From NCBI GenBank assembly GCA_018651745.1, contig JABIDL010000031.1:1-64000 (forward strand): 64,000 bases of DNA. Reading direction: 5' to 3'. Each line of letters opens with the position of its first letter. Positions within the stretch are counted from its first letter, which is position 1. A program made the translations under genes and the position numbers. Below are positions 1 to 64,000 of the stretch, piece after piece. The stretch is from Candidatus Neomarinimicrobiota bacterium (GTDB lineage: Bacteria > Fidelibacterota > Marinisomatia > Marinisomatales > TCS55). The notes under the pieces were generated by a model. That model saw only the letters and a program-made list of their open reading frames with translations. It was not told where the DNA came from and ran no database searches.

Positions 1-50
<50 letters not shown>

Positions 51-63
51 AATATATGAATAA

Positions 64-294
64 TTACTTTTTATCCCGATAAATCAATGCAGCCGGTATA
101 ACGACCACATAGCCAAGAAAAAGCATCACAGGGGCGAGAGATAAACTGCGAAAGCTATTAACTGTGCCAGAATACATCACCAAATATCCTCCAGCGACTA
201 GCATCAGACCTAGTCCAAATAACAGATAATTTGGTTTAGTAAAGGCCCATCCGTCAAAGAGGTGGGTTTTATCCTGTGGATTTTCTTTGCCCAT
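64..294 (-). CDS. DUF3098 family small membrane protein
   Basis: A protein of about 76 residues with two hydrophobic segments and a short charged tail ending in YRDKK. The pattern of a short polar N-terminus, an aromatic-Lys-x-NYLL entry into the first membrane helix, a Ser-rich loop, then an APVMLFLGYV second helix matches DUF3098, known mainly from Bacteroidota; its function is unknown. An upstream in-frame ATG at 321 would add nine residues. I prefer 294 because a perfect inverted repeat (324-346) sits two bases from the outer ATG and would hide it, and because family members start close to the first helix. Neither start has a Shine-Dalgarno sequence. It lies between the tRNA and the divergent mltG. 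Confidence 0.72.
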   Translation of the reverse strand: MGKENPQDKTHLFDGWAFTKPNYLLFGLGLMLVAGGYLVMYSGTVNSFRSLSLAPVMLFLGYVVVIPAALIYRDKK

Positions 295-323
295 AGCGAC
301 GGCAAAATTACTGCATGCCATCG

Positions 324-346
324 CCGGAAACCAATCAATTTTCCGG
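324..346. promoter_or_regulatory. Inverted repeat in the mltG / DUF3098 divergent region
   Basis: A perfect 7-base inverted repeat, CCGGAAA (324-330) and TTTCCGG (340-346), with a 9-base spacer. It lies between two divergent genes, in the leader of the reverse-strand gene. No U run follows on either strand, so it is not a classical terminator. It could be an operator or a small hairpin in the 5' leader. Confidence 0.4.
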
Positions 347-437
347 TCTGTTAAAGGTGTGCTTTATTGAGAGTAAGGGATTTCTTTATCATTAGGAGTA
401 CGTAAGATCAATACATTAAATTCGCCCCCATTATTCT

Positions 438-1478
438 ATGTATTCTCACCATCTTAAGCCAACAGTCAAGATTGTAGGAGTTGTCGCTGCGGTTATTGTC
501 GGCAGTATGCTCGCATTTTATGTGCTCATCCTGTTTTGGCCTCAGGGGAACCCTTACAATACAACTACCATTGATATACCAAAAGGGAGTTCAGTGAAAG
601 AAATAGGTAGAGTTTTACATGATCGAAACGTGATTCGCAGTGAAAGAGCTTTCCTTTTTGCTGTAAGGGCACTCTGGGTAGAAACTGAAATACCTGCCGG
701 GTCTTACCAACTTATTCATGCCAATAGCAATTACAAAATTATTGACCAACTCGTTAACGGTGCTCCGGTACTAAAAAGAGTTACTATCCTTGAAGGTTGG
801 ACGTTGAAAAATATTGCTGCAGAACTTCATAAGAAACTTGGCGTCAACAAGAAACATTTTTTAAAAGCATGTAGAAACCGTCGTTTATTGAATGAATATG
901 AAATTCAGGCAGATTCATTTGAAGGATATCTATTTCCTGAAACCTATTTTTTCCCCGAGGACGAAGACCCGGAATTCATTGTAAAGGCCATGGCATCAGA
1001 GTTTAGGGGTACCCTTTTACCGTATTTGAAAGAGCGTATAATTGAAATGGGAATTACTGAACTTGAAGTTGTTACACTTGCATCTATTATTGAGGGAGAA
1101 GCCATTTACGATGCAGAGCGAGCCACAATTTCAGGCGTGTATCATAATCGGATAATTAAGGGAATGAAATTGCAGGCAGATCCAACCATTCAATACATTA
1201 TTGAGGATAGTCCACGGCGGTTATTGAACGTGGATTTAAAAATTGAATCGCCTTACAATACCTATTTAAATTTAGGACTTCCCCCGGGTCCAATTAACAG
1301 TCCCGGGAAAGCATCCATTATAGCTGCGCTTTATCCGGAGCAAAATGCATATTTGTATTTTGTAGCACGTGGTGATGGATATCATACATTTTCTAGAACA
1401 GAAAAAGAGCATAATCGGGCAAAACGAAAATTTCAACAAGTGCGGCGGCAAGCAAAAAATTCTAAACGAGGTAAATAA
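438..1478 (+). CDS. mltG: Endolytic murein transglycosylase MltG
   Basis: MltG (YceG-like family) cleaves nascent peptidoglycan strands inside the chain and is thought to set the release point of new glycan. The 346-residue protein has a short cytoplasmic N-terminus, one membrane anchor (about residues 11-34), then a periplasmic region. The catalytic signature LASIIEGEA is present with the presumed catalytic glutamate at residue 219, close to the E. coli position, followed by a conserved YHNR block and the QADPTIQY stretch. The C-terminus is very basic. The ATG at 438 is chosen because the anchor follows directly; there is no Shine-Dalgarno sequence. It is followed after 17 bases by pcrA and probably co-transcribed. 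Confidence 0.95.
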   Translation: MYSHHLKPTVKIVGVVAAVIVGSMLAFYVLILFWPQGNPYNTTTIDIPKGSSVKEIGRVLHDRNVIRSERAFLFAVRALWVETEIPAGSYQLIHANSNYKIIDQLVNGAPVLKRVTILEGWTLKNIAAELHKKLGVNKKHFLKACRNRRLLNEYEIQADSFEGYLFPETYFFPEDEDPEFIVKAMASEFRGTLLPYLKERIIEMGITELEVVTLASIIEGEAIYDAERATISGVYHNRIIKGMKLQADPTIQYIIEDSPRRLLNVDLKIESPYNTYLNLGLPPGPINSPGKASIIAALYPEQNAYLYFVARGDGYHTFSRTEKEHNRAKRKFQQVRRQAKNSKRGK

Positions 1479-1495
1479 TAAAATAAGGAAACTTC

Positions 1496-3670
1496 ATGAA
1501 AAGTAGTCGATTAAACGTATCTCAAAAAGCTGCTGTAGAAGCAGTAGGTAAACCGGTTCTTATTTTCGCTGGAGCAGGAAGCGGAAAAACCCGCGTGTTA
1601 ACCCATAAAATTTCCTATCTGGTTAATGAAAATATTGTAAATCCGGAAAACATTTTAGCGGTTACATTTACCAATAAAGCTGCCAAAGAAATGAGGGAAA
1701 GAGTTCACAAACTGCTCCAATCTAAATCCTCGGCTATTTCAATTGGTACTTTTCATTCAGTTTGCGCTCGACTCCTGCGCAATGAGATTCATAAAATTGG
1801 CTACACACGTGACTTTGTGATTTACGACATTCAGGATCAAAATGCATTATTAAAAACTATTTTAGACGGATTTGATATTCCAAAGACAGATATTTCACCT
1901 GCGAGTGCAGGACAGCATATCAGCCTGTTAAAAAACAGGATGATTCCTGTGAAAAAAGCTGGATCAAAAGCGCGGACAGTTTTGGACAAACGATTGGCTG
2001 AGATCTATAAAGCATATGAAAAAAGTTTAAAGAAGAACAATGCTGTGGATTTTGATGATTTGCTTTTATTGCCATTGCAAATATTTGAAAAACATCCCAA
2101 CGTTTTAAAAAAATATCGTGAACAGTGGAAATATGTTTTAGTGGATGAGTATCAGGATACCAACCGTCCACAATTTCTCTTGATAAAAATGCTTGCAGAA
2201 GGACACAAACAAATCTGCGTTGTAGGGGATGATGATCAATCAATATATGGATGGCGCGGTGCCGATGTCCGCAACATTCTTGATTTCGAGAAAGCTTTTC
2301 CCGGGTGCGAAACCTATACACTCGAAAAGAATTACCGCTCTACGGCTGAAATTTTGAAAGCCGCTACTACGGTTGTTAAAAACAATTTAAAACGCGCAAC
2401 AAAAGAATTAGAAGCGCATAATGGAGCAGGTGAAAAACTTGGTCTAATCGAAACCAATGATGAGGGAGAAGAAGCCGACGCTGTTGTGAATGCGTTAGAA
2501 AAAGAAATCAAGCTGAAAAAGCGCGCATTTAACCATTTTGCAGTGCTGTATCGCACCAACGCTCAATCTCGTGCTTTGGAAGACAGTTTCAGACGGAACG
2601 GAATTCCTTACAATATTGTTGGAGGAATTCGGTTTTACCAGAGGAAAGAAATCAAAGACATTATGGCATATCTTAAGCTTATTGTGAATCAAAAAGATAC
2701 AGTTTCATTACGGCGAGTAATCAATTTCCCTCCACGAGGAATTGGCAGTAAAACTTTAGATAAATGTGTTGCATATGCGGAGAAAAAGAAGTCGGATCTT
2801 TTAGATATATTAAATGATCCGGAAGGTATGGATATTCGCGGAAAACAGGGAGAAGCGCTCCTGAATTTCCATAGTATTATTACTAAATATTCAGATTTAC
2901 TTGAAAAACTTAGTGCCGGTGAACTAGTTCGCGCACTGGCGGAAGATACAGGATTGATTCGGTACTTCAAAGACGGTGACCAAGTTGAAGACAGAGATCG
3001 ATTCGAAAATATCATGGAATTTTTAAATGGTGTGGATGAATTCATGGCTCGCAATCCGGATGCAGTCATTCAAGAGTTCCTAGAAGAAGTATCTCTCTTA
3101 TCAGATATTGACCAATGGAATGATGAAGAAAATAGGGTAACGCTCATGACGGTTCATGCGGCAAAAGGATTAGAATTTCCGGTTGTATTTTTAGCCGGAA
3201 TGGAAGATGGTTTGTTTCCGATGTTCCAATCTTTGGAAGTTGTTGATCAATTGGAAGAGGAGCGCAGGCTTTTTTATGTAGGTTTAACTCGCGCACAACA
3301 TAAAGTATATTTACTCTATGCGAAAAATCGTCGTCGCTATGGAGGTGAAAGTTTCTATGGCTTGGTATCCAGGTTTATTAGCGAAATCCCCGAAGAAAGC
3401 CTAGAAAAAATCAACTTTTCTTCTGCTGTTACTAGAAAGCTTGTAACCTCAAAAGGTAAGGTTCGCATGGAATTGAAACGAACCGTTACCATTTTTGATG
3501 ATTTTCAAGTAGGCGACCCCGTTGAACACACAATTTTCGGATTGGGGAAAATAATGGCATTAAGCGGCTCGGGCGAAAACCAAAGAGTAGGAGTCGTTTT
3601 TAAGAATGGACTGAAGAAAAAACTTATTGTCCGTTTTGCTAACCTAAAAAAAGTAGTTAAATCGGAATAA
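1496..3670 (+). CDS. pcrA: ATP-dependent DNA helicase, PcrA/UvrD family
   Basis: A superfamily 1A 3'-to-5' DNA helicase acting in repair and replication restart. At 724 residues it has the usual PcrA/UvrD length. Walker A is GAGSGKT (residues 26-32), the Walker B/motif II is DEYQDT (from D217), motif III GDDDQSIYGWRG follows, and the late motifs TVHAAKGLEFPVVFLAGMED and VGLTRAQ are intact. The C-terminal 45 residues form the small beta-rich (Tudor-like) module typical of PcrA/UvrD, which helps separate it from Rep. An AAGGAA Shine-Dalgarno-like sequence lies before the ATG. The stop overlaps the ATG of the Fur-family gene (TAATG), indicating translational coupling. Confidence 0.95.
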   Translation: MKSSRLNVSQKAAVEAVGKPVLIFAGAGSGKTRVLTHKISYLVNENIVNPENILAVTFTNKAAKEMRERVHKLLQSKSSAISIGTFHSVCARLLRNEIHKIGYTRDFVIYDIQDQNALLKTILDGFDIPKTDISPASAGQHISLLKNRMIPVKKAGSKARTVLDKRLAEIYKAYEKSLKKNNAVDFDDLLLLPLQIFEKHPNVLKKYREQWKYVLVDEYQDTNRPQFLLIKMLAEGHKQICVVGDDDQSIYGWRGADVRNILDFEKAFPGCETYTLEKNYRSTAEILKAATTVVKNNLKRATKELEAHNGAGEKLGLIETNDEGEEADAVVNALEKEIKLKKRAFNHFAVLYRTNAQSRALEDSFRRNGIPYNIVGGIRFYQRKEIKDIMAYLKLIVNQKDTVSLRRVINFPPRGIGSKTLDKCVAYAEKKKSDLLDILNDPEGMDIRGKQGEALLNFHSIITKYSDLLEKLSAGELVRALAEDTGLIRYFKDGDQVEDRDRFENIMEFLNGVDEFMARNPDAVIQEFLEEVSLLSDIDQWNDEENRVTLMTVHAAKGLEFPVVFLAGMEDGLFPMFQSLEVVDQLEEERRLFYVGLTRAQHKVYLLYAKNRRRYGGESFYGLVSRFISEIPEESLEKINFSSAVTRKLVTSKGKVRMELKRTVTIFDDFQVGDPVEHTIFGLGKIMALSGSGENQRVGVVFKNGLKKKLIVRFANLKKVVKSE

Positions 3671-4095
3671 TGAACCAAAAAAGTAGACAACTCAAAAAAG
3701 CCCTGAAAAAAGAAGGACTTCGTTATACGTCTCAACGGCAGGCAATTTGGGACGAAATATGTTCCAGTGATGAACACCGCGATGTAGAAGAGTTGTTTAT
3801 TTCAATTCGTCAGGCTGGAATCAAGGTATCTCGCGCAACAGTGTACAGAACAATTGACGTTTTGGTGAAGAATAACCTCGTTCGAAAACTGGATTTGGGT
3901 GATGGCCGATCATTATACGAACATAAAATTGATCCGACTCACCACGACCATTTGGTTTGCATACGATGCGGACGAATCGAAGAGTTTATGATGGAAGAAA
4001 TAGAATCATTGCAGGACCGCATAGCAAAAAAGCATAACTTTAAGTTGATTCGGCACATTCACCAACTATTTGGAATTTGCAGTGAATGCCGTTAA
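3670..4095 (+). CDS. Fur-family transcriptional regulator
   Basis: A 141-residue metal-responsive repressor of the Fur superfamily. The N-terminal winged helix (about residues 1-85) includes the RYTSQRQAIWDEI opening and the KVSRATVYRTIDVLV recognition helix. The C-terminal dimerisation domain has the HHDHLVC metal-binding run and two CxxC pairs (CIRC, CSEC), which form the structural zinc site in many Fur, Zur and PerR proteins. Which metal or peroxide signal it senses cannot be read from sequence. It is coupled to pcrA by a 1-base overlap and its tail overlaps the convergent acetyltransferase gene by four bases. Confidence 0.9.
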   Translation: MNQKSRQLKKALKKEGLRYTSQRQAIWDEICSSDEHRDVEELFISIRQAGIKVSRATVYRTIDVLVKNNLVRKLDLGDGRSLYEHKIDPTHHDHLVCIRCGRIEEFMMEEIESLQDRIAKKHNFKLIRHIHQLFGICSECR

Positions 4096-4568
4096 AGTTT
4101 TTTTCTATAGATAAAACTTCCTGAGGCAGTTTCCCCTGCCGGTTCATAGCCCAATGTTGTATATAGTCTGATCGCGTCGTTATTTTTCTTTGCTACGTTT
4201 AATGTAAGACTAACTAATTTTTCATTTTTAGCAAACAGTTCTATATGTTTTACCAGATTTGTGCCAACACCCTGCTTGCGGTAATTACGGTCAACAATCA
4301 AATGAAAAAGATGCCCTGCCTGTTTTGTTCGCATCATGCGTAGGCTTATATATCCGATAATCCATTCCATATTTTTTGCAATAAAAGTCATGTTGTCTGT
4401 CATTGAATAGGATCGTTTCACCCACATGTCAAAATGGAATGGAAACTTCATCTTCGGGTCAGTCAAATTGAGGTCTTTTGGATTTTGAAACCATTGAGAA
4501 AGGCATGATTTTAATATCCGCCTGTCTTCCGGATGATCATAAGAAATGGTTTGAATCGTAGATTGCAT
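4092..4568 (-). CDS. GNAT family N-acetyltransferase
   Basis: A 158-residue GCN5-related acetyltransferase. The acetyl-CoA binding motif A is visible as LIVDRNYRKQGVGTNLVKHIE (R/Q-x-x-G-x-G/A), followed by the LTLNVAKKNNDAIRLYTTLGYE block of motif B. The first 60 residues, with several aromatic and charged residues, would form the acceptor side, but the substrate is not recognisable. It is transcribed away from the yhaM-like gene and converges on the Fur-family gene with a four-base overlap of stop codons. Confidence 0.88.
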   Translation of the reverse strand: MQSTIQTISYDHPEDRRILKSCLSQWFQNPKDLNLTDPKMKFPFHFDMWVKRSYSMTDNMTFIAKNMEWIIGYISLRMMRTKQAGHLFHLIVDRNYRKQGVGTNLVKHIELFAKNEKLVSLTLNVAKKNNDAIRLYTTLGYEPAGETASGSFIYRKKL

Positions 4569-4634
4569 AACACCTAAGTTTACGAAGCTGAGTATTCGGA
4601 GGCAAAACAGTATCCGTTAAATGTATGAGGCATT

Positions 4635-5603
4635 ATGAAAAAAATATCAACCATTTCTGATTTTAAAGAAGGGAAAACCATTCAAGGTTTTTTTCTTTGT
4701 GTTGAGAAACATTTGCGCCACACCCGAGGAGGCGATTTGTATTTAGATATCGTTCTCCGTGACAAGACCGGGCAAGTTAGTGCTAAAGTTTGGGACAATA
4801 TTCCCAAATTTCACGAAAAATTCAATCCGGGCGATCCTGTTGCAGTAGCCGGCGAAGTGGATACATTTCAAGATAGACCTCAGCTTGTTGTGAAAAAAAT
4901 CAATCGCGCATCTATTCAATCTTATGGTCGCTATGGTTATGATCCCGCCATGATTGTTCCAGCATCTCAAGCAGACCCCCAGGCAATGTGGAAATCTTTG
5001 ATGAAACATATAAAAGGAATAAAATCTAGCCATTTAAAGCAGATGATAAGTATCATTTATAAAGAATATAAAAATAGGTTTCTTGTTCATCCCGGATCTG
5101 CATCTTTACACCATTCTTACCGATCCGGATTGTTGGAACACACACTTTCGATGGCCAAACTTGCACAAACGATTGGTCCGCATTATAAAGCTGATCCAGA
5201 TCTGTTGATGGCCGGCGTACTCCTGCATGATATTGGAAAGCTGAAAGAATTATCCGATGGATTGGAATTTGATTACACGGATGAAGGTCACTTTATTGGG
5301 CATATTATTCTTGGTCGAGATATGACACTTGCTGCTATAAAAAAAGTGACAGGATTTCCAAAAGATTTGTCAAAAAAGGTGGAACATTTAATTTTATCCC
5401 ATCAAGGAAAATTTGAATGGCAAAGCCCAAGACGACCCATGTTTAAGGAGGCGCTATTGTTGCATTTAATTGATTATATGGATTCGCAGGTGAATATGAT
5501 GGATAGCATTCTTGATGATGAAACGGACGAAGGTGATTGGACAGATAGGCGGAATTATTTTCGATTGCCGCTTTATCGGGGACCTAAACCCTCCTCAAAA
5601 TAA
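4635..5603 (+). CDS. YhaM-like 3'-5' exoribonuclease (OB fold + HD domain)
   Basis: A 322-residue protein with an N-terminal OB-fold nucleic-acid-binding domain (about residues 10-90, DKTGQVSAKVWD) and a C-terminal HD metal-dependent domain. The HD residues appear in LHHSYRSGLLEHTLSM and GVLLHDIGK, with a later LILSHQG histidine. This order is that of YhaM/CbfI, a 3'-5' exoribonuclease that also acts on single-stranded DNA in Gram-positive bacteria. The activity here is inferred from the family. A GAGG lies four bases before the ATG. The ECF S-component gene follows after six bases. Confidence 0.85.
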   Translation: MKKISTISDFKEGKTIQGFFLCVEKHLRHTRGGDLYLDIVLRDKTGQVSAKVWDNIPKFHEKFNPGDPVAVAGEVDTFQDRPQLVVKKINRASIQSYGRYGYDPAMIVPASQADPQAMWKSLMKHIKGIKSSHLKQMISIIYKEYKNRFLVHPGSASLHHSYRSGLLEHTLSMAKLAQTIGPHYKADPDLLMAGVLLHDIGKLKELSDGLEFDYTDEGHFIGHIILGRDMTLAAIKKVTGFPKDLSKKVEHLILSHQGKFEWQSPRRPMFKEALLLHLIDYMDSQVNMMDSILDDETDEGDWTDRRNYFRLPLYRGPKPSSK

Positions 5604-5609
5604 GATTAC

Positions 5610-6134
5610 ATGACAATGGAACGATTGGTACAGGCTGCAATTTTTGCTGCATTGGCGGCCGGATTAGGATTCGCTCTTGTTTTTATTCCGAATGTTGAAC
5701 TTGTAACGGTTGTCATTTTTTTATCAGGCTTAACACTGGGACCAGGTTGGGGCGTATTGGTTGGCATCACATCTGAATCGATTTATTCAGGAATGAATCC
5801 GCTGGGTTCCGGACTTGCATTTCCACCATTATTTTTTGCTCAGCTAATTTCCATGGGGTTCGCCGGACTGATGGGAGGCTTGTTGAAACCGTTTTTATTT
5901 AAAAAAATTCCTTCTTTAATGCAGGGAATTACGCTTGGAATTTGTGGCTTTTTGATCACCTTTATTTATGATTCACTTACCACTCTCAGTTATCCCATTA
6001 CTGCTGGATTTGATTGGCCACAAACTATAGCGTTGTATATTTCCGGAATGGGAATGACACTGCTTCATCAAGTGTCCAATGCGATTGTGTTTTTAATTGG
6101 CATTCCGAAAGTTACACGACACCTTGTTTCATAA
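5610..6134 (+). CDS. ECF transporter S component, possibly for cobalamin
   Basis: A 174-residue, almost wholly hydrophobic protein with about five to six membrane segments. It has the small size and Gly/Pro-rich helices of substrate-binding S components of energy-coupling factor transporters. The loop ESIYSGMNPLGSG is typical of S components for vitamins. No EcfA or EcfT gene is nearby, so shared modules elsewhere would be needed (group II). It is two genes from a riboswitch-controlled BtuB-like receptor, so cobalamin is the most economical substrate, but that is an inference from neighbourhood only. An alternative ATG lies two codons downstream. Confidence 0.7.
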   Translation: MTMERLVQAAIFAALAAGLGFALVFIPNVELVTVVIFLSGLTLGPGWGVLVGITSESIYSGMNPLGSGLAFPPLFFAQLISMGFAGLMGGLLKPFLFKKIPSLMQGITLGICGFLITFIYDSLTTLSYPITAGFDWPQTIALYISGMGMTLLHQVSNAIVFLIGIPKVTRHLVS

Positions 6135-7743
6135 ATTAATTCGAGCCTGTGTATTGATTCTCGGTGTGTCGGGCACTGTTTTTTCTCAATCACTAGCCTT
6201 TGATTGGTCCGGGCAATTTGGTCTAGAAACAGAAGGGGGACGATTGCTTTGGAATCGGGCATGGACATCCGGCCCGATCGTCATGGATGGAACTTTTGCT
6301 TATTTCCCTCAACGATATGGAAAATTTATTTCTGACGATTATAAACCGGTAATAAACGGATCTTTTCCGACATTTAGAGCCCAACCGGATTCAGAAATTG
6401 TTAGCAGTTATATTGATTACACCCGAGGAGATTTCCTTCTGGACGAACTTGAAATCGGAATCAAATCAGCGCGCAAACATTCTAGCATTTCTATTGGAGC
6501 ATTTAAACGCGATTTTGCCGGAAGAGAGGGGCAGTTTTTGGTGCCATATTCTGATCTTCCTATTCAACAATCTTACAAGCTGGATTATAGATCTGATGAT
6601 GAAAATACTGATTTAGATGTGTCTGCTATTCGACTTATTTCGAATATAGGAATGCCTGATGATTCTTCAACAGAGGTTGGCAGTTATAAAGATGAAATAC
6701 TCTCCGGAGGAATGTTGTGGAGTTCCCGAACGGATAAATGGTTGTGGACTATGCAAGTAAGCGAGTTCAATCAAAAGCTGAAGACAGACATTTTAGCTTT
6801 TCCGGACTTGGGATCGGTGCGATTGAATCGTACGGATTGGCATGGCCGATTGAGTTCAATCAAACCGATTTTTCCTATGGATCATTTGGGATTTGTTTCC
6901 CAATCGCAAACGGTAAATGATTCGTTAATACGATCATTAAAATGGAGCACCATTTATGCCGGTTGGCAAAGTGAACATTGGGATGGAAATATCGGAATCA
7001 CATTGCCAAATAATTTAACAGAATCGCAAATGTATGCGAATTTCAATCATGAATTTTCCTTAAATAATTGGCATATTGCCACCCATGCATTGATCGAATT
7101 AGCCCCGCGTCATTATTTTGATTGGATTGACGACAGACGGCTGGATTATGAAACGTGGTACACGGGTGGATTTTCAATTGCCAAATCTTGGAAATCGTTT
7201 GAATTGAATGGAACTCTATCCGCCGGCATTCGGGAACAGGATGGATTTGAATCTCCGTTCCTTTCGCTTGGACCTGCGTGGAAATGGGAACCTTTTCGTC
7301 GGTGGTTTTTCAACGGGAATATCAATTATTCACCGGATCCAATCCGTGAATCCGATGGAATTGGGTTGAGAATGAACATAGGAATTCAAGGGACGGAATG
7401 GCTTTTTAAAGATAACATGAAAACGACACTTACTATTTGGGCGGAAACCGCTGGAATGCGCAACCAAACTTCTGTGTTTCATCCGATGTTTCAAAAACCC
7501 ATTTCTATTGGGGATGAAACGACTGTGGAAGATTATAGAATTTTTAATTTTCGAATGGATGCTGTGATTTCATCCGTCCGAATTCGATATCAAATTTTAA
7601 ATCTAATGAATGCAGCTTATCCGATATTTAGCGAATGGTTTCCGGATGCTACTGAAGCATCCACGCTTTTTCGCCCCAACCCCTATTTTCCACAAATGGG
7701 ACGCAGAGTGAGCATTACCATTACGTGGCAGTTTCTGGATTAA
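6124..7743 (+). CDS. Predicted outer-membrane beta-barrel protein, unclassified
   Basis: A protein of about 539 residues with a cleavable signal peptide (basic start, hydrophobic LIRACVLILGVSG, then VFSQS) and a body of alternating hydrophobic and polar strands rich in Trp, Tyr and Gly, ending in SITITWQFLD; this is the look of an outer-membrane barrel. I see no plug domain, TonB box or known enzyme motif. The longest frame opens with TTG at 6097, but TTG at 6124, 11 bases inside the ECF gene's end, puts the signal peptide at the very N-terminus and suits translational coupling. It converges on the BtuB-like gene with two bases between stops. A role in vitamin uptake is suggested only by context. 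Confidence 0.75.
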   Translation: MFHKLIRACVLILGVSGTVFSQSLAFDWSGQFGLETEGGRLLWNRAWTSGPIVMDGTFAYFPQRYGKFISDDYKPVINGSFPTFRAQPDSEIVSSYIDYTRGDFLLDELEIGIKSARKHSSISIGAFKRDFAGREGQFLVPYSDLPIQQSYKLDYRSDDENTDLDVSAIRLISNIGMPDDSSTEVGSYKDEILSGGMLWSSRTDKWLWTMQVSEFNQKLKTDILAFPDLGSVRLNRTDWHGRLSSIKPIFPMDHLGFVSQSQTVNDSLIRSLKWSTIYAGWQSEHWDGNIGITLPNNLTESQMYANFNHEFSLNNWHIATHALIELAPRHYFDWIDDRRLDYETWYTGGFSIAKSWKSFELNGTLSAGIREQDGFESPFLSLGPAWKWEPFRRWFFNGNINYSPDPIRESDGIGLRMNIGIQGTEWLFKDNMKTTLTIWAETAGMRNQTSVFHPMFQKPISIGDETTVEDYRIFNFRMDAVISSVRIRYQILNLMNAAYPIFSEWFPDATEASTLFRPNPYFPQMGRRVSITITWQFLD

Positions 7744-7745
7744 GC

Positions 7746-9791
7746 CTAAAAATTGATTGAAAGTCCTGCGGTAACACTTCGTCCTGGTTCCGGATAATCC
7801 GGAAAAAATGAAATATCCCGATCCACCACATTATTGATTACAACATGGCACTGAGCTGATTTTAACCACGGAATTGTTGCATGAAATCCGAGAGTAACAT
7901 TGGAAATGGGATCAATGGTTTTCTCAATTGGATTAAAATCCGAGTTGTATCCGGCATAAGTTCTTTCTCCGGTAAAATGACCTTGAATATCTATACTCAT
8001 GAAATTGCGGGAGTATCCGATTTTAATAAATCCGGTTTGATTTGGTACATAGTCTAAACTTTTCCCGGTTGATTCGTCTATTGTGTTGATTTTAGATGTA
8101 TTCCCTGAAATGGAAAGTCCATGAAAAAATTGAGGAATTGCGAAAGAAACTGTCGCCGTTTCCCGGGAAGTTTTGTCCAGATTTACCGGCCGCCAAATCC
8201 AATCTGATCCTGCAGTCCACGTAATAAGATCCTTGCTGTTTCGTAATCGCCAATGTATTCCAATGGAACCTTTTTTGGCTAAAGGAAAATCAATTCTAAT
8301 AGACTTCATTAAACTTGTTTCCGGTTGAAGGGACGGATTTCCCTCCGAGTAAAGATCGCTTGGCCAATACAGATCATTAAAGGTAGGAAGGTGAAATCCA
8401 GTGCCTATTTCTGCTATTAAATTTCCACCAAATGGTAAATGCATTGAACCTTGAATATGGTAAGCAGAATTTTGATTTGAAGACTTATCAAAACGAATTC
8501 CGGACTGTATGGAAAATAGAGGAATTGGTGAAAGATGTGTAACGATTGCACCTTCCAAGTGTTTGCGATTCTGAGACCCGATATCGGTACTATTTATAAT
8601 AGATTCCTGACGGACGCTAAGTGTAGAATTGGTGATTAAAAAATGGGTCCATTTTTGATTCCAATCCACAGATAATTTATCGGTAGAAACTTGATGTCCG
8701 CTTGGATCAGAGAGGCCATCGTTGTATTGCTCATCATTAAACCGATGACTCAAATGCGTGGTAAAATAGCCGGAAGAAAACAGATGCACTACTTTTGCGT
8801 TGGCAAGAATAAGCTCATTCGTACGTCTTGCATTGGGTGAAAGGTAAGCGACCGAACCTGCAACGCCTCTATCAGAATTCGAAAGGAAAAGCGACCCTTT
8901 TATGATGGTGTTTGAATTATGTAAGTATCGAATTTGGCCTCCACCGAAATTTTGATTAAAGTCGTTATTATTTCGGATTGCGGTTGAGTCAAAACTTGGA
9001 TAAGTATAATTGCCCTTTTCTGTTGAGCGCCCACCAACAAGATGAATGGTTGTTTTTGAAAATGGGAAGGAATAAATAACGGCTTGATTCTCTTCTCCGA
9101 AAGATCCCATACTAAACATGATTCTGGATTCATCCATCCATGGACGCAAATGAATAACGCCATCCATTGCACCGGATCCAAAATCAATGCCGGGATTTTT
9201 AGATAAAAAGACTTGTTGGTAAAATAATTTTGGAATTTCCGATAAATCTGTCAACCCATTTTGTGGGCTCGTGAGTTCAATGCCATCTAATACTATTTTA
9301 GTGTGTTCAGGTTTTCCTCCATCTATTGCTAACAATGTTACCCCGGCTTTTCCACCATAGGTTTTGATTAGGGATCCGGGAATAGATTGAAGCATAGAAT
9401 TCCGAGATATTTGGTTGGTAGGGGAAATTGATTCTTTTCCCCAATTCGCATTTTTCAGCGAGAAGGCTCCTTCGACATTTACCGCATCTAAAGAAATGAC
9501 ATCTCGTTCTAAATAAATAGTAATGGCATTTGGTTTTTCAGGTGTGTTGATCATTGTTTTGAAACCAATTCTCGAAACAACTAAGCTGTCGCCTTGACTA
9601 AAATTCGATGGAAAAATGAAAAATCCATTCTCATCAGAAAGAACCCATGTTTGGGTTTTAACAGACTGTACCATTGCATAATCAATGGGGTAGTTTTGAA
9701 TATCTAAAATCACTCCTGTAAGTTTCTGGGTTGCAGTCAATGTTGAAAGCACCATCCCAAAGAGAAGAAGATTCATCACTGGTTTAAGCAT
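7746..9791 (-). CDS. btuB: TonB-dependent receptor, BtuB-like (cobalamin/corrinoid uptake)
   Basis: A 681-residue outer-membrane active transporter. After a signal peptide (residues 1-20) comes a carboxypeptidase-regulatory-like beta-sandwich (about 23-95), common in Bacteroidota receptors. A plug domain follows (about 105-225, with VTLLAIDGGKPEHTKIVLDG and GSGAMDGVIHLRP), then a 22-strand-type barrel ending in a terminal Phe (GLSINF). The upstream cobalamin riboswitch identifies the ligand as cobalamin or a related corrinoid better than the protein does. The ATG at 9791 directly follows the eight-T tract of the riboswitch terminator; the only Shine-Dalgarno-like sequence is AAAGGG inside that hairpin. 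A later ATG at 9776 has no such sequence. Confidence 0.88.
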   Translation of the reverse strand: MLKPVMNLLLFGMVLSTLTATQKLTGVILDIQNYPIDYAMVQSVKTQTWVLSDENGFFIFPSNFSQGDSLVVSRIGFKTMINTPEKPNAITIYLERDVISLDAVNVEGAFSLKNANWGKESISPTNQISRNSMLQSIPGSLIKTYGGKAGVTLLAIDGGKPEHTKIVLDGIELTSPQNGLTDLSEIPKLFYQQVFLSKNPGIDFGSGAMDGVIHLRPWMDESRIMFSMGSFGEENQAVIYSFPFSKTTIHLVGGRSTEKGNYTYPSFDSTAIRNNNDFNQNFGGGQIRYLHNSNTIIKGSLFLSNSDRGVAGSVAYLSPNARRTNELILANAKVVHLFSSGYFTTHLSHRFNDEQYNDGLSDPSGHQVSTDKLSVDWNQKWTHFLITNSTLSVRQESIINSTDIGSQNRKHLEGAIVTHLSPIPLFSIQSGIRFDKSSNQNSAYHIQGSMHLPFGGNLIAEIGTGFHLPTFNDLYWPSDLYSEGNPSLQPETSLMKSIRIDFPLAKKGSIGIHWRLRNSKDLITWTAGSDWIWRPVNLDKTSRETATVSFAIPQFFHGLSISGNTSKINTIDESTGKSLDYVPNQTGFIKIGYSRNFMSIDIQGHFTGERTYAGYNSDFNPIEKTIDPISNVTLGFHATIPWLKSAQCHVVINNVVDRDISFFPDYPEPGRSVTAGLSINF

Positions 9792-9817
9792 AAAAAAAAC
9801 CCTTTCAAAAAGGGGTT
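9792..9817 (-). terminator. Riboswitch-controlled intrinsic terminator abutting the btuB start
   Basis: On the reverse strand an 8-base-pair stem, AACCC(C)TTT with AAAGGGTT and one bulged C, closes a 3-base loop. A run of eight Ts ends directly at the ATG. The 3' arm holds AAAGGG, eight bases before the ATG, the best ribosome binding candidate. Folding would both stop transcription and hide that site. Confidence 0.75.
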
Positions 9818-9839
9818 ATGACCGAAGGAAAGTTCAATC

Positions 9840-10028
9840 GTATCATAACCTTTGTCCCGAAAGTTAGTGGATACACGATATTACTCAGGTTTCCTGACTT
9901 ATGCCGTCTAGGAAATCCCAGCCTTCTCCTTTCGGATGGCACTTTGGGTTTCCACGACAATTACAGTAGCGGGAACTGTGTCGGTTTTCCACCGACTTCC
10001 CTGACGTTCAACCGTGTCAATTAATCCT
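9840..10028 (-). ncRNA. Cobalamin riboswitch
   Basis: On the reverse strand the conserved core of the cobalamin (B12) riboswitch is readable: GGGAA, a GGTGGAAAACC arm, then CAGTTCCCGCTACTGTAA (plus-strand 9961-10001). Further on are an AAAGTGCCATCCGAAAGGAG segment and a TCAGGAAACCTGA hairpin (9885-9900). These match the B12-box architecture in sequence and order. It lies in the leader of btuB and is followed by a terminator, so binding of cobalamin should reduce expression. The limits are approximate. Confidence 0.93.
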
Positions 10029-10149
10029 CAAATGTTACGGATTTACTTCAATTTATCGCAAGGACTAATTGCATACCCCATTGGAAGAAGGCTTGTGTTT
10101 CCAGAGATCTCCGCAATAAATTTAACGTCTATATTTGAGATGAAATAAT
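10029..10149. promoter_or_regulatory. Divergent promoter region between riboswitch and NlpC/P60 gene
   Basis: About 120 bases with no gene. On the reverse strand TTGCGA (10061-10056) and TAACAT (10036-10031) could be -35 and -10 elements for the riboswitch transcript, but the spacing of 19 is long, so the match is weak. Nothing clear is seen for the forward gene, whose ATG follows an AT-rich stretch without a strong Shine-Dalgarno sequence. Confidence 0.3.
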
Positions 10150-10947
10150 ATGAATTCCAACCTCTATACTATCAATGTTTCCGTAGCAAACCTGTATGAG
10201 AGACCTGATTTCAATTCTCCGGTTGTAACACAGGGACTTTTAGGGGAAGAGTGTGATATCCTTGATGAAAAAAATAATTGGGTTAAAATCCGTCAATGGG
10301 ATAAATATGTTAGCTGGATGAATCGATTCTCTGGATTTGCGAATACCAAACATTATTCAGGTTCGCATTTCGTTATGGATTTGCATGGAATTGTATTCCA
10401 AAATATCGCTCATACCATTCCAATTCGCGATGTGACCTTTGGCTCCAAGTTGGATGCAGTTCCTTTGGATGAAGCAAATACCTATTCGGTCCAATTACCC
10501 GATGGGTCTGATGGGTATTACCGAGGCGATTTAATGCACAATTTCCCCGACCCCACGCGGGAGGAACTGGTGCTTACGGCAAAACGATTTTTGGGATCTC
10601 CTTATATTTGGGGCGGAAAGTCTCCCAAAGGATTTGATTGTTCCGGATTTGTTCAGACAGTTTTCCACTCTTTAGGAATTGATTTGCCCAGAGATGCCAT
10701 CCAACAGTACGAATGTTTAAAGGTAGCAACTGTTGAGTTAAATCAATCTTTATTGGGCGACCTTCATTTTTTTGGAACAGAAGAGTCGATCACTCATGTA
10801 GGGATGGTCGTGGAAGGAAATACATTTATCCATACTCAAGGGTATGTAAAGGAAGAGTCTCTGGATGCGCATTCCACAATGGCAAATATGACTTTAATCG
10901 AAAAACGAATAGCAACCTGTTCAATTGCAGAGGTATTACTGGCGTGA
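10150..10947 (+). CDS. NlpC/P60 family peptidase with SH3-like N-terminal region
   Basis: A 265-residue cysteine peptidase of the NlpC/P60 family, related to YkfC-type gamma-D-glutamyl-diamino-acid endopeptidases that trim peptidoglycan peptides. Residues 1-125 resemble two bacterial SH3 modules. The catalytic domain has the Cys in FDCSGF (C164) and the His in THVGM (H216), followed by a third polar residue near NTFIHTQG. I see no signal peptide, so it may act on recycled peptides in the cytoplasm or be exported by another route. Its stop overlaps the GTG of the next gene by four bases (GTGA). Confidence 0.88.
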   Translation: MNSNLYTINVSVANLYERPDFNSPVVTQGLLGEECDILDEKNNWVKIRQWDKYVSWMNRFSGFANTKHYSGSHFVMDLHGIVFQNIAHTIPIRDVTFGSKLDAVPLDEANTYSVQLPDGSDGYYRGDLMHNFPDPTREELVLTAKRFLGSPYIWGGKSPKGFDCSGFVQTVFHSLGIDLPRDAIQQYECLKVATVELNQSLLGDLHFFGTEESITHVGMVVEGNTFIHTQGYVKEESLDAHSTMANMTLIEKRIATCSIAEVLLA

Positions 10948-11489
10948 CATTGCAAAATGGATATCAGAAGAATGGTTCATTATTGAATCAAGCAGTTTTG
11001 GTGCTGAACACAAACTATTCCCCCTTGACGATTTGCACAGCACGGCGTGCGATTTGTTTAGATTATCTAAATAAGGTGGAAATTCTGGAATCCTATGGAG
11101 AAGAAGTTCATTCTCCATCTGTTTCTCTGCATCTGCCAAGCATTGTAAAATTAAGAGATTTTGTGAATTTCAATAGCATGAGTGTTGCCTTAAGTAGAAG
11201 AAATATCCTTCTTAGGGACGATCATAATTGTCAATATTGTTCAACAAAATCCGGTCCGTTTACGATTGATCATATTGTCCCGAAAGAACGCGGAGGTTCA
11301 GATTCATGGGAAAATTTGGTCACAGCTTGTCAACCTTGCAATAGAACAAAGGGAAACCGTACACCCGAAGAAGCAAAAATGCCCTTAAACAGGAACCCTA
11401 GAAAACCGAATAGAATACATTACTTTCAACAATTCATTAAGGACAAACAGGTGTCTTGGCGCCCTTATTTATTTTTAGATCCATTTTAA
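10944..11489 (+). CDS. HNH endonuclease domain protein
   Basis: A 181-residue protein. The N-terminal half (AVLVLNTNYSPLTICTARRAI) is the conserved region that accompanies a widespread class of stand-alone HNH proteins. The C-terminal half is an HNH zinc-finger nuclease: CQYC, then IDHIVPKERGGSDSWENLVTAC and PCNRTKG, giving two Cys pairs and the His-Asn-His core. The biological target of this class is unknown; it is often found in housekeeping contexts rather than in restriction systems. The GTG start overlaps the NlpC/P60 stop by four bases. trpS follows after 19 bases. Confidence 0.85.
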   Translation: MTLQNGYQKNGSLLNQAVLVLNTNYSPLTICTARRAICLDYLNKVEILESYGEEVHSPSVSLHLPSIVKLRDFVNFNSMSVALSRRNILLRDDHNCQYCSTKSGPFTIDHIVPKERGGSDSWENLVTACQPCNRTKGNRTPEEAKMPLNRNPRKPNRIHYFQQFIKDKQVSWRPYLFLDPF

Positions 11490-11508
11490 TGAAAGCGAAA
11501 CCTTTGAT

Positions 11509-12480
11509 ATGAAAAGAATCCTCAGCGGAATCCAGCCTTCCGGTCAATTGCATCTCGGAAATTATTTTGGCATGATGCAACGCATGATTCGGTACCAAAA
11601 AGAGAATGATCTCTTTTGCTGTATCGTGAATTATCATGCATTGACAACGGTTCAAGATGCTTCAACATTAAGTAAAAACACTCTTCAAGCTGCTATCGAT
11701 TTTATTGCTTTGGGGATGGATCCGGAAGCATCTACATTTTGGGTTCAGGGCGACGTGCCGCAGGTCACAGAATTAACTTGGCTGATTTCTAATGTTACAG
11801 GCGTAGGTCTCATGGAACGTGGAACGTCTTACAAAGACAAAATAGCGCAGGGTTTAACGCCTAATATGGGGCTTTTCAATTATCCGATATTAATGGCCTC
11901 GGATATTCTGCTATTTGGCGGTGAACTTGTTCCGGTAGGAAAAGATCAGAAGCAACACTTAGAAATGACTCGCGATATTGCCAAGAAGTTTAATCGGACT
12001 TTTGGCGATGTTTTTGTTATCCCCGAACCTGACATAGCGGAAGAATTGCAGATGATTCCGGGAACGGATGGTCAAAAAATGAGCAAATCCTACGATAATA
12101 TCATTCCCATATTTGGGAATGAAAAAGCGATAAAAAAGAGAGTGATGTCCATGGTGTCAGACTCAACTCAGATTGAGGAACCAAAGGATTTTTCATCACC
12201 CATTTTCCAACTTTTCTCTCTTTTTCTTGATTCAAATGAAGTTGTAGAATGGAAAACAAAAGCTTCGCAACCCGGACTTGGGTGGGGAGAAGTTAAATCA
12301 TCTCTTTTTGAAAAAATGATGACTTATTTTGAAGACGCTCGTACGAAAAGAGAAGATTTAATCATTCATCAGGACGATGTAAAGGATATGCTTAAAACCG
12401 GAGCAAAAAAAGCATCTGCGATTGCAGATGAATATCTGGATAAGGCTAGAGAATCTACCGGAATTTCTTATGGCCGTTAA
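11509..12480 (+). CDS. trpS: Tryptophan-tRNA ligase
   Basis: A 323-residue class I aminoacyl-tRNA synthetase that charges tRNA-Trp. The HIGH-equivalent motif is PSGQLHLGNYFG near the N-terminus and the KMSKS motif is intact in DGQKMSKSYDN. The length is that of the compact bacterial enzyme. The ATG is not preceded by a Shine-Dalgarno sequence. Its 3' end overlaps scpA by 11 bases. Confidence 0.97.
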   Translation: MKRILSGIQPSGQLHLGNYFGMMQRMIRYQKENDLFCCIVNYHALTTVQDASTLSKNTLQAAIDFIALGMDPEASTFWVQGDVPQVTELTWLISNVTGVGLMERGTSYKDKIAQGLTPNMGLFNYPILMASDILLFGGELVPVGKDQKQHLEMTRDIAKKFNRTFGDVFVIPEPDIAEELQMIPGTDGQKMSKSYDNIIPIFGNEKAIKKRVMSMVSDSTQIEEPKDFSSPIFQLFSLFLDSNEVVEWKTKASQPGLGWGEVKSSLFEKMMTYFEDARTKREDLIIHQDDVKDMLKTGAKKASAIADEYLDKARESTGISYGR

Positions 12481-13201
12481 CCCCTTTCAAGTCCGATTGA
12501 ATAATTATGAGGGCCCACTGGACCTATTGCTTTATTTTATTCGCCGCGATGAAATGGATATTTATGATATCCCTATTGCCAAAATCACTGAGGAATACTT
12601 GACCACACTGGATCAGGCTCGTTCATCTAATGTGGGCATTGCCGGTGAATTTGTAGTCATGGCTGCTACGCTGATGCGAGTAAAAGCAAAAATGCTTTTA
12701 CCCCGCCCGGAATTGGATGATGAAGGAGAACTTATTGATCCAAGAACGGAACTTATGCTTCAGCTTCAGGAATATACCCGGTTTAAAGATGCAGCCTCAA
12801 ATTTGGATATTCTTGCCAATGAAGAAAATCAATTATTCAAGCGGACAACAAGAGAACTTTTGGATGAAGCTGAAGCAATCCCCGGATTATACTTAAAAAC
12901 TGTTTCATTGTTTGATCTTGCAACGCATTTCAAAACGGCAATAGAAAATCGTCCTGTGATGAACCCGGTTGAACTCCATCGAGAAATTGCAAGTTTTGAT
13001 GATCAAAAAAATAATATTCTTGCCTCTTTAGATGGTGAAGGGAAGCTCAGGTTTTCTACCCTTATCAACAAATTTAAATCCAAAATCGAAATGATTGTTG
13101 CATTTCTTGCATTGTTAGATTTGATTCGCTTAAAAGAAGTTGTCGTGTATCAAAATGAATTATTTGAGGATCTGGAAATTCATAAAGTAATTATAACCTG
13201 A
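12470..13201 (+). CDS. scpA: Segregation and condensation protein A
   Basis: ScpA is the kleisin that bridges the SMC head domains and binds ScpB in bacterial condensin. The protein starts MAVNPFQVRLNNYEGPLDLLL, the classic ScpA opening, and continues to about 243 residues with the C-terminal winged helix that contacts the SMC head (about 165-240). A longer frame opens at 12422, but the ATG at 12470 gives the family start and overlaps trpS by 11 bases. The stop overlaps the scpB ATG (TGATG). Confidence 0.95.
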   Translation: MAVNPFQVRLNNYEGPLDLLLYFIRRDEMDIYDIPIAKITEEYLTTLDQARSSNVGIAGEFVVMAATLMRVKAKMLLPRPELDDEGELIDPRTELMLQLQEYTRFKDAASNLDILANEENQLFKRTTRELLDEAEAIPGLYLKTVSLFDLATHFKTAIENRPVMNPVELHREIASFDDQKNNILASLDGEGKLRFSTLINKFKSKIEMIVAFLALLDLIRLKEVVVYQNELFEDLEIHKVIIT

Positions 13202-13767
13202 TGCGCCAAAACGAACAACTTCAAATATTGGAGGCACTATTATTTGCAAGTCCGGAGCCATTGAATCAAACACGGATGAATAATGCGTTTGAAGCTGACC
13301 CGCCAAAATTATCTGATTTAATTAAAAAGCTCCGGGATAAATATGAAAAGGAAAAACACGGATTCGAAGTAAGAAAAGTTGCGGGTGGCTATCAATTCGC
13401 AACCCGTGCAGATTTCAGCCCATGGGTTCGCCGATTAATTCAAAATCCTTCACAATTAAAATTATCAGGCGCAGCGCTTGAATCGCTTGCGATTGTAGCC
13501 TATAAGCAACCTTTAAGTAGATTTGAAATTGAATCTGTTCGTGGCGTGGATTGCTCGGGTGTACTAAAAACTTTATTGTCTCGTCAGTTGCTTAAAATTG
13601 CTGGAAGGGCCGAAGGTCCGGGCAGGCCTCTTTTGTACGGAACGACTAGGGAATTTTTAGAACATTTTGGTTTAGATCGTATTTCCGATCTACCGCGACT
13701 TCGTGAAATCACCGAATTAACTGCCACAGAAGAACCAAATTCTGACCATACCGATGCGTCTGAATAA
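13201..13767 (+). CDS. scpB: Segregation and condensation protein B
   Basis: A 188-residue ScpB, which dimerises and binds ScpA in the SMC-ScpAB condensin. Two winged-helix domains are visible: residues 1-80 (LQILEALLFASPEPL) and 85-165, with the strongly conserved SGAALESLAIVAYKQPLSRFEIESVRGVD. It is coupled to scpA by a 1-base overlap and overlaps the rluB start by 14 bases. No smc gene is in the window. Confidence 0.95.
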   Translation: MRQNEQLQILEALLFASPEPLNQTRMNNAFEADPPKLSDLIKKLRDKYEKEKHGFEVRKVAGGYQFATRADFSPWVRRLIQNPSQLKLSGAALESLAIVAYKQPLSRFEIESVRGVDCSGVLKTLLSRQLLKIAGRAEGPGRPLLYGTTREFLEHFGLDRISDLPRLREITELTATEEPNSDHTDASE

Positions 13768-14494
13768 ATTCCTTGCGCATGCCGGAGTAGCATCCCGAAG
13801 AAAAGCGGATGAACTAATTCGCTCTGCGACCACTACGGTTAACGGGAAAATGGTAACAGATCCTGCTCTTGATGTGAATTCTACGGATGATATTTATTTT
13901 GATGGATCTCGCATAAAAATATCGGATGAAATGATTGTGTTGATGCTTCACAAACCGATAGGTTTCATTACCTCTGTCAGCGATCCGGAAGGCCGCCGAA
14001 CAGTTATGGAATTGGTTCCTGTCAAGGAAAGAATGTTTCCGATTGGTAGGTTGGATCAAGATACTACAGGATTGTTATTATTAACCAATGATGGCGAACT
14101 TTCTCAAGCACTGTTACATCCAAAGTATAAAATACCTCGAAAGTACATAGCTGTGACAGATCGTCCAATTCAGCCAAAGGAAATTCAAAAGCTAAAAAGA
14201 GGCATGCATATTTGGGATAACATTAAAGGGAAGGCTAAAGTAAACCATCAAAAAACGGTTAAAAAACGTACAACCATTGAATTAGAACTTCGGCAGGGAA
14301 AAAAGAGGGAAATCAGGAGGATTATGGATCGATTGAAGATAAAATTATTTTCACTCCACCGGTCGCATTTTGGATCCCTTTCATTGGGCAATTTAAAGCA
14401 AGGAGAAGCACGAAAACTCACCGACAGTGAAAAGGAAAATTTACAGGCGATTTGCGGGCTTAATAATAATAAATCGAGTGAAAAACGTAAATAA
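13754..14494 (+). CDS. rluB: Ribosomal large-subunit pseudouridine synthase B
   Basis: A 246-residue RsuA/RluB/RluE/RluF family pseudouridine synthase, which isomerises one uridine in rRNA. An S4 RNA-binding domain (MRLNKFLAHAGVASRRKADELI) covers about residues 1-60. The catalytic motif GRLDQDTTGLLLLTNDG, with the essential Asp, lies near residue 100. A basic C-terminal tail follows. The scpA-scpB-rluB-cmk order is widely conserved and supports RluB over its paralogues. Confidence 0.9.
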   Translation: MRLNKFLAHAGVASRRKADELIRSATTTVNGKMVTDPALDVNSTDDIYFDGSRIKISDEMIVLMLHKPIGFITSVSDPEGRRTVMELVPVKERMFPIGRLDQDTTGLLLLTNDGELSQALLHPKYKIPRKYIAVTDRPIQPKEIQKLKRGMHIWDNIKGKAKVNHQKTVKKRTTIELELRQGKKREIRRIMDRLKIKLFSLHRSHFGSLSLGNLKQGEARKLTDSEKENLQAICGLNNNKSSEKRK

Positions 14495-14509
14495 GGGTAT
14501 GGAGTACTT

Positions 14510-14526
14510 CTATTGATTTTCAATAG
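14510..14526. repeat. AT-rich inverted repeat between rluB and cmk
   Basis: CTATTGA (14510-14516) and TCAATAG (14520-14526) form a perfect 7-base inverted repeat with a TTT loop in the 73-base gap between rluB and cmk. No U run follows. It may be a weak terminator remnant or an operator. Confidence 0.3.
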
Positions 14527-14567
14527 TTCTAAAACTAAATTGCTTGGCTTTTTGAGAATCTAAAACT

Positions 14568-15233
14568 ATGATTATCGCTATCGATGGTCCGGCTGCGTCC
14601 GGAAAAAGTACAACTGCTCGCAAAGTGGCTCAGCAATTGGAATTTTTATATCTCGATACGGGCGCCATGTACCGATGCGTGACGTTGGCTCTTCTAGATC
14701 AACATATTTCGATCTCAGATGTATCGGCGGTTAATAACCTGTTGGAATCAATAGATGTGAACCTCTCAGAAGATGATGGAAATCCTATGGTTCATTTGAA
14801 TAAAAAAAATGTAACTGACAAGATTCGTTCAGCTGAGGTAACATCTAATGTGAGTGCTGTAAGCGCCATCCGAGAAGTCCGGAAAGCAATGGTTCGGATG
14901 CAAAGAAAAATTGCATCTAATTCAAATTGTGTAATGGAAGGTCGCGATATCGGAACGGTAGTTTTCCCAAATGCAGAAGTAAAAATCTTTTTGGTAGCCG
15001 ATGCAAATGTAAGAGCTGTGCGACGGCAAAAAGACCTTCTGGCTTTAGGTGAAATGAACTCGGTAGATGAATTGGTGAAGGAAATCGAAAAACGGGATGC
15101 ATTTGATTCCACTCGAGAACATTCACCACTTCAAAAAGCAAAGGATGCTTTTGTAATCGATACAAGTCATGTGACAATCGATGAGCAGGTATCAGAGATA
15201 ATTGAAATTGTTAACCAAAAAAAGAGAAAATAA
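14568..15233 (+). CDS. cmk: Cytidylate kinase
   Basis: A 221-residue (d)CMP kinase that phosphorylates CMP and dCMP with ATP. The P-loop GPAASGKST is at the N-terminus (about residues 7-15). It is followed by LDTGAMYRCVTLALL and the MEGRDIGTVVFP nucleotide-binding block. The VRAVRRQKDL lid and the KRDAFDSTREHSPL motif are intact. It stands just before rpsA, a common pair in bacteria. No Shine-Dalgarno sequence is seen. Confidence 0.97.
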   Translation: MIIAIDGPAASGKSTTARKVAQQLEFLYLDTGAMYRCVTLALLDQHISISDVSAVNNLLESIDVNLSEDDGNPMVHLNKKNVTDKIRSAEVTSNVSAVSAIREVRKAMVRMQRKIASNSNCVMEGRDIGTVVFPNAEVKIFLVADANVRAVRRQKDLLALGEMNSVDELVKEIEKRDAFDSTREHSPLQKAKDAFVIDTSHVTIDEQVSEIIEIVNQKKRK

Positions 15234-15241
15234 CGAATATT

Positions 15242-17182
15242 ATGAGCAAAGAAGAACAGACATTAGAACAGACGTTAGATGTTGCTGTAGAATCACCTAC
15301 AGATGAATCAGCATCGGACGTCAGTGTTGATTCCGAATCTTTGGAAGAGACACCTTTGTCATCCAATGGAGGAAACGACATTCATTATAATTATTTAGGC
15401 GACGATCTATTTAAGGATATCAAACGCATTAATGTGGATGATTTAACCACCGAACCCGATGATAACCATCTTGAGCAAAAACTTTTAGACAGTTATTTGG
15501 AAACGATATCGGACATTTCCGAAAACCAATTAATCAAGGGTCGTGTAATTGGGATGAACGAAAAAGAAATATTGATTGATATCGGATTTAAATCTGAGGG
15601 AATCATTGACCGAAATGAATTTTCTGATGAAGAATTGCCGAAAGTTGGCGAAACGCTTGAAGTATATTTAGAATATCTGGAAGATAGAACCGGGAGAACA
15701 GTTTTATCGAAAGAAAAAGCTGATTTTATGCGTCGCTGGAAAAACCTTCGTGAATTTTTTGATAATGAAACAATCATAGAAGGTACCATTACAAAAAGAA
15801 TAAAAGGTGGTATGGCAGTGGACCTAGAAGGGGTTCAAGCTTTTTTACCTGGTTCGCAAATCGACTTAAGACCCGTACGTGATTTTGATCAATTTGTTGG
15901 CAAAACCATTAATTTGAGAATTGTCAAATTAAACGAAATGCGGAAAAATATTGTGGTCTCACATAAAGTGATTATGGAAGAGAGCATGAAAGAACAACGT
16001 GATGCCTTATTTGAAGATTTGGATATTGATCAAATTATGGAAGGACGAGTTAAGAATATAACAGACTTTGGTGCTTTCATTGACCTTGGCGGAATTGATG
16101 GATTGCTTCATATTACAGACCTTACCTGGGGTCGGGTTGGTCATCCGTCTGAAGTGGTTTCCTTAGACGATTCGATTACGGTTAAAATCATAGACTATGA
16201 TCGTGAAAAACAACGGATATCTTTGGGTCTAAAGCAACTTACTCCGCATCCATGGGAACAAGTTGCAAGCAAATATCCCGAAGGAACGAAAATTAATGGT
16301 AAAGTTGTCAGCATGAAAAATTACGGTGCATTCGTAGAACTTGAGCCCGGTGTTGAGGGTTTGATCCATGTATCAGAAATGTCCTGGACGCGACATGTTA
16401 AAAATCCTTCTGAAATTTATTCCATGAACGATGATGTGGAAGCTGTTGTGTTAGGCGTGGATGCTGATGAACGGAAAATTAGCCTTGGCATAAAACAACT
16501 CCAGGACGATCCCTGGGACGCCATTGAAGATAAATTCACCGTTGGGGATGTTAGCAAAGGCAAGGTAATTAATTTAACCCAGTTTGGCGCATTTGTCGAA
16601 TTAGAAGAAGGCATTGAAGGCTTAGTGCATATTTCTGATTTATCTTGGACCAAAGTATTACGGCATCCTAAGGAGATTGTAGAAAAAGATCAGGAAATTG
16701 AAGTCCGCATCTTAGAAGTTTCACGAGAGAATAGAAGAATATCTCTCGGGCTCAAACATGTGCAAGAGGATCCATGGCCTGATATAATCAAAGAATATCA
16801 ATCTGGTAAAGAAGTTTCAGGAGAAATTCTTCATATATTAGAAAAGGGGATTATTCTCAAACTTGAAAACGGCATTGAAGGTATTATTCCTTTTTCTAGA
16901 AAAAACAAAAAAGACCGCAAAGAATTGATGGGGAAATTTGAAAAAGGCGGTACCTTAAAGGGTGTGGTGATGGAAGTGAGACCGGATGATAAAAAGATTG
17001 TACTATTGTCCGAAGAAATAGGATCAACGAACAAAGAAGATGTTTTAGATGATGTTCAATCTTTTCTTAAATCTCAGGACGCACCTGCTGGTGAAAAAAT
17101 CGAAATACCACAGGATGATGACTCAGACCCAATTAAACCTGATGAGACTGACGAATCTACCGAAGATAACAAAAAGGAATAA
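15242..17182 (+). CDS. rpsA: 30S ribosomal protein S1
   Basis: A 646-residue S1 protein, which helps bring mRNA to the small subunit. An acidic N-terminal extension of about 90 residues precedes a chain of six S1 OB-fold domains. The best preserved are near residues 265-335 (GRVKNITDFGAFIDLGGIDGLLHITDL), 350-420, 435-505 and 520-590. A low-complexity acidic tail (SDPIKPDETDES) ends the protein. S1 is longer here than in E. coli (557). It follows cmk by eight bases. A terminator-like hairpin lies straight after the stop. Confidence 0.95.
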   Translation: MSKEEQTLEQTLDVAVESPTDESASDVSVDSESLEETPLSSNGGNDIHYNYLGDDLFKDIKRINVDDLTTEPDDNHLEQKLLDSYLETISDISENQLIKGRVIGMNEKEILIDIGFKSEGIIDRNEFSDEELPKVGETLEVYLEYLEDRTGRTVLSKEKADFMRRWKNLREFFDNETIIEGTITKRIKGGMAVDLEGVQAFLPGSQIDLRPVRDFDQFVGKTINLRIVKLNEMRKNIVVSHKVIMEESMKEQRDALFEDLDIDQIMEGRVKNITDFGAFIDLGGIDGLLHITDLTWGRVGHPSEVVSLDDSITVKIIDYDREKQRISLGLKQLTPHPWEQVASKYPEGTKINGKVVSMKNYGAFVELEPGVEGLIHVSEMSWTRHVKNPSEIYSMNDDVEAVVLGVDADERKISLGIKQLQDDPWDAIEDKFTVGDVSKGKVINLTQFGAFVELEEGIEGLVHISDLSWTKVLRHPKEIVEKDQEIEVRILEVSRENRRISLGLKHVQEDPWPDIIKEYQSGKEVSGEILHILEKGIILKLENGIEGIIPFSRKNKKDRKELMGKFEKGGTLKGVVMEVRPDDKKIVLLSEEIGSTNKEDVLDDVQSFLKSQDAPAGEKIEIPQDDDSDPIKPDETDESTEDNKKE

Positions 17183-17193
17183 TTAACCGTATG

Positions 17194-17226
17194 GGCCTTA
17201 TGAATGCTTAATATAAAGGCCTTTTT
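17194..17226 (+). terminator. Terminator-like hairpin after rpsA, overlapping the ybbR start
   Basis: GGCCTTAT (17194-17201) pairs with ATAAAGGCC (17213-17221) with one bulged A, and TTTTT (17222-17226) follows. The 11-base loop contains the ATG of the next gene (17204). It would end most rpsA transcripts and lower expression of the YbbR-like and tsaD genes. Confidence 0.6.
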
Positions 17227-18184
17227 CGATAAACAGAAAATGATTCTGGTCCTTGGTTCTGTTGGACTAGCATCATTACTCTGGGTATTTGTTGTTAGTG
17301 GCAACATCTATTCTCTGGATGTTGAAATTCCCATTGAAGGCCGCAATCTTCCAGCCAAGAAAGCGTTAAAAGCAGAAATGCCGGACAATGCTCTCATCAA
17401 ATTAAAAGGAACTGGCAGAGCTCTTTTTAAAACATTGGTCCTGAAAAATTTTCTTTCTGATTTTAAACTCGTTCTCGATTTAGAACGTATTTCGGAAGAA
17501 TATGATTTTTACTTGAATGACTATTTTGAACGATATCCCCAAAAAGTAGTTATCGCTCCATCACTGGAAGTGGAATATGTAGAAGTCATTTATCCTGATT
17601 CGATTCATATTAGCCTTGATGCATACAAAGAAAAAATTGTGACTGTAAAACCAAGTTTAATGGTACAGCCAGCACCGGGATACACGTTAGTTGGCGACCT
17701 TATCGTAGAACCATCGCAAGTACAAATTGCGGGATCACGGAAAATAATTGAATCAATCCAATTCATTTCAACTATATCAGACACACTGAATAATGCTGTT
17801 TCTTCTGCGACTAGAATATTGAAGTTTGAACTCATTCCAAATAAATTAGTAGAATACACACCCAATCAAGTTGCTGTTTCAGCCAAAATTCAACCAATTA
17901 CGGAAAGAATTATCAGCGATGTACAGGTTCTCATTAATAATATACGTCCGGATGTCCGTGTATTTCCAAGCCCCCAAACTGTATCACTTACTGTTATAGG
18001 TGGCGCTGATTATATTGCAAATATTCAACCGGAAGACATTGAGGTATCCATTGATTTTAATAAACGGTGGAACCCGGGGCAAACATGGTATGAACCGGAT
18101 GTTCGCGTACCTGAACATGTCATTGAATGGATGGATTTATCACCTCGTAACATTGAGCTTGTTGTTACTCGCAAACGTCAATGA
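17204..18184 (+). CDS. YbbR-like domain protein (CdaR-like)
   Basis: A 326-residue protein with one N-terminal membrane anchor (about residues 13-32, ILVLGSVGLASLLWVFVV) and an extracytoplasmic region made of repeated YbbR-like beta domains. In Gram-positive bacteria YbbR/CdaR regulates the diadenylate cyclase CdaA. No cdaA or glmM is visible here, so that role is not shown. The ATG lies in the loop of a terminator-like hairpin. The next in-frame ATG (17240) would remove the basic residues before the anchor, so I keep 17204. The stop overlaps tsaD by four bases (ATGA). Confidence 0.8.
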   Translation: MLNIKAFFDKQKMILVLGSVGLASLLWVFVVSGNIYSLDVEIPIEGRNLPAKKALKAEMPDNALIKLKGTGRALFKTLVLKNFLSDFKLVLDLERISEEYDFYLNDYFERYPQKVVIAPSLEVEYVEVIYPDSIHISLDAYKEKIVTVKPSLMVQPAPGYTLVGDLIVEPSQVQIAGSRKIIESIQFISTISDTLNNAVSSATRILKFELIPNKLVEYTPNQVAVSAKIQPITERIISDVQVLINNIRPDVRVFPSPQTVSLTVIGGADYIANIQPEDIEVSIDFNKRWNPGQTWYEPDVRVPEHVIEWMDLSPRNIELVVTRKRQ

Positions 18185-19176
18185 CCGTATTAGGAATTGA
18201 AACTTCGTGCGATGAAACGGCTACTGCACTTTGCAGAGATGGATCTATTTTATCATCTATTGTTAGCTCGCAAATAATTCATAAAAAGTTTGGTGGAGTC
18301 GTGCCGGAATTGGCTTCAAGAGAACACGAGCGCTTACTGAATACACTCATTAAGGAATCATTGGATGCGGCAGGATTAACCCTCAAAGATCTCGAAGGCA
18401 TAGCAGTCACCCAAGGTCCGGGACTCGCTGGTACTCTATTAACGGGATCCTGTTTTGCTAAAGGACTTGCGCAAGGTTTGGAATTGCCTATTGTGGGGGT
18501 CAACCATTTAGAAGCACATATCTTTGCGAACTTTCTTGCAGACCCTACGTTAGAATACCCATTCGTTTGCCTTCTTGTTTCTGGTGGACATACACAACTT
18601 TGGCATGTGAAAGAATTGAAAAAATATATATTAATGGGTGAAACAAGAGATGATGCTGCCGGTGAGGCATTTGATAAAGGTGCTCGAATTTTAGGGCTTG
18701 GTTATCCCGGTGGTCCGGAAATCGAATCCATCGCAAAAACAGGTGATGAAAATGCTATTTCATTTCCTCGAGCTTTTATCCATTCAGATACAATTGAATT
18801 CAGTTTCAGCGGATTAAAAACATCACTTTTATATAAAATGAAATCCGAAGAAAGTTCAAAATCGGAGGGACTTTCTAAAAACGATATAGCTGCAAGTTAT
18901 CAAAAGGCCATCATTGATGCTTTAATTTCAAAGTGCGTTCTAGCGATTAAACAGACTAAATCTAAATCCTGTGTCATAGCTGGAGGGGTAGCGGCGAATC
19001 TGAGGTTAAGGGAAATGGTTGCCAGGTCATTAAATGATTGCCGGGTCCTGTACCCCGATCTTTCATTGTGCACAGACAATGCGGCTATGGTTGCATTTTT
19101 AGGTGAAAAACTTTTGATATCAGGTAAAACAACTCCCTTGGAATTCCCTATTTATCCAAACCTCTCATTGGCTTAA
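18181..19176 (+). CDS. tsaD: tRNA N6-adenosine threonylcarbamoyltransferase TsaD
   Basis: TsaD transfers threonylcarbamoyl to A37 of ANN-decoding tRNAs (t6A). The 331-residue protein has the ASKHA nucleotide-binding fold, opening with LGIETSCDETATAL. The metal-binding histidines lie in NHLEAH (H109 and H113), followed by SGGHTQL and GEAFDKGARILGLGYPGGP. The C-terminal CTDNAAMVAFLG is intact. Its partners TsaB, TsaC and TsaE are not in the window. It overlaps the YbbR gene by four bases. Confidence 0.97.
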   Translation: MTVLGIETSCDETATALCRDGSILSSIVSSQIIHKKFGGVVPELASREHERLLNTLIKESLDAAGLTLKDLEGIAVTQGPGLAGTLLTGSCFAKGLAQGLELPIVGVNHLEAHIFANFLADPTLEYPFVCLLVSGGHTQLWHVKELKKYILMGETRDDAAGEAFDKGARILGLGYPGGPEIESIAKTGDENAISFPRAFIHSDTIEFSFSGLKTSLLYKMKSEESSKSEGLSKNDIAASYQKAIIDALISKCVLAIKQTKSKSCVIAGGVAANLRLREMVARSLNDCRVLYPDLSLCTDNAAMVAFLGEKLLISGKTTPLEFPIYPNLSLA

Positions 19177-19179
19177 CCA

Positions 19180-21267
19180 TTGCATATTGAAATTCTAAGG
19201 GGTTTGGACCCTTTGTTCGGAATTGTGATTATAAGTGCAATCCTATCATTGGCTTTTGGATTTCATTCTTTGAGAGGACATCCTAAATTTACTATTCTAG
19301 TTTGTCTCCGAATTTTAAGTCTTTTTCTTTTGGTTTTTTTATTGTTCCAGCCGGTTATTCATTGGAAAACCCAATCACACATTCCACTTAAATGGAATGT
19401 ATATCTTGACAATTCCGTTAGTATGAGATACCATCAATCTCTTTCATTACAATCCATAAAAAATGGGGTTGAGTTTGTTGAGAATGAAATAAGAATGAAA
19501 GAAACAAGCTATTCATTATTTCAGTTTTCCAGAGAGTTGAATGAGGTACGCAATTTTTCTTTAAATGCCGATGGTTCAGCGACGGATTTAGGAATAGTAT
19601 TAGATCATATATTATCAGAACAAGATACTTTAGCGGGATCAATCATCATCACAGATGGCCAATTAACTCAAGGGAAACACCCGAATTCATTTGGAGTAAT
19701 TGAGAGTCCAATTCATATAATTGCTGTAGGAGATTCTATTCCCATGGTTGACATTGCCATTAAATCTATTGATGCACCAACGGTAGCAATAAAAGGGGAA
19801 TCCATAAAGGCAGATGTAATTGTACAGGCAGCTGGCAAGTTGAAAAAACCTGTAAATGTTTCACTTTACCAAGGATTAAAATTATTGGGTTCAAAAAGAG
19901 TTCAAATTCAAGGTGGTGGTTCAGAAAAAGCAATTTCATTTCAATTTCGTTCAAAACAAATCGGTACTTGGAAATATTTAGCAAAAGTATCTTCAACTAG
20001 TGAAGAAATAAATATTGAAAACAATCAGCAACTATTCGAAATAAATATCTTAAAGGATCGCTATCCTGTTGCCTTAATCACGGGTTCGCCAAATTATCAT
20101 ACATCTTTGATCAAAAAATATATTAAGTCGTATCCTCGGATAAAGTTGGACCATTATGTACAAAAAAGTGAACAAATATTTTATCCATCCCTAGACAACT
20201 TTTGGAAATCATCCTATGATTTAATTATACTGGATAATTTTCCTTCGACTCCGATTCCTAAATCTTTGCAACGGGTTTTTGGTAAAAAAGTCATTAAAGA
20301 ACAATCATCTTTGGCGTGGGCTTTTGGTCCAAATATGAGTAAAAATACTGCTGAATCTATATTCCCCTTTTTTCATATAAAGGGACATAAATTGACAACA
20401 AAAACAGATCCATCCGAATGGTCTTTTACGGATGATGTCAATGTGGATTCTTTTATTCAATTATCCGCTAACACATCTTCGGTTTTTCCACCGCTTAGAC
20501 TGCTTGATTTTTCAATCACCCCAACAAAACAAGAAGTGGAAATTTTAGCTACGTTAGATAATGAAAAAACTTATCCAATCTTTATTCGAAGTGAAATAAA
20601 CGGACTACGGAGTTTTATTTTTGGTGCATCTGACATGTATAAGCTTCATTATTCCATGAACGAATTAGAGAATAGTAATTTCCTCGAAAAATATTGGCAC
20701 AGTGTGTTTAATTGGTTGTTGAAATCTGGTGCTGAAAATGAATTATATTTTAGATTGAATAAAAAATCTTTTCAACAGGGCGAAGAAATTCATATAACAG
20801 GAACCCAAAAAGGGATCGACGACCCAGCGTCAGCCCGGGCATTTATAACTGTAATAAAAGATGGAAAAAATGTGAATTCTGCGGAACTTCACTTCAACCT
20901 AAGTCATTCCCGATGGGAAGGAAATATCTGGGCATCGAGTCCTGGGGATTACTCGTATGAAATAGGTGTTGAACATGGAAATATTACATCGATTCATAGA
21001 GGGGAATTTATTGTTAAAGAAAGCCAAATTGAACTAAATCGAGTTTTTGTGAACCGACTATTGTTGAAGAAGCTGGCAAAAAATTCTGGTGGAAAGTATA
21101 TTCCATGGGCATCCCGGGCAGATGTGTCTAAACTTGATATGAATCAATCAAAAAATATTACCAATCGGGCAAACATTAAATTCAGTCAAAACCCTTGGGT
21201 GGTTGTTTTATTGCTACTTTTATTATGCTTTGAATGGACAATTCGGAGATTTTCAGGCCTCCCTTAG
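19180..21267 (+). CDS. VWA-like membrane protein of unknown function
   Basis: A 695-residue protein with two N-terminal membrane helices (about residues 13-29 and 40-60), an extracytoplasmic body and one C-terminal helix (VVVLLLLLLCFEW). After the second helix comes a von Willebrand A-like fold with a MIDAS-type LDNSVSM and a SIIITDGQLTQGK strand. This is the layout of BatA-like and glutamine-amidotransferase-like VWA proteins of FCB bacteria. A long middle part (about 290-500) resembles the amidotransferase-like region without an obvious catalytic Cys. The TTG start is four bases after the tsaD stop; the helix pair follows directly, so the start is reasonable. The function is not known. Confidence 0.65.
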   Translation: MHIEILRGLDPLFGIVIISAILSLAFGFHSLRGHPKFTILVCLRILSLFLLVFLLFQPVIHWKTQSHIPLKWNVYLDNSVSMRYHQSLSLQSIKNGVEFVENEIRMKETSYSLFQFSRELNEVRNFSLNADGSATDLGIVLDHILSEQDTLAGSIIITDGQLTQGKHPNSFGVIESPIHIIAVGDSIPMVDIAIKSIDAPTVAIKGESIKADVIVQAAGKLKKPVNVSLYQGLKLLGSKRVQIQGGGSEKAISFQFRSKQIGTWKYLAKVSSTSEEINIENNQQLFEINILKDRYPVALITGSPNYHTSLIKKYIKSYPRIKLDHYVQKSEQIFYPSLDNFWKSSYDLIILDNFPSTPIPKSLQRVFGKKVIKEQSSLAWAFGPNMSKNTAESIFPFFHIKGHKLTTKTDPSEWSFTDDVNVDSFIQLSANTSSVFPPLRLLDFSITPTKQEVEILATLDNEKTYPIFIRSEINGLRSFIFGASDMYKLHYSMNELENSNFLEKYWHSVFNWLLKSGAENELYFRLNKKSFQQGEEIHITGTQKGIDDPASARAFITVIKDGKNVNSAELHFNLSHSRWEGNIWASSPGDYSYEIGVEHGNITSIHRGEFIVKESQIELNRVFVNRLLLKKLAKNSGGKYIPWASRADVSKLDMNQSKNITNRANIKFSQNPWVVVLLLLLLCFEWTIRRFSGLP

Positions 21268-21301
21268 ATAAAAATATTTTTATAAATATATATTACAATA
21301 A

Positions 21302-22621
21302 ATGAAAAAAATTACAGTCATCGGAACAGGTTATGTTGGGTTGGTGAGCGGCGCAGGTATTTCGGATTTTGGGCATTCCGTAACTTGTGTTGACATTGAT
21401 GAATCAAAAATTTCATCATTAGAAAATGGTAAAATTCCAATCTATGAGCAAGGTTTAGAATCCTTAGTAAAACGAAACGTTGAAGCAAAGAGACTCTTTT
21501 TTTCGAGCAATGTAGCTGCGGAAGTTGAAAAAGCAGATGTTGTGTTTATTGCTGTGGGAACCCCTCAAGATAACAACGGTACGGCAGATATATCCGCGGT
21601 GTTAAAAGCATCCGAAACGATTGGTTCATCTTTGAATGGATATAAAGTCATATGCACCAAAAGCACGGTTCCCATTGGTACCGGACGAAAAGTCATTGAG
21701 GCAATAAAAAATAATGCAGGCTCATCTGCGATGTTTGACTATGTTTCCAATCCTGAATTTTTACGGGAGGGTGCAGCGGTACAGGATTTCACCCATCCGG
21801 ACCGCGTGGTTATTGGTGCGGAAACTCAAAAAGCGTTTGAATTCATGAAAGATGTGTATCATCCGCTTTACATTAACGAAACTCCTATCATTCACACGAA
21901 TATTGAGACTGCAGAAATGATAAAATATGCGAGCAATGCTTTTCTTGCACTCAAAATAAGTTACATCAATGAAATAGCAAATTTTTGTGAAGAAGTAAAC
22001 GCAGATGTTTTTCATGTTGCCAAGGCGATGGGTTTGGACGGTAGAATTAGTCCTAAATTTTTACATCCAGGTCCAGGCTATGGCGGATCTTGTTTCCCAA
22101 AAGATACGAATGCTCTTGCTTCTCAGGCAGAATCAGCCGGTGTCCCGCTTAAAACTATTCAAGGCGCGATTGATGCAAATACCAATCAAAAATCCAGAAT
22201 GGTTGATAAATTAAGAATATTACTAGATGACTCTTTTAATGGAAAAAGGATTGCAGTTCTCGGTCTTAGCTTTAAACCCGAGACTGACGATGTTCGCGAA
22301 TCATCTTCTATTTCGATGATATCTGCACTATTGAATGAAAGCGCTACGGTTTGTGCATATGATCCTGTATCTAATGATAATATGTCATCATTCTTTTCCA
22401 AAGTGTCCTATCAAAATTCAGTATACGACGCTGTAAAAGATGCTAACGCTGCAGTAGTAATGACCGATTGGAACGAGTTTCGGAGTATGGATATTCCTCG
22501 TATTAAATCACTGATGAAAACTGCGGTTATTCTAGATACGAGAAATATCTTAAATATTACTGAATTAGATGAAAACGGAATAGTGTATGATAATGTTGGC
22601 CGGAAGCCCAGGGCAAAGTGA
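21302..22621 (+). CDS. ugd: UDP-glucose/GDP-mannose 6-dehydrogenase family
   Basis: A 439-residue NAD-dependent enzyme that oxidises C6 of a nucleotide sugar to a uronic acid, most likely UDP-glucose to UDP-glucuronate. The Rossmann motif GTGYVGLVSG opens the protein. The catalytic Cys is in YGGSCFPKDT (C264). The C-terminal UDP-binding domain (LGLSFKPETDDVRESSS) is intact. It is the first gene of the polysaccharide locus. The upstream 34 bases are nearly all A and T, with TATA-like stretches that could be a promoter. Exact sugar specificity (glucose, GlcNAc or ManNAc) is uncertain. Confidence 0.92.
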   Translation: MKKITVIGTGYVGLVSGAGISDFGHSVTCVDIDESKISSLENGKIPIYEQGLESLVKRNVEAKRLFFSSNVAAEVEKADVVFIAVGTPQDNNGTADISAVLKASETIGSSLNGYKVICTKSTVPIGTGRKVIEAIKNNAGSSAMFDYVSNPEFLREGAAVQDFTHPDRVVIGAETQKAFEFMKDVYHPLYINETPIIHTNIETAEMIKYASNAFLALKISYINEIANFCEEVNADVFHVAKAMGLDGRISPKFLHPGPGYGGSCFPKDTNALASQAESAGVPLKTIQGAIDANTNQKSRMVDKLRILLDDSFNGKRIAVLGLSFKPETDDVRESSSISMISALLNESATVCAYDPVSNDNMSSFFSKVSYQNSVYDAVKDANAAVVMTDWNEFRSMDIPRIKSLMKTAVILDTRNILNITELDENGIVYDNVGRKPRAK

Positions 22622-23646
22622 TGACGTATAAATATATAAAATTTATTTTAATCGGATTCATCTTTTTTATTTCTAAATCAAATGCGCAGGATGACAATAA
22701 TTACAAAGGCACAATTGATCCAAAAAAATATGGATGGCAGGAAGATTTGGACGAAGAAAATCAATTGCAAAACCAAGTTGATTACGAATATATATCGTTG
22801 GAGAAAGCCATTGATCCGAATACATATATTTTAGGTCCGGGTGATGTGCTTGGAATTAATATCATTTCATCAAAATCTATGAGTTATTCACTTAGAATTC
22901 TGCCGTCCGGTGACATTTTAATCCCAACCGTCGGTTCGTTATCGCTACATGGTAAAACACTTCAAACGTCTATTCAAATTATCCATTCGTATATCCAAAA
23001 GAATGCATTTCCAAATTCAAAGATTTCGATTTCCCTAGAAAATATCAAACGATTCAAAGTTCAAATTTCTGGTGCAGTTCATATTCCAGGGTTTATTGAA
23101 GTTACCGGAGTGTCGAGATTGTTGGATGCTGTAGAATTAGCTGGCGGTGTACAAAAATATGCAAAATCTAATTTGATTACAGTGATTCGAGATGGTAATT
23201 CTTCGCAATATCACCCAGGTAAATTCTTAATCACAGGAGATTTAAAACATAATCCAGTATTAAAAGAAAAAGATATAATTCATGTATCGTTTGACAGAAA
23301 TTTTGATACCGAGAATGAGGATTTATCAGACTATAATTTGAGTCAGGTCCTGGTGATAGGTTTTGTACAAGTTCCCGGTGGTTTTCGGCATATACCTGGA
23401 TATAAAGTTCGAGATTATATTGCACTTCGGGGTGGCCCTACAGAATCAGGAAGCTTAACGGGAGCTCGCGTTGTAAGAAAGGATGGGACGGTGCTGTCAG
23501 GCGCATTAAATGAATCGGTATATCCTGGGGATATTATTGAAGTACCTGCTACTTTTCAATATCGATTGTTCGGGAAAACGAGTGCTACGCAAATTATTTC
23601 AGCATTTTTATCCATTTATTTAGCCTATGAAGCAACGTTACGCTGA
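22621..23646 (+). CDS. Polysaccharide export protein, Wza/SLBB type
   Basis: A protein of about 341 residues with a signal peptide ending near SNAQ (no lipobox Cys). A Poly_export domain (about 50-130, YILGPGDVLGINI, GDILIPTVGSLSL) follows, then two SLBB beta-grasp domains (about 142-190 and 240-290, each opening with VQISGAV or VLVIGFV). The C-terminus is hydrophobic (IISAFLSIYLAYEA). This is the outer-membrane exit channel family for capsule or exopolysaccharide. GTG at 22618 and ATG at 22621 are adjacent; the ATG gives a 1-base overlap with the ugd stop. Confidence 0.88.
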   Translation: MTYKYIKFILIGFIFFISKSNAQDDNNYKGTIDPKKYGWQEDLDEENQLQNQVDYEYISLEKAIDPNTYILGPGDVLGINIISSKSMSYSLRILPSGDILIPTVGSLSLHGKTLQTSIQIIHSYIQKNAFPNSKISISLENIKRFKVQISGAVHIPGFIEVTGVSRLLDAVELAGGVQKYAKSNLITVIRDGNSSQYHPGKFLITGDLKHNPVLKEKDIIHVSFDRNFDTENEDLSDYNLSQVLVIGFVQVPGGFRHIPGYKVRDYIALRGGPTESGSLTGARVVRKDGTVLSGALNESVYPGDIIEVPATFQYRLFGKTSATQIISAFLSIYLAYEATLR

Positions 23647-23652
23647 TTAATT

Positions 23653-24978
23653 ATGAAATTAACAGATCACGAACAAAAAATCCTTGAGCTGATTCAAAAG
23701 CATCCTGAAATCCTTTCAGAAACAAAGTCAAGAGAACATTTCGCTAATAAAATTGGCCTGTCCGAAAAAACACTTAGAAACAGAATAGGTGAATTGAGAA
23801 GACTTAATTTAATTGAAGAATTAGAACCGACCTCATCCGTTTATAAACAAAAACACAGATCTAATTTGGGGATTCAAACGATTGAATTAGATAATGCATT
23901 TGCCTCTATAATGAGGCATAAAAAGGTTTTCCTAAACATTTGGTTAACTATAACACTTATCTTGGGATCAACTGCCTTTGTATTGCCAAAATGGTACGAG
24001 GGAAGAGCGGTTATTCTTCCTCCATCTAATGAATCGTCTCAGTTTGGAACTGGCGGACTTGGAGGATTACTGGGAATGGGGGGATTGATTGATGTATTCT
24101 CGAACACCGGTGGAGGTCAAGATAGGTTTTTGGCAATTCTTAAGAGCGATAGATTATTACAAATACTTGAGGAAAAATATGATTTTCAATCCAAATACGG
24201 AACGGATGATTTAGAGGCAACACTTGATAAACTAGGTAAAAAAATAACCATTATAATTGAAGATGAAAATCAAATAGTCATTTCGGTATTGGATCCAGAA
24301 CAAAATCAAGTTGCAAATATTACCAATGGAACTGTTCGTATACTCGATTCCCTAAATATTGTTTTAAGTAACACACAGGCGCGAGGATCGAGATTGTTTA
24401 TTGAAGATCGGGTTAATGAGGTACTGGATTCGCTCAAAAGTCTTGAAATTCAATTGACTGAATTTATGGAAACTGAAGGTGTACTCAGTCTTGAGGATCA
24501 GGTGTCGGTTGGAGTGGAAAGAGCAGCAGAGTTGCAGGCACTAATTATGTCGAAAGAAGTGGCATTGTCAGTTGCAGAACAGATGATGGATACAAATCAA
24601 CCCAAGTTGAAACAATGGCGCCATGAGTTAAGTCAGTTAAAAAAAGATTTTAATGAATTTTTCAAAAGTGATTCTAACAATCAACTATTGCCGAGTTTTT
24701 CAAAAGTGCCAAAGCTGGCGACAAAGCTTACAAGACTCCAACGCGCAGTTGAATATCATGTAAAACTTCTAGAATTTTTAGGGCCTCAATATGAACAGTC
24801 AAAAATTGATGAGGTAAAGGACATTCCAACACTTCAGGTTTTAGATTGGGCAATACGACCTGAAAATGAAGCACGTCCTCGGAAAATCTTAATCATTGTA
24901 GGAGGATTCATCCTTGGATTTTTTCTGGCTTACTTTTGGGTTTATATAAAGGACTTTAAAACCAAATACCAAATTTGA
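23653..24978 (+). CDS. Wzz/GumC-like chain-length protein with N-terminal winged helix
   Basis: A 441-residue polysaccharide co-polymerase-like protein. Two membrane helices (about residues 92-111 and 413-432) bracket a periplasmic region with a long coiled coil (about 255-375), and a Pro-rich segment precedes the second helix, as in Wzz and GumC. There is no C-terminal tyrosine kinase. The unusual part is residues 1-60, which look like a winged helix-turn-helix (HEQKILELI, FANKIGLSEKTLRNRIGEL, RRLNLIEEL) and would face the cytoplasm. A Gly-rich segment (about 132-150) follows the first helix. The domain fusion is inferred from sequence pattern. Confidence 0.78.
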   Translation: MKLTDHEQKILELIQKHPEILSETKSREHFANKIGLSEKTLRNRIGELRRLNLIEELEPTSSVYKQKHRSNLGIQTIELDNAFASIMRHKKVFLNIWLTITLILGSTAFVLPKWYEGRAVILPPSNESSQFGTGGLGGLLGMGGLIDVFSNTGGGQDRFLAILKSDRLLQILEEKYDFQSKYGTDDLEATLDKLGKKITIIIEDENQIVISVLDPEQNQVANITNGTVRILDSLNIVLSNTQARGSRLFIEDRVNEVLDSLKSLEIQLTEFMETEGVLSLEDQVSVGVERAAELQALIMSKEVALSVAEQMMDTNQPKLKQWRHELSQLKKDFNEFFKSDSNNQLLPSFSKVPKLATKLTRLQRAVEYHVKLLEFLGPQYEQSKIDEVKDIPTLQVLDWAIRPENEARPRKILIIVGGFILGFFLAYFWVYIKDFKTKYQI

Positions 24979-25000
24979 TTCCAATGATTTCTATTGTGGT

Positions 25001-26245
25001 ATGTTAAGTGTAATTGGAATTATAACAATTTTTCTTATTGCTGGGATTTTCATCGTATCCTGGTTTAAAATAAATCCTACTTTAGGCACAATCCTTGCTG
25101 TTAGTTTTGCTTTACGTGCGATTGTTGTTCTTTTGCAGGAATTATTTCAAATTGCACCTTATACGTGGGATGAAGGATTATTTATGACCATGGGAATTAA
25201 GGTAAAACATTTTTTAGATGGGTCCCGTTCGTCTCTACCATTTAGAACGCTTGCCGGGGTACCAGCTTACGGATCATTGCTTGGAGGTCTTTTTTATCTC
25301 TATGAAGTGGATACAATTTTACCTCGGATATTAAATGTTCTTTTTGGAACCGGTGCTGTATTCTTGACTTGGAAACTATCCGCCTTAGTTGGTTTAAAAA
25401 ATAAGTATTGTTTGTTAATGGCTACGATTGTCGGATTTACACCAAGTTATATTTTGTATTCAGCCTTGATTATGCGGGATATGCTGATTTGGTTATTGTT
25501 GTTGGTTTTGCTATACCTTTGGGTGAAGTTTATTCAAGATCTCGACTCAAAATCATTCTGGATTGCTTTTATACCGGTTGCTATGCTAACAATTTTGAGA
25601 CCTCAATATGCACCGGTCTTCGCGATAATTCTTGGATTTATTGCTTTTAGTTATGCTCAGAGATTACGATTTAAATGGAAGCAAATATCCTTACCCGGAT
25701 TACAGTATATATTATTCTCTATTTTTTTATCCGTAGTTTTAGTTGGGAGTATTTTTCTGATATTATCTGAAATTGCCCGTTGGGAAAATTCTGATGTTCT
25801 GGACTACTTGGTTAGCCAGCATCATTGGAGAACCCAAGGTGGAGCAGCCTATTTAATCGATCAAGAATTCACCAATTTATTGGATGTGGTGTGGTTCTTC
25901 CCCTTAAGATTTATTCATTTTACATTTGGTCCTTTTTTATGGAATAGCGGTTCGATTCAAATGATGGCTAGTGCAATGGAAGCCCTAGTTGGAACAATAT
26001 TCTTTTTACTGCTGGTTTTTTATTCACCAACCTTATTTAAAAGTAACAATAGCAATCGTTTGGGTATTATACTTTTAATAGTATTCGCATTAATCAATAT
26101 TGCTGCGGCCAGCATTATCGACTCTAATTATGGAACAGCCATGCGCCATCGTATGGTATTTATGCCTTTTATTTTTATGGCTGTTTTGTGGTTACGACAG
26201 CAGAGAATTATATTGAAGCAAAATAATGATAGTTTATTAATATAA
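25001..26245 (+). CDS. GT-C membrane glycosyltransferase (PMT/ArnT-like)
   Basis: A 414-residue protein with about ten membrane helices. The first large loop has the Asp-Glu pair TWDEGLF (D57, E58), placed as in GT39/GT83 enzymes that use polyprenyl-phosphate sugars. A second loop carries LIMRDMLIW. It probably adds a sugar on the outer face of the inner membrane during polysaccharide assembly. A Wzy-type polymerase is an alternative, because no other Wzy candidate is seen in the locus. Confidence 0.65.
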   Translation: MLSVIGIITIFLIAGIFIVSWFKINPTLGTILAVSFALRAIVVLLQELFQIAPYTWDEGLFMTMGIKVKHFLDGSRSSLPFRTLAGVPAYGSLLGGLFYLYEVDTILPRILNVLFGTGAVFLTWKLSALVGLKNKYCLLMATIVGFTPSYILYSALIMRDMLIWLLLLVLLYLWVKFIQDLDSKSFWIAFIPVAMLTILRPQYAPVFAIILGFIAFSYAQRLRFKWKQISLPGLQYILFSIFLSVVLVGSIFLILSEIARWENSDVLDYLVSQHHWRTQGGAAYLIDQEFTNLLDVVWFFPLRFIHFTFGPFLWNSGSIQMMASAMEALVGTIFFLLLVFYSPTLFKSNNSNRLGIILLIVFALINIAAASIIDSNYGTAMRHRMVFMPFIFMAVLWLRQQRIILKQNNDSLLI

Positions 26246-26257
26246 AAATGATTTGGA

Positions 26258-27475
26258 ATGAAATTTAAATTAATCCACCATATAGGCGGTGCTTCCATTT
26301 TAGTCATTCTAGGTTCATTGGCTTCCTTTGGGGCAAATGTTATCTTAGGAAGATCCTTGCCTCAGGACGCATTTGGGACTTTTTCACTTTTCCGGTCAGT
26401 CATGTTTTATCTGCCTATTTTTGCTTTCCTTGGGTTTGGAAATGCTTTGATAAGGTTTTCCCGGGAAAATGAATTTTCTAACATCAATTGGAAGTTGCCT
26501 CTCAGAAAGATGGATTTTATTGCTGCTGGTGTTTTATTATTGGCTGTTTTAGTAATTCAAAGAATATATCCATTTTCTTTCATCGAGTCGATGTTGTTGG
26601 GAATCGCGGCATGGTTATTCGCTCGATCCCTAATAACTAATTCCATCCTGCGGATCATGCGAAAAATGGTTTTAGGTCAATTCACATCTATTGTATGGCG
26701 GTACATATTTTTCATTTTTCTTGTGGTAGCAGCAATTTGGTTTGAGCTTCAATTGGAATTTGTATTAATACTCTTTTTCTTGTCATTTGTCGTTATGTTT
26801 GTGATTGCGAAATTTATAGATCGAAATATTCAAGTTGGTAAAAATTCAGTCCGGTTAAAAAAGATTTTCGATTATGGTTCTACATTATTTGTCATCAACA
26901 TTATTACTATTTTGATGACACAAATGGACAAACTCATTGTATCCATGACTTTAGGGACAGTTTCGGTTGGAATTTATACTGGAGTTTCTTTGGTAGCTCT
27001 TACCGTCTTCAATCTTGCCGGTACCACAATAGGCAATGTATTAATGCCACATTTAGCCCAAGGGAAAAGAATCCAACTTATCGAATTTTTATTATATTTT
27101 TTCATCATTCCCGTTTTTTTAATAATTTTTGCATTTCTAAGCATTGAACAATTGAACACAATATTATTTGACGGAAAATATTCCGGATTTAATCAGTTAC
27201 TTCAACTTTCCATTGTTTTAGGATTAATGCAATATTACCACAATCTTATCGAATTTTCTCTTGGAGGCCTCAGCAGTGAAAGGAGCTTAAAATTATTTTT
27301 GGGAACAATATTATTTTCATTATTATTATTGTTTGTTCTATCATTTATACTGGTTGCCAAACATGGTCTTGTAGGGATTATAATGGGATGCATTGTTGCT
27401 TGGCTATTTAGAAACTTTGTGGGCGCCATACTGCTGGGAAAAATTTTGATAAAAGAAAAGGTGTTATTCGAATGA
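26258..27475 (+). CDS. Wzx-like oligosaccharide flippase
   Basis: A 405-residue protein with about twelve hydrophobic helices belonging to the polysaccharide-synthesis MATE-like (MOP) superfamily. The N-terminal IHHIGGASILVILGSLASFGANVILGRSLPQDAFGTFSLFRS is the characteristic first-helix region (G-R-x-L-x-x-x-x-F-G). It would flip undecaprenyl-linked repeat units to the periplasm. The gene lies 12 bases after the GT-C gene and its end faces the reverse-strand ATP-grasp gene. Confidence 0.88.
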   Translation: MKFKLIHHIGGASILVILGSLASFGANVILGRSLPQDAFGTFSLFRSVMFYLPIFAFLGFGNALIRFSRENEFSNINWKLPLRKMDFIAAGVLLLAVLVIQRIYPFSFIESMLLGIAAWLFARSLITNSILRIMRKMVLGQFTSIVWRYIFFIFLVVAAIWFELQLEFVLILFFLSFVVMFVIAKFIDRNIQVGKNSVRLKKIFDYGSTLFVINIITILMTQMDKLIVSMTLGTVSVGIYTGVSLVALTVFNLAGTTIGNVLMPHLAQGKRIQLIEFLLYFFIIPVFLIIFAFLSIEQLNTILFDGKYSGFNQLLQLSIVLGLMQYYHNLIEFSLGGLSSERSLKLFLGTILFSLLLLFVLSFILVAKHGLVGIIMGCIVAWLFRNFVGAILLGKILIKEKVLFE

Positions 27476-27500
27476 AATTATTCTTTCTAAGAAGTTGGTA

Positions 27501-28358
27501 TTATTGATTTAGCAAAAAATTCCCCATAAGTCGATCCCCCTCAGGTGGGGAAAACCGCTCTGCACAATTTCCTGGGAAAAAAGTTAATTCACCAAAGAAT
27601 ATTTTATTATTATTTTGCACATAAAGATCAACCCTGCAATATTTAATATTTTCGGATATTTTTTCAGAAATTGAAATCATTTCTGATAGGCATTCTGGTG
27701 TTTCAATTTGGCGTTCGTCATGTGGGTAACCCATAGAAATATTTAAAAGTTTCCAATCTTTAGTGTATAATTGCCGAGTATGGTTTTTGAATCTCCCAAG
27801 ATCAAGTTGAATGGCTTTTACTCTTCCGCTACTACAAAAGTATTTATAATCTCTTACCGGTTCTTTGTTCACATTATATAACATTTTTTCCACGATAATT
27901 TTTCTTTTTAATCCTTTGTAATTTGGTTCTCTGCTACGAATATAATAATCTTCTAAAAGCCAATCACTCATTTCTTTAATATCGCTAGAGTTTAGGATTT
28001 GGTCTTTTGGAATTATTTTTATATATCCGCTTGAATGAGTAGGTTTAATAATAACATCCATATCGAATTTTTTTCCTAAGAGCTCATTTGGTTCATTAAC
28101 AACAATCACGGTTTCATTTAGATATTGACCTAACCCAAGTTCAAGAATCCAATCCTGAATATCCTCTTTATCAGTTACCCTTCCTTGTTTTGAGTAAAAA
28201 TTATAATTAAATATTTTTTCTGAGAGAAGAATTTCATTCATTTTTTTTGGATTCCAGATATTTGGAAAATATTTCAGTCTATATGAACTATTTAAATATG
28301 AAATTAATGAGTCGAAAAATCTGCCCATTGGTAAATAAAATTGAGGTTTATTTTGCAT
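27501..28358 (-). CDS. TupA-like ATP-grasp protein
   Basis: A 285-residue protein resembling the TupA-like ATP-grasp family found in polysaccharide and teichuronopeptide loci. Visible family features are DMDVIIKPTHSSGYIKII (ATP-binding lysine and flexible loop), KRKIIVEKML, RDYKYFCSSGRVKAIQ and the metal-binding end YCRVDLYVQNNNKIFFGELTFFPGN. The enzyme should join a carboxylate and an amine, perhaps an amino acid to a uronic acid made through ugd, but the substrate is inferred. It is the only reverse-strand gene of the locus and is clearly more AT-rich than its neighbours, which suggests acquisition. Confidence 0.78.
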   Translation of the reverse strand: MQNKPQFYLPMGRFFDSLISYLNSSYRLKYFPNIWNPKKMNEILLSEKIFNYNFYSKQGRVTDKEDIQDWILELGLGQYLNETVIVVNEPNELLGKKFDMDVIIKPTHSSGYIKIIPKDQILNSSDIKEMSDWLLEDYYIRSREPNYKGLKRKIIVEKMLYNVNKEPVRDYKYFCSSGRVKAIQLDLGRFKNHTRQLYTKDWKLLNISMGYPHDERQIETPECLSEMISISEKISENIKYCRVDLYVQNNNKIFFGELTFFPGNCAERFSPPEGDRLMGNFLLNQ

Positions 28359-28656
28359 CTTTTATATTGATGAATTGTGTGCTATTTGTGGTTGGTTCAA
28401 TTTTATTCTTTCCTTCGTATTATTTTTCAAACGAATATCTCATTTTTAAGGATATTGTCATATGAAGAAGAGATATTATTATCTCTAAATTAAATAGGAA
28501 ACAATTAAGTTTGCTTGATATTAGATAAGTCTTCAAGTGGTTAAACAAAATAATTTCCAAAAATGTAAAATTATCCTAACCGAATAAAATGAATTTTAGA
28601 GATAAAATAAAGAAAGTGCATAGTCTTTCTGCAATGAATACATTATCAACTGATAA
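28359..28656. other. AT-rich intergenic segment with small inverted repeat
   Basis: About 298 bases between the divergent ATP-grasp and cytidylyltransferase genes with no supportable gene. It is strongly AT-rich. A perfect inverted repeat AGAGATA (28469-28475) / TATCTCT (28480-28486) with a four-base loop is the only structure I see. Promoters for both flanking genes should lie here, but none can be assigned with confidence. Confidence 0.5.
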
Positions 28657-29046
28657 ATGAAAAAAGTTATAACATTTGGGACCTTTGATTTATTTCATGT
28701 AGGTCATTTAAACATTCTGGAGCGAGCAAGGACTGAAGGAAATTATTTAATTGTAGGTGTTTCAACCGATCAATTGAATTACAATAAAAAACAAAAATAC
28801 CCAGTTTGTTCGGAGGAAAACAGATTGCGGATTCTTAGTGCTTTACAAGTGGTTGATGAAGTATTTAAGGAGGAATCATTAGAATTAAAGGGAGAATATA
28901 TTAAAAAATATAATGCAGATATCCTCGTGATGGGAAATGACTGGGAAGGGAAATTTGATGAATTCAAATCGTTATGTCATGTTGTTTATTTAGAAAGAAC
29001 CCCATCTATTTCAACAACAGAACTCATTGAAATTATAAAAAACTAA
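28657..29046 (+). CDS. Glycerol-3-phosphate cytidylyltransferase-like protein (TagD family)
   Basis: A compact 129-residue nucleotidyltransferase. The signature GTFDLFHVGHLNIL (HxGH at residues 14-17) and the C-terminal RTPSISTT motif (114-121) are those of TagD/GCT, which makes CDP-glycerol from CTP and glycerol 3-phosphate. Other small cytidylyltransferases share the motifs, so the alcohol phosphate is not certain. The gene is as AT-rich as the inverted ATP-grasp gene beside it, and no CDP-glycerol transferase is recognised in the locus. Confidence 0.82.
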   Translation: MKKVITFGTFDLFHVGHLNILERARTEGNYLIVGVSTDQLNYNKKQKYPVCSEENRLRILSALQVVDEVFKEESLELKGEYIKKYNADILVMGNDWEGKFDEFKSLCHVVYLERTPSISTTELIEIIKN

Positions 29047-29124
29047 TTCTGATATAAGATGCTTATTCACCAAAAAAACGATAAGAAAGTTGATCCCATT
29101 TCATTCTTAATGATTGTTAGATAA

Positions 29125-30249
29125 GTGAAAATAATATTTTCGGCAAACACTTCTTGGTATCTCTATAATTTTAGAAAAAAATTGATTGAATCCATGGTAT
29201 CTCGCGGTTGGGATGTCATATTAGTTGCACCTCAAGATGCGTACTATTGGAAAATTAAAATGCCCGGAATAAAATATATTGGATTACCAATTGACAGATA
29301 TGGTTTCAGTCCACTTCACGCATGGGCTACCGTAAAGTCGTATTACAAAATTTTCAAGCGTGAGAAACCAGATGTTATTCATTTATTTACCATCAAACCC
29401 GTTATTTTAGGGACGATAGCAGCGCGTTTAGCCGGCATCCCAAAAATTGTGAATTCCATAACTGGGCTTGGCTATATTTTTACCAGCGGTAGCCGATTAA
29501 GAAAAATTGTGGAAACGGTGTATAGGAGCGTATTGACTTCATCCCGAGTAGATGTCATTTTACAGAATCCAGATGATGAAAAACTATTTCAATCGTTTTC
29601 AAGAATTCAAACAACGAAAATACATTTAATTAGAGGATCAGGCGTTGACTTGGAATCTTTCCTATTAGATGGGCTTAAACCACCATCTGAATTGGATAAT
29701 CATTCAATTCATTTTATTATGTTTTGTAGAATGCTTTGGGATAAGGGAGTCCAAGAATTTGTGTCTGCCGCAGAATTAGTAAAAACTCATATTCCCAATG
29801 CTAGATTTCATTTAATTGGCGGAATTGAAACCGGTAGCCCAAATGAGGTTCCAAAATCGTGGCTTGTACAATTTCAAACTCATGACTTTATTCATTGGGT
29901 AAATCATGTTGAGGATATACGTCCATGGATTGCTGGGTCCCATGTTGTGGTCCTTCCAACATATTATGGAGAAGGAGTTCCAAAATCTCTAATTGAAGCT
30001 GCTGCTTTAACGAAACCGATTATTACAACCAATATTGCAGGATGCCGTGAAATTGTGATTGATCACTATAACGGATTGCTAATTCCACCGAATTCCGTGG
30101 AAGCATTGGTTAAGGCAATGATTCATCTTGGGCAGGATCAAATTTTAAGAGAGAAGATGGGGAAACAAGGAAGAACATTGGTTGAAAAGGAATTCGGAGA
30201 TGGCCCGGTTATTACTTCTACTTCGGCTGTATATGGAATTGATTGTTAG
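29125..30249 (+). CDS. GT4-family glycosyltransferase
   Basis: A 374-residue GT-B glycosyltransferase. It starts KIIFSANTSWYLYNFRKKLI, as in the PglA / Cps-type GT4 enzymes that add HexNAc to lipid-linked sugars. The C-terminal nucleotide-sugar domain has FCRMLWDKGVQEFV and YYGEGVPKSLIEAAAL, with the E(x)7E-type motif, and PIITTNIAGCREIV. The GTG at 29125 follows directly on a TAA stop of a short upstream frame. Donor and acceptor sugars are not predictable. Confidence 0.87.
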   Translation: MKIIFSANTSWYLYNFRKKLIESMVSRGWDVILVAPQDAYYWKIKMPGIKYIGLPIDRYGFSPLHAWATVKSYYKIFKREKPDVIHLFTIKPVILGTIAARLAGIPKIVNSITGLGYIFTSGSRLRKIVETVYRSVLTSSRVDVILQNPDDEKLFQSFSRIQTTKIHLIRGSGVDLESFLLDGLKPPSELDNHSIHFIMFCRMLWDKGVQEFVSAAELVKTHIPNARFHLIGGIETGSPNEVPKSWLVQFQTHDFIHWVNHVEDIRPWIAGSHVVVLPTYYGEGVPKSLIEAAALTKPIITTNIAGCREIVIDHYNGLLIPPNSVEALVKAMIHLGQDQILREKMGKQGRTLVEKEFGDGPVITSTSAVYGIDC

Positions 30250-30264
30250 GTTTACATTCAAACG

Positions 30265-31233
30265 ATGAACATTTTCATTACAGGAAGTGCGGGGTTTATT
30301 GGCCGTCAACTTTGTAAGGCATTGGTAGATTTAAATCATCAGGTGACTGGGTTTGATACCAATCTATCAGGCAAAACAAAAAAGAATAACGTCATCAAAG
30401 GAGATATTCTTGATTATGAGCATTTAACTGAATCTATTCCCTCAGATACAGATTTAATTATTCATCTTGCAGCAGAACATAAAGATGAAGGTCCTTCAGT
30501 TAAAGATTACTTTCGTGTAAATGAATTGGGTACCAGCCATATTACCAAAGCAGCAATAGAAAATCACGTAAAGAAGATATTATTTTTCAGCACGGTAGGA
30601 GTCTATGGAGAACAAATTTGTGCAGATGAAAAATCGCAATTGAAACCGATCAATCCATATGGCGAATCCAAGGTCGCAGCGGAGAAAATAATTCTAAATT
30701 GGTCGAATGAATCAGCTGGCCGATCGGGATTGATAGTAAGGCCAACAGCTGTGTACGGCCCGGATAACCGAGCGAATATTTATCGTTTAATAAAACAAGC
30801 ATCTACAGGAATGTTTATTATGCCTGGTGATGGTAAACATCATAAATCTGTTGTTTATGTAGAGAATGTTGTCGCTTCCTGTTTATTTCTTTTAGATCAC
30901 TTTTCTCCCGGGATAAGTCAATTTAATTTAGTAGATGAACCGTCCATTCCCTTGAATGAACTCGTAGCGATTATTCGATCTTCATCCGGGAAATCAAGGA
31001 GCGTAATACATGTTCCATTACTTTTATTAAAATGCCTACTGCCAATATATGGAATACTGCAATTGATGAAAAAACGATCTCGTTCATTATCTTTTTCTCG
31101 CCTAGATAAATTCGGTTCTTCAAGTCAATTTGATGGACAGAAAATACGAAATTTGGGTTTTAAGCAACCCGCATCTACAGAAGATGGAATTAGGAAGACC
31201 ATTGAGTGGAATAGAAAACATGGTTGGGATTGA
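30265..31233 (+). CDS. NAD-dependent epimerase/dehydratase
   Basis: A 322-residue extended short-chain dehydrogenase. The Rossmann motif is TGSAGFIGRQL, the active-site YxxxK is in NPYGESKVAAEK, and the substrate region includes VRPTAVYGPDNRANIY. The family includes UDP-glucose 4-epimerases and dTDP-sugar enzymes. WbpV/WbpP-like partners of the next gene's sugar transferase are the likeliest relatives. It would supply a nucleotide sugar for the repeat unit. Confidence 0.85.
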   Translation: MNIFITGSAGFIGRQLCKALVDLNHQVTGFDTNLSGKTKKNNVIKGDILDYEHLTESIPSDTDLIIHLAAEHKDEGPSVKDYFRVNELGTSHITKAAIENHVKKILFFSTVGVYGEQICADEKSQLKPINPYGESKVAAEKIILNWSNESAGRSGLIVRPTAVYGPDNRANIYRLIKQASTGMFIMPGDGKHHKSVVYVENVVASCLFLLDHFSPGISQFNLVDEPSIPLNELVAIIRSSSGKSRSVIHVPLLLLKCLLPIYGILQLMKKRSRSLSFSRLDKFGSSSQFDGQKIRNLGFKQPASTEDGIRKTIEWNRKHGWD

Positions 31234-31302
31234 GAGAATTTCTTGATTAACCAAAAATCAAATCATAACTTCGGGTAACCCTCAAGGAGTATTATCGAAA
31301 TT

Positions 31303-31398
31303 AAACGCTAACAGTTTTTCCAGTTAAACAGGAGCCAAAACATGGATAGTCTGCATAGCGTTTCCCCAACACCAGATGTGACCGCCACCACGCGGTAG
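31303..31398 (+). promoter_or_regulatory. Structured leader upstream of the sugar-phosphate transferase
   Basis: AAACGCTA (31303-31310) and TAGCGTTT (31356-31363) are perfect complements. Inside them CAG (31312-31314) pairs with CTG (31351-31353), then TTTT (31315-31318) with AAAA (31337-31340), making a nested stem. Next comes a separate hairpin ACCGC (31381-31385) / GCGGT (31392-31396). The nested stem encloses an AGGAG Shine-Dalgarno sequence and the ATG of an 18-codon frame. I recognise no known riboswitch class. Confidence 0.4.
31342..31398 (+). CDS. Possible 18-residue leader peptide
   Basis: A short frame MDSLHSVSPTPDVTATTR with AGGAG seven bases before the ATG, a better ribosome site than almost any gene here has. 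Its stop codon lies in the GCGGTAG arm of the second leader hairpin. It ends 27 bases before the transferase gene. No run of one regulatory amino acid is obvious. It may instead be chance within a structured RNA. Confidence 0.3.
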   Translation: MDSLHSVSPTPDVTATTR

Positions 31399-31425
31399 AT
31401 TGATTCCGGTATAGTATATTCAATT

Positions 31426-32835
31426 ATGACATCTGAATTTGTACATTCATTGCGCATTCGAGTCCCCAAGTGGATTATTTCTTGGGCGTTCCTGATTTCG
31501 GATACTATAGCGGGCATCCTTGCATTTTATATAGTTTTTCTTCCTGCTTCCCAGGAATTGCAATTGGATCCGATGTTTGTAGTTGGAATTTTCGTTGTCA
31601 TTACGGTTGCTTGGGCTTGTTTGTTTTTTATTCTTGGTTTATATAAGGCTACATCAGATGTATCCCGATTTGGTGAAATTCAACGGGCGATAATTGCTTC
31701 ATTTTCCTGTATTGTCTTAATGATTTTTCTTCAAGCGGTGCAAATCGTAACCCTACCCTATGAACCGGCTGTGGTACTCAATTACTGGTTATTTTTTATT
31801 TTATGTTTCAGTTTGGTGCGATTTAGTAGTAGATCATTACAGAAAGCCATGATAAGAAAAGGGATTGGGCTAGAAAAAATGATCATTGTTGGTCATAATC
31901 CGAGAGGAGAAAAAGTTGCCAGAGATATTGAAAAACATCCTGATTTTGGGTATGATTTGGTTGGCTTTGTACAGATTAAGGAAGAAGAAAATACAGATGA
32001 ATTCGGGAACGTTCTTGGAACCGATGCTGACCTAAAAAATATTATAGTCAAAAATCAAATTGCTCATGTTGTTTTAGCGCCTGAAAAATCCGATCATTTT
32101 AGGTTGATGTCTCTTTTAACGCAGGCAAATGGCGTACCGACATCCATTAAAATTGTACCTGATCTTTACGAAGCCATTAGTGGAATGGCCCGAACGCAGC
32201 AATTATATGGTCTCCCATTAATTCAAGTTAATCCTGAACTGGAGACTTTATACAATCGACATGGGAAACGTCTCTTAGATCTTCTTATGGCCATACCAGC
32301 TTTTCTTTTATTTCTTCCCGCTTGGGTTGGTATCAGTATGGCTATTGCTTTTGATAGCAAAGGCACTATATTATATAAACAGGTGCGGGTTGGTAAAAAG
32401 CAAAAACTTTTTACTATTTATAAATTTAGATCTATGGTTCAGGACGCTGAAACAGAAACGGGTCCTGTGTGGGCTATGGAAGGTGACAACCGGATTACAA
32501 CGGTCGGTCGGTGGCTCCGTAGATTTCGTTTTGACGAAATCCCTCAGCTCATCAATGTGATTAAAGGGGAAATGAGTTTGGTTGGACCTCGACCGGAAAG
32601 ACCATCCATTATAGAACGATTAATTTTGGAATATCCTTTTTATTACCGGCGTCATTCTGTGCGTCCGGGTATCACTGGTTGGGCTCAGATAAAACATCCT
32701 TACGACCAGCGTATTGAGGATGTAAGAGAAAAATTAAAATATGATTTTTTCTATATTGAAAGTTTAACCCTCAATCTTGACATTAAAATTCTGCTGAATA
32801 CTGCTTGGGTTATGCTTTCAGGCAAAGGTAGATGA
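31426..32835 (+). CDS. Polyprenyl-phosphate sugar-1-phosphate transferase (WbaP/WcaJ-like)
   Basis: A 469-residue initiating enzyme that transfers a hexose 1-phosphate to undecaprenyl phosphate. Four N-terminal membrane helices (about residues 15-125), a CoA-binding-like Rossmann region (about 145-240), and a C-terminal bacterial sugar transferase domain (from KRLLDLLMAIPAF) are visible. The catalytic part includes YKFRSMVQDAE, RFDEIPQLINVIKGEMSLVGPRPE and RPGITGWAQ. It is the last gene of the locus and, unlike the others, has its own 190-base structured leader. Confidence 0.93.
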   Translation: MTSEFVHSLRIRVPKWIISWAFLISDTIAGILAFYIVFLPASQELQLDPMFVVGIFVVITVAWACLFFILGLYKATSDVSRFGEIQRAIIASFSCIVLMIFLQAVQIVTLPYEPAVVLNYWLFFILCFSLVRFSSRSLQKAMIRKGIGLEKMIIVGHNPRGEKVARDIEKHPDFGYDLVGFVQIKEEENTDEFGNVLGTDADLKNIIVKNQIAHVVLAPEKSDHFRLMSLLTQANGVPTSIKIVPDLYEAISGMARTQQLYGLPLIQVNPELETLYNRHGKRLLDLLMAIPAFLLFLPAWVGISMAIAFDSKGTILYKQVRVGKKQKLFTIYKFRSMVQDAETETGPVWAMEGDNRITTVGRWLRRFRFDEIPQLINVIKGEMSLVGPRPERPSIIERLILEYPFYYRRHSVRPGITGWAQIKHPYDQRIEDVREKLKYDFFYIESLTLNLDIKILLNTAWVMLSGKGR

Positions 32836-32848
32836 TAGATACGTCTAC

Positions 32849-32869
32849 GGTTGGAAATATATCCAATCT
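32849..32869 (+). terminator. Possible terminator after the polysaccharide locus
   Basis: GGTTGGA (32849-32855? within the 7-base left arm) pairs with TCCAATC (to 32868), including one G-T pair, around the loop AATATA. A pyrimidine-rich but broken T tract follows. It is in the only gap between the sugar transferase and serS, so it is a reasonable but weak terminator. Confidence 0.35.
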
Positions 32870-32906
32870 GCTCTACTTTCTTTTCTCTTAAAACACCCAA
32901 TTAACC

Positions 32907-34172
32907 ATGATACCTATTTCTATTCTACGGGATAACCCCGACGCAGTTAAAAAGAGCCTCGAATCCAAAGGTGCTAAGATTAACTTAGAATTGATTCTTA
33001 AATTGGATCAAGATCTTCGATCTATTATTACAAAACTGGATGGACTTAGAGCAAAAAAAAATAAAGTTTCGGAAACCATAGCAGAATTAAAACGAAATGG
33101 TGAAAATCCTGAGGAAGACATTCAAGCCATGCAAACGCTTGGAACCAAAATTGATCATCTAGAATCTTCCCTTCAAGAAATAAAAAGCGAACTCAACACT
33201 CAACTAATAGACATCCCCAATTTACCTGATGAAACTGTACCCATAGGAAAAGATCCAAGTCAAAACCGAGTTGTGCGAGAGTGGGGTAAGAAACCGGATC
33301 CGGATAAAAAATACCAAACCCATCTAGAAATTGGGAAAAATTTAAATATCCTTGATATGGATAGAGGTGCAAAAATTTCAGGATCTGGATTTCCTCTTTA
33401 TTTGGGCGAAGGTGCACGATTAGAAAGAACATTAATCAATTTCATGCTAGACCATCATGAGTCGTCAGGTTATACTGAGGTGTTTCCTCCTTTCTTGACC
33501 CAATCATCGGCGCCAATGACATGCGGGCAACTTCCCAAATTTGCCGATGATATGTACACAACCGAAGATGGTAACTTATGGCTAATTCCAACAGCCGAAG
33601 TCCCTTTGACTAATATTCATAAGGATGAAATTTTGGAGGAAGAGAGTCTTCCGAAATATTATAAAGCATACTCTGCTTGTTTTCGCCGTGAAGCCGGTTC
33701 GTACGGTAAAGATACCCGTGGTTTGTTACGGGTACACCAATTTAATAAGGTAGAACTTGTCAAATTTGTGTTACCTGAAACCAGCTATAATGAACTTGAA
33801 TCCCTCACACTTCAAGCGGAATCTGTTTTGCAGACTCTCAATCTTCATTATAGAGTGGTTGAATTGTGCACAGGAGATCTCAGTTTTTCTGCAGCAAAAT
33901 GTTATGATATAGAAATTTGGGCACCCGGTGAAAATCGGTGGCTAGAGGTTTCATCCTGTAGCAATTTTGAGTCGTTCCAGGCTCGCCGGGGAAATATCCG
34001 CTATAGGCGATCCTCTGATAATAAGGTAGATTATTTACATACATTGAATGGTTCCGGAGTTGCGACTCCCCGACTCATGGTTGCATTGTTGGAGACCTAT
34101 CAAACTGAGGATGGTACCGTGCAACTTCCTGATGCGCTAATTTCGTACATGGGAAAAGAGGTCATTAGCTAA
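32907..34172 (+). CDS. serS: Serine-tRNA ligase
   Basis: A 421-residue class II aminoacyl-tRNA synthetase. The N-terminal long helical arm that contacts tRNA-Ser covers about residues 1-105 (MIPISILRDNPDAVKKSLESKG is shared by most bacterial SerRS). The catalytic core has motif 2 (ACFRREAGSYGKDTRGLLRVHQF) and motif 3 (GSGVATPRLMVALLE). There is no Shine-Dalgarno sequence. The stop is followed directly by the GTG of plsC. Confidence 0.97.
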   Translation: MIPISILRDNPDAVKKSLESKGAKINLELILKLDQDLRSIITKLDGLRAKKNKVSETIAELKRNGENPEEDIQAMQTLGTKIDHLESSLQEIKSELNTQLIDIPNLPDETVPIGKDPSQNRVVREWGKKPDPDKKYQTHLEIGKNLNILDMDRGAKISGSGFPLYLGEGARLERTLINFMLDHHESSGYTEVFPPFLTQSSAPMTCGQLPKFADDMYTTEDGNLWLIPTAEVPLTNIHKDEILEEESLPKYYKAYSACFRREAGSYGKDTRGLLRVHQFNKVELVKFVLPETSYNELESLTLQAESVLQTLNLHYRVVELCTGDLSFSAAKCYDIEIWAPGENRWLEVSSCSNFESFQARRGNIRYRRSSDNKVDYLHTLNGSGVATPRLMVALLETYQTEDGTVQLPDALISYMGKEVIS

Positions 34173-34886
34173 GTGATCCGCCAAGGTTGGCTTATATTGA
34201 ATGTCGGTGTATGGACTGGGCTGTTTGGAAGCGTCGGATTAATTGGTTCCCTATTTGAAAAAAATAAAGGCGGTTTTATGGGGCATGTTGCCAGATGGTG
34301 GGGAAAAACGATTATGATGGTCTCCCGTATTCATTATTCTACAAGGGGTTTATCCCATATTCAGCTAGATCAAGAATACATTTTTGCAGGCAATCACGAA
34401 TCGTCCTTAGATATTCCCTTAGCCTTTGCAGTTATCCCGAAAACATTAGTTCCAGTTTCTAAAATCGAATTAAGAAAAATTCCAATCATGGGTTGGGGAA
34501 TGACAATGGCGGGTCATATTTTTGTGGACAGAAAAAACAGAAAAAAATCTATGGAATCTATCCGGGAAGCACAGGCATCTCTCATAACTTTTCCGAGGTC
34601 TGTTCTCATTTTCCCGGAGGGGACCCGATCGGTTGATGGGGAGTTAAAACAGTTTAAAGGAGGCGGTCTTATGTTGGCAATTGGTACAGGGATTCCCGTG
34701 ATTCCTATGGCATTTTGTGGGACGGCTGATGCGAACAAAAAAGGATCCTACAACATTAAACGAAAACCGGTGGAACTTCGATTTGGCCCACCGATTGATC
34801 CTGCACAATTTTCATTTGATACCCGAAAAGAATTTGCCGTAAAAGTTCGGGAATCAGTCCAATCTCTTATAGAGAACGGAACTTAA
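34173..34886 (+). CDS. plsC: 1-acyl-sn-glycerol-3-phosphate acyltransferase
   Basis: A 237-residue membrane-bound acyltransferase that makes phosphatidic acid. The HX4D catalytic motif is NHESSLD and the glycerophosphate-binding motif is FPEGTRSVDGEL. The VPVSKIEL and IPVIPMAF segments complete the PlsC pattern. One hydrophobic helix lies at the N-terminus. The GTG start is contiguous with the serS stop (TAAGTG), so re-initiation is likely. Confidence 0.92.
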   Translation: MIRQGWLILNVGVWTGLFGSVGLIGSLFEKNKGGFMGHVARWWGKTIMMVSRIHYSTRGLSHIQLDQEYIFAGNHESSLDIPLAFAVIPKTLVPVSKIELRKIPIMGWGMTMAGHIFVDRKNRKKSMESIREAQASLITFPRSVLIFPEGTRSVDGELKQFKGGGLMLAIGTGIPVIPMAFCGTADANKKGSYNIKRKPVELRFGPPIDPAQFSFDTRKEFAVKVRESVQSLIENGT

Positions 34887-34891
34887 ATTAG

Positions 34892-35989
34892 ATGATGTAT
34901 TATCCTGTAGAATTACAAAGGTCATTGTGCATTTCTGACTCCGGATTCCAAAGCGAACGATCTTTGGAACAGGCATGGTTTGCTCTATTGCCGGGCACGA
35001 CAATAATTACATCAACAGGGGATCATTTGACCCTCATTAATCATGGAATATTAAATCGAAATGAAGGTCCGGATGTTTTAAATGCAAGGTTGCTTATTCA
35101 TGGAAGTATTCAACAAGGGAATGTCGAATTCCATTTAAAAGCGGAAGATTGGTTTTACCATGGGCACCAGCACAATCCGAAATACGATCACATCCTTCTT
35201 CATGTATTAGGGAATCAATCAAACGGAATTGCATTGCTTCCGGGTTGTGTTGCAATCTTAGAAGTCCCTCAATCCAAAAAACCAGATTGCACCTTAAGAA
35301 ATGCAGTAGGCGATCCGGGAAAAGTACTATCAAATTTTGCACAAATTCGATGGTCCGAACTTGTTCAATCCTTTTGCAAAAACCGCAATAACAGCAATGA
35401 TTGGCGTCGGTTATTGTTGGTTTCGAGCTTCAAAATGCTTGGGAAAGGTGGTAATGAAGATTCATTTGTCTGCCTTGCCAACCGCATTGATTTCGAAATA
35501 TTCGAACGATTTAAACAATCATATTTTAAAATGCCTTGGAAAGTCCTTGGAATGCGTCCTTCGCATCGCCCGAAAAAACGGGTGGAATTAGCCGAAGCAT
35601 TGGTTCATTTTATTTCCAAATGGTCTGATGAATATTGGTCTGACCCAAAGCAATATTTTAGGACCATGAAAACGGCTCTTTCGGATGTTTCTGGTAGTGG
35701 AATCCGAGCAGAACTGATGGCAAATGTTTTTTTCCCCGCGATGGCGGCAGAGGCGATTTATGAAGGGAAATTTGTAGGTCTATCCTATTGGAAATCCGAA
35801 TGGATGGTATTAACACTTCCCTATTCTTATGGAAAATATTCCAAACGATTTTCTCATGTGTTGTCTTCAAAACAGCTCAAATCTATTAAGGTGTTACAGG
35901 GTTTGAAAAAGATGGATGAGGAATTTTGCCATCCGCGTCATTGTATTGTGTGTCCATTGAAAAAGCATGACTGTTTGGACGCGAGCTGA
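34892..35989 (+). CDS. DUF2851 family protein
   Basis: A 365-residue protein of the DUF2851 family, found mainly in Bacteroidota and some other FCB and cyanobacterial genomes. The defining N-terminal part is visible (NEGPDVLNARLLIHGSIQQGNVEFHLKAEDWFYHGH, HNPKYDHILLHVL). The C-terminus has a Cys cluster (CHPRHCIVCPLKKHDC), suggesting metal binding. The function is unknown. Two ATG codons are adjacent at the start. Its last 23 bases overlap rfaE2. Confidence 0.82.
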   Translation: MMYYPVELQRSLCISDSGFQSERSLEQAWFALLPGTTIITSTGDHLTLINHGILNRNEGPDVLNARLLIHGSIQQGNVEFHLKAEDWFYHGHQHNPKYDHILLHVLGNQSNGIALLPGCVAILEVPQSKKPDCTLRNAVGDPGKVLSNFAQIRWSELVQSFCKNRNNSNDWRRLLLVSSFKMLGKGGNEDSFVCLANRIDFEIFERFKQSYFKMPWKVLGMRPSHRPKKRVELAEALVHFISKWSDEYWSDPKQYFRTMKTALSDVSGSGIRAELMANVFFPAMAAEAIYEGKFVGLSYWKSEWMVLTLPYSYGKYSKRFSHVLSSKQLKSIKVLQGLKKMDEEFCHPRHCIVCPLKKHDCLDAS

Positions 35990-36440
35990 GGCAAGTTCCC
36001 AAGTTCGAGACTGGCAGGAAAGTGGTCTGAAAGTGGTGTTTACAAACGGATGTTTTGATATCCTTCATCAAGGACATTTAACACTTCTAAATCAAGCTTC
36101 CAAAGAAGGCGACCGTCTTATCGTTGGGTTAAACAGTGATGCTTCGGTACGTCGATTAAAGGGACCGAATCGTCCAATCAATTCGGATCAGAAACGTTCA
36201 GCATCCTTGGATGCATTGGATAGTGTGAATGGAGTGGTGATATTCGAAAAAGATACACCTCTGGGTTTGATTCGGGAACTGAAGCCGGATGTTCTCGTTA
36301 AGGGAGGTGATTATACTGAAGAATCAATTGTAGGAGCACAGGATGTTAAAAAGAATGGTGGGAAGATTTTGATTATTCCGCTAGTGGAAGGATTCAGTAC
36401 CACAAAAATAATAGAAGACACTTTAGATGAAAAGGCTTGA
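35967..36440 (+). CDS. rfaE2: D-glycero-beta-D-manno-heptose 1-phosphate adenylyltransferase
   Basis: A 157-residue nucleotidyltransferase equivalent to the C-terminal domain of HldE, which forms ADP-heptose for lipopolysaccharide core. Motifs are FTNGCFDILHQGHLTLL (HxGH), the KGPNRPINSDQKR block and GFSTTKIIE. As a stand-alone protein it is RfaE2/HldC-like; the kinase half is not in this window. It points to a heptose-containing outer-membrane lipid. The ATG overlaps the DUF2851 gene by 23 bases. Confidence 0.9.
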   Translation: MTVWTRAEASSQVRDWQESGLKVVFTNGCFDILHQGHLTLLNQASKEGDRLIVGLNSDASVRRLKGPNRPINSDQKRSASLDALDSVNGVVIFEKDTPLGLIRELKPDVLVKGGDYTEESIVGAQDVKKNGGKILIIPLVEGFSTTKIIEDTLDEKA

Positions 36441-36493
36441 CACCCCATGAGGTTCCGTATAACTTCGCCACCCGAAAAGCCTGTAAGTTATTG

Positions 36494-38125
36494 ATGTTAC
36501 GAATTATATCGATTATCATTGTGTTTTGTCCCATCTTAGATTGGACGCCGGCACAAGATGTTAAAGGATCCGTTGGTTCCAACGGGGTAGGTGCAACTAT
36601 TTTAACCGCTGTCGCCCAAAAAGCCACTCCCGTAAATGGAATCAATGAAACGGGCAATCGGCTTCCACTTCTTCTCAGAGATGTAAAAGTATTGCTTGCT
36701 GAAGCGATGATTGCGGACGTTAATAAGGATACATTAGAGGTTTTGTATTCGTTGGATCGTATTTTTGAATTACTTGCAGAAGCAGATCAATTTGGGGAAA
36801 TGAGACCTCAAGACCGTGAGGAATTCGATCGCTATGAACAATCGCTGATGGATTTATATACGCATAGATTTGAAACGCTTGAAGTAACAGATGCATCCAT
36901 TACGGCAGAAAAGCTGAGAAACAATATTACCGAATTTGTGGAACCACTTGAAGTTGAAATGGGTTCTAGTCAATTCACAGTTATTGATGACCGTGATGGA
37001 CATATTCCTCTTGTACGAAATAAACAAGTTGACCAATTCATTGAGTTTTTCCAGACAAAAGGGAAAAAACAATTTCAGATTTGGCTGAACCGATATATTG
37101 AATATGGTGAATTGATTGGCGAAATTCTTCGGGAAGAAGACATGCCGCAAGAACTCATTTTCCTTGCGATGATTGAGTCTGGACTCAATCCTCGTGCTTA
37201 TTCGAAAGCAAATGCCGCTGGCATTTGGCAATTTATTTATTCCACCGGGAAAAGTTTTGGACTGAAAAGAACTTGGTATGTTGATGAAAGAAGAGATCCG
37301 ATAAAATCCACGCACGCCGCTGCAGATTTCTTAAAAGGACTGTATCAAGAATTTGATCATTGGTATCTCGCCATGGCAGCGTACAACTGTGGAGAGGGTC
37401 GCGTTCGCCGTGCCATTCGTTTGCATCAGACATCTGATTTTTGGCAATTACATTCTCTTCCGCGGGAAACACGAAATTATCTCCCTTATTATTTAGCTGC
37501 TGCCATCATTGGAAGGGCGCCGGATCAATATGGTTTTTCATCGAATGCATCTTCGATTAAGCCATTTGAATTTGATCTGGTGAAAATAAATCAAAGTGCA
37601 GACCTGACAGTTATTGCTCGCTCTGCCGGAATAAACTTAAAGACATTAAAATTATTTAATCCGGAGCTTAGGCAGTCTGCAACACCATCTGAAGGCTCCT
37701 ATTCGCTTCGGATTCCAAAAGGTAGAAAGGAAACATTTTTTGCCAATTTTACTGCGTTACCGAATGATCAAAAATTTGCGCAGCAAAATTTGATTCACAA
37801 AGTAAAACGCGGGGAAAGTTTATGGACGATTTCCTCTCGGTACAAAGTATCCATCCATGATCTTGCCGCCGTTAACAAAATTAGAAACAGGCATAAAATT
37901 CAAATTGGTCAAAAATTAACAGTACCTATTAAAGGCGGAGTAGGAGTGGATGGTGGTCCACCCGGGCATTACAAAGTAGTGTACAAGGTGAAACGCGGAG
38001 ATACTTTGGGTCAAATAGCAGAAGATTATGGCACTCGAACTAACCACATTCGCCGTTGGAATAATATCAATTATGGTGATTACATTCACCCAAAACAAAA
38101 ACTTGTATTATGGATCAAAGGATAA
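36494..38125 (+). CDS. MltD-like lytic transglycosylase with LysM repeats
   Basis: A protein of about 543 residues. A signal peptide (MLRIISIIIVFCPIL, then TPAQD) is followed by a helical region, a family 1 lytic transglycosylase (SLT) domain (about 175-330) and LysM peptidoglycan-binding repeats. The catalytic Glu is in MIESGLNP (E228 here), followed by SKANAAGIWQFI and the AAYNCGEGRVRRAI strand. Two clear LysM modules close the protein (KVKRGESLWTISSRY, KVKRGDTLGQIAEDY); a weaker one precedes them. A longer frame opens with TTG at 36437, overlapping rfaE2 by four bases; I prefer ATG 36494 because it puts the signal peptide first. Confidence 0.9.
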   Translation: MLRIISIIIVFCPILDWTPAQDVKGSVGSNGVGATILTAVAQKATPVNGINETGNRLPLLLRDVKVLLAEAMIADVNKDTLEVLYSLDRIFELLAEADQFGEMRPQDREEFDRYEQSLMDLYTHRFETLEVTDASITAEKLRNNITEFVEPLEVEMGSSQFTVIDDRDGHIPLVRNKQVDQFIEFFQTKGKKQFQIWLNRYIEYGELIGEILREEDMPQELIFLAMIESGLNPRAYSKANAAGIWQFIYSTGKSFGLKRTWYVDERRDPIKSTHAAADFLKGLYQEFDHWYLAMAAYNCGEGRVRRAIRLHQTSDFWQLHSLPRETRNYLPYYLAAAIIGRAPDQYGFSSNASSIKPFEFDLVKINQSADLTVIARSAGINLKTLKLFNPELRQSATPSEGSYSLRIPKGRKETFFANFTALPNDQKFAQQNLIHKVKRGESLWTISSRYKVSIHDLAAVNKIRNRHKIQIGQKLTVPIKGGVGVDGGPPGHYKVVYKVKRGDTLGQIAEDYGTRTNHIRRWNNINYGDYIHPKQKLVLWIKG

Positions 38126-38155
38126 TTGGATAACCATTTAATTGGAGCAAAAACT

Positions 38156-38443
38156 ATGACAAAACAAAATATTGTTGACGCAGTTTCGGAAGCAACCGGT
38201 TTATCAAAAGTTGAAACTGAAGCTGTTATGAACGGTGTAATGGCAACAATCATAGAATCTTTATCTCAGAACCAACGTGTTGAGTTAAGGGGATTTGGAA
38301 CATTTGGTGTGAAACATAGAATGCCCAAAAAAGCAAGGAATCCCGGCACGGGAGAAGCAATTTATCTCCCCGAAAGACATGTGCCAACTTTTAAGCCGTC
38401 CAAACGGATGCGCACCGTTGTTAACCAATCATTAACCCAATAA
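38156..38443 (+). CDS. HU/IHF family DNA-binding protein
   Basis: A 95-residue histone-like protein that bends DNA and compacts the nucleoid. The pattern MTKQNIVDAVSEATGLSKVETEAVMNGVM is the dimerisation helix pair, and ELRGFGTFGVKHRMPKKARNPGTGE carries the beta-arm with its conserved Arg-Asn-Pro tip. A longer frame opens with TTG at 38126, but the ATG at 38156 is preceded by GGAG and gives the family length. Whether it works as HU homodimer or as an IHF-like subunit is not clear. Confidence 0.93.
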   Translation: MTKQNIVDAVSEATGLSKVETEAVMNGVMATIIESLSQNQRVELRGFGTFGVKHRMPKKARNPGTGEAIYLPERHVPTFKPSKRMRTVVNQSLTQ

Positions 38444-38455
38444 AAGGACCCCTAT

Positions 38456-38551
38456 ATGCCCTGTGGTAAAAAGCGGAAAAAGCGGAAAATGAATACGCAT
38501 AAGCGAAAAAAACGCCTGCGTTCTAACCGCCATAAGAAAAAGAAAATATAG
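38456..38551 (+). CDS. AURKAIP1/COX24-like 31-residue basic protein
   Basis: A tiny protein, MPCGKKRKKRKMNTHKRKK followed by RLRSNRHKKKKI, with 20 Lys or Arg residues in 31. The GKKRK, THKRKKR and NRHKKK blocks match the AURKAIP1/COX24 domain (mitochondrial ribosomal protein mS38), annotated as small proteins in Bacteroidota genomes. It is probably a ribosome component. An AAGGA Shine-Dalgarno sequence lies seven bases before the ATG, which is rare here. It sits between the HU and xseA genes. Confidence 0.8.
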   Translation: MPCGKKRKKRKMNTHKRKKRLRSNRHKKKKI

Positions 38552-38615
38552 CCTATTATAAATGCAGGGCGAGGCGACTTATGATTATGGGCTGCCTCCT
38601 GGGCGCGTTTCATCT

Positions 38616-39827
38616 ATGGAACCATCCACTGACACCACCCTAAGTGTTTCCGGACTAACGTCCCTTATAAAAGAGACGCTGGATGGCGCATTCCCGGCGC
38701 TTTGGGTCTCAGGAGAATTATCCAACTTGAGCCAACCAAGCTCCGGACATCTATATTTTACGCTCAAGGATGAATCTGCTGAAATTCGATGTGCGATGTT
38801 TAAGGGAATGAATCAATTCCTTCGATTTAAACCGGAAAATGGAATGCAGATTCTTTTGAATGGAAAACTAACGGTTTATGAGAACCGTGGTACGTATCAA
38901 CTTATTGCTAAACGGATGGAACCCGCCGGCTTGGGCACATTATATCTTGCGTTTGAAGCTCTCAAAAAATCGCTCACAGAAAAAGGGTGGTTTGATATAG
39001 ATCTGAAAATTCCGATTCCTGTTTATTCGGAAACAATCGGAATTGTTACCTCTAAAACGGGGGCTGCCCTCCAAGATATGCTAAAAATTTTATTGCGAAG
39101 AGCTCCCTACCTGAATATCATTGTCAAACATGCACGTGTTCAGGGAATTGGTGCAGCAGAAAGTATCGCAGAAGGAATTCGGGCATTGGATGCATCAAAT
39201 CTAACGGATGTTTTAATCGTCGGACGGGGAGGGGGTTCTTTGGAAGATTTATGGGCTTTTAATGAAGAATCCGTTGCCAAAGCAGTTTATGAGTGTACAA
39301 CCCCAATCATTTCGGCAGTGGGCCACGAAACGGATGCAACTATTTGCGATATGGTCGCCGACCTTCGAGCTCCGACGCCATCTACAGCGGCAGAAGTTGT
39401 TGCCAGATCATCAGACGAAATTTTTCAAAAATTGGGAATGATTTCAGCTGATATGAATCGATCTATTGGAAATCGTCTCCGGATATGCTGGCAAGATTTG
39501 GATAGGGTTAATAATCGTCAATCTATTGTAGATCCCAAAGTTCAACTTTCACAAAAAATTCAATGGGTAGATTCGATTACGCATCAACTATCCAGACTGT
39601 CTCAAGAATGGTTCACTTTATCTATGTCCAAGCTCAATGGCAGGATGCAAGAATTGCATGCCCTAAATCCAGAAGGTATCCTCGAACGAGGGTATGCCAT
39701 TGCAATGACAGTTCCCGGAAATAAAATTTTAAAACACCCAAATGAATTAAAAGATAACGAACGGTTTGAAGTCCGGCTGGCAGGTGGCAGAATGGCTGCA
39801 CAGAAAACAGGAAAAAAGACTTCATAA
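38616..39827 (+). CDS. xseA: Exodeoxyribonuclease VII large subunit
   Basis: The catalytic subunit of exonuclease VII, which degrades single-stranded DNA. An N-terminal OB fold (LSVSGLTSLIKETLDGAFPALWVSGELSN, LYFTLKD) is followed by the catalytic domain with IGIVTSKTGAALQDM, VLIVGRGGGSLEDLWAFNEE, SAVGHETDATICDMVAD and DLRAPTPSTAAE. A helical region and a short beta tail close the protein. The frame opens at ATG 38562, 18 codons upstream, but those residues are not family-like, so I prefer ATG 38616; neither has a Shine-Dalgarno sequence. At about 403 residues the length is normal. Confidence 0.95.
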   Translation: MEPSTDTTLSVSGLTSLIKETLDGAFPALWVSGELSNLSQPSSGHLYFTLKDESAEIRCAMFKGMNQFLRFKPENGMQILLNGKLTVYENRGTYQLIAKRMEPAGLGTLYLAFEALKKSLTEKGWFDIDLKIPIPVYSETIGIVTSKTGAALQDMLKILLRRAPYLNIIVKHARVQGIGAAESIAEGIRALDASNLTDVLIVGRGGGSLEDLWAFNEESVAKAVYECTTPIISAVGHETDATICDMVADLRAPTPSTAAEVVARSSDEIFQKLGMISADMNRSIGNRLRICWQDLDRVNNRQSIVDPKVQLSQKIQWVDSITHQLSRLSQEWFTLSMSKLNGRMQELHALNPEGILERGYAIAMTVPGNKILKHPNELKDNERFEVRLAGGRMAAQKTGKKTS

Positions 39828-39853
39828 CTTTTTGAAGATGTGTAACTTCTACT

Positions 39854-40084
39854 ATGGTTAAACAAAATAAAAAAATTTCCTTTGAAGAATCTTTTACGCG
39901 TTTAGATGAAATTGTATCGGCACTTGAACAGGGAAGCGAATCGTTGGAGGATAGCCTTCATTTATTTGAGGAAGGTTTGAAATTAGCAGAATCCCTGAAG
40001 GGAAAACTCAAAGATGCGGAACATAGAATTCAAGAACTTGTATCGTCCTCGGATGAAGAACCAACATTGGATAAATTGAATTGA
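39854..40084 (+). CDS. xseB: Exodeoxyribonuclease VII small subunit
   Basis: A 76-residue helical protein that binds the large subunit. The typical XseB pattern is complete: FEESFTRLDEIVSALEQGSESLEDSLHLFEEGLKLAESL. A short acidic tail follows. It lies 26 bases after xseA and overlaps the TTG of nadK by four bases (TTGA). Confidence 0.95.
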   Translation: MVKQNKKISFEESFTRLDEIVSALEQGSESLEDSLHLFEEGLKLAESLKGKLKDAEHRIQELVSSSDEEPTLDKLN

Positions 40085-40971
40085 TAAAACCAAAAACATT
40101 CGGAATCTGGGCGAATACAGATAAGGCCGCTGTTTGGAAGATGCTTCCCGAAATTTTGAATTGGGGAAAAAGCGCCGGTTTGGAAACGTGGCTAACAACC
40201 CGAATCCAAAAAAATAAACCGAAATCTGTGTCGTTTGAATGTCCTATTATAGAAACTGCTGAAGATTTTAAAAAGCTGGACTTCATTCTTTCACTTGGGG
40301 GTGACGGTACCATGCTATCATTGGCTCGCGCTGTTTTTGACCGTGGAACGCCCATTCTTGGAATCCATCTTGGTGAACTTGGATTTTTAGCGGAAGTGAT
40401 TGATAAGGATATGTTTCAGCGTCTGGATTTGGTTGCGCAAGGAAAATACCGCATAACCGAGCGGAATGTACTTCAGTGTTCTGTTTCGAATGGCTCTCGA
40501 TCCCGGACTTTGTTTGCGCTTAACGATTTTGTAATCAACAATGGGCCGTCAGTCCGAATGCTAAATGCCCAACTTGAAGCAGGCGGATTATTTGTGGCCA
40601 ACTACAAAGCAGATGGACTAATTATTGCTACGCCAACGGGTTCTACAGCGTACTCGCTTGCTGCCGGCGGACCGGTGGTTGTGCCCGGCTTAGACTCGAT
40701 GGTTGTGTCCCCCATTTGTCCGCATTCTCTCACTTTTCGTCCGATAGTTTTTCCTGCCGGTGAAACGTTATCTATTTCATTCCCGGGCGAAACAACAGAT
40801 TCCACAATTGACCTTGCTGTTGATGGTCAGATTACCGAATCCCTCGGAAAAGATTCTGCAGTATCAATAAAAGCTGCAGATTATAAAATAAAATTGATTG
40901 AATTCGACGATTCCAACTATTTCCACACACTCAGAACGAAAATGGGTTGGGGAAAACGGGGTGAAGGGTAG
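40081..40971 (+). CDS. nadK: NAD kinase
   Basis: A 296-residue kinase that makes NADP+ from NAD+. The GGDGTM motif is in LSLGGDGTMLSLAR, and the second conserved region is DGLIIATPTGSTAYSLAAGGPVV, with the expected SPICPHSLTFRPIV strand after it. The TTG start overlaps xseB by four bases. A strong hairpin begins inside the last codons and is probably the end of this operon. Confidence 0.94.
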   Translation: MIKPKTFGIWANTDKAAVWKMLPEILNWGKSAGLETWLTTRIQKNKPKSVSFECPIIETAEDFKKLDFILSLGGDGTMLSLARAVFDRGTPILGIHLGELGFLAEVIDKDMFQRLDLVAQGKYRITERNVLQCSVSNGSRSRTLFALNDFVINNGPSVRMLNAQLEAGGLFVANYKADGLIIATPTGSTAYSLAAGGPVVVPGLDSMVVSPICPHSLTFRPIVFPAGETLSISFPGETTDSTIDLAVDGQITESLGKDSAVSIKAADYKIKLIEFDDSNYFHTLRTKMGWGKRGEG

Positions 40972-40983
40972 AAACCCTTTCAC
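40961..40983 (+). terminator. Terminator hairpin at the end of nadK
   Basis: GTGAAGGGT (40961-40969) pairs with ACCCTTTCAC (40974-40983), a 9-base-pair stem with one bulged T and the loop AGAA. The nadK stop codon lies at the stem tip. A T-rich but interrupted tract follows. The converging reverse-strand gene ends 54 bases later. Confidence 0.55.
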
Positions 40984-41036
40984 ACTTATAGTTTTAATTT
41001 ATATAGTTTCTTTCAAGAATCCATTCCGCTAATTTT

Positions 41037-41438
41037 TCATAATCTCATATCTCGATGCCTTCTCAACATGCAGTCATTCATGACCACCATCAAACCGGCA
41101 TCTTCTGCGATCTTTCCGGCATCTTCATTGATGACTCCATCCTGAAGCCATAGCGCTTTGGCACCCATCTCAATTGCTGCTTCTGCAATCGGCAATACGT
41201 GTTCCGGCCGGCGGAAAACGTTTACAATATCCACCGGATATGGAATATCTTTAAGAGAAGAAAAACAGGGAATGCCGGCAATTTCACTTTGACCGGGGTT
41301 GACAGGAATGATCCGAAAACCATTTTCCTGTAAATACAATGCGACATAATGGCTGGGCCGTTCCGGATTTGGACTCATTCCCACGACTGCGATGGTTTTC
41401 AAATCGTAAATTTGTTTGATCGTTTGAGTTTCGTTCAT
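41037..41438 (-). CDS. CoA-binding domain protein (YccU-like)
   Basis: A 133-residue single-domain Rossmann protein of the CoA-binding (succinyl-CoA ligase-like) family. Key features are IAVVGMSPNPERPSHYVALYLQENGFRIIPVNP, VDIVNVFRRPEHVLPIAEAAIEMGAKALWLQDGV and a C-terminal MNDCMLRRH. Family members bind CoA but have no assigned reaction. It lies 18 bases behind the proline dehydrogenase gene and is probably co-transcribed with it. Confidence 0.88.
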   Translation of the reverse strand: MNETQTIKQIYDLKTIAVVGMSPNPERPSHYVALYLQENGFRIIPVNPGQSEIAGIPCFSSLKDIPYPVDIVNVFRRPEHVLPIAEAAIEMGAKALWLQDGVINEDAGKIAEDAGLMVVMNDCMLRRHRDMRL

Positions 41439-41456
41439 GCTTGAATTTATGGCATA

Positions 41457-42356
41457 TTATTTTCGAAAAAAGTTTTTCATGACATAAGAAATTATTTGAG
41501 GATTTTCCTTTAACCGCCGAATAGAATAATCATACCAGTCCGGTCCGAATGGCACGTAAATCCTGACTCTGTGCCCTGCTTCTTTGAGCCGTTCAAGTCG
41601 TCCGCTCATGGGAACGCCGTACAGCACCTGAAATTCGTACCGGCTTTGTTCAATTTTATTCTCAAGAATCCAATGTTCAAGAGTATCAATCAATTCCAAA
41701 TCGTGCGTGGCAATAGCTGCATAGCCTTCGCCGGATAAAATATCCTTTACTGCGTCAGAAAAATGATCCCTGATTTCTTGATGATCTTGATAGGTAATTT
41801 CCGGGGATTCTTTGTAAATGCCTTTGCAAATCCGTGCATTGAAGCTGGAAGAATTCAGTAGTTCAATATCATTGGTCGTCCGTTTTAGATATGCTTGAAG
41901 CACCACCCCCACGCGGGGATAATCTTGCAGTAATTGTTTATAAATCACGAGCGTGTTGTCTGTGTAAGGGGAATTTTCCATATCAATTCTCAGGAAATTA
42001 CCGGATGCTTCGGCTCGTTTGATTAAAAATTCCAAATTCTTCATTGCAATGTTTTCGCCGATGCATAGACCAAGATGTGTCAATTTAATGGATAGATTAC
42101 AATCCAGATGGTCTGCAGAGATTCGTTCATAGAGATGTGCATATGCATTGGTGACAGCACCGGATTCAAGTTCTGATTCTACATGTTCACCAAGAATATC
42201 CAACGTAACAGAAAACCCGTTTTCATTTAAATGTTGCACAACTTTCATGGCGTCATCTTCGGTTTCGCCCGCGACATATGGTTTAGAAAAAGGTTTAATC
42301 ATGACCTTTGGAATCACGGGTAATATTTGAGCGAGGACGAAATTGAGCATAGACAT
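41457..42356 (-). CDS. Proline dehydrogenase
   Basis: A flavoprotein that oxidises proline to pyrroline-5-carboxylate and passes electrons to quinone. It is a stand-alone ProDH barrel of about 299 residues. Family features are visible: VTLDILGEHVESE, LSIKLTHLGL, FLRIDMENSPYTD, VGVVLQAYLKRT, ARICKGIYKES, AIATHDLELI, FQVLYGVP and RVRIYVPFGPDWYDYSIRRLKENP. A longer frame opens with TTG at 42422; ATG 42356 (or 42347) is more natural because the extra residues are not family-like. No pyrroline-5-carboxylate dehydrogenase gene is in the window. Confidence 0.92.
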   Translation of the reverse strand: MSMLNFVLAQILPVIPKVMIKPFSKPYVAGETEDDAMKVVQHLNENGFSVTLDILGEHVESELESGAVTNAYAHLYERISADHLDCNLSIKLTHLGLCIGENIAMKNLEFLIKRAEASGNFLRIDMENSPYTDNTLVIYKQLLQDYPRVGVVLQAYLKRTTNDIELLNSSSFNARICKGIYKESPEITYQDHQEIRDHFSDAVKDILSGEGYAAIATHDLELIDTLEHWILENKIEQSRYEFQVLYGVPMSGRLERLKEAGHRVRIYVPFGPDWYDYSIRRLKENPQIISYVMKNFFRK

Positions 42357-42429
42357 GAGCGGGGAATATAGGAAAATTGTACGGTCTGCTTCAATGAGAT
42401 TTCCCGAGGGAAAATTCACCAAGTTTGCC

Positions 42430-42459
42430 TTGACACCTGAAAAGTCAATTCGCTAACTT
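42430..42459 (+). promoter_or_regulatory. Candidate sigma-70-type promoter of the nuo operon
   Basis: A perfect -35 box TTGACA (42430-42435) is followed after 18 bases by TAACTT (42454-42459), a poor -10 box. It is in the gap between proline dehydrogenase and nuoA, pointing toward nuoA, 28 bases before its ATG. Confidence 0.35.
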
Positions 42460-42487
42460 CGTTGTCTCTTAATAAACCCTTTTCGTC

Positions 42488-42925
42488 ATGTATCGAGATT
42501 TTGGAACCATATTTATTTTCGCCCTTTTGGGGATTGTGCTGGTCTATGTGCCACTGCTGATCCAGCGGTTGGTCGCACCCAGCAATCCTACCCCGGATAA
42601 ACTTTCAACTTACGAATGCGGCGAAGAACCTGAAGGATCGGCCTGGGCTCAGTTTAACATTCGTTTTTACGTTATAGCGCTTATATTTCTCATTTTTGAT
42701 GTAGAGGTTGTATTCCTATTTCCGTGGGCTGTAGTGTTTGAAGATTTGGGTCTTTTGGCATTTATAGAAATGACAATATTTTTGGGAATTCTCATTGTTG
42801 GACTTGCCTACGTTTGGAAAAAGAAGGACTTAGATTGGGTGAAATACCGCGTAAAATACGGTCGCGGAAGATACAGAAATATCATGGAAGACGAACCGGA
42901 AGGAGACGCTGTTGGGACTTCTTGA
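42488..42925 (+). CDS. nuoA: NADH-quinone oxidoreductase subunit A
   Basis: A 145-residue membrane subunit of complex I. Three helices are visible, with the conserved loop [42 protein letters not shown] between the first two; its Cys moves during the active/deactive transition in mitochondria. The polar C-terminal tail is longer than in E. coli. First gene of the nuo cluster, with no Shine-Dalgarno sequence. It overlaps nuoB by 14 bases. Confidence 0.96.
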
Positions 42926-43403
42926 ACATAAATTTCAAGATAATGTGGTCGTCGCATCCATGGATAAATTGCTTGGATGGGCTCGGTCAACATCGCCGTG
43001 GTTTTTTCAATTTGGGTTGGCCTGCTGTGCAATAGAAATGATGGCAACCGCCGCGAGCCGGTACGACCTCATGCGCATTGGAATGATTCCAAGATCCTCA
43101 CCGCGGCAAGCCGATGTGATGATTGTCGCCGGAACGGTTACTTTAAAAATGGCGCTTAGAGTCAAAAAATTATACGAACAAATGGCGGAACCGAAATACG
43201 TTATTTCCATGGGAAGTTGTGCTACCAGCGGCGGACCGTATTGGCAATACGGATATCATGTTCTTAAAGGCGTGGATCTTGTCGTTCCGGTTGACGTGTA
43301 CATTCCCGGATGTCCCCCACGACCGGAAGCGCTGATTGAAGGATTATTAAAACTTCAAGAAAAAATTCAAGCTGAACGTCCGTTGACAAAGAAAATCGCA
43401 TGA
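42912..43403 (+). CDS. nuoB: NADH-quinone oxidoreductase subunit B
   Basis: A 163-residue subunit carrying the terminal [4Fe-4S] cluster N2. The conserved sequence [44 protein letters not shown] is present with the tandem Cys, and further ligands lie in [12 protein letters not shown] and [16 protein letters not shown]. The TTG start overlaps nuoA. The stop overlaps nuoC by four bases (ATGA). Confidence 0.97.
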
Positions 43404-44095
43404 CAGCTGATCAAGAAAAATTCATAGCCGACGTCGTTGAAAAAGCGCTGGCCGGCGATATGGATGCAATTAACAGTATTGAAGATCGTTCCGTTCGCGC
43501 CAAAGCAAAAGCATCACTTGTTAAAGCAAAACGCGCAGCAAAGGCCCAACAGAAATCTGATGCACCTGCAGAATCAGATTCACCTAATCAGCAGGAAACG
43601 GCGGAAACCCAATCCCCTTTATCTATTTTATTAAATTCCACGTATCCGGATGAAATTATTGAAGTTTTAGATGAAGGGAAAACCATTCAACTTCATCCAA
43701 AACAATGGAACGAAATTGCCACCTTTCTTCGAGATCATCCAGAAGCTCTGCTCGATCAGATGGAATGCCTTACAGGCGTGGATTTGGGAACTGAAGATGC
43801 TCTCCAAGTGCGCTATAATCTGCATTCTATGAAGCATCGCCATAAAATTGAAATTCGGATAAATACGAATAGAGACAAACCGGAAATTCCTTCTGTTGAA
43901 ACTATATGGAGAATGACTGATTGGTTCGAGCGTGAAGCGTATGACATGTACGGAATAGTTTTCACGAACCATCGAGATCTCCGCCGGTTATTGTGTCCTG
44001 AAGATTGGGAAGGCTGGCCGCTTCGGAAAGATTATGAAGAACCCGAAACGTACCACGGCATTATGGTGCCAAAGGTGAAAGAAGGATGGGAATAG
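43400..44095 (+). CDS. nuoC: NADH-quinone oxidoreductase subunit C with N-terminal extension
   Basis: A 231-residue peripheral subunit (30 kDa type). The conserved part starts near residue 73 and includes [35 protein letters not shown] and [21 protein letters not shown]. The first 72 residues are an Ala/Lys/Gln/Ser-rich, apparently flexible region headed by a small helix ([19 protein letters not shown]). E. coli has NuoC and NuoD fused; here they are separate with one base between them. The extension is unlike usual NuoC. Confidence 0.92.
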
Positions 44096-44096
44096 C

Positions 44097-45227
44097 ATGA
44101 AAGAAATTGGCTCAATTCGTGCTGAAGAAATGGTTCTAAATATTGGACCTCAGCATCCATCCACGCATGGCGTTCTAAGATTGAAAGTAAAAACGGACGG
44201 CGAAATCGTTTCTGAGGTTATTCCAATCATTGGATATCTCCATAGATGTTTCGAAAAACACGCTGAAAATATCACATACGAACAGGTGATTCCTTTTACC
44301 GATCGCTGCGATTACATCGCATCGATGAACAATAATTTCGGGTTCGTGGTGGCAATGGAAGAACTCATGGATATCAAAGTTCCGGAACGCGTGGAATATA
44401 TTCGCGTAATCATGGCAGAACTAAATCGCATTGCAAGTCACCTTTTGGCGTTGGGTGTGTACGGATTGGACATTGGCGCTTTTACACCATTTTTACATAT
44501 GTTTCGCGATCGGGAACGTATTTTAGATATTTTTGAACTGACTTGTGGTGCCCGTTTGCTGTATAATTATATGTGGGTTGGCGGTGTCTCGCATGACCTT
44601 CCTCGAAATTTCGAAACCATTTGCATTGATTTTCTCGATTATTTTGAACCAAATATTCCAGAATTCAACCAATTGCTGACTACCAATAAAATTTTTATTG
44701 AACGAACAGCCGACGTGGGTGTAATGCCAGCTGAAGTGGCAATTAGTTATGGCGTATCCGGCCCGAATCTTCGCGGATCCGGTGTTAAATGGGACGTCCG
44801 AAAAGATGAACCATATTCTGTGTATGATAAATTTGATTTTGAAATTCCTGTTGGTACTGGCGATCATGGAACCCTCGGAGATTGCTGGGATCGCTATTGG
44901 GTTCGTATGCTCGAAATGCAGGAAAGTTGTAACATCATTCGCCAAGCCCTGAAAGCCATTCCGGACAATGGCGATGTGCACGCCATGGTCCCCAAAAAAA
45001 TCCGACCGCCAAAAGGATCCATTTACCGAAGAACAGAAAGTCCGCGTGGTGACCTTGGGTATTACATCATTAGCGACGGTTCGCCGACGCCTTTCCGGCT
45101 AAAAATGCGCTCACCGGCATTAACATCTTTGAGTGTGCTGGATGAGATTTCCGCCGGATGGATGATTTCGGATGTAATCGCTATTTTAGGAAGTCTAGAT
45201 ATTGTTTTGGGAGAAATTGACCGATGA
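44097..45227 (+). CDS. nuoD: NADH-quinone oxidoreductase subunit D
   Basis: A 376-residue subunit (49 kDa type) forming part of the quinone-binding pocket with NuoB. The N-terminal NIGPQHPSTHGVLRL contains the quinone-site His. ERVEYIRVIMAELNRIASHLL and GVSGPNLRGSGVKWDVRKDEPY are conserved, and the C-terminus ends DVIAILGSLDIVLGEIDR, as in hydrogenase-like large subunits. The stop overlaps nuoH by four bases. Confidence 0.97.
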   Translation: MKEIGSIRAEEMVLNIGPQHPSTHGVLRLKVKTDGEIVSEVIPIIGYLHRCFEKHAENITYEQVIPFTDRCDYIASMNNNFGFVVAMEELMDIKVPERVEYIRVIMAELNRIASHLLALGVYGLDIGAFTPFLHMFRDRERILDIFELTCGARLLYNYMWVGGVSHDLPRNFETICIDFLDYFEPNIPEFNQLLTTNKIFIERTADVGVMPAEVAISYGVSGPNLRGSGVKWDVRKDEPYSVYDKFDFEIPVGTGDHGTLGDCWDRYWVRMLEMQESCNIIRQALKAIPDNGDVHAMVPKKIRPPKGSIYRRTESPRGDLGYYIISDGSPTPFRLKMRSPALTSLSVLDEISAGWMISDVIAILGSLDIVLGEIDR

Positions 45228-46300
45228 CTGTTGATTATCTCATTGATTTAATTCCCTTCGCCACTGATTTCCCGGGACTTGTGTTTATTGCTGTTATAAT
45301 TGCCTGCGCAGTTCCCATCTTTATGTTTATTGCGGTATATGCGTTGGTAGCTATTTATGCTGAACTCAAAGTGTCATCCTTTATGCAGGATAAAGTCGGA
45401 CCGATGGGGCAGGGCGTTGGACTACACGCAGGAAAATGGGGACTGCTTCAGCCAGTAGCCGATGCGTTGAAACTCATTTTAAAAGAAGACATTATTCCAA
45501 GCACAGCGGATCGGAAACTTTTTATTATGGCGCCCTTTATTGTTTTCATTGGAGCCTTTATTACCATGGCAGCGCTGCCTTTCAGCCCAACGATAATTGT
45601 TGCCGATATGAATATTGGTATCTTTTACATTCTTGCGGTTAGTTCGCTGGGAATTATTGGACTGATTCTCGCAGGGTGGAGTTCGAATAATAAATGGTCG
45701 CTGTACGGCGCGATGCGATCCGCTGCACAAATTGTCAGTTACGAAATTCCGGCAGCAATGTCCATTATTGGTGTCATTATGCTTACCAGTACATTAAGCA
45801 TGCAGGGCATTATTGAGCATCAATCAGGATTTGTGTGGGGAATTTTACCCAATTGGATCATTTTTCAGAATCCATTCACCTTTCTTTCTTTTTTCATCTT
45901 TTTTATGAGCGGCGTAGCAGAGTGCAACCGAACACCTTTTGATATTCCCGAAGCAGAATCTGAACTTGTTGCCGGGGCGTTTACAGAATATTCCGGTATG
46001 CGGTATGCATTTTTCTTTTTAAGTGAATATGCCAATATGTTTGTGGTAAGTGGAGTGGCTGTTACAGCGTTTCTTGGCGGATGGCAAAGCCCAATACCCG
46101 GGCTGATGGATTCATCCGGTTGGGGACTGTTTTGGTTTATGTCAAAATCATTATTCCTTATTTTTGTAATGATGTGGTTTAGGTGGACTTGGCCACGACT
46201 TCGCGTGGATCAGCTGATGAGTGTCTGCTGGAAAGGATTCATTCCAATCGCCTTTTTTAATATCTTTGGCATTGGACTTTGGAAGTTGATCATTGGGTAA
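45224..46300 (+). CDS. nuoH: NADH-quinone oxidoreductase subunit H
   Basis: A 358-residue membrane subunit with about eight to nine helices, linking the peripheral arm to the proton-pumping arm and lining the quinone channel. The conserved loops MQDKVGPMGQGVGLHAGKWGLLQPVADALKLILKEDIIP and SGVAECNRTPFDIPEAESELVAGAFTEYSGMRYAFFFLSEYANM are intact. RWTWPRLRVDQLM precedes the last helix. It ends just before nuoI. Confidence 0.97.
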   Translation: MTVDYLIDLIPFATDFPGLVFIAVIIACAVPIFMFIAVYALVAIYAELKVSSFMQDKVGPMGQGVGLHAGKWGLLQPVADALKLILKEDIIPSTADRKLFIMAPFIVFIGAFITMAALPFSPTIIVADMNIGIFYILAVSSLGIIGLILAGWSSNNKWSLYGAMRSAAQIVSYEIPAAMSIIGVIMLTSTLSMQGIIEHQSGFVWGILPNWIIFQNPFTFLSFFIFFMSGVAECNRTPFDIPEAESELVAGAFTEYSGMRYAFFFLSEYANMFVVSGVAVTAFLGGWQSPIPGLMDSSGWGLFWFMSKSLFLIFVMMWFRWTWPRLRVDQLMSVCWKGFIPIAFFNIFGIGLWKLIIG

Positions 46301-46304
46301 ATGT

Positions 46305-46883
46305 ATGCGCGCTTATTTTAGAACAATCAGAGAATCGGTTTCAACCCTTGTAACGGGAATGGGAATTACTTGGCGCCACATGGTTAATATCAGGAAAGGG
46401 AGTGTTACCCTTCAGTATCCAGAAGAAAGATGGCCACGCCCCGAAAGAAATATTGGTTTTGATCAACAAGACTACAATATTATTCGATCCCGTTTGCATG
46501 TGGATATCAACGACTGCATCGGCTGCCTAAAATGCGAACGTGCCTGCCCGGTTGATTGCATTAAAATTTCCACTGAAAGAGTGACGAAGGGTGAAGATAT
46601 TCCGGAAATAAAGCATACCGGAGTTACATCGAATGAAACAAAAAAAGCTCTACTAATTACCCGATTTGATATTGATATGACCGAATGTTGTTATTGTAAC
46701 CTGTGTACTTATCCTTGTCCTGAAGAATGTATTTTTATGACGGGTGGTCCGAATTCCGAAAAACATCATATTGATTATGAATTTTCGCAATATGATAGAA
46801 ATGACATGGTGTACCGTTTTGCGAAAAAAGTATCCGATGAACAAGTTGCAAAAGCAACCGGCATAAATGGAGAAAAGGCATAA
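46305..46883 (+). CDS. nuoI: NADH-quinone oxidoreductase subunit I
   Basis: A subunit of about 192 residues with two [4Fe-4S] clusters (N6a, N6b). Both ligand sets are visible: CIGCLKCERACPVDCI and CCYCNLCTYPCPEECIFM. The N-terminal helix region (GMGITWRHM) packs on the membrane arm. TTG at 46293 inside the nuoH end is also in frame; ATG 46305 gives MRAYFRTI and is preferred. It overlaps nuoJ by one base (TAATG). Confidence 0.95.
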   Translation: MRAYFRTIRESVSTLVTGMGITWRHMVNIRKGSVTLQYPEERWPRPERNIGFDQQDYNIIRSRLHVDINDCIGCLKCERACPVDCIKISTERVTKGEDIPEIKHTGVTSNETKKALLITRFDIDMTECCYCNLCTYPCPEECIFMTGGPNSEKHHIDYEFSQYDRNDMVYRFAKKVSDEQVAKATGINGEKA

Positions 46884-47371
46884 TGGCTGACGTTGCATTT
46901 TGGATGATTGTTTTACTTACGATAGGGTCCGCCGTCGTTGTTGTGCATCATGAAAAACTTTTGTATTCTGCAATTGCATTGCTATTTACCCTATTCGGCG
47001 TGGCAGGATTGTACATTTTCCTCTGGGCGGATTTTTTAGCAGCCGTTCAAATTGTGATTTACATTGGAGGGATTTTGGTGCTGGTTATTTTTGGAATTAT
47101 GCTTACCCACAATATATCATCTGTGAGTATTTCTCAACCTAGTTTGCAAAAAGGTGTTGGTGGATTACTTGTAGCAAGTGTTCTCGGTTCGTTGGGATTA
47201 ATGATAACTAAAACGCCATGGTTGGTTCAAAATACAAATGAACCTATTCAAACAGTAGAAACCATTGGTCATCTTCTCATGATGGATTATCTGCTTCCAT
47301 TTGAGGTGGCTTCCGTATTGTTACTCGGTGCGTTAATTGGTGCAGCTACACTGTCACGGAGAGAAGATTAA
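46883..47371 (+). CDS. nuoJ: NADH-quinone oxidoreductase subunit J
   Basis: A 162-residue membrane subunit with five helices. The conserved third-helix region ADFLAAVQIVIYIGGILVLVIFGIML, including the pi-bulge Tyr-Ile-Gly-Gly, is clear. The last helix VASVLLLGALIGAATLSRRE is typical. Joined to neighbours by 1-base overlaps at both ends. Confidence 0.95.
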   Translation: MADVAFWMIVLLTIGSAVVVVHHEKLLYSAIALLFTLFGVAGLYIFLWADFLAAVQIVIYIGGILVLVIFGIMLTHNISSVSISQPSLQKGVGGLLVASVLGSLGLMITKTPWLVQNTNEPIQTVETIGHLLMMDYLLPFEVASVLLLGALIGAATLSRRED

Positions 47372-47676
47372 TGCATTCACTCGAATCCTATTTATTCGTC
47401 TCGGCCGTACTGTTTGTGCTTGGACTATTCGCTGTGGTTACCCGCAGAAACGGAATTGCTGTATTGATGGGCGTTGAACTCATTTTAAATTCTGCCAATT
47501 TGAATTTCCTGGCATTTGCTCGATTTGGCGGTGCCAATTTATCGGGACATATTTTCGCTCTGTTTGTTATTGTTTTGGCCGCAGCCGAAGCAGCGGTTGC
47601 ACTTGCGATTGTTATTAATATTTATAAAAATTTCCATTCCATTAATGTGGATGAGGTTAGCGCGCTGAGGCAGTAA
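47371..47676 (+). CDS. nuoK: NADH-quinone oxidoreductase subunit K
   Basis: A 101-residue MrpC-like membrane subunit with three helices. Key features are the Glu in GVELILNSANLNFLAF and the second Glu in VLAAAEAAVALAIVINIYK, both needed for proton translocation. Length and pattern are standard. Overlaps nuoL by one base. Confidence 0.96.
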   Translation: MHSLESYLFVSAVLFVLGLFAVVTRRNGIAVLMGVELILNSANLNFLAFARFGGANLSGHIFALFVIVLAAAEAAVALAIVINIYKNFHSINVDEVSALRQ

Positions 47677-49733
47677 TGACAGAAAATATCTTCATCGATT
47701 TTAGTTTGCTGATTCTTTTTCTACCGCTCATATCATTTCTCGTGCTGGTTTTTGTAGGGAAGAGATTGCCCCGGCAGGGAGATTGGTTCGGCATTGCCGC
47801 TATTCTGACCACACTTGCATTATCGGTCAGTATGTTTGTGTCTATGTTAATAGAGTATGAACCTGGTTTTAAGCACGAAGCATCTTTTCAATGGATTAAC
47901 TTATCTGCATTTCAGGTGGACCTTGGCTTCCTTGTTGACAACATTACCATTATCATGTTATTGGTGGTGTCGCTCATTTCCAGCATGACCCATATTTTTT
48001 CCGTGAAATATCTTGAAGGCGATATTCGTTATTCTCGATATTATGCTTATCTCGGTTTATTTACATTCAGTATGAATGGTATCGTCCTTGCGAATAACCT
48101 GATTTCCCTTTATATGTTTTGGGAACTCGTTGGTGTGAGCTCTTATTTGCTCATTCAGCATTGGTTCGAAAAAGATTCTGCGGCGGATGCTGCAAAAAAA
48201 GCATTTCTTACGAATCGAGTAGGTGACATTGGGTTTTTTATTGGCATTATGCTCATCTTTTCTACAGTTGGAGCATTTTCCTATTCAGAAGTTTTTGCCG
48301 GGGTTGCTGATGGATCCATTAGCGGAACAATTCTTACGTTTGCAGGACTCGGACTATTTTTGGGCGCGATGGGCAAAAGTTCACAGTTCCCGCTTCATAT
48401 TTGGTTGCCGGATGCAATGGAAGGTCCAACGCCTGTTTCTGCGCTCATGCATGCAGCAACGATGGTGGCTGCAGGTGTGTATATGAGTGTCAGGATTTTC
48501 CCACTCTTTACACCGGATGCTCTAATCGTTGTAGCGTATGTTGGTGGATTTACCGCATTATTTGCCGCGTCCATTGCAATAACGCAAAATGATATTAAAA
48601 AAGTCCTCGCGTATTCCACTGTTAGCCAACTCGGGTACATGATTATGGCAGTAGGAACCGGCGCATATATTGCCGGATTTTTTCATTTGGTCACCCACGC
48701 AATGTTTAAAGCATGTCTGTTTTATTGCTCAGGGAGTGTCATTCATTCAATGCATCATGCACTTCATAAAAAACATGATCACGATACAGATCCTCAAGAT
48801 ATGAGAAACATGGGCGGGTTTAAGGATAAAATGCCTGTTACTTACACAACCATGCTAATCGCAACATTGGCCATTTCTGGTGTTCCCTTGTTCTCAGGAT
48901 TCCTTTCAAAAGATGCTATTTTGGCAGGAACACTTTCATTTGTCACCCATCATCCTGAGCATTTCTTTTTAGCCGTCTGTGGGTTTGGTGCAGCGATGAT
49001 TACAGCATTTTATATGTTTAGACTCATTTTTATGACATTTCATGGCGAGCCAAATAAAAAGGAATTAATAGAAGATATTCACGAATCACCCAAAGCGATG
49101 ACCTACCCGCTAATCCTCTTGGCTACTCTCAGTGTTTTTATTTTTTATACTTTGCCACATGTTAATCCTATCTCGGACCACGGATGGTTTAAGGAATTGG
49201 TGGTACCGCAGGATTCCTTTGTTCAAGACGCACATATTCTTAGTGCACATGAAATAGAAGACAGAGTCCATCACGCGCATTATCCTGCAATGGCGTTATC
49301 TATCCTGGTTGCAAGTTTAGGTATCGGATTATCTTGGTTGATGTATTACAAGAAAAAATTATCAGCGGATGAATGGGCAAAAAAAACAGGACCACTATAC
49401 AAGTTATCCCTTAACAAATATTATTTTGATGAGCATTATCAAAAGTATCTCATCCAACCTACTCTTAGGCTAGCAGAAAAAATTGCTTACATTGATTGGG
49501 AATTGTACGATAAATATTTCATCAATGGATTCGGTCGTATAACGGATTGGCTTTCTCGCATTACCGGCAAATTAGATTATGAAGGTATTGATCAAACTTT
49601 GGTGGATGGAACGGGCCGAACCATTGGGAGATTTGGATCTAGCTTGAAAAAAGTCCAGACTGGAAAAATACAGAATTACTTACTATTCGTTTTAGCGGGA
49701 GTCATTATCATTCTTGTCTTCCAGACGATATAA
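47676..49733 (+). CDS. nuoL: NADH-quinone oxidoreductase subunit L
   Basis: A 685-residue antiporter-like proton-pumping subunit. The first half has the conserved MFWELVGVSSYLLIQHWFEK (pumping Glu), GKSSQFPLHIWLPDAMEGPTPVSALMHAATMVAAGVY and KKVLAYSTVSQLGYM blocks. The C-terminal half contains the long lateral helix and a final membrane anchor (LLFVLAGVIIILVF), making it slightly longer than the E. coli protein. Segments between the late helices are polar and His-rich (DAHILSAHEIEDRVHHAH). Confidence 0.96.
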   Translation: MTENIFIDFSLLILFLPLISFLVLVFVGKRLPRQGDWFGIAAILTTLALSVSMFVSMLIEYEPGFKHEASFQWINLSAFQVDLGFLVDNITIIMLLVVSLISSMTHIFSVKYLEGDIRYSRYYAYLGLFTFSMNGIVLANNLISLYMFWELVGVSSYLLIQHWFEKDSAADAAKKAFLTNRVGDIGFFIGIMLIFSTVGAFSYSEVFAGVADGSISGTILTFAGLGLFLGAMGKSSQFPLHIWLPDAMEGPTPVSALMHAATMVAAGVYMSVRIFPLFTPDALIVVAYVGGFTALFAASIAITQNDIKKVLAYSTVSQLGYMIMAVGTGAYIAGFFHLVTHAMFKACLFYCSGSVIHSMHHALHKKHDHDTDPQDMRNMGGFKDKMPVTYTTMLIATLAISGVPLFSGFLSKDAILAGTLSFVTHHPEHFFLAVCGFGAAMITAFYMFRLIFMTFHGEPNKKELIEDIHESPKAMTYPLILLATLSVFIFYTLPHVNPISDHGWFKELVVPQDSFVQDAHILSAHEIEDRVHHAHYPAMALSILVASLGIGLSWLMYYKKKLSADEWAKKTGPLYKLSLNKYYFDEHYQKYLIQPTLRLAEKIAYIDWELYDKYFINGFGRITDWLSRITGKLDYEGIDQTLVDGTGRTIGRFGSSLKKVQTGKIQNYLLFVLAGVIIILVFQTI

Positions 49734-49759
49734 ACATGAAAAAACAACAGAAATAAAAT

Positions 49760-51310
49760 ATGGAAAATCATTTACTAAGTTGGATTGTTTGGCTTCCGAT
49801 CATTGGGATGGTCGCCGTAACCTTGATTCCTAGAGATCAATCAAACGCCATTAAGTGGACGGCTGTAATTGCAACAGGGATTCAGCTCATATTGGCTGTA
49901 ATTCTCTTGGCGCGATTTGATTTAACGACGGGAGATTTTCAGATGTACGAATCTGCTGAATGGATTCCGTCGCTGAATATCACGTATCAGCTTGGCGTAG
50001 ATGGGCTCAGCCTTCCGATGGTTGTTCTTACCGCCATTCTCTTCTTCATTGGAGTGTTTGTAAGCTGGAATATCGAAAAGGCACCCAAGGGATATTTTGC
50101 CTTGTTATTACTTTTGGATACAGGGATTGTTGGTGTATTCCTTTCACTGGATTTCTTTCTGTTTTATGTATTTTGGGAAGTGATGTTACTGCCGATGTAT
50201 TTCTTAATTGGAATGTGGGGTGGTCCCCAGCGGGAATATGCAGCCATTAAATTTTTCCTTTATACGCTGGTAGGATCGGTGATGATGCTGATTGCAATCC
50301 TCGCTCTATATTTTACCTGCGGGCATACCTTTGATATGATTACCATTATGGAAACAGCTTCCACCAATCTTGTGGGCGTTAGTTGGTGGGGAATGGACGC
50401 TATAAAGGTCATCTGGGTTTTGTTATTTATTGGGTTTGCGATAAAAGTTCCGGTTTTTCCATTTCATACGTGGCTTCCCTTGGCGCATGTAGAAGCACCA
50501 ACTGCCATATCGGTAATTCTTGCGGGGATTCTTCTAAAACTCGGTGCATATGGATTACTTCGGGTTAATTATTCTATGCTTCCGGATGCGGTGTGGTGGT
50601 TTGCCGGTGCAATGGCAATTTTGGGTTTGATTAATGTTATTTGGGGAGCGCTGTGTGCGCTTGCTCAAACGGATTTGAAAAAACTTGTCGCCTATTCGAG
50701 TATCAATCATATGGGTTACGCCATGATTGGCATGGCTGCAGTCATTGCTGCCGGTGAAATGAATGGAAGCAACTATGCTGCGGCGCAAGCAGGACTGAAC
50801 GGTGCCATTTTTCAAATGTTCAATCATGGAACTATTTCTGCCATGCTATTTATTTTAGTGGGCGTGATTTACGATCGTGCTCATCACAGAGATATAAATG
50901 GTTTTGGTGGAATTGGAACCATCATGCCGGTATATACCGGCATTGTTGCGCTGGCATTTTTTGCAGGACTCGGACTCCCAAGCCTGAGTGGCTTTGTCAG
51001 CGAGGCAATGTGTTTTTTGGGTGCTTTCCCGGTTTTTAAAGGTATTGTCATTATTGCGACGATTGGAATTTTGTTAAATGCTGCCTATTTCTTATGGGCT
51101 TTCCAAAGGATTTTTCTGGGTGAAATGAATGAAAAATACAAGGACCTTCCTGAAATTAACGGACGAGAATTGTTTACCGTAATTCCACTAGCTGTTATTA
51201 CGCTTCTGTTCGGCATTTATCCCTATCCATTTCTTAAATATATTGGCGAAACGGTAAATGTAATTATTGAACAGGTTGTTGCTGTCGGTTCTTTGGCTGG
51301 AGTGATGTAG
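49760..51310 (+). CDS. nuoM: NADH-quinone oxidoreductase subunit M
   Basis: A 516-residue antiporter-like subunit with about fourteen helices. The pumping Glu lies in FYVFWEVMLLPMYFLIGMWGG. The conserved IKVPVFPFHTWLPLAHVEAPTAISVILAGILLKLGAYGLLR and KKLVAYSSINHMGYAMIG blocks are complete. It follows nuoL after 26 bases and precedes nuoN by nine. Confidence 0.96.
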   Translation: MENHLLSWIVWLPIIGMVAVTLIPRDQSNAIKWTAVIATGIQLILAVILLARFDLTTGDFQMYESAEWIPSLNITYQLGVDGLSLPMVVLTAILFFIGVFVSWNIEKAPKGYFALLLLLDTGIVGVFLSLDFFLFYVFWEVMLLPMYFLIGMWGGPQREYAAIKFFLYTLVGSVMMLIAILALYFTCGHTFDMITIMETASTNLVGVSWWGMDAIKVIWVLLFIGFAIKVPVFPFHTWLPLAHVEAPTAISVILAGILLKLGAYGLLRVNYSMLPDAVWWFAGAMAILGLINVIWGALCALAQTDLKKLVAYSSINHMGYAMIGMAAVIAAGEMNGSNYAAAQAGLNGAIFQMFNHGTISAMLFILVGVIYDRAHHRDINGFGGIGTIMPVYTGIVALAFFAGLGLPSLSGFVSEAMCFLGAFPVFKGIVIIATIGILLNAAYFLWAFQRIFLGEMNEKYKDLPEINGRELFTVIPLAVITLLFGIYPYPFLKYIGETVNVIIEQVVAVGSLAGVM

Positions 51311-51319
51311 GATTTATCC

Positions 51320-52813
51320 ATGAGTAATTTCCAAAGTTTACCCCATTTCTGGCCAGAGTTAATTCTTACAACAACTATTCTTATCAGTATTATAGCGGAT
51401 TTGGTATATGCTCCTCGTGATTCAGCAAAAACACGCTTCTGGGTTTTTGGTGGTCTCATTCTAACTCTATTCGCTTTGAGGATGTCCGACGGAACGCTGG
51501 TAACCACTTTATTTATGGATTCTATTGCGTTAGATCCATTTGCAAAATTTTTTAAAATTGTGATTGTATTAGCAACCGTATTAATCTTGTTTATCAGTTC
51601 CAAAAGTGATGAATTGAAGGGGCACAGAATTGGAGAATATTATATCCTGATTGGAATCATGGTTTTCGGAATGTTCTTAATGGTGTCATCCATTGACATG
51701 ATTATGGTATATCTTGCTATTGAAATTGTTTCCATCATGTCCTTTATACTGGCGGGATATTTGAAACAGGAATTATCATCCAGCGAAGCTTCACTAAAAT
51801 ATGTTATTTACGGAGCATTTTCATCCGGCATTATGCTTTACGGTTTCAGCATTTTATTTGGTTTAACCGGCACAACAAAACTGTTTGAAATCGCTCCAGC
51901 ATTAGTTGCTTTAGATGGAAGTGCCAATTTTGCCATCATGATTTCTGCGGTATTTATTTTAGCAGGATTTGGATATAAAATTTCTGCAGTTCCATTCCAT
52001 TTTTGGACACCGGATGTTTATGAAGGAAGTCCAACGCCTGTTACGGCATATCTTTCTGTAGCTCCCAAAGCTGCAGGGTTTGCAATGCTGATTCGCTTTT
52101 TCAATGCGGTTTACGGAACGGGAGATGCAATGCTGGCAGGATTTGTATCTGTCTCCAATGCAATGCCGTGGCCTCAAATCCTCGCGGTTATTGCCGTGGC
52201 CACAATGACGTTGGGTAACTTGGTTGCAATTCAGCAAAATAGTGTCAAACGTATGTTGGCGTATTCAAGCATCGCCCATGCGGGATATATGTTAATGGGG
52301 ATTCCAATGCTGTCCGCAGATGGAATTGGCGCCGTCATGTTATACCTTGTGATATATATGTTTATGAATCTTGGTGCCTTCTTTATTGTGATATATGTAC
52401 GTGATAAAAAAGGTGGCGAAACGTTTGACACTTTTTCTGGACTCGGCTGGGAAATGCCACTCGTGGGCATTGCGATGACTCTGTTTATGATATCACTAAC
52501 AGGTATTCCTCCAACGGCCGGATTTATCGGGAAATATTATATATTTGCTGCTGTAATTAAGGCAGGACCAAGTTTTTATTGGCTCGCCTTTGCCGGAGCA
52601 ATTAACAGTGTGATTTCTTTGTATTATTATATCCGCATTATTCGTCATATGTTTTTCGAAGGTGAACGATCTGAGGAAATTCAAACCCCTGCTTTGTCAA
52701 CTACCATTTTAATTTTGGCGCTTGCAGTTCCAACAATAATTTTTGGAGTGTACTGGTCCCCAATTGCCGATTGGGTTTCATCTTCGCTAATATTTGCCTT
52801 GCCGGCCATGTAA
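51320..52813 (+). CDS. nuoN: NADH-quinone oxidoreductase subunit N
   Basis: A 497-residue antiporter-like subunit closest to the peripheral arm. Conserved parts are YLAIEIVSIMSFILAGYLKQELSSSEASLKYVIYGAFSSGIMLYG, AVPFHFWTPDVYEGSPTPVTAYLSVAPKAAGFA and KRMLAYSSIAHAGYMLMG. It is the last nuo gene; nuoE, nuoF and nuoG are absent. nqrA starts 19 bases later. Confidence 0.96.
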   Translation: MSNFQSLPHFWPELILTTTILISIIADLVYAPRDSAKTRFWVFGGLILTLFALRMSDGTLVTTLFMDSIALDPFAKFFKIVIVLATVLILFISSKSDELKGHRIGEYYILIGIMVFGMFLMVSSIDMIMVYLAIEIVSIMSFILAGYLKQELSSSEASLKYVIYGAFSSGIMLYGFSILFGLTGTTKLFEIAPALVALDGSANFAIMISAVFILAGFGYKISAVPFHFWTPDVYEGSPTPVTAYLSVAPKAAGFAMLIRFFNAVYGTGDAMLAGFVSVSNAMPWPQILAVIAVATMTLGNLVAIQQNSVKRMLAYSSIAHAGYMLMGIPMLSADGIGAVMLYLVIYMFMNLGAFFIVIYVRDKKGGETFDTFSGLGWEMPLVGIAMTLFMISLTGIPPTAGFIGKYYIFAAVIKAGPSFYWLAFAGAINSVISLYYYIRIIRHMFFEGERSEEIQTPALSTTILILALAVPTIIFGVYWSPIADWVSSSLIFALPAM

Positions 52814-52832
52814 TTAAATTTATGTTAATAGC

Positions 52833-54179
52833 GTGAAATTTCAACTTACCAAAGGTCACAACATTCAAATTGCCGGCGTTCCAAAACGCGAAATCGTTTC
52901 TAGTGGAAATCTTGAAAAGGTAGCACTGAAACCTTCGGAATTTCGAGGAATTAAACCGAAACTGTTGGTGAAAAAAGGAGAATCCGTTAAAACTGGGCAG
53001 CCACTATTTTTTGATAAAAAGAATCCTGATGTTTCCTTCGCTTCACCGGGTTGTGGAGCTGTTTCTGCAATTAATTACGGGCCGAAGCGCATTATCAATT
53101 CTATTGAAATCACGTTGAAGGGAAATGAAAGTATCCAGCATGAATCTGTCCGATCCCATGAAATTTATAGTTTAGATCGCGGCGCGATTATTAGTAAAAT
53201 TCTTGCGGGTGGTCTCTGGCCTGTGATCAAGCAAAGACCATTTAACGCCATTGCTGATCCAAAAGCGACACCTCGTGCAATTTTTATTTCCGGATATAAT
53301 TCTGCACCACTCACAGTTGACCTCGATTTAGCGTTGAGTGAACAAACTGGACCATTCCAGACAGGGCTCAACGTTTTGCGCAGAATGACAGATGGATATG
53401 TCCATCTCACAGTTCCAGAAGGGACGGTGAGTGAAACACTTGTCAATGCGGAGGGAGTCAGAATCCATTATGTAAAAGGTCCTCATCCTGCAGGCAATGT
53501 GGGAATTCAGATTCATCATATTGATCCATTGAATCCAGGTGAAACAATATGGACGATTTCAGCACAGCATGTTGTAACGCTTGGAAGTTTTTTTACTACC
53601 GGAAAGTATGATCCATCCATGGTGATTTCTATTGGTGGTCCGGCAGTAAAAAATCCCACTCATATCAATGGTAGAACGGGAATGCAAATTTCTGATCTTG
53701 TTATGGATCGCCTACATGATGGGGATTCTCGCATCGTTTCTGGCGATGTGTTAACGGGGACCAAAATAGAACCATTAGAATTCATTGGGTATTATGATTC
53801 CTCCGTATCAGTGATTCCAAATTCTGATGACAGGGAATTTCTTGGACTCCTTCGGATGGGGAATTCGCATAGTCGATACAGCCTTACAAATGCTTTTTGC
53901 TCTTCCAATACTGAAGGATATCATTTTTCAACGAAGGCATCTGGCGCCTTAAGACCGATGGTGCCCATTGACACATGGGAAAACGTTTTACCAATGGACA
54001 TTTATCCCAATGCGCTTTATCGTGCAATTCTCGCATGCGATTTTGAAGAAATGGAAGGATTGGGACTTTTGGAATGCGACGAAGAAGATTTTGCGCTCTG
54101 CTCATTTTCTTGTCCCAGTAAAATTGATGTGGGATCAGTCATTCGCCAAGGACTAAACATGATGGAGAAAGATAGCTAA
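52833..54179 (+). CDS. nqrA: Na+-translocating NADH:quinone reductase subunit A
   Basis: A 448-residue peripheral subunit that contacts NqrB and helps form the quinone site; it binds no covalent cofactor. It opens with KGHNIQIAGVPKREIV and has the barrel-sandwich domain KPKLLVKKGESVKTGQPLFFDK, shared with RnfC and NuoF-like folds. GPHPAGNVGIQIHHIDP and YLDL-like C-terminal region (MDIYPNALYRAILACDFEEMEGLGLLECDEEDFALCSFSCPSK) are typical. The GTG start follows nuoN by 19 bases, so nuo and nqr are probably one transcription unit. Confidence 0.96.
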   Translation: MKFQLTKGHNIQIAGVPKREIVSSGNLEKVALKPSEFRGIKPKLLVKKGESVKTGQPLFFDKKNPDVSFASPGCGAVSAINYGPKRIINSIEITLKGNESIQHESVRSHEIYSLDRGAIISKILAGGLWPVIKQRPFNAIADPKATPRAIFISGYNSAPLTVDLDLALSEQTGPFQTGLNVLRRMTDGYVHLTVPEGTVSETLVNAEGVRIHYVKGPHPAGNVGIQIHHIDPLNPGETIWTISAQHVVTLGSFFTTGKYDPSMVISIGGPAVKNPTHINGRTGMQISDLVMDRLHDGDSRIVSGDVLTGTKIEPLEFIGYYDSSVSVIPNSDDREFLGLLRMGNSHSRYSLTNAFCSSNTEGYHFSTKASGALRPMVPIDTWENVLPMDIYPNALYRAILACDFEEMEGLGLLECDEEDFALCSFSCPSKIDVGSVIRQGLNMMEKDS

Positions 54180-54182
54180 TTC

Positions 54183-55358
54183 ATGAAAATATTTTCCAAT
54201 ATGTTTGACCGACTTCGACCAACCTTTGAAAAGGGTGGTGTGTTAGAAAAATTTTATCCGATCTTTGAAGCAACTGAAACCATTATGTTTAGTACTGCCG
54301 AAAGAACGAAATACGGCCCGCACATTCGAGACAGCCTTGATATAAAACGTGTCATGGTCTTGGTTGTTGTTGCTTTAATCCCTTGTTATATATTTGGTGC
54401 AATTAACATTGGTGTCCAGGCCGGAATTACCCAAGGATTTGATAGGTCCCTTTTTGAAAACTTCATTTTTGGTTTGGGAGTCATTCTTCCAATTCTAATG
54501 GTTGCTTTCATTACAGGCGGATTTTGGGAAATTTTATTTGCTGTCACGCGCAAGCATGATATTTATGAAGGGTTTCTAGTAACATGTACTTTAATTCCAT
54601 TACTAATGCCACCAACTATTCCACTTTGGCAAGTTTCTTTGGCGACTACATTTGGAATCGTTATTGGGAAAGAAATCTTTGGTGGTGTTGGATATAATAT
54701 ATTTAATCCTGCACTTGTCGCACGGGCATTTATTTTCTTTTCGCATCCAACTCACATTTCTGGAGAAAAAGTTTGGGTTGCCGCGCAAGATGGATTTTCT
54801 GGCGCTACTGCACTTGCTGTTCCGGCAGCTGTCGAGAATGGGCATGCCGTTTCACTTTTGAGTTCTGTAACCCAATTTGATTTTTCATGGTGGAATTTGG
54901 TAATGGGATTTATCCCGGGATCCATAGGAGAAACAAATAAAATTTTTATTCTTGTTGGTGCCTTGTTTCTGATTCTAACCAAAATTGCATCTTGGCGAAT
55001 TATGGCCGGTGCTTTAATTGGATTAATTGGAACTGCCACATTGGCGAATCTCATGGCACCAATATCTTCGAACACCATGTTGTCTTTGCCGGCACATTAT
55101 CATTTGGTGATGGGAGGTTTTATGTTTGGGGTTGCATTTATGGCAACCGAGCCGGTGACTGCTGCTCATACCAATAAAGGCAGATGGATCTATGGAATTT
55201 TGATTGGAAGTCTGACTGTAATCATCCGATCTATTAATCCGGCATACCCGGAAGGAACAATGCTCGCTATTTTACTCATGAATGCATTTGCTCCGCTCAT
55301 CGATTATTTTGTTATTCAAGCTCATATTAAAAAACGGCGAATGAAATATGCGAAGTAA
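54183..55358 (+). CDS. nqrB: Na+-translocating NADH:quinone reductase subunit B
   Basis: A 391-residue integral membrane subunit with about ten helices. It carries a covalent FMN and also riboflavin in known enzymes. The flavinylation motif is in DGFSGATALAVPA, with the acceptor Thr at residue 209. The cytoplasmic N-terminus, the KEIFGGVGYNIFNPALVARAF loop and the FMATEPVTAAHTNKGRWIYG segment are conserved. The end overlaps nqrC by 11 bases. Confidence 0.97.
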   Translation: MKIFSNMFDRLRPTFEKGGVLEKFYPIFEATETIMFSTAERTKYGPHIRDSLDIKRVMVLVVVALIPCYIFGAINIGVQAGITQGFDRSLFENFIFGLGVILPILMVAFITGGFWEILFAVTRKHDIYEGFLVTCTLIPLLMPPTIPLWQVSLATTFGIVIGKEIFGGVGYNIFNPALVARAFIFFSHPTHISGEKVWVAAQDGFSGATALAVPAAVENGHAVSLLSSVTQFDFSWWNLVMGFIPGSIGETNKIFILVGALFLILTKIASWRIMAGALIGLIGTATLANLMAPISSNTMLSLPAHYHLVMGGFMFGVAFMATEPVTAAHTNKGRWIYGILIGSLTVIIRSINPAYPEGTMLAILLMNAFAPLIDYFVIQAHIKKRRMKYAK

Positions 55359-56064
55359 TACCTACACACTTATGTTTACCGCTTTTGTTACAATTGTCCT
55401 CGGAATTTTGTTATCAATGGCTGCCACCACGTTGAAAGAGAAACAAGATTTAAATGAGAAAATTGACATTCAAAAAAATATATTAAGGGCGCTCGAGTTT
55501 GAAGAAAATCCTGAATTCCCTTGGATGGCAGTTGATGTCCAAGATTTATTCAATCAATTTATTCGAGGAGTTGTCATCACTAAAGATGGTTCTGTGGCTG
55601 AAGAAATGTATCCTACTGATATTCCGGATGGAGAGGAAGATCGTTTTTTCCCTGCTTTTTTAAAATTTAAAGGCGATGTTTGCGAAGGATATGCAATCCC
55701 CATTTCCGGAAAAGGACTATGGTCAACTTTGTACGGGTATTTGGCTATTCAACCAGATGGAAAAACTGTGAAAGGAATCACATTCTATAAACATGGAGAG
55801 ACTCCCGGACTTGGCGGTGAAGTTGAAAAAACATGGTTTACTGATAAATTTAAAGGGAAATCCCTGTTTGGGAACAACGGAGAACTTGTTAGTATTGCTG
55901 TTGTCCGCGGATCGGTGGATAAGGAATCTCCGAGGGTACAACATCAAGTTGATGGAATATCAGGCGCAACAATGACAGGGAAAGGCTTAACTAATTTTCT
56001 GTTAAGCGAACTCAAAAAATATGAACCATTCCTGAAACGGATTGCAGCGGGAGAAAAAATATAA
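55348..56064 (+). CDS. nqrC: Na+-translocating NADH:quinone reductase subunit C
   Basis: A 238-residue subunit with one N-terminal membrane helix (about residues 7-27) and a periplasmic FMN-binding domain. The covalent FMN site is the Thr of SGAT in DGISGATMTGKG (T208). The conserved GLWSTLYGYLAIQPDGKTVKGITFYKHGETPGLGGEVE strand pair is complete. FMN is attached by ApbE, encoded downstream. It overlaps nqrD by one base (TAATG). Confidence 0.97.
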   Translation: MRSNTYTLMFTAFVTIVLGILLSMAATTLKEKQDLNEKIDIQKNILRALEFEENPEFPWMAVDVQDLFNQFIRGVVITKDGSVAEEMYPTDIPDGEEDRFFPAFLKFKGDVCEGYAIPISGKGLWSTLYGYLAIQPDGKTVKGITFYKHGETPGLGGEVEKTWFTDKFKGKSLFGNNGELVSIAVVRGSVDKESPRVQHQVDGISGATMTGKGLTNFLLSELKKYEPFLKRIAAGEKI

Positions 56065-56690
56065 TGGCTTTGTTAGATCGTAAATCCCGACAAGTACTTT
56101 CCGACCCTCTAATGAGTAATAACCCAATCACATTTCAGGTTCTCGGAATTTGTTCCGCACTTGCTGTAACTGTAAAAATGGACACCGCACTTGTGATGAC
56201 AGTAGCAGTTGCGTTTGTTCTTACCATGTCAAATACAATTTTATCATTAATGAGATCCTTCATACCTGCAAGAGTGCGGATTATTATTATGCTCTCTGTG
56301 ATTGCATCATTGGTGATTTTAACAGATCAAATTTTACGCGCGTATATGTATGATATGAGCAAACAGCTATCTGTTTTTGTTGGCCTAATCATTACCAATT
56401 GTATAGTGATGGGGCGCGCAGAAGCTTTTGCAACACAAAATCCACCGGGGAAGGCATTTTTAGATGGTCTTGGAAATGCGTTAGGCTATGGTATTATTTT
56501 GATTGGTGTTGCCGCATTTCGAGAAGTTCTCGGAAGTGGAACATTTTTAGGATTTTCTATCGTTCCGGAGTGGCTGTATGGCATAGGGTACGAAAATAAT
56601 GGGCTTATGGTATTATCGCCCGGTGCATTTATTATACTTGGGCTGATTATTTGGGTTCAACGATCGTTTGGGAAACTTGAGGAATCTTGA
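56064..56690 (+). CDS. nqrD: Na+-translocating NADH:quinone reductase subunit D
   Basis: A 208-residue membrane subunit with six helices; with NqrE it holds a membrane Fe centre through four Cys. The two expected here are C30 (LGICSALA) and C113 ([14 protein letters not shown]). The N-terminal [16 protein letters not shown] is conserved. Its two inverted halves resemble NqrE, RnfA and RnfE. Confidence 0.96.
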
Positions 56691-57301
56691 TGTTAGAACA
56701 TTATATCAGTTTAGCAACTAAAGCGATCTTTATTGAAAATATCCTTCTAGCGTATTTTCTGGGGATGTGTTCTTTTCTAGCGATTTCAAAACGAGTTGAT
56801 ACCAGCATTGGACTCGGTTTTGCCGTTACATTTGTTTTGACTATAACAGCGCCAGCGAATTGGGTTATCCATCACTATTTTCTTGAAAAAGGTGCGTTGA
56901 AGTGGGCAGGATTACCCAATGTAGATTTAAGTTATCTTAACTTCATTGTATTTATTTCTGTTATTGCTGCCATGGTGCAGCTTGTGGAGATGGTATTGGA
57001 TAGATTTTCGCAAAAGCTATACCATAATTTAGGGATTTTCCTTCCCCTGATTGCCGTGAACTGCGCTATTTTGGGCGGGTCTTTATTTTTAGTTGAACGA
57101 GACTATACCTTTTTAGAATCTACCGTTTTTGGCTTTGGTTCCGGTCTTGGCTGGTTTCTTGCGATTGCTTCGATGGCTTCTATTCGGTACAAATTGAGAT
57201 ATTCAAATGTTCCGGTTCATTTGAAAGGACTTGGAATTACGATGTTATTAACAGGGTTGCTATCAATGGCTTTTATGGCATTTTCGGGGATCGATTTGTA
57301 A
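56690..57301 (+). CDS. nqrE: Na+-translocating NADH:quinone reductase subunit E
   Basis: A 203-residue six-helix subunit, pseudo-symmetric partner of NqrD. The Fe-centre Cys residues are C27 (LGMCSFLA) and C125 ([12 protein letters not shown]). [27 protein letters not shown] is the family signature. TTG at 56687 precedes the ATG at 56690; the ATG gives TGATG overlap with the nqrD stop. Confidence 0.96.
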
Positions 57302-58530
57302 TGTTCGAAACCGCAGTCTCTGGAGTTCTGGTATTTACCGGTGTTATATTATTTTTGGTTGTCATCTTGAATGTTGCTCAAGCATATTTATTACCTCAAG
57401 GCGAAGTTGCCATTACCATAAATGACGATGTGGCTAATGAAATCAAAATTCATCCTGGCGGTACGCTACTTTCAGCGCTTGCGAGCCAAAATATATTTCT
57501 TCCCTCAGCGTGCGGTGGCGGCGGGACTTGTGCCATGTGCTTATGCCAAGTTTTTGAGGGTGGCGGTGATATTCTTCCAACTGAGACGGGACATATTAGC
57601 AGAGGAGATGCAATAGAAAATTGGAGATTATCTTGTCAGGTAAAGGTTAAGCAAGACTTAAAAATTCACGTTCCTGATGAAATATTTAATATTCAAAAAT
57701 GGGAGTGCACCGTAAAGTCTAATCAAAATGTTGCCACATTTATTAAGGAATTGGTAATGGAACTTCCAAAAGGTGAGAATTTGAATTTTTCTGCCGGAGG
57801 TTACATTCAAATTGACATTCCAGAATATATCGGGCTGAAATTTTCTGATTACGATGTTGAAAAGGAGTACCACCCTGATTGGGATAAATTTAATGTGTGG
57901 GATTTTGTCGTCACAAATGAAGACGCAATTTTCCGTGCATATTCCATGGCGAACCATCCTGCAGAAGGAAATAAAGTTATGCTAAATGTTCGCATTGCAA
58001 CTCCGCCACCATCCTTGTGGAATGATGTGCCCCCTGGGATTGCATCATCTTATATTTTTAATCTAAAACCCGGGGACAAGGTTACCATTTCTGGACCTTA
58101 CGGGGAATTTTTTGCAAAAAATACAAACCGTGAAATGGTTTACATTGGCGGTGGTGCCGGAATGGCACCCATGAGAAGTCACATTTTTGATCTTTTCCAT
58201 ACAAAAAAGACCGATAGAAAAGTGTCATATTGGTATGGTGCCAGATCGGAACGGGAAATGTTTTATCAAAACCATTTTGAAGATATTGAAAAGAATTTTC
58301 CTAACTTTTCATTTCATATTGCCATGTCAGAACCGTTACCAGAAGATAATTGGTCCGGGTCCACGGGATTTATTCATCAAGTCCTTTTCGACGAATACTT
58401 AAATGAGCATGAAGATCCAACCGAAATTGAATTTTATCTTTGTGGTCCACCTCCAATGATTGCCGCAGTATTAAATATGCTGGATGAGTTGGGTGTAGAT
58501 AAGGAAATGATTGCCTTTGATGAGTTCTAA
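57301..58530 (+). CDS. nqrF: Na+-translocating NADH:quinone reductase subunit F
   Basis: The 409-residue electron-input subunit. An N-terminal membrane helix is followed by a [2Fe-2S] ferredoxin domain with ligands C71, C77, C80 and C112 (ACGGGGTCAMC, RLSCQ), an FAD domain (FRAYSMANHPAEG) and an NADH domain (YIGGGAGMAPMRSHI, FYLCGPPPM). It oxidises NADH and starts the Na+-pumping chain. 1-base overlaps link it to nqrE and apbE. Confidence 0.97.
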   Translation: MFETAVSGVLVFTGVILFLVVILNVAQAYLLPQGEVAITINDDVANEIKIHPGGTLLSALASQNIFLPSACGGGGTCAMCLCQVFEGGGDILPTETGHISRGDAIENWRLSCQVKVKQDLKIHVPDEIFNIQKWECTVKSNQNVATFIKELVMELPKGENLNFSAGGYIQIDIPEYIGLKFSDYDVEKEYHPDWDKFNVWDFVVTNEDAIFRAYSMANHPAEGNKVMLNVRIATPPPSLWNDVPPGIASSYIFNLKPGDKVTISGPYGEFFAKNTNREMVYIGGGAGMAPMRSHIFDLFHTKKTDRKVSYWYGARSEREMFYQNHFEDIEKNFPNFSFHIAMSEPLPEDNWSGSTGFIHQVLFDEYLNEHEDPTEIEFYLCGPPPMIAAVLNMLDELGVDKEMIAFDEF

Positions 58531-59621
58531 TGAAATTAATTAATATGAAACACATCCATTTTTACGCCTTGTTTTTACAAGGCGTTTTTGTCATAATCTT
58601 ATTTTTAATTGGTTGCGAAAAACCTGTCCAACCGATTTCGATAACCGGCGAAACAATGGGTACAACTTATTCTATTAGATATTATTATGATGGTGCAAAA
58701 AGTCCGGAAAAGAAAAATATTCAGCGAGGTATTGATTCATTACTAAAGGAAATTAATTTGCAAATGTCCACATTCATTCCAGAAAGTGAAATCAGCAGAT
58801 TTAACACATGGAGCGGAAAAGGTACATTTCAAATTTCGAGTCATTTTCGGGAAGTTGTTGAACGCAGTTTGTCTTGGCAAAATATTACTGATGGATCATT
58901 CATTATTTCCATATTTCCGTTAGTATCTATTTGGGGTTTTGGTCCAGATAGATGGAATCGGCTTGAGCAATGGAAACCGCCACCTCAATCTACTATAGAT
59001 AGTGCTCTCGAAAAAATCCACCGCGAAGGTATATCGTTATCATTATCCGGACTCTCAAAACAATTTCCTCATACGAAAATCGATCTCAGCGCCATTGCAA
59101 AAGGATATGCTGTTGATTTGGTAAGCGAATTTTTGAAACAAAATAAAATTGCGAATTTTCTTGTTGAGATTGGAGGAGAAGTCAGATGTCGAGGGTTAAA
59201 ATCTGATGGAACTTTATGGAAAATTGGAATTGATCATCCGGGATCTGAAACGAGCGTAAGGACGATATTGGGTAAAAATGTAAATCTATTGAATCAATCT
59301 ATGGCTACTTCAGGAAATTATCGAAATTTTCATACATTTGATGGTCAAAAGTATCATCACGAACTTGATCCGAGCACGGGTTATCCTGTAAAAAATCAGT
59401 TGGCTTCTGTAAGTGTTATAACAAAAAGATGCATTGATGCGGATGCTCTTGCAACTGCACTAATTGTGATGGGGTTTGAGAAAGGAAGTGCTCTCGTTGA
59501 ATCGTTGAGTGGATACCAAGCAATTTGGGTTTTGAAAATGAATGCCGGTATTGAAATTCGGTCGTCAGCAGGAATAAATCTTAGCGAAAATCAGATTTAT
59601 GGGGTTGGATTATCCGATTGA
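58530..59621 (+). CDS. apbE: FAD:protein FMN transferase ApbE
   Basis: A 363-residue lipoprotein that attaches FMN to Thr of NqrB and NqrC using FAD. The signal peptide ends in the lipobox FLIGC (C29), so it is an anchored periplasmic protein. ITGETMGTTYSIRYY, IDLSAIAKGYAVDLV, FLVEIGGEVRCRG and MATSGNYRNF, followed by HHELDPSTGYPV and CIDADALATALIVMG, are the ApbE signatures. A second in-frame ATG is at 58545. A perfect terminator-like hairpin lies inside the signal-peptide codons. The tail overlaps the convergent nqrM by 25 bases. Confidence 0.96.
   Translation: MKLINMKHIHFYALFLQGVFVIILFLIGCEKPVQPISITGETMGTTYSIRYYYDGAKSPEKKNIQRGIDSLLKEINLQMSTFIPESEISRFNTWSGKGTFQISSHFREVVERSLSWQNITDGSFIISIFPLVSIWGFGPDRWNRLEQWKPPPQSTIDSALEKIHREGISLSLSGLSKQFPHTKIDLSAIAKGYAVDLVSEFLKQNKIANFLVEIGGEVRCRGLKSDGTLWKIGIDHPGSETSVRTILGKNVNLLNQSMATSGNYRNFHTFDGQKYHHELDPSTGYPVKNQLASVSVITKRCIDADALATALIVMGFEKGSALVESLSGYQAIWVLKMNAGIEIRSSAGINLSENQIYGVGLSD
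58564..58589 (+). terminator. Terminator-like hairpin inside the apbE signal sequence
   Basis: ACGCCTTG (58564-58571) pairs perfectly with CAAGGCGT (58578-58585) around the loop TTTTTA, and TTTT (58586-58589) follows. Geometry is that of an intrinsic terminator, placed 34 bases after the apbE start. It could reduce read-through from nqr to apbE. Confidence 0.55.
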
Positions 59622-59779
59622 ATAGAATCGCATTTTTCCGTATCCCCCCCGCATGTTGTGCAAGATCCGTCAGCATTCCCGCCACAAGACCCAGAAAGAG
59701 GTTTATTATTAAATATAATGCCAATGGATAGTCCAAAAATGGCGATGGCGAAAATCAGTAAACCTATTATTAAATCCAT
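59597..59779 (-). CDS. nqrM: Na+-NQR maturation protein NqrM
   Basis: A 60-residue protein with one membrane helix (about residues 3-23) followed by a short Cys-rich tail: SGSCGG, SCTTCGG and EKCD. This is the NqrM (formerly DUF539) pattern; NqrM is required to deliver or build the Fe centre held by NqrD and NqrE in Vibrio. The four Cys are conserved as expected. It is on the strand opposite to nqr, tail-to-tail with apbE, with 25 bases of overlap, so it has its own promoter, probably in the 59780-60003 gap. Confidence 0.9.
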   Translation of the reverse strand: MDLIIGLLIFAIAIFGLSIGIIFNNKPLSGSCGGNADGSCTTCGGDTEKCDSIQSDNPTP

Positions 59780-60003
59780 ATAAAAATTTACAATATGATT
59801 GTTAATTAGTTCCTGTAAAAAAGAAGGACTGATTGTAAAATGGTTTATTGGAATTGATGATAATGAGTAAATTTAATGCTTAGTGAAAAAGGAAATAATA
59901 AATTGATCAAAATGAAATTGCCCAGCATATTGGGTTTTCCACTCCCCGGTTTTAATAAGGAATTATCTGGTACCTGTTCTTACAACTGTGTTATTCTTTT
60001 ATA
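59780..60003. promoter_or_regulatory. Divergent region between nqrM and the cobalamin adenosyltransferase gene
   Basis: A 224-base AT-rich gap from which nqrM and cobO are transcribed in opposite directions. I see no cobalamin riboswitch core here, although the next gene uses cobalamin. A 42-codon frame (59876-60004) ends with a TAATG overlap on cobO but has no family likeness. Confidence 0.35.
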
Positions 60004-60546
60004 ATGAGAATTTCGAAAGTCACAACAAAAACAGGAGATAGTGGCACAACAGGGCTCGCTGACGGGTCTAGAGTCTCAAAAGCAGATCCGAAAATTTGCG
60101 CAATTGGTGATGTGGACGAGTTGAATTCTATCATTGGAAATGCTAAAGTTGTATCTCCATTATCGGAATGGAAGAGTTTGCTGACTGAAATTCAAAATGA
60201 CCTTTTTAATCTTGGCGGTGAATTATCATTGCCGAATGAAAGTAAACCCTTGCTGAACAATAAACGAATCGATGCATTAGAAATTTTAACGAACAAAATG
60301 AACAATTTGCTTTCACCTCTCGAAGAATTTATCTTGCCAGAAGGCAATGAATTTGCAACACGTATTCATATGGCAAGAGCTATCTGCCGCCGAGCAGAAA
60401 GGTCTGTAATAAACATTATTGGGACCGATAACTCCAACGTAAGCATTCGGTATTTAAATCGACTTTCTGATTATTTATTTGTGTTAGCACGGTCTTCCAA
60501 CCAAATTGATAATAGCCGGGAAAATCAATGGAATATGGAAAAATGA
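60004..60546 (+). CDS. Cob(I)alamin adenosyltransferase, PduO type
   Basis: A 180-residue enzyme that transfers adenosyl from ATP to cob(I)alamin to make coenzyme B12. The N-terminal ATP-binding motif is TKTGDSGTTGLADGSRV, followed by DVDELNSIIG, and the C-terminal signature RAICRRAERSV with VSIRYLNRLSDYLFVLAR is complete. It fits with the BtuB-like receptor at 7.7-9.8 kb: the cell imports corrinoid and activates it. No corrin ring synthesis gene is in the window. Confidence 0.95.
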   Translation: MRISKVTTKTGDSGTTGLADGSRVSKADPKICAIGDVDELNSIIGNAKVVSPLSEWKSLLTEIQNDLFNLGGELSLPNESKPLLNNKRIDALEILTNKMNNLLSPLEEFILPEGNEFATRIHMARAICRRAERSVINIIGTDNSNVSIRYLNRLSDYLFVLARSSNQIDNSRENQWNMEK

Positions 60547-60608
60547 ATTCAGAACGAAACATATTTTTAACCTCTAACAATTTCACTTTTCTTAAGTAAG
60601 ATTGTGTT

Positions 60609-61613
60609 ATGATTCACTGGAACGAGATTCATAAAAGAATTGAGGATGCTAACAGCATTGTCTTAACAACCCATGTAAATCCAGATGGAGATGGATTGGG
60701 CTCATCTGTGGCGATGTATTATCATCTTGTAGAGATGAAAAAGGATTGCAGGATTTTTATTGTCACGCCGCTTCCTGAAGAATATCAGTTTCTGAATAAA
60801 AATAATATAATTTCCTGTTATGATAAAAAAACAGATGATACTTGGATTCAAAACGCAGATCTTGCATTAATTTTTGATGTGGGAGATTTTAAAAGAATGA
60901 AAAATGTCGGTGAATTATTATCTGTAAACGATATTCCTATGATCAATATTGATCATCATCCTATCCGGGAAAATTCACCTTTCCTCACGAACGCGGTTGA
61001 TACATCTGTGGCGGCCACTGGAGAATTGGTGTATGATTATTTTAATACGGTACGAAAAAATGCAATCACCATGGAAATGTGGGAAGGACTTTATACAGCT
61101 GTGGTAACGGATACCGGATCTTTTGCCTATTCTAATACGACAATTAAATGTCATCAAATTGCGATGGACGCCATTCAAGCAGGAGTGAATCCCGCGACAA
61201 TTCATCAAAGGATTTATGAATCGAACCCTATTGAAAAATTGAGACTACTTAGTAAAATTCTGCATAATGTTCAATTGGACTGCAATGGAGAATTCGCTTG
61301 GTTTACAATAGATGAAAAAATGATGCAGTCAGTTGGCGCCAATAAGACTCATGTTGACGGATTTACAGATATGGTCCGGTCAATAAATGGAGTAGAAGTG
61401 GCTATGATGATTTTTGAAAATGAAGATTCATGCAGAGTAAATCTTCGATCAAAAGGAAAATACATTGTAAATACGATAGCATTGGAACTGGGTGGTGGAG
61501 GGCATAAGTTGGCTTGTGGTGCTGTCGTTCGGGGGAGATTGGATGAGGTTCTCCCGCGCGTATTAGAATTAACCAAATCCGAAATTGCAGAACAAAATGG
61601 GATGAAATTATGA
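60609..61613 (+). CDS. nrnA: DHH-family phosphoesterase NrnA-like (oligoribonuclease / pAp phosphatase)
   Basis: A 334-residue DHH-DHHA1 phosphoesterase. The metal-binding motifs are LTTHVNPDGDGLGSS, ALIFDVGD, INIDHHPI (the DHH) and AVVTDTGSFAYSNT. The C-terminal DHHA1 substrate domain has GGGGHKLACGA. NrnA degrades nano-RNAs and dephosphorylates 3'-phosphoadenosine 5'-phosphate in Bacillus; related proteins cleave pGpG or pApA. The stop overlaps ispH by four bases (ATGA). Confidence 0.92.
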   Translation: MIHWNEIHKRIEDANSIVLTTHVNPDGDGLGSSVAMYYHLVEMKKDCRIFIVTPLPEEYQFLNKNNIISCYDKKTDDTWIQNADLALIFDVGDFKRMKNVGELLSVNDIPMINIDHHPIRENSPFLTNAVDTSVAATGELVYDYFNTVRKNAITMEMWEGLYTAVVTDTGSFAYSNTTIKCHQIAMDAIQAGVNPATIHQRIYESNPIEKLRLLSKILHNVQLDCNGEFAWFTIDEKMMQSVGANKTHVDGFTDMVRSINGVEVAMMIFENEDSCRVNLRSKGKYIVNTIALELGGGGHKLACGAVVRGRLDEVLPRVLELTKSEIAEQNGMKL

Positions 61614-62473
61614 AGATCATAGTTGCCAAAGATGCCGGCTATTGTTTTGGTGTTCGGGATGCCGTAAATCTGGCTCACGATACTGCCGATAATCTCGGCG
61701 ATGTATATATGCTTGGCCATATCGTTCATAATGAAAATGTAGTTAAAGATTTAGATAATGCCGGCGCAAAAGTGGTAAAATCCCTCAAAGATGTTCCCGA
61801 TGAGAAACCAATTCTTTTTCGTGCACATGGGACGGCGAACGAAGTTTGGGATGAAGCAAATGACAGGCATATGAATATTATAGATGCAACGTGCCCTCTT
61901 GTTAAAGAAATTCATAATGAAGTGATTAAACTAGAAAAAGAAGGAAGGCGGATTATTATCATTGGCGATCATGGCCATGACGAAGTTGTAGGTATTGCCA
62001 GTCAGGTAAAGAATCCGATCATTATTGCGAATCCGGGTGAGGCGGGCTCTTTGAGAAAAATGAAGCGCGCAGGTGTTGTCAGTCAATCAACTCAAACGAT
62101 AGAAAATGTGCAAGATATTGTTAATATATTAATGACGAATGTGTTCGATTTACGGTTTGTGAATACCATCTGTTTCCCGACCAAACGAAATCAGGAACAA
62201 ATCAGGGCTCTTGCTAAACAATGTGACATAATGATAATCATTGGATCATTTACCAGCGCAAACTCCAAGCGGTTAACTCAATTGGCGCTTGAACGAAATA
62301 AGCGATCCTATCAGGTAACCTGTGCAGAAAATCTTGATTCAAATTGGTTTGAGGATGTTGATATTGTAGGAATATCTGCCGGTGCGTCCACACCCGATAA
62401 AATTATTGAAGCTGTAACCAAAAAAATAAAAAAGATTGGTCTAGTGACCGAGAAGGAGGTTTTACATGGCTAA
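61610..62473 (+). CDS. ispH: 4-hydroxy-3-methylbut-2-enyl diphosphate reductase
   Basis: The last enzyme of the methylerythritol phosphate pathway, reducing HMBPP to IPP and DMAPP. This 287-residue protein has the three Fe-S cluster Cys: C12 ([10 protein letters not shown]), C95 (ATCPLVK) and C188 ([10 protein letters not shown]). The His motifs [10 protein letters not shown] and RAHGT are present. A strong Shine-Dalgarno sequence for pdxS lies in its last codons. It overlaps pdxS by eight bases. dxs follows the pdx genes, so two pathway enzymes share this operon. Confidence 0.96.
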
Positions 62474-63347
62474 GGGATCATTTGAAGTAAAAGTTGGTTT
62501 TGCGGAAATGCTTAAAGGCGGTGTAATTATGGATGTAATGGATGCAGATCAAGCAACCATTGCAGAAGATGCTGGTGCTGTCGCTGTCATGGCGCTGGAA
62601 CGGATTCCGGCTCTTATCCGAAAAGAAGGCGGTATTGCTAGAATGAGTGATCCGGCCATGATTAAGAAAATCCAGGAAAAAGTATCCATCCCTGTGATGG
62701 CAAAAGTTCGGATTGGGCATTTTGCAGAAGCCCAAATTTTAGAAGCACTCGAAGTAGATTTCATTGATGAAAGTGAAGTCCTGACACCGGCAGATGAAGC
62801 GAATCATATTTGGAAACATGATTTTAAAATTCCATTTGTATGTGGGTGCCGAAATCTTGGAGAAGCTTTAAGACGGATTGGAGAAGGTGCTGCTCTGATT
62901 CGAACGAAAGGTGAGGCAGGTAGCGGTAATATCGTTGAAGCCGTTCGCCATATGCGAAAGGTAACTTCTGCCATAAAAGAATTGGCTACAATGGGTCAGG
63001 ATGAACTAATGGCAGAAGCCAAAGAAATTGGCGCTCCCTTTAGCTTGGTCCAACAGGTTTCCAAATTGGGCAAATTACCGGTTCCGAATTTTGCAGCAGG
63101 CGGAGTTGCTACACCGGCTGACGCATCGCTTATGATGCAACTTGGTGCTGAAACGGTGTTTGTTGGATCGGGAATTTTTATGAGCGAGGAACCTGCTAAA
63201 CGCGCAAAGGCTATTGTTGAAGCAGTAACCTTTGCGGATGACCCAGAAAAGCTAGCAAGTATTTCCACCGGGCTTAAAAAGGCAATGAAAGGATTGGATA
63301 TTTCTGAAATACCCGAAGATCAAATGTTGCAAGAAAGAGGCTGGTAA
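62466..63347 (+). CDS. pdxS: Pyridoxal 5'-phosphate synthase lyase subunit
   Basis: PdxS makes pyridoxal 5'-phosphate from ribose 5-phosphate, glyceraldehyde 3-phosphate and ammonia delivered by PdxT. The 293-residue (beta/alpha)8 barrel is very conserved: [67 protein letters not shown] with both Lys residues, and [42 protein letters not shown] (62453-62459) lies six bases before the ATG, the best ribosome site in the window. Confidence 0.97.
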
Positions 63348-63937
63348 TGATAGTAGGGGTTCTCGCGCTACAAGGGAATTATGACAAACACCTTGAAAAA
63401 CTTGAGGGATTGAATTGCCCTTCAGTTTTAATCAAATATCCGAATCAGCTCTCGGAAATTGATGGATTGGTATTACCGGGTGGAGAATCCACCAGCATAA
63501 CATTGTTAATGGAACAAACCGGCTTTGATTCTGCAATTATAGATTTTGCAAAGAACAATCCAATTTTCGGAACATGCGCCGGGTTAATTATAATGTCGAC
63601 AACTTCCGCTGATAGCAGCGTAAATCCTCTCGGACTTATTGATATAGCGGTAAAACGAAATGGCTACGGTCGGCAAATCAAATCAGGATTTCAGACGGTT
63701 GATATTTCTTTTAATGGGCAATCATTTTCCGAATCATCCATGTTTATCCGTGCCCCACAAATTACCCGCATTGGTCCGGATGTGGAAATTTTAGGAACGA
63801 TGGATAATGACCCTGTTTTTGTGAAACAGAATCACCATTTAGCATCTTGTTTCCATCCAGAAATGGTAGATAACTCATTAATGTATTCCCTTTTCATTTC
63901 ATTAATAAAATCTCATAATCTTGCCCATGCCGTATAA
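63347..63937 (+). CDS. pdxT: Pyridoxal 5'-phosphate synthase glutaminase subunit
   Basis: A 196-residue class I glutamine amidotransferase that supplies ammonia to PdxS. It starts IVGVLALQGNYDKHLEKL, has GLVLPGGESTSI, the nucleophile Cys in FGTCAGLI (C77), RNGYGRQIKSG, FIRAPQI and the catalytic His-Glu pair in ASCFHPEM. A 1-base overlap with pdxS and an 11-base overlap with dxs suggest coupling. Confidence 0.96.
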   Translation: MIVGVLALQGNYDKHLEKLEGLNCPSVLIKYPNQLSEIDGLVLPGGESTSITLLMEQTGFDSAIIDFAKNNPIFGTCAGLIIMSTTSADSSVNPLGLIDIAVKRNGYGRQIKSGFQTVDISFNGQSFSESSMFIRAPQITRIGPDVEILGTMDNDPVFVKQNHHLASCFHPEMVDNSLMYSLFISLIKSHNLAHAV

Positions 63938-64000
63938 ATTTCTTGATTCAATAAATGATCCTGCCGATCTACGAAAACTTTCTGTTACTGATCAAAAAAA
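63927..64000 (+). CDS. dxs: 1-deoxy-D-xylulose-5-phosphate synthase, N-terminal fragment
   Basis: The first 24 codons of a gene cut by the window end. The residues KFLDSINDPADLRKLSV are the characteristic opening of DXS, the thiamine-dependent first enzyme of the methylerythritol phosphate pathway. The ATG overlaps pdxT by 11 bases. The presence of ispH three genes upstream supports the call. Confidence 0.85.
   Translation, partial: MPYKFLDSINDPADLRKLSVTDQK

Follow-up and report, generated by a model that had tools for sequence, protein, structure and literature searches.

Polysaccharide co-polymerases (PCPs) such as Wzz (PCP-1) and Wzc (PCP-2a) carry Wzz and GNVR domains, have two transmembrane segments (TMs) around a periplasmic coiled coil and adjoin a wza-like gene. 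For the most part, the known means by which cells adjust polysaccharide gene expression to what the export machine is doing are tyrosine kinases and separate regulators. In the CpsC/CpsD type of PCP system the cytoplasmic part is split off or altered. The EcpK type is reported to be a kinase-dead PCP regulator whose cytoplasmic part is likewise altered (PMC12004946). A different class of proteins, the transmembrane transcription regulators, is defined by a DNA-binding domain and a TM in one protein and is common in bacteria and archaea (PMC10269533). CadC, ToxR, TcpP and the archaeal ArnR consist of an N-terminal cytoplasmic domain of DNA-binding type, a linker and a membrane helix, and the bacterial three have an outside domain in the same protein.

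The protein described here, HTH-Wzz, is encoded in a window of 64,000 nucleotides from Candidatus Neomarinimicrobiota (SAR406), a group of abundant, mostly uncultured ocean bacteria. It shares the listed features of Wzz and Wzc and differs from Wzc in having an N-terminal helix-turn-helix (HTH) before the first TM (TM1) and no C-terminal tyrosine kinase; the CpsC/CpsD and EcpK types keep kinase-fold partners, whereas HTH-Wzz has the HTH. Its order of N-terminal domain, linker and membrane helix is that of CadC and ArnR, and its topology by homology provides the outside domain of the bacterial regulators. Unlike in CadC/ToxR-type regulators, however, the outside part is a whole PCP that itself works in an export machine. 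We found no paper on an HTH-Wzz or HTH–PCP fusion in the open-access literature, and the main text of PMC10269533 makes no mention of Wzz; the HTH–PCP architecture, the extreme conservation of the HTH and its reuse in archaea are new here. If a PCP bore a conserved head of DNA-binding type, a single protein would provide the feedback, and the conserved HTH on a chain-length protein suggests that polysaccharide export is coupled directly to gene expression.

Domains, predicted fold and locus of HTH-Wzz

HTH-Wzz is a Wzz/Wzc-type PCP with an N-terminal HTH. Its gene (23653–24978, on the forward strand like all window features given below) has an ATG start and encodes 441 aa; we characterized it by open reading frame (ORF), Pfam, AlphaFold and Foldseek analyses. 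A preliminary description of the DNA had called it a Wzz-type protein, and both the Wzz domain (PF02706; residues 76–169, 23878–24159; E 5.8e-6, 27.0 vs. 25.5 bits) and the GNVR domain (PF13807; residues 359–434, 24727–24954; E 8e-9), which includes TM2 at about residues 413–434, were indeed over the Pfam cut-offs. The same description had placed membrane helices at about residues 92–111 and 413–432 around a coiled coil. The full-length AlphaFold model agrees, with helices 90–110 and 411–440 as membrane spans and long coiled-coil helices between them (periplasmic, residues about 217–388, 24301–24816); TM1 (residues about 90–111, 23920–23985) was assigned from the model helix and the hydropathy of homologues. 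The nearest folds of the model were Wzc, WzzE and KpsE (Foldseek E down to 4e-14, for Wzc), and the closest sequences with solved structures were Wzc kinases, over the C-terminal half. The absence of a C-terminal tyrosine kinase, also remarked on before, was borne out: the protein ends directly after TM2 with no kinase domain beyond it, and the best candidates for a BY-kinase in the same genome fell under the curated TIGR01007 cut-off. HTH-Wzz therefore has the domains, the predicted fold and the polysaccharide locus of a PCP and lacks the kinase of Wzc.

The surrounding locus comprises ugd, of the UDP-glucose/GDP-mannose dehydrogenase family (21302–22621), a wza-like export gene (Poly_export plus SLBB; 22618–23646) directly upstream of HTH-Wzz, a polytopic membrane protein with a weak PMT match that may be a Wzy or a GT-C enzyme (25001–26245), a Wzx-type flippase (Polysacc_synt; 26258–27475), transferases and a wbaP-like initiating sugar-phosphate transferase (31426–32835), the named families being Pfam assignments except for the polytopic protein. 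The wza-like gene is a neighbor kept beside HTH-Wzz in nearly all loci.

The HTH spans residues 1–55 (23653–23817). Residues 1–79 scanned alone passed the HTH_24 cut-off (22.5 vs. 21.9 bits) and gave weak Pfam matches to several further HTH families; in the full-length Pfam scan the HTH match was weak. AlphaFold modelling of residues 1–77, with 53 sequences in the alignment, gave helices at 5–16, 18–21, 24–33 and 38–50 with pLDDT about 90, and the closest solved folds were Lrp/AsnC regulators (1i1g; Foldseek probability 0.99 but E 0.12). The sequence matches, to HTH_24, HrcA, CggR, AsnC and Csa3, were singly weak and agreed with this result. The N-terminus had been proposed to be a winged helix with a recognition-like helix: the HTH and the recognition helix (residues 38–50, 23764–23802, seen in both the model and the alignments) stood, and the wing did not, as the AlphaFold models contain no beta wing after the recognition helix and no strands past residue 50. 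The predicted helix arrangement and the pattern of the recognition helix resemble those of Lrp/AsnC regulators and of HTH_24, HrcA and Csa3, making the domain a candidate DNA-binding HTH, in contrast to the OmpR-type winged helix of CadC and ToxR. It differs from Lrp/AsnC regulators in lacking a wing, in being membrane-tethered and in lacking their C-terminal RAM domain, the Wzz domain coming next instead, and the weak matches give no placement in a named family. The linker (residues 56–89, 23818–23919) is variable and, by pLDDT, largely disordered, with disorder from about residue 60 and pLDDT <50 at 58–77, so that this stretch would form a flexible tether between the HTH and TM1. Topology by homology supports a cytoplasmic HTH, as had been supposed for the N-terminus, tethered by TM1 to the PCP. 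HTH-Wzz combines a domain of DNA-binding type with at least one TM, which makes it a candidate transmembrane transcription regulator under the published definition.

Conservation and distribution of the HTH

A homologue was present in 32 of the 61 relatives' genomes searched, with most strong matches beginning at residue 1–3. Using a profile of the HTH only, we obtained a single match in the own genome and matches in 61 of 245 genomes of the phylum, all but one of them in one order and with about one copy each; among these positive genomes, no separate HTH gene was seen. Scanning 84,980 species genomes for the HTH gave 61 loci, nearly all of them HTH-Wzz fusions whose first TM lies close to residue 90, the exceptions being contig ends, masked or broken frames, probable chimaeras and three archaeal contigs. 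The recurrence of the same fusion in about 60 genomes indicates that it did not arise by chance. Two members of the order (L007 and L008) have a close Wzz homologue without the HTH in the same wza–wzz–membrane protein order, which shows the HTH to be separable from the PCP.

Within HTH-Wzz, conservation is highest in the HTH and lowest in the linker, in keeping with the conservation expected earlier for the N-terminal region. Seventeen columns were invariant in 48 full-length sequences, 13 of them within residues 1–55 (hypergeometric P 7e-10 for the excess among 41 non-redundant homologues), and the fraction of the commonest residue was 0.84 at residues 36–50 vs. 0.35–0.53 in the PCP parts. 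The motif EKTLRNR at residues 38–44 was invariant in alignments of 25 (25/25), 53 and 48 sequences, archaeal copies included. Positions of the hydrophobic core vary among I, L, M and V, and in the recognition helix, which has a net charge of +3, the polar positions are as conserved as the hydrophobic ones; the fixed motif within a varying core is the pattern expected for one shared ligand. These data leave a decayed or purely structural leftover, serving only folding or oligomerization, very improbable: relatives that lack the HTH in the same gene context imply that the PCP works without the domain, but the conservation of the HTH above all other parts excludes decay, and the polar positions of its recognition helix are held as firmly as the hydrophobic ones.

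The preliminary description had read the protein as a membrane-tethered DNA-binding sensor that links polymer export to transcription of the locus. We consider, with modest confidence, that HTH-Wzz is probably a PCP that incorporates a membrane-tethered transcription regulator. This reading draws on the order-wide fusion, the lack of a separate HTH gene, the conservation of the HTH and the invariant EKTLRNR, and on sequence and fold neighbors of the HTH that are mainly DNA-binding regulators. Under this model, the N-terminal cytoplasmic tail of a PCP of the Wzx/Wzy pathway would have become an HTH. HTH-Wzz would oligomerize as a ring of about eight subunits and set chain length, as known PCPs do, and the ring would display several HTHs on flexible linkers at the inner face of the membrane. 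The target of the HTHs would be a single conserved DNA site, with a promoter in the polysaccharide locus as its most plausible place, and the state of the co-polymerase would alter transcription in the manner of CadC/ToxR-type regulators acting from the membrane.

The invariance of the HTH, taken alone, would fit a DNA or a protein partner alike, and HTH folds in membrane machines can bind protein. The main alternative, which the preliminary description had also raised in the form of a protein-interaction wing, is possible but less likely: the ring of HTHs would make no contact with DNA and would control assembly by docking a conserved cytosolic protein, for instance an elongation factor, a phosphatase, a glycosyltransferase or WbaP through its cytosolic part. 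Such docking would suit a domain placed on the cytoplasmic face where Wzc has its kinase and predicted to have no wing, and a conserved partner explains the invariant face equally well; the mainly DNA-binding neighbors of the HTH in sequence and fold argue against it. The missing wing and the about neutral HTH of the window protein (pI 6.8 overall) also count against the regulator.

Sequences upstream of wbaP and wza

The preliminary description had pointed to the region upstream of ugd as the target of the HTH. A site there is unlikely, as the gap between ugd and the ORF ahead of it on the same strand measures just 34 bp. The 192-bp gap ahead of wbaP (31234–31425) contains, about 140 nt ahead of the gene, an order-wide conserved leader that is a candidate cis-regulatory element (AAGGAGnnnTATCG...AAACGCTAACAG...CTGnnTAGCGTTT; 31281–31403), with a further sequence block, AACGCTAACAG, after AAGGAGnnnTATCG. 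Promoter-like hexamers, TTGATT-N17-TAACTT, were read by eye ahead of it (31243–31271). The leader core is unique in its own genome and the leader has no match in Rfam, and in one family of loci (f7) a related leader lies ahead of the wza–HTH-Wzz operon. Its main hairpin has compensatory changes at three pairs, so the leader is probably an RNA element.

Strong matches to the leader (E up to 1e-5) were found in 44 Neomarinimicrobiota genomes, ahead of wbaP or wza where checked, and 38 of these genomes have the HTH, compared by hand with 61 of 245 overall. Five more HTH-positive genomes have weak matches ahead of wbaP; an HTH-less genome (G048) has none there, and several HTH-positive families have no clear copy. 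With shared ancestry as a confounder and with these leaderless families, the co-occurrence is only suggestive. The leader is the best candidate for a cis element, its link to the HTH being only correlative; its RNA-like character and its absence from several HTH-positive families weigh against the regulator.

Palindromes upstream of wbaP did not rise above shuffled sequence except for T-runs. In the divergent gap between serS and wza, a dyad, GCCCGGGC, was present in 17 of 17 loci of family f7 (e.g., L085:8075, L102:3883 and L094:6096), and looked like an operator; in most of them it lies about 60 bp ahead of the leader core, and the family of the window showed no copy. We rejected it as an operator of the HTH. 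Five other loci have matches close to wza that are coding at least in part: in L066 the match lies inside the signal-peptide codons of wza, and the remaining ones appear similar by eye. The other full palindromes in five genomes fall within ORFs. Since the dyad might just as well belong to serS and did not turn up in the window's family, it was not counted as evidence.

The palindrome and dyad searches upstream of wbaP and in the serS/wza gap thus identified no operator, a result that counts against the regulator and is as expected if the HTH docks a protein. A third function, in which the HTH binds DNA as an anchor that keeps the locus or the nucleoid close to the export complex and does not switch transcription, appears improbable: tethered, multivalent HTHs would suit it and the HTH-Wzz gene sits in the very locus to be anchored, but no array of sites was found, and a recognition helix that never varies points to a specific site more than to loose contact with DNA.

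Archaeal copies of the HTH

Three contigs titled Euryarchaeota encode a tail-anchored protein of 101 aa that lacks a Wzz domain and in which a short linker joins the HTH to a C-terminal TM (L061:5723–6076, L089:5791–6093 and L098:5359–5661). We assigned the contigs to Marine Group II from neighbor genes and record titles. The neighbors in L061, MeaB, a carboxyltransferase, cytochrome b, an FtsZ-type protein and a methylguanine methyltransferase, form a consistent archaeal-type set, and many genomes from that archaeal order share this gene arrangement. Most of the syntenic relatives have a small membrane protein with the same tail, ELNQSTYxMxWAIASLASLAIFIIYF, and without the HTH; in L122, the closest syntenic relative of L061 (neighbors 75–98% identical), the tail is present and the HTH absent. 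In a tree of 58 columns, and hence of limited resolution, the archaeal HTHs form one group (88/91) beside the bacterial family f8 (94/71). The simplest reading is a transfer from bacteria to Marine Group II, in which a resident membrane protein gained the HTH at its N-terminus; alternatively, the archaeal HTH may be ancestral and have been lost many times. A search for viral carriers of the HTH or the leader returned none.

Whether transferred or ancestral, the HTH in its archaeal hosts would still sit on a membrane anchor and face the cytoplasm, which argues for the HTH and its tether as the functional unit. Its reuse on an unrelated protein that lacks it in relatives makes the HTH look like a portable module tethered to the membrane. 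The docking of a cytosolic protein fits this less well, as the same helix sits on a non-PCP protein and the same partner would be needed there too. The membrane-tethered regulator that we favor gains from the archaeal reuse, together with the lack of a BY-kinase over the cut-off and transmembrane regulators being common. A fuller scenario, in which the HTH-Wzz ring regulates via the wbaP/wza leader, as promoter DNA or nascent RNA, and Marine Group II archaea later acquired the HTH on a tail-anchored protein, is doubtful as a whole; if true, polymer assembly would be coupled directly to transcription of the sugar locus, and a regulator module would have moved between domains of life.

A few bacterial loci from the species-wide scan had unusual features. 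Two metagenome-assembled contigs titled Chloroflexi and Legionellales (L067 and L110) carry an ordinary Neomarinimicrobiota-type HTH-Wzz and were probably mis-binned. In L099 (about 10230–11408), the HTH-Wzz frame ends after about 95 codons and the DNA beyond resembles the antisense of a flippase gene, probably reflecting a chimaera of single-cell amplification. The HTH-Wzz of L084 (9998–11677) is about 560 aa long, with some 100 extra residues between the two membrane helices.
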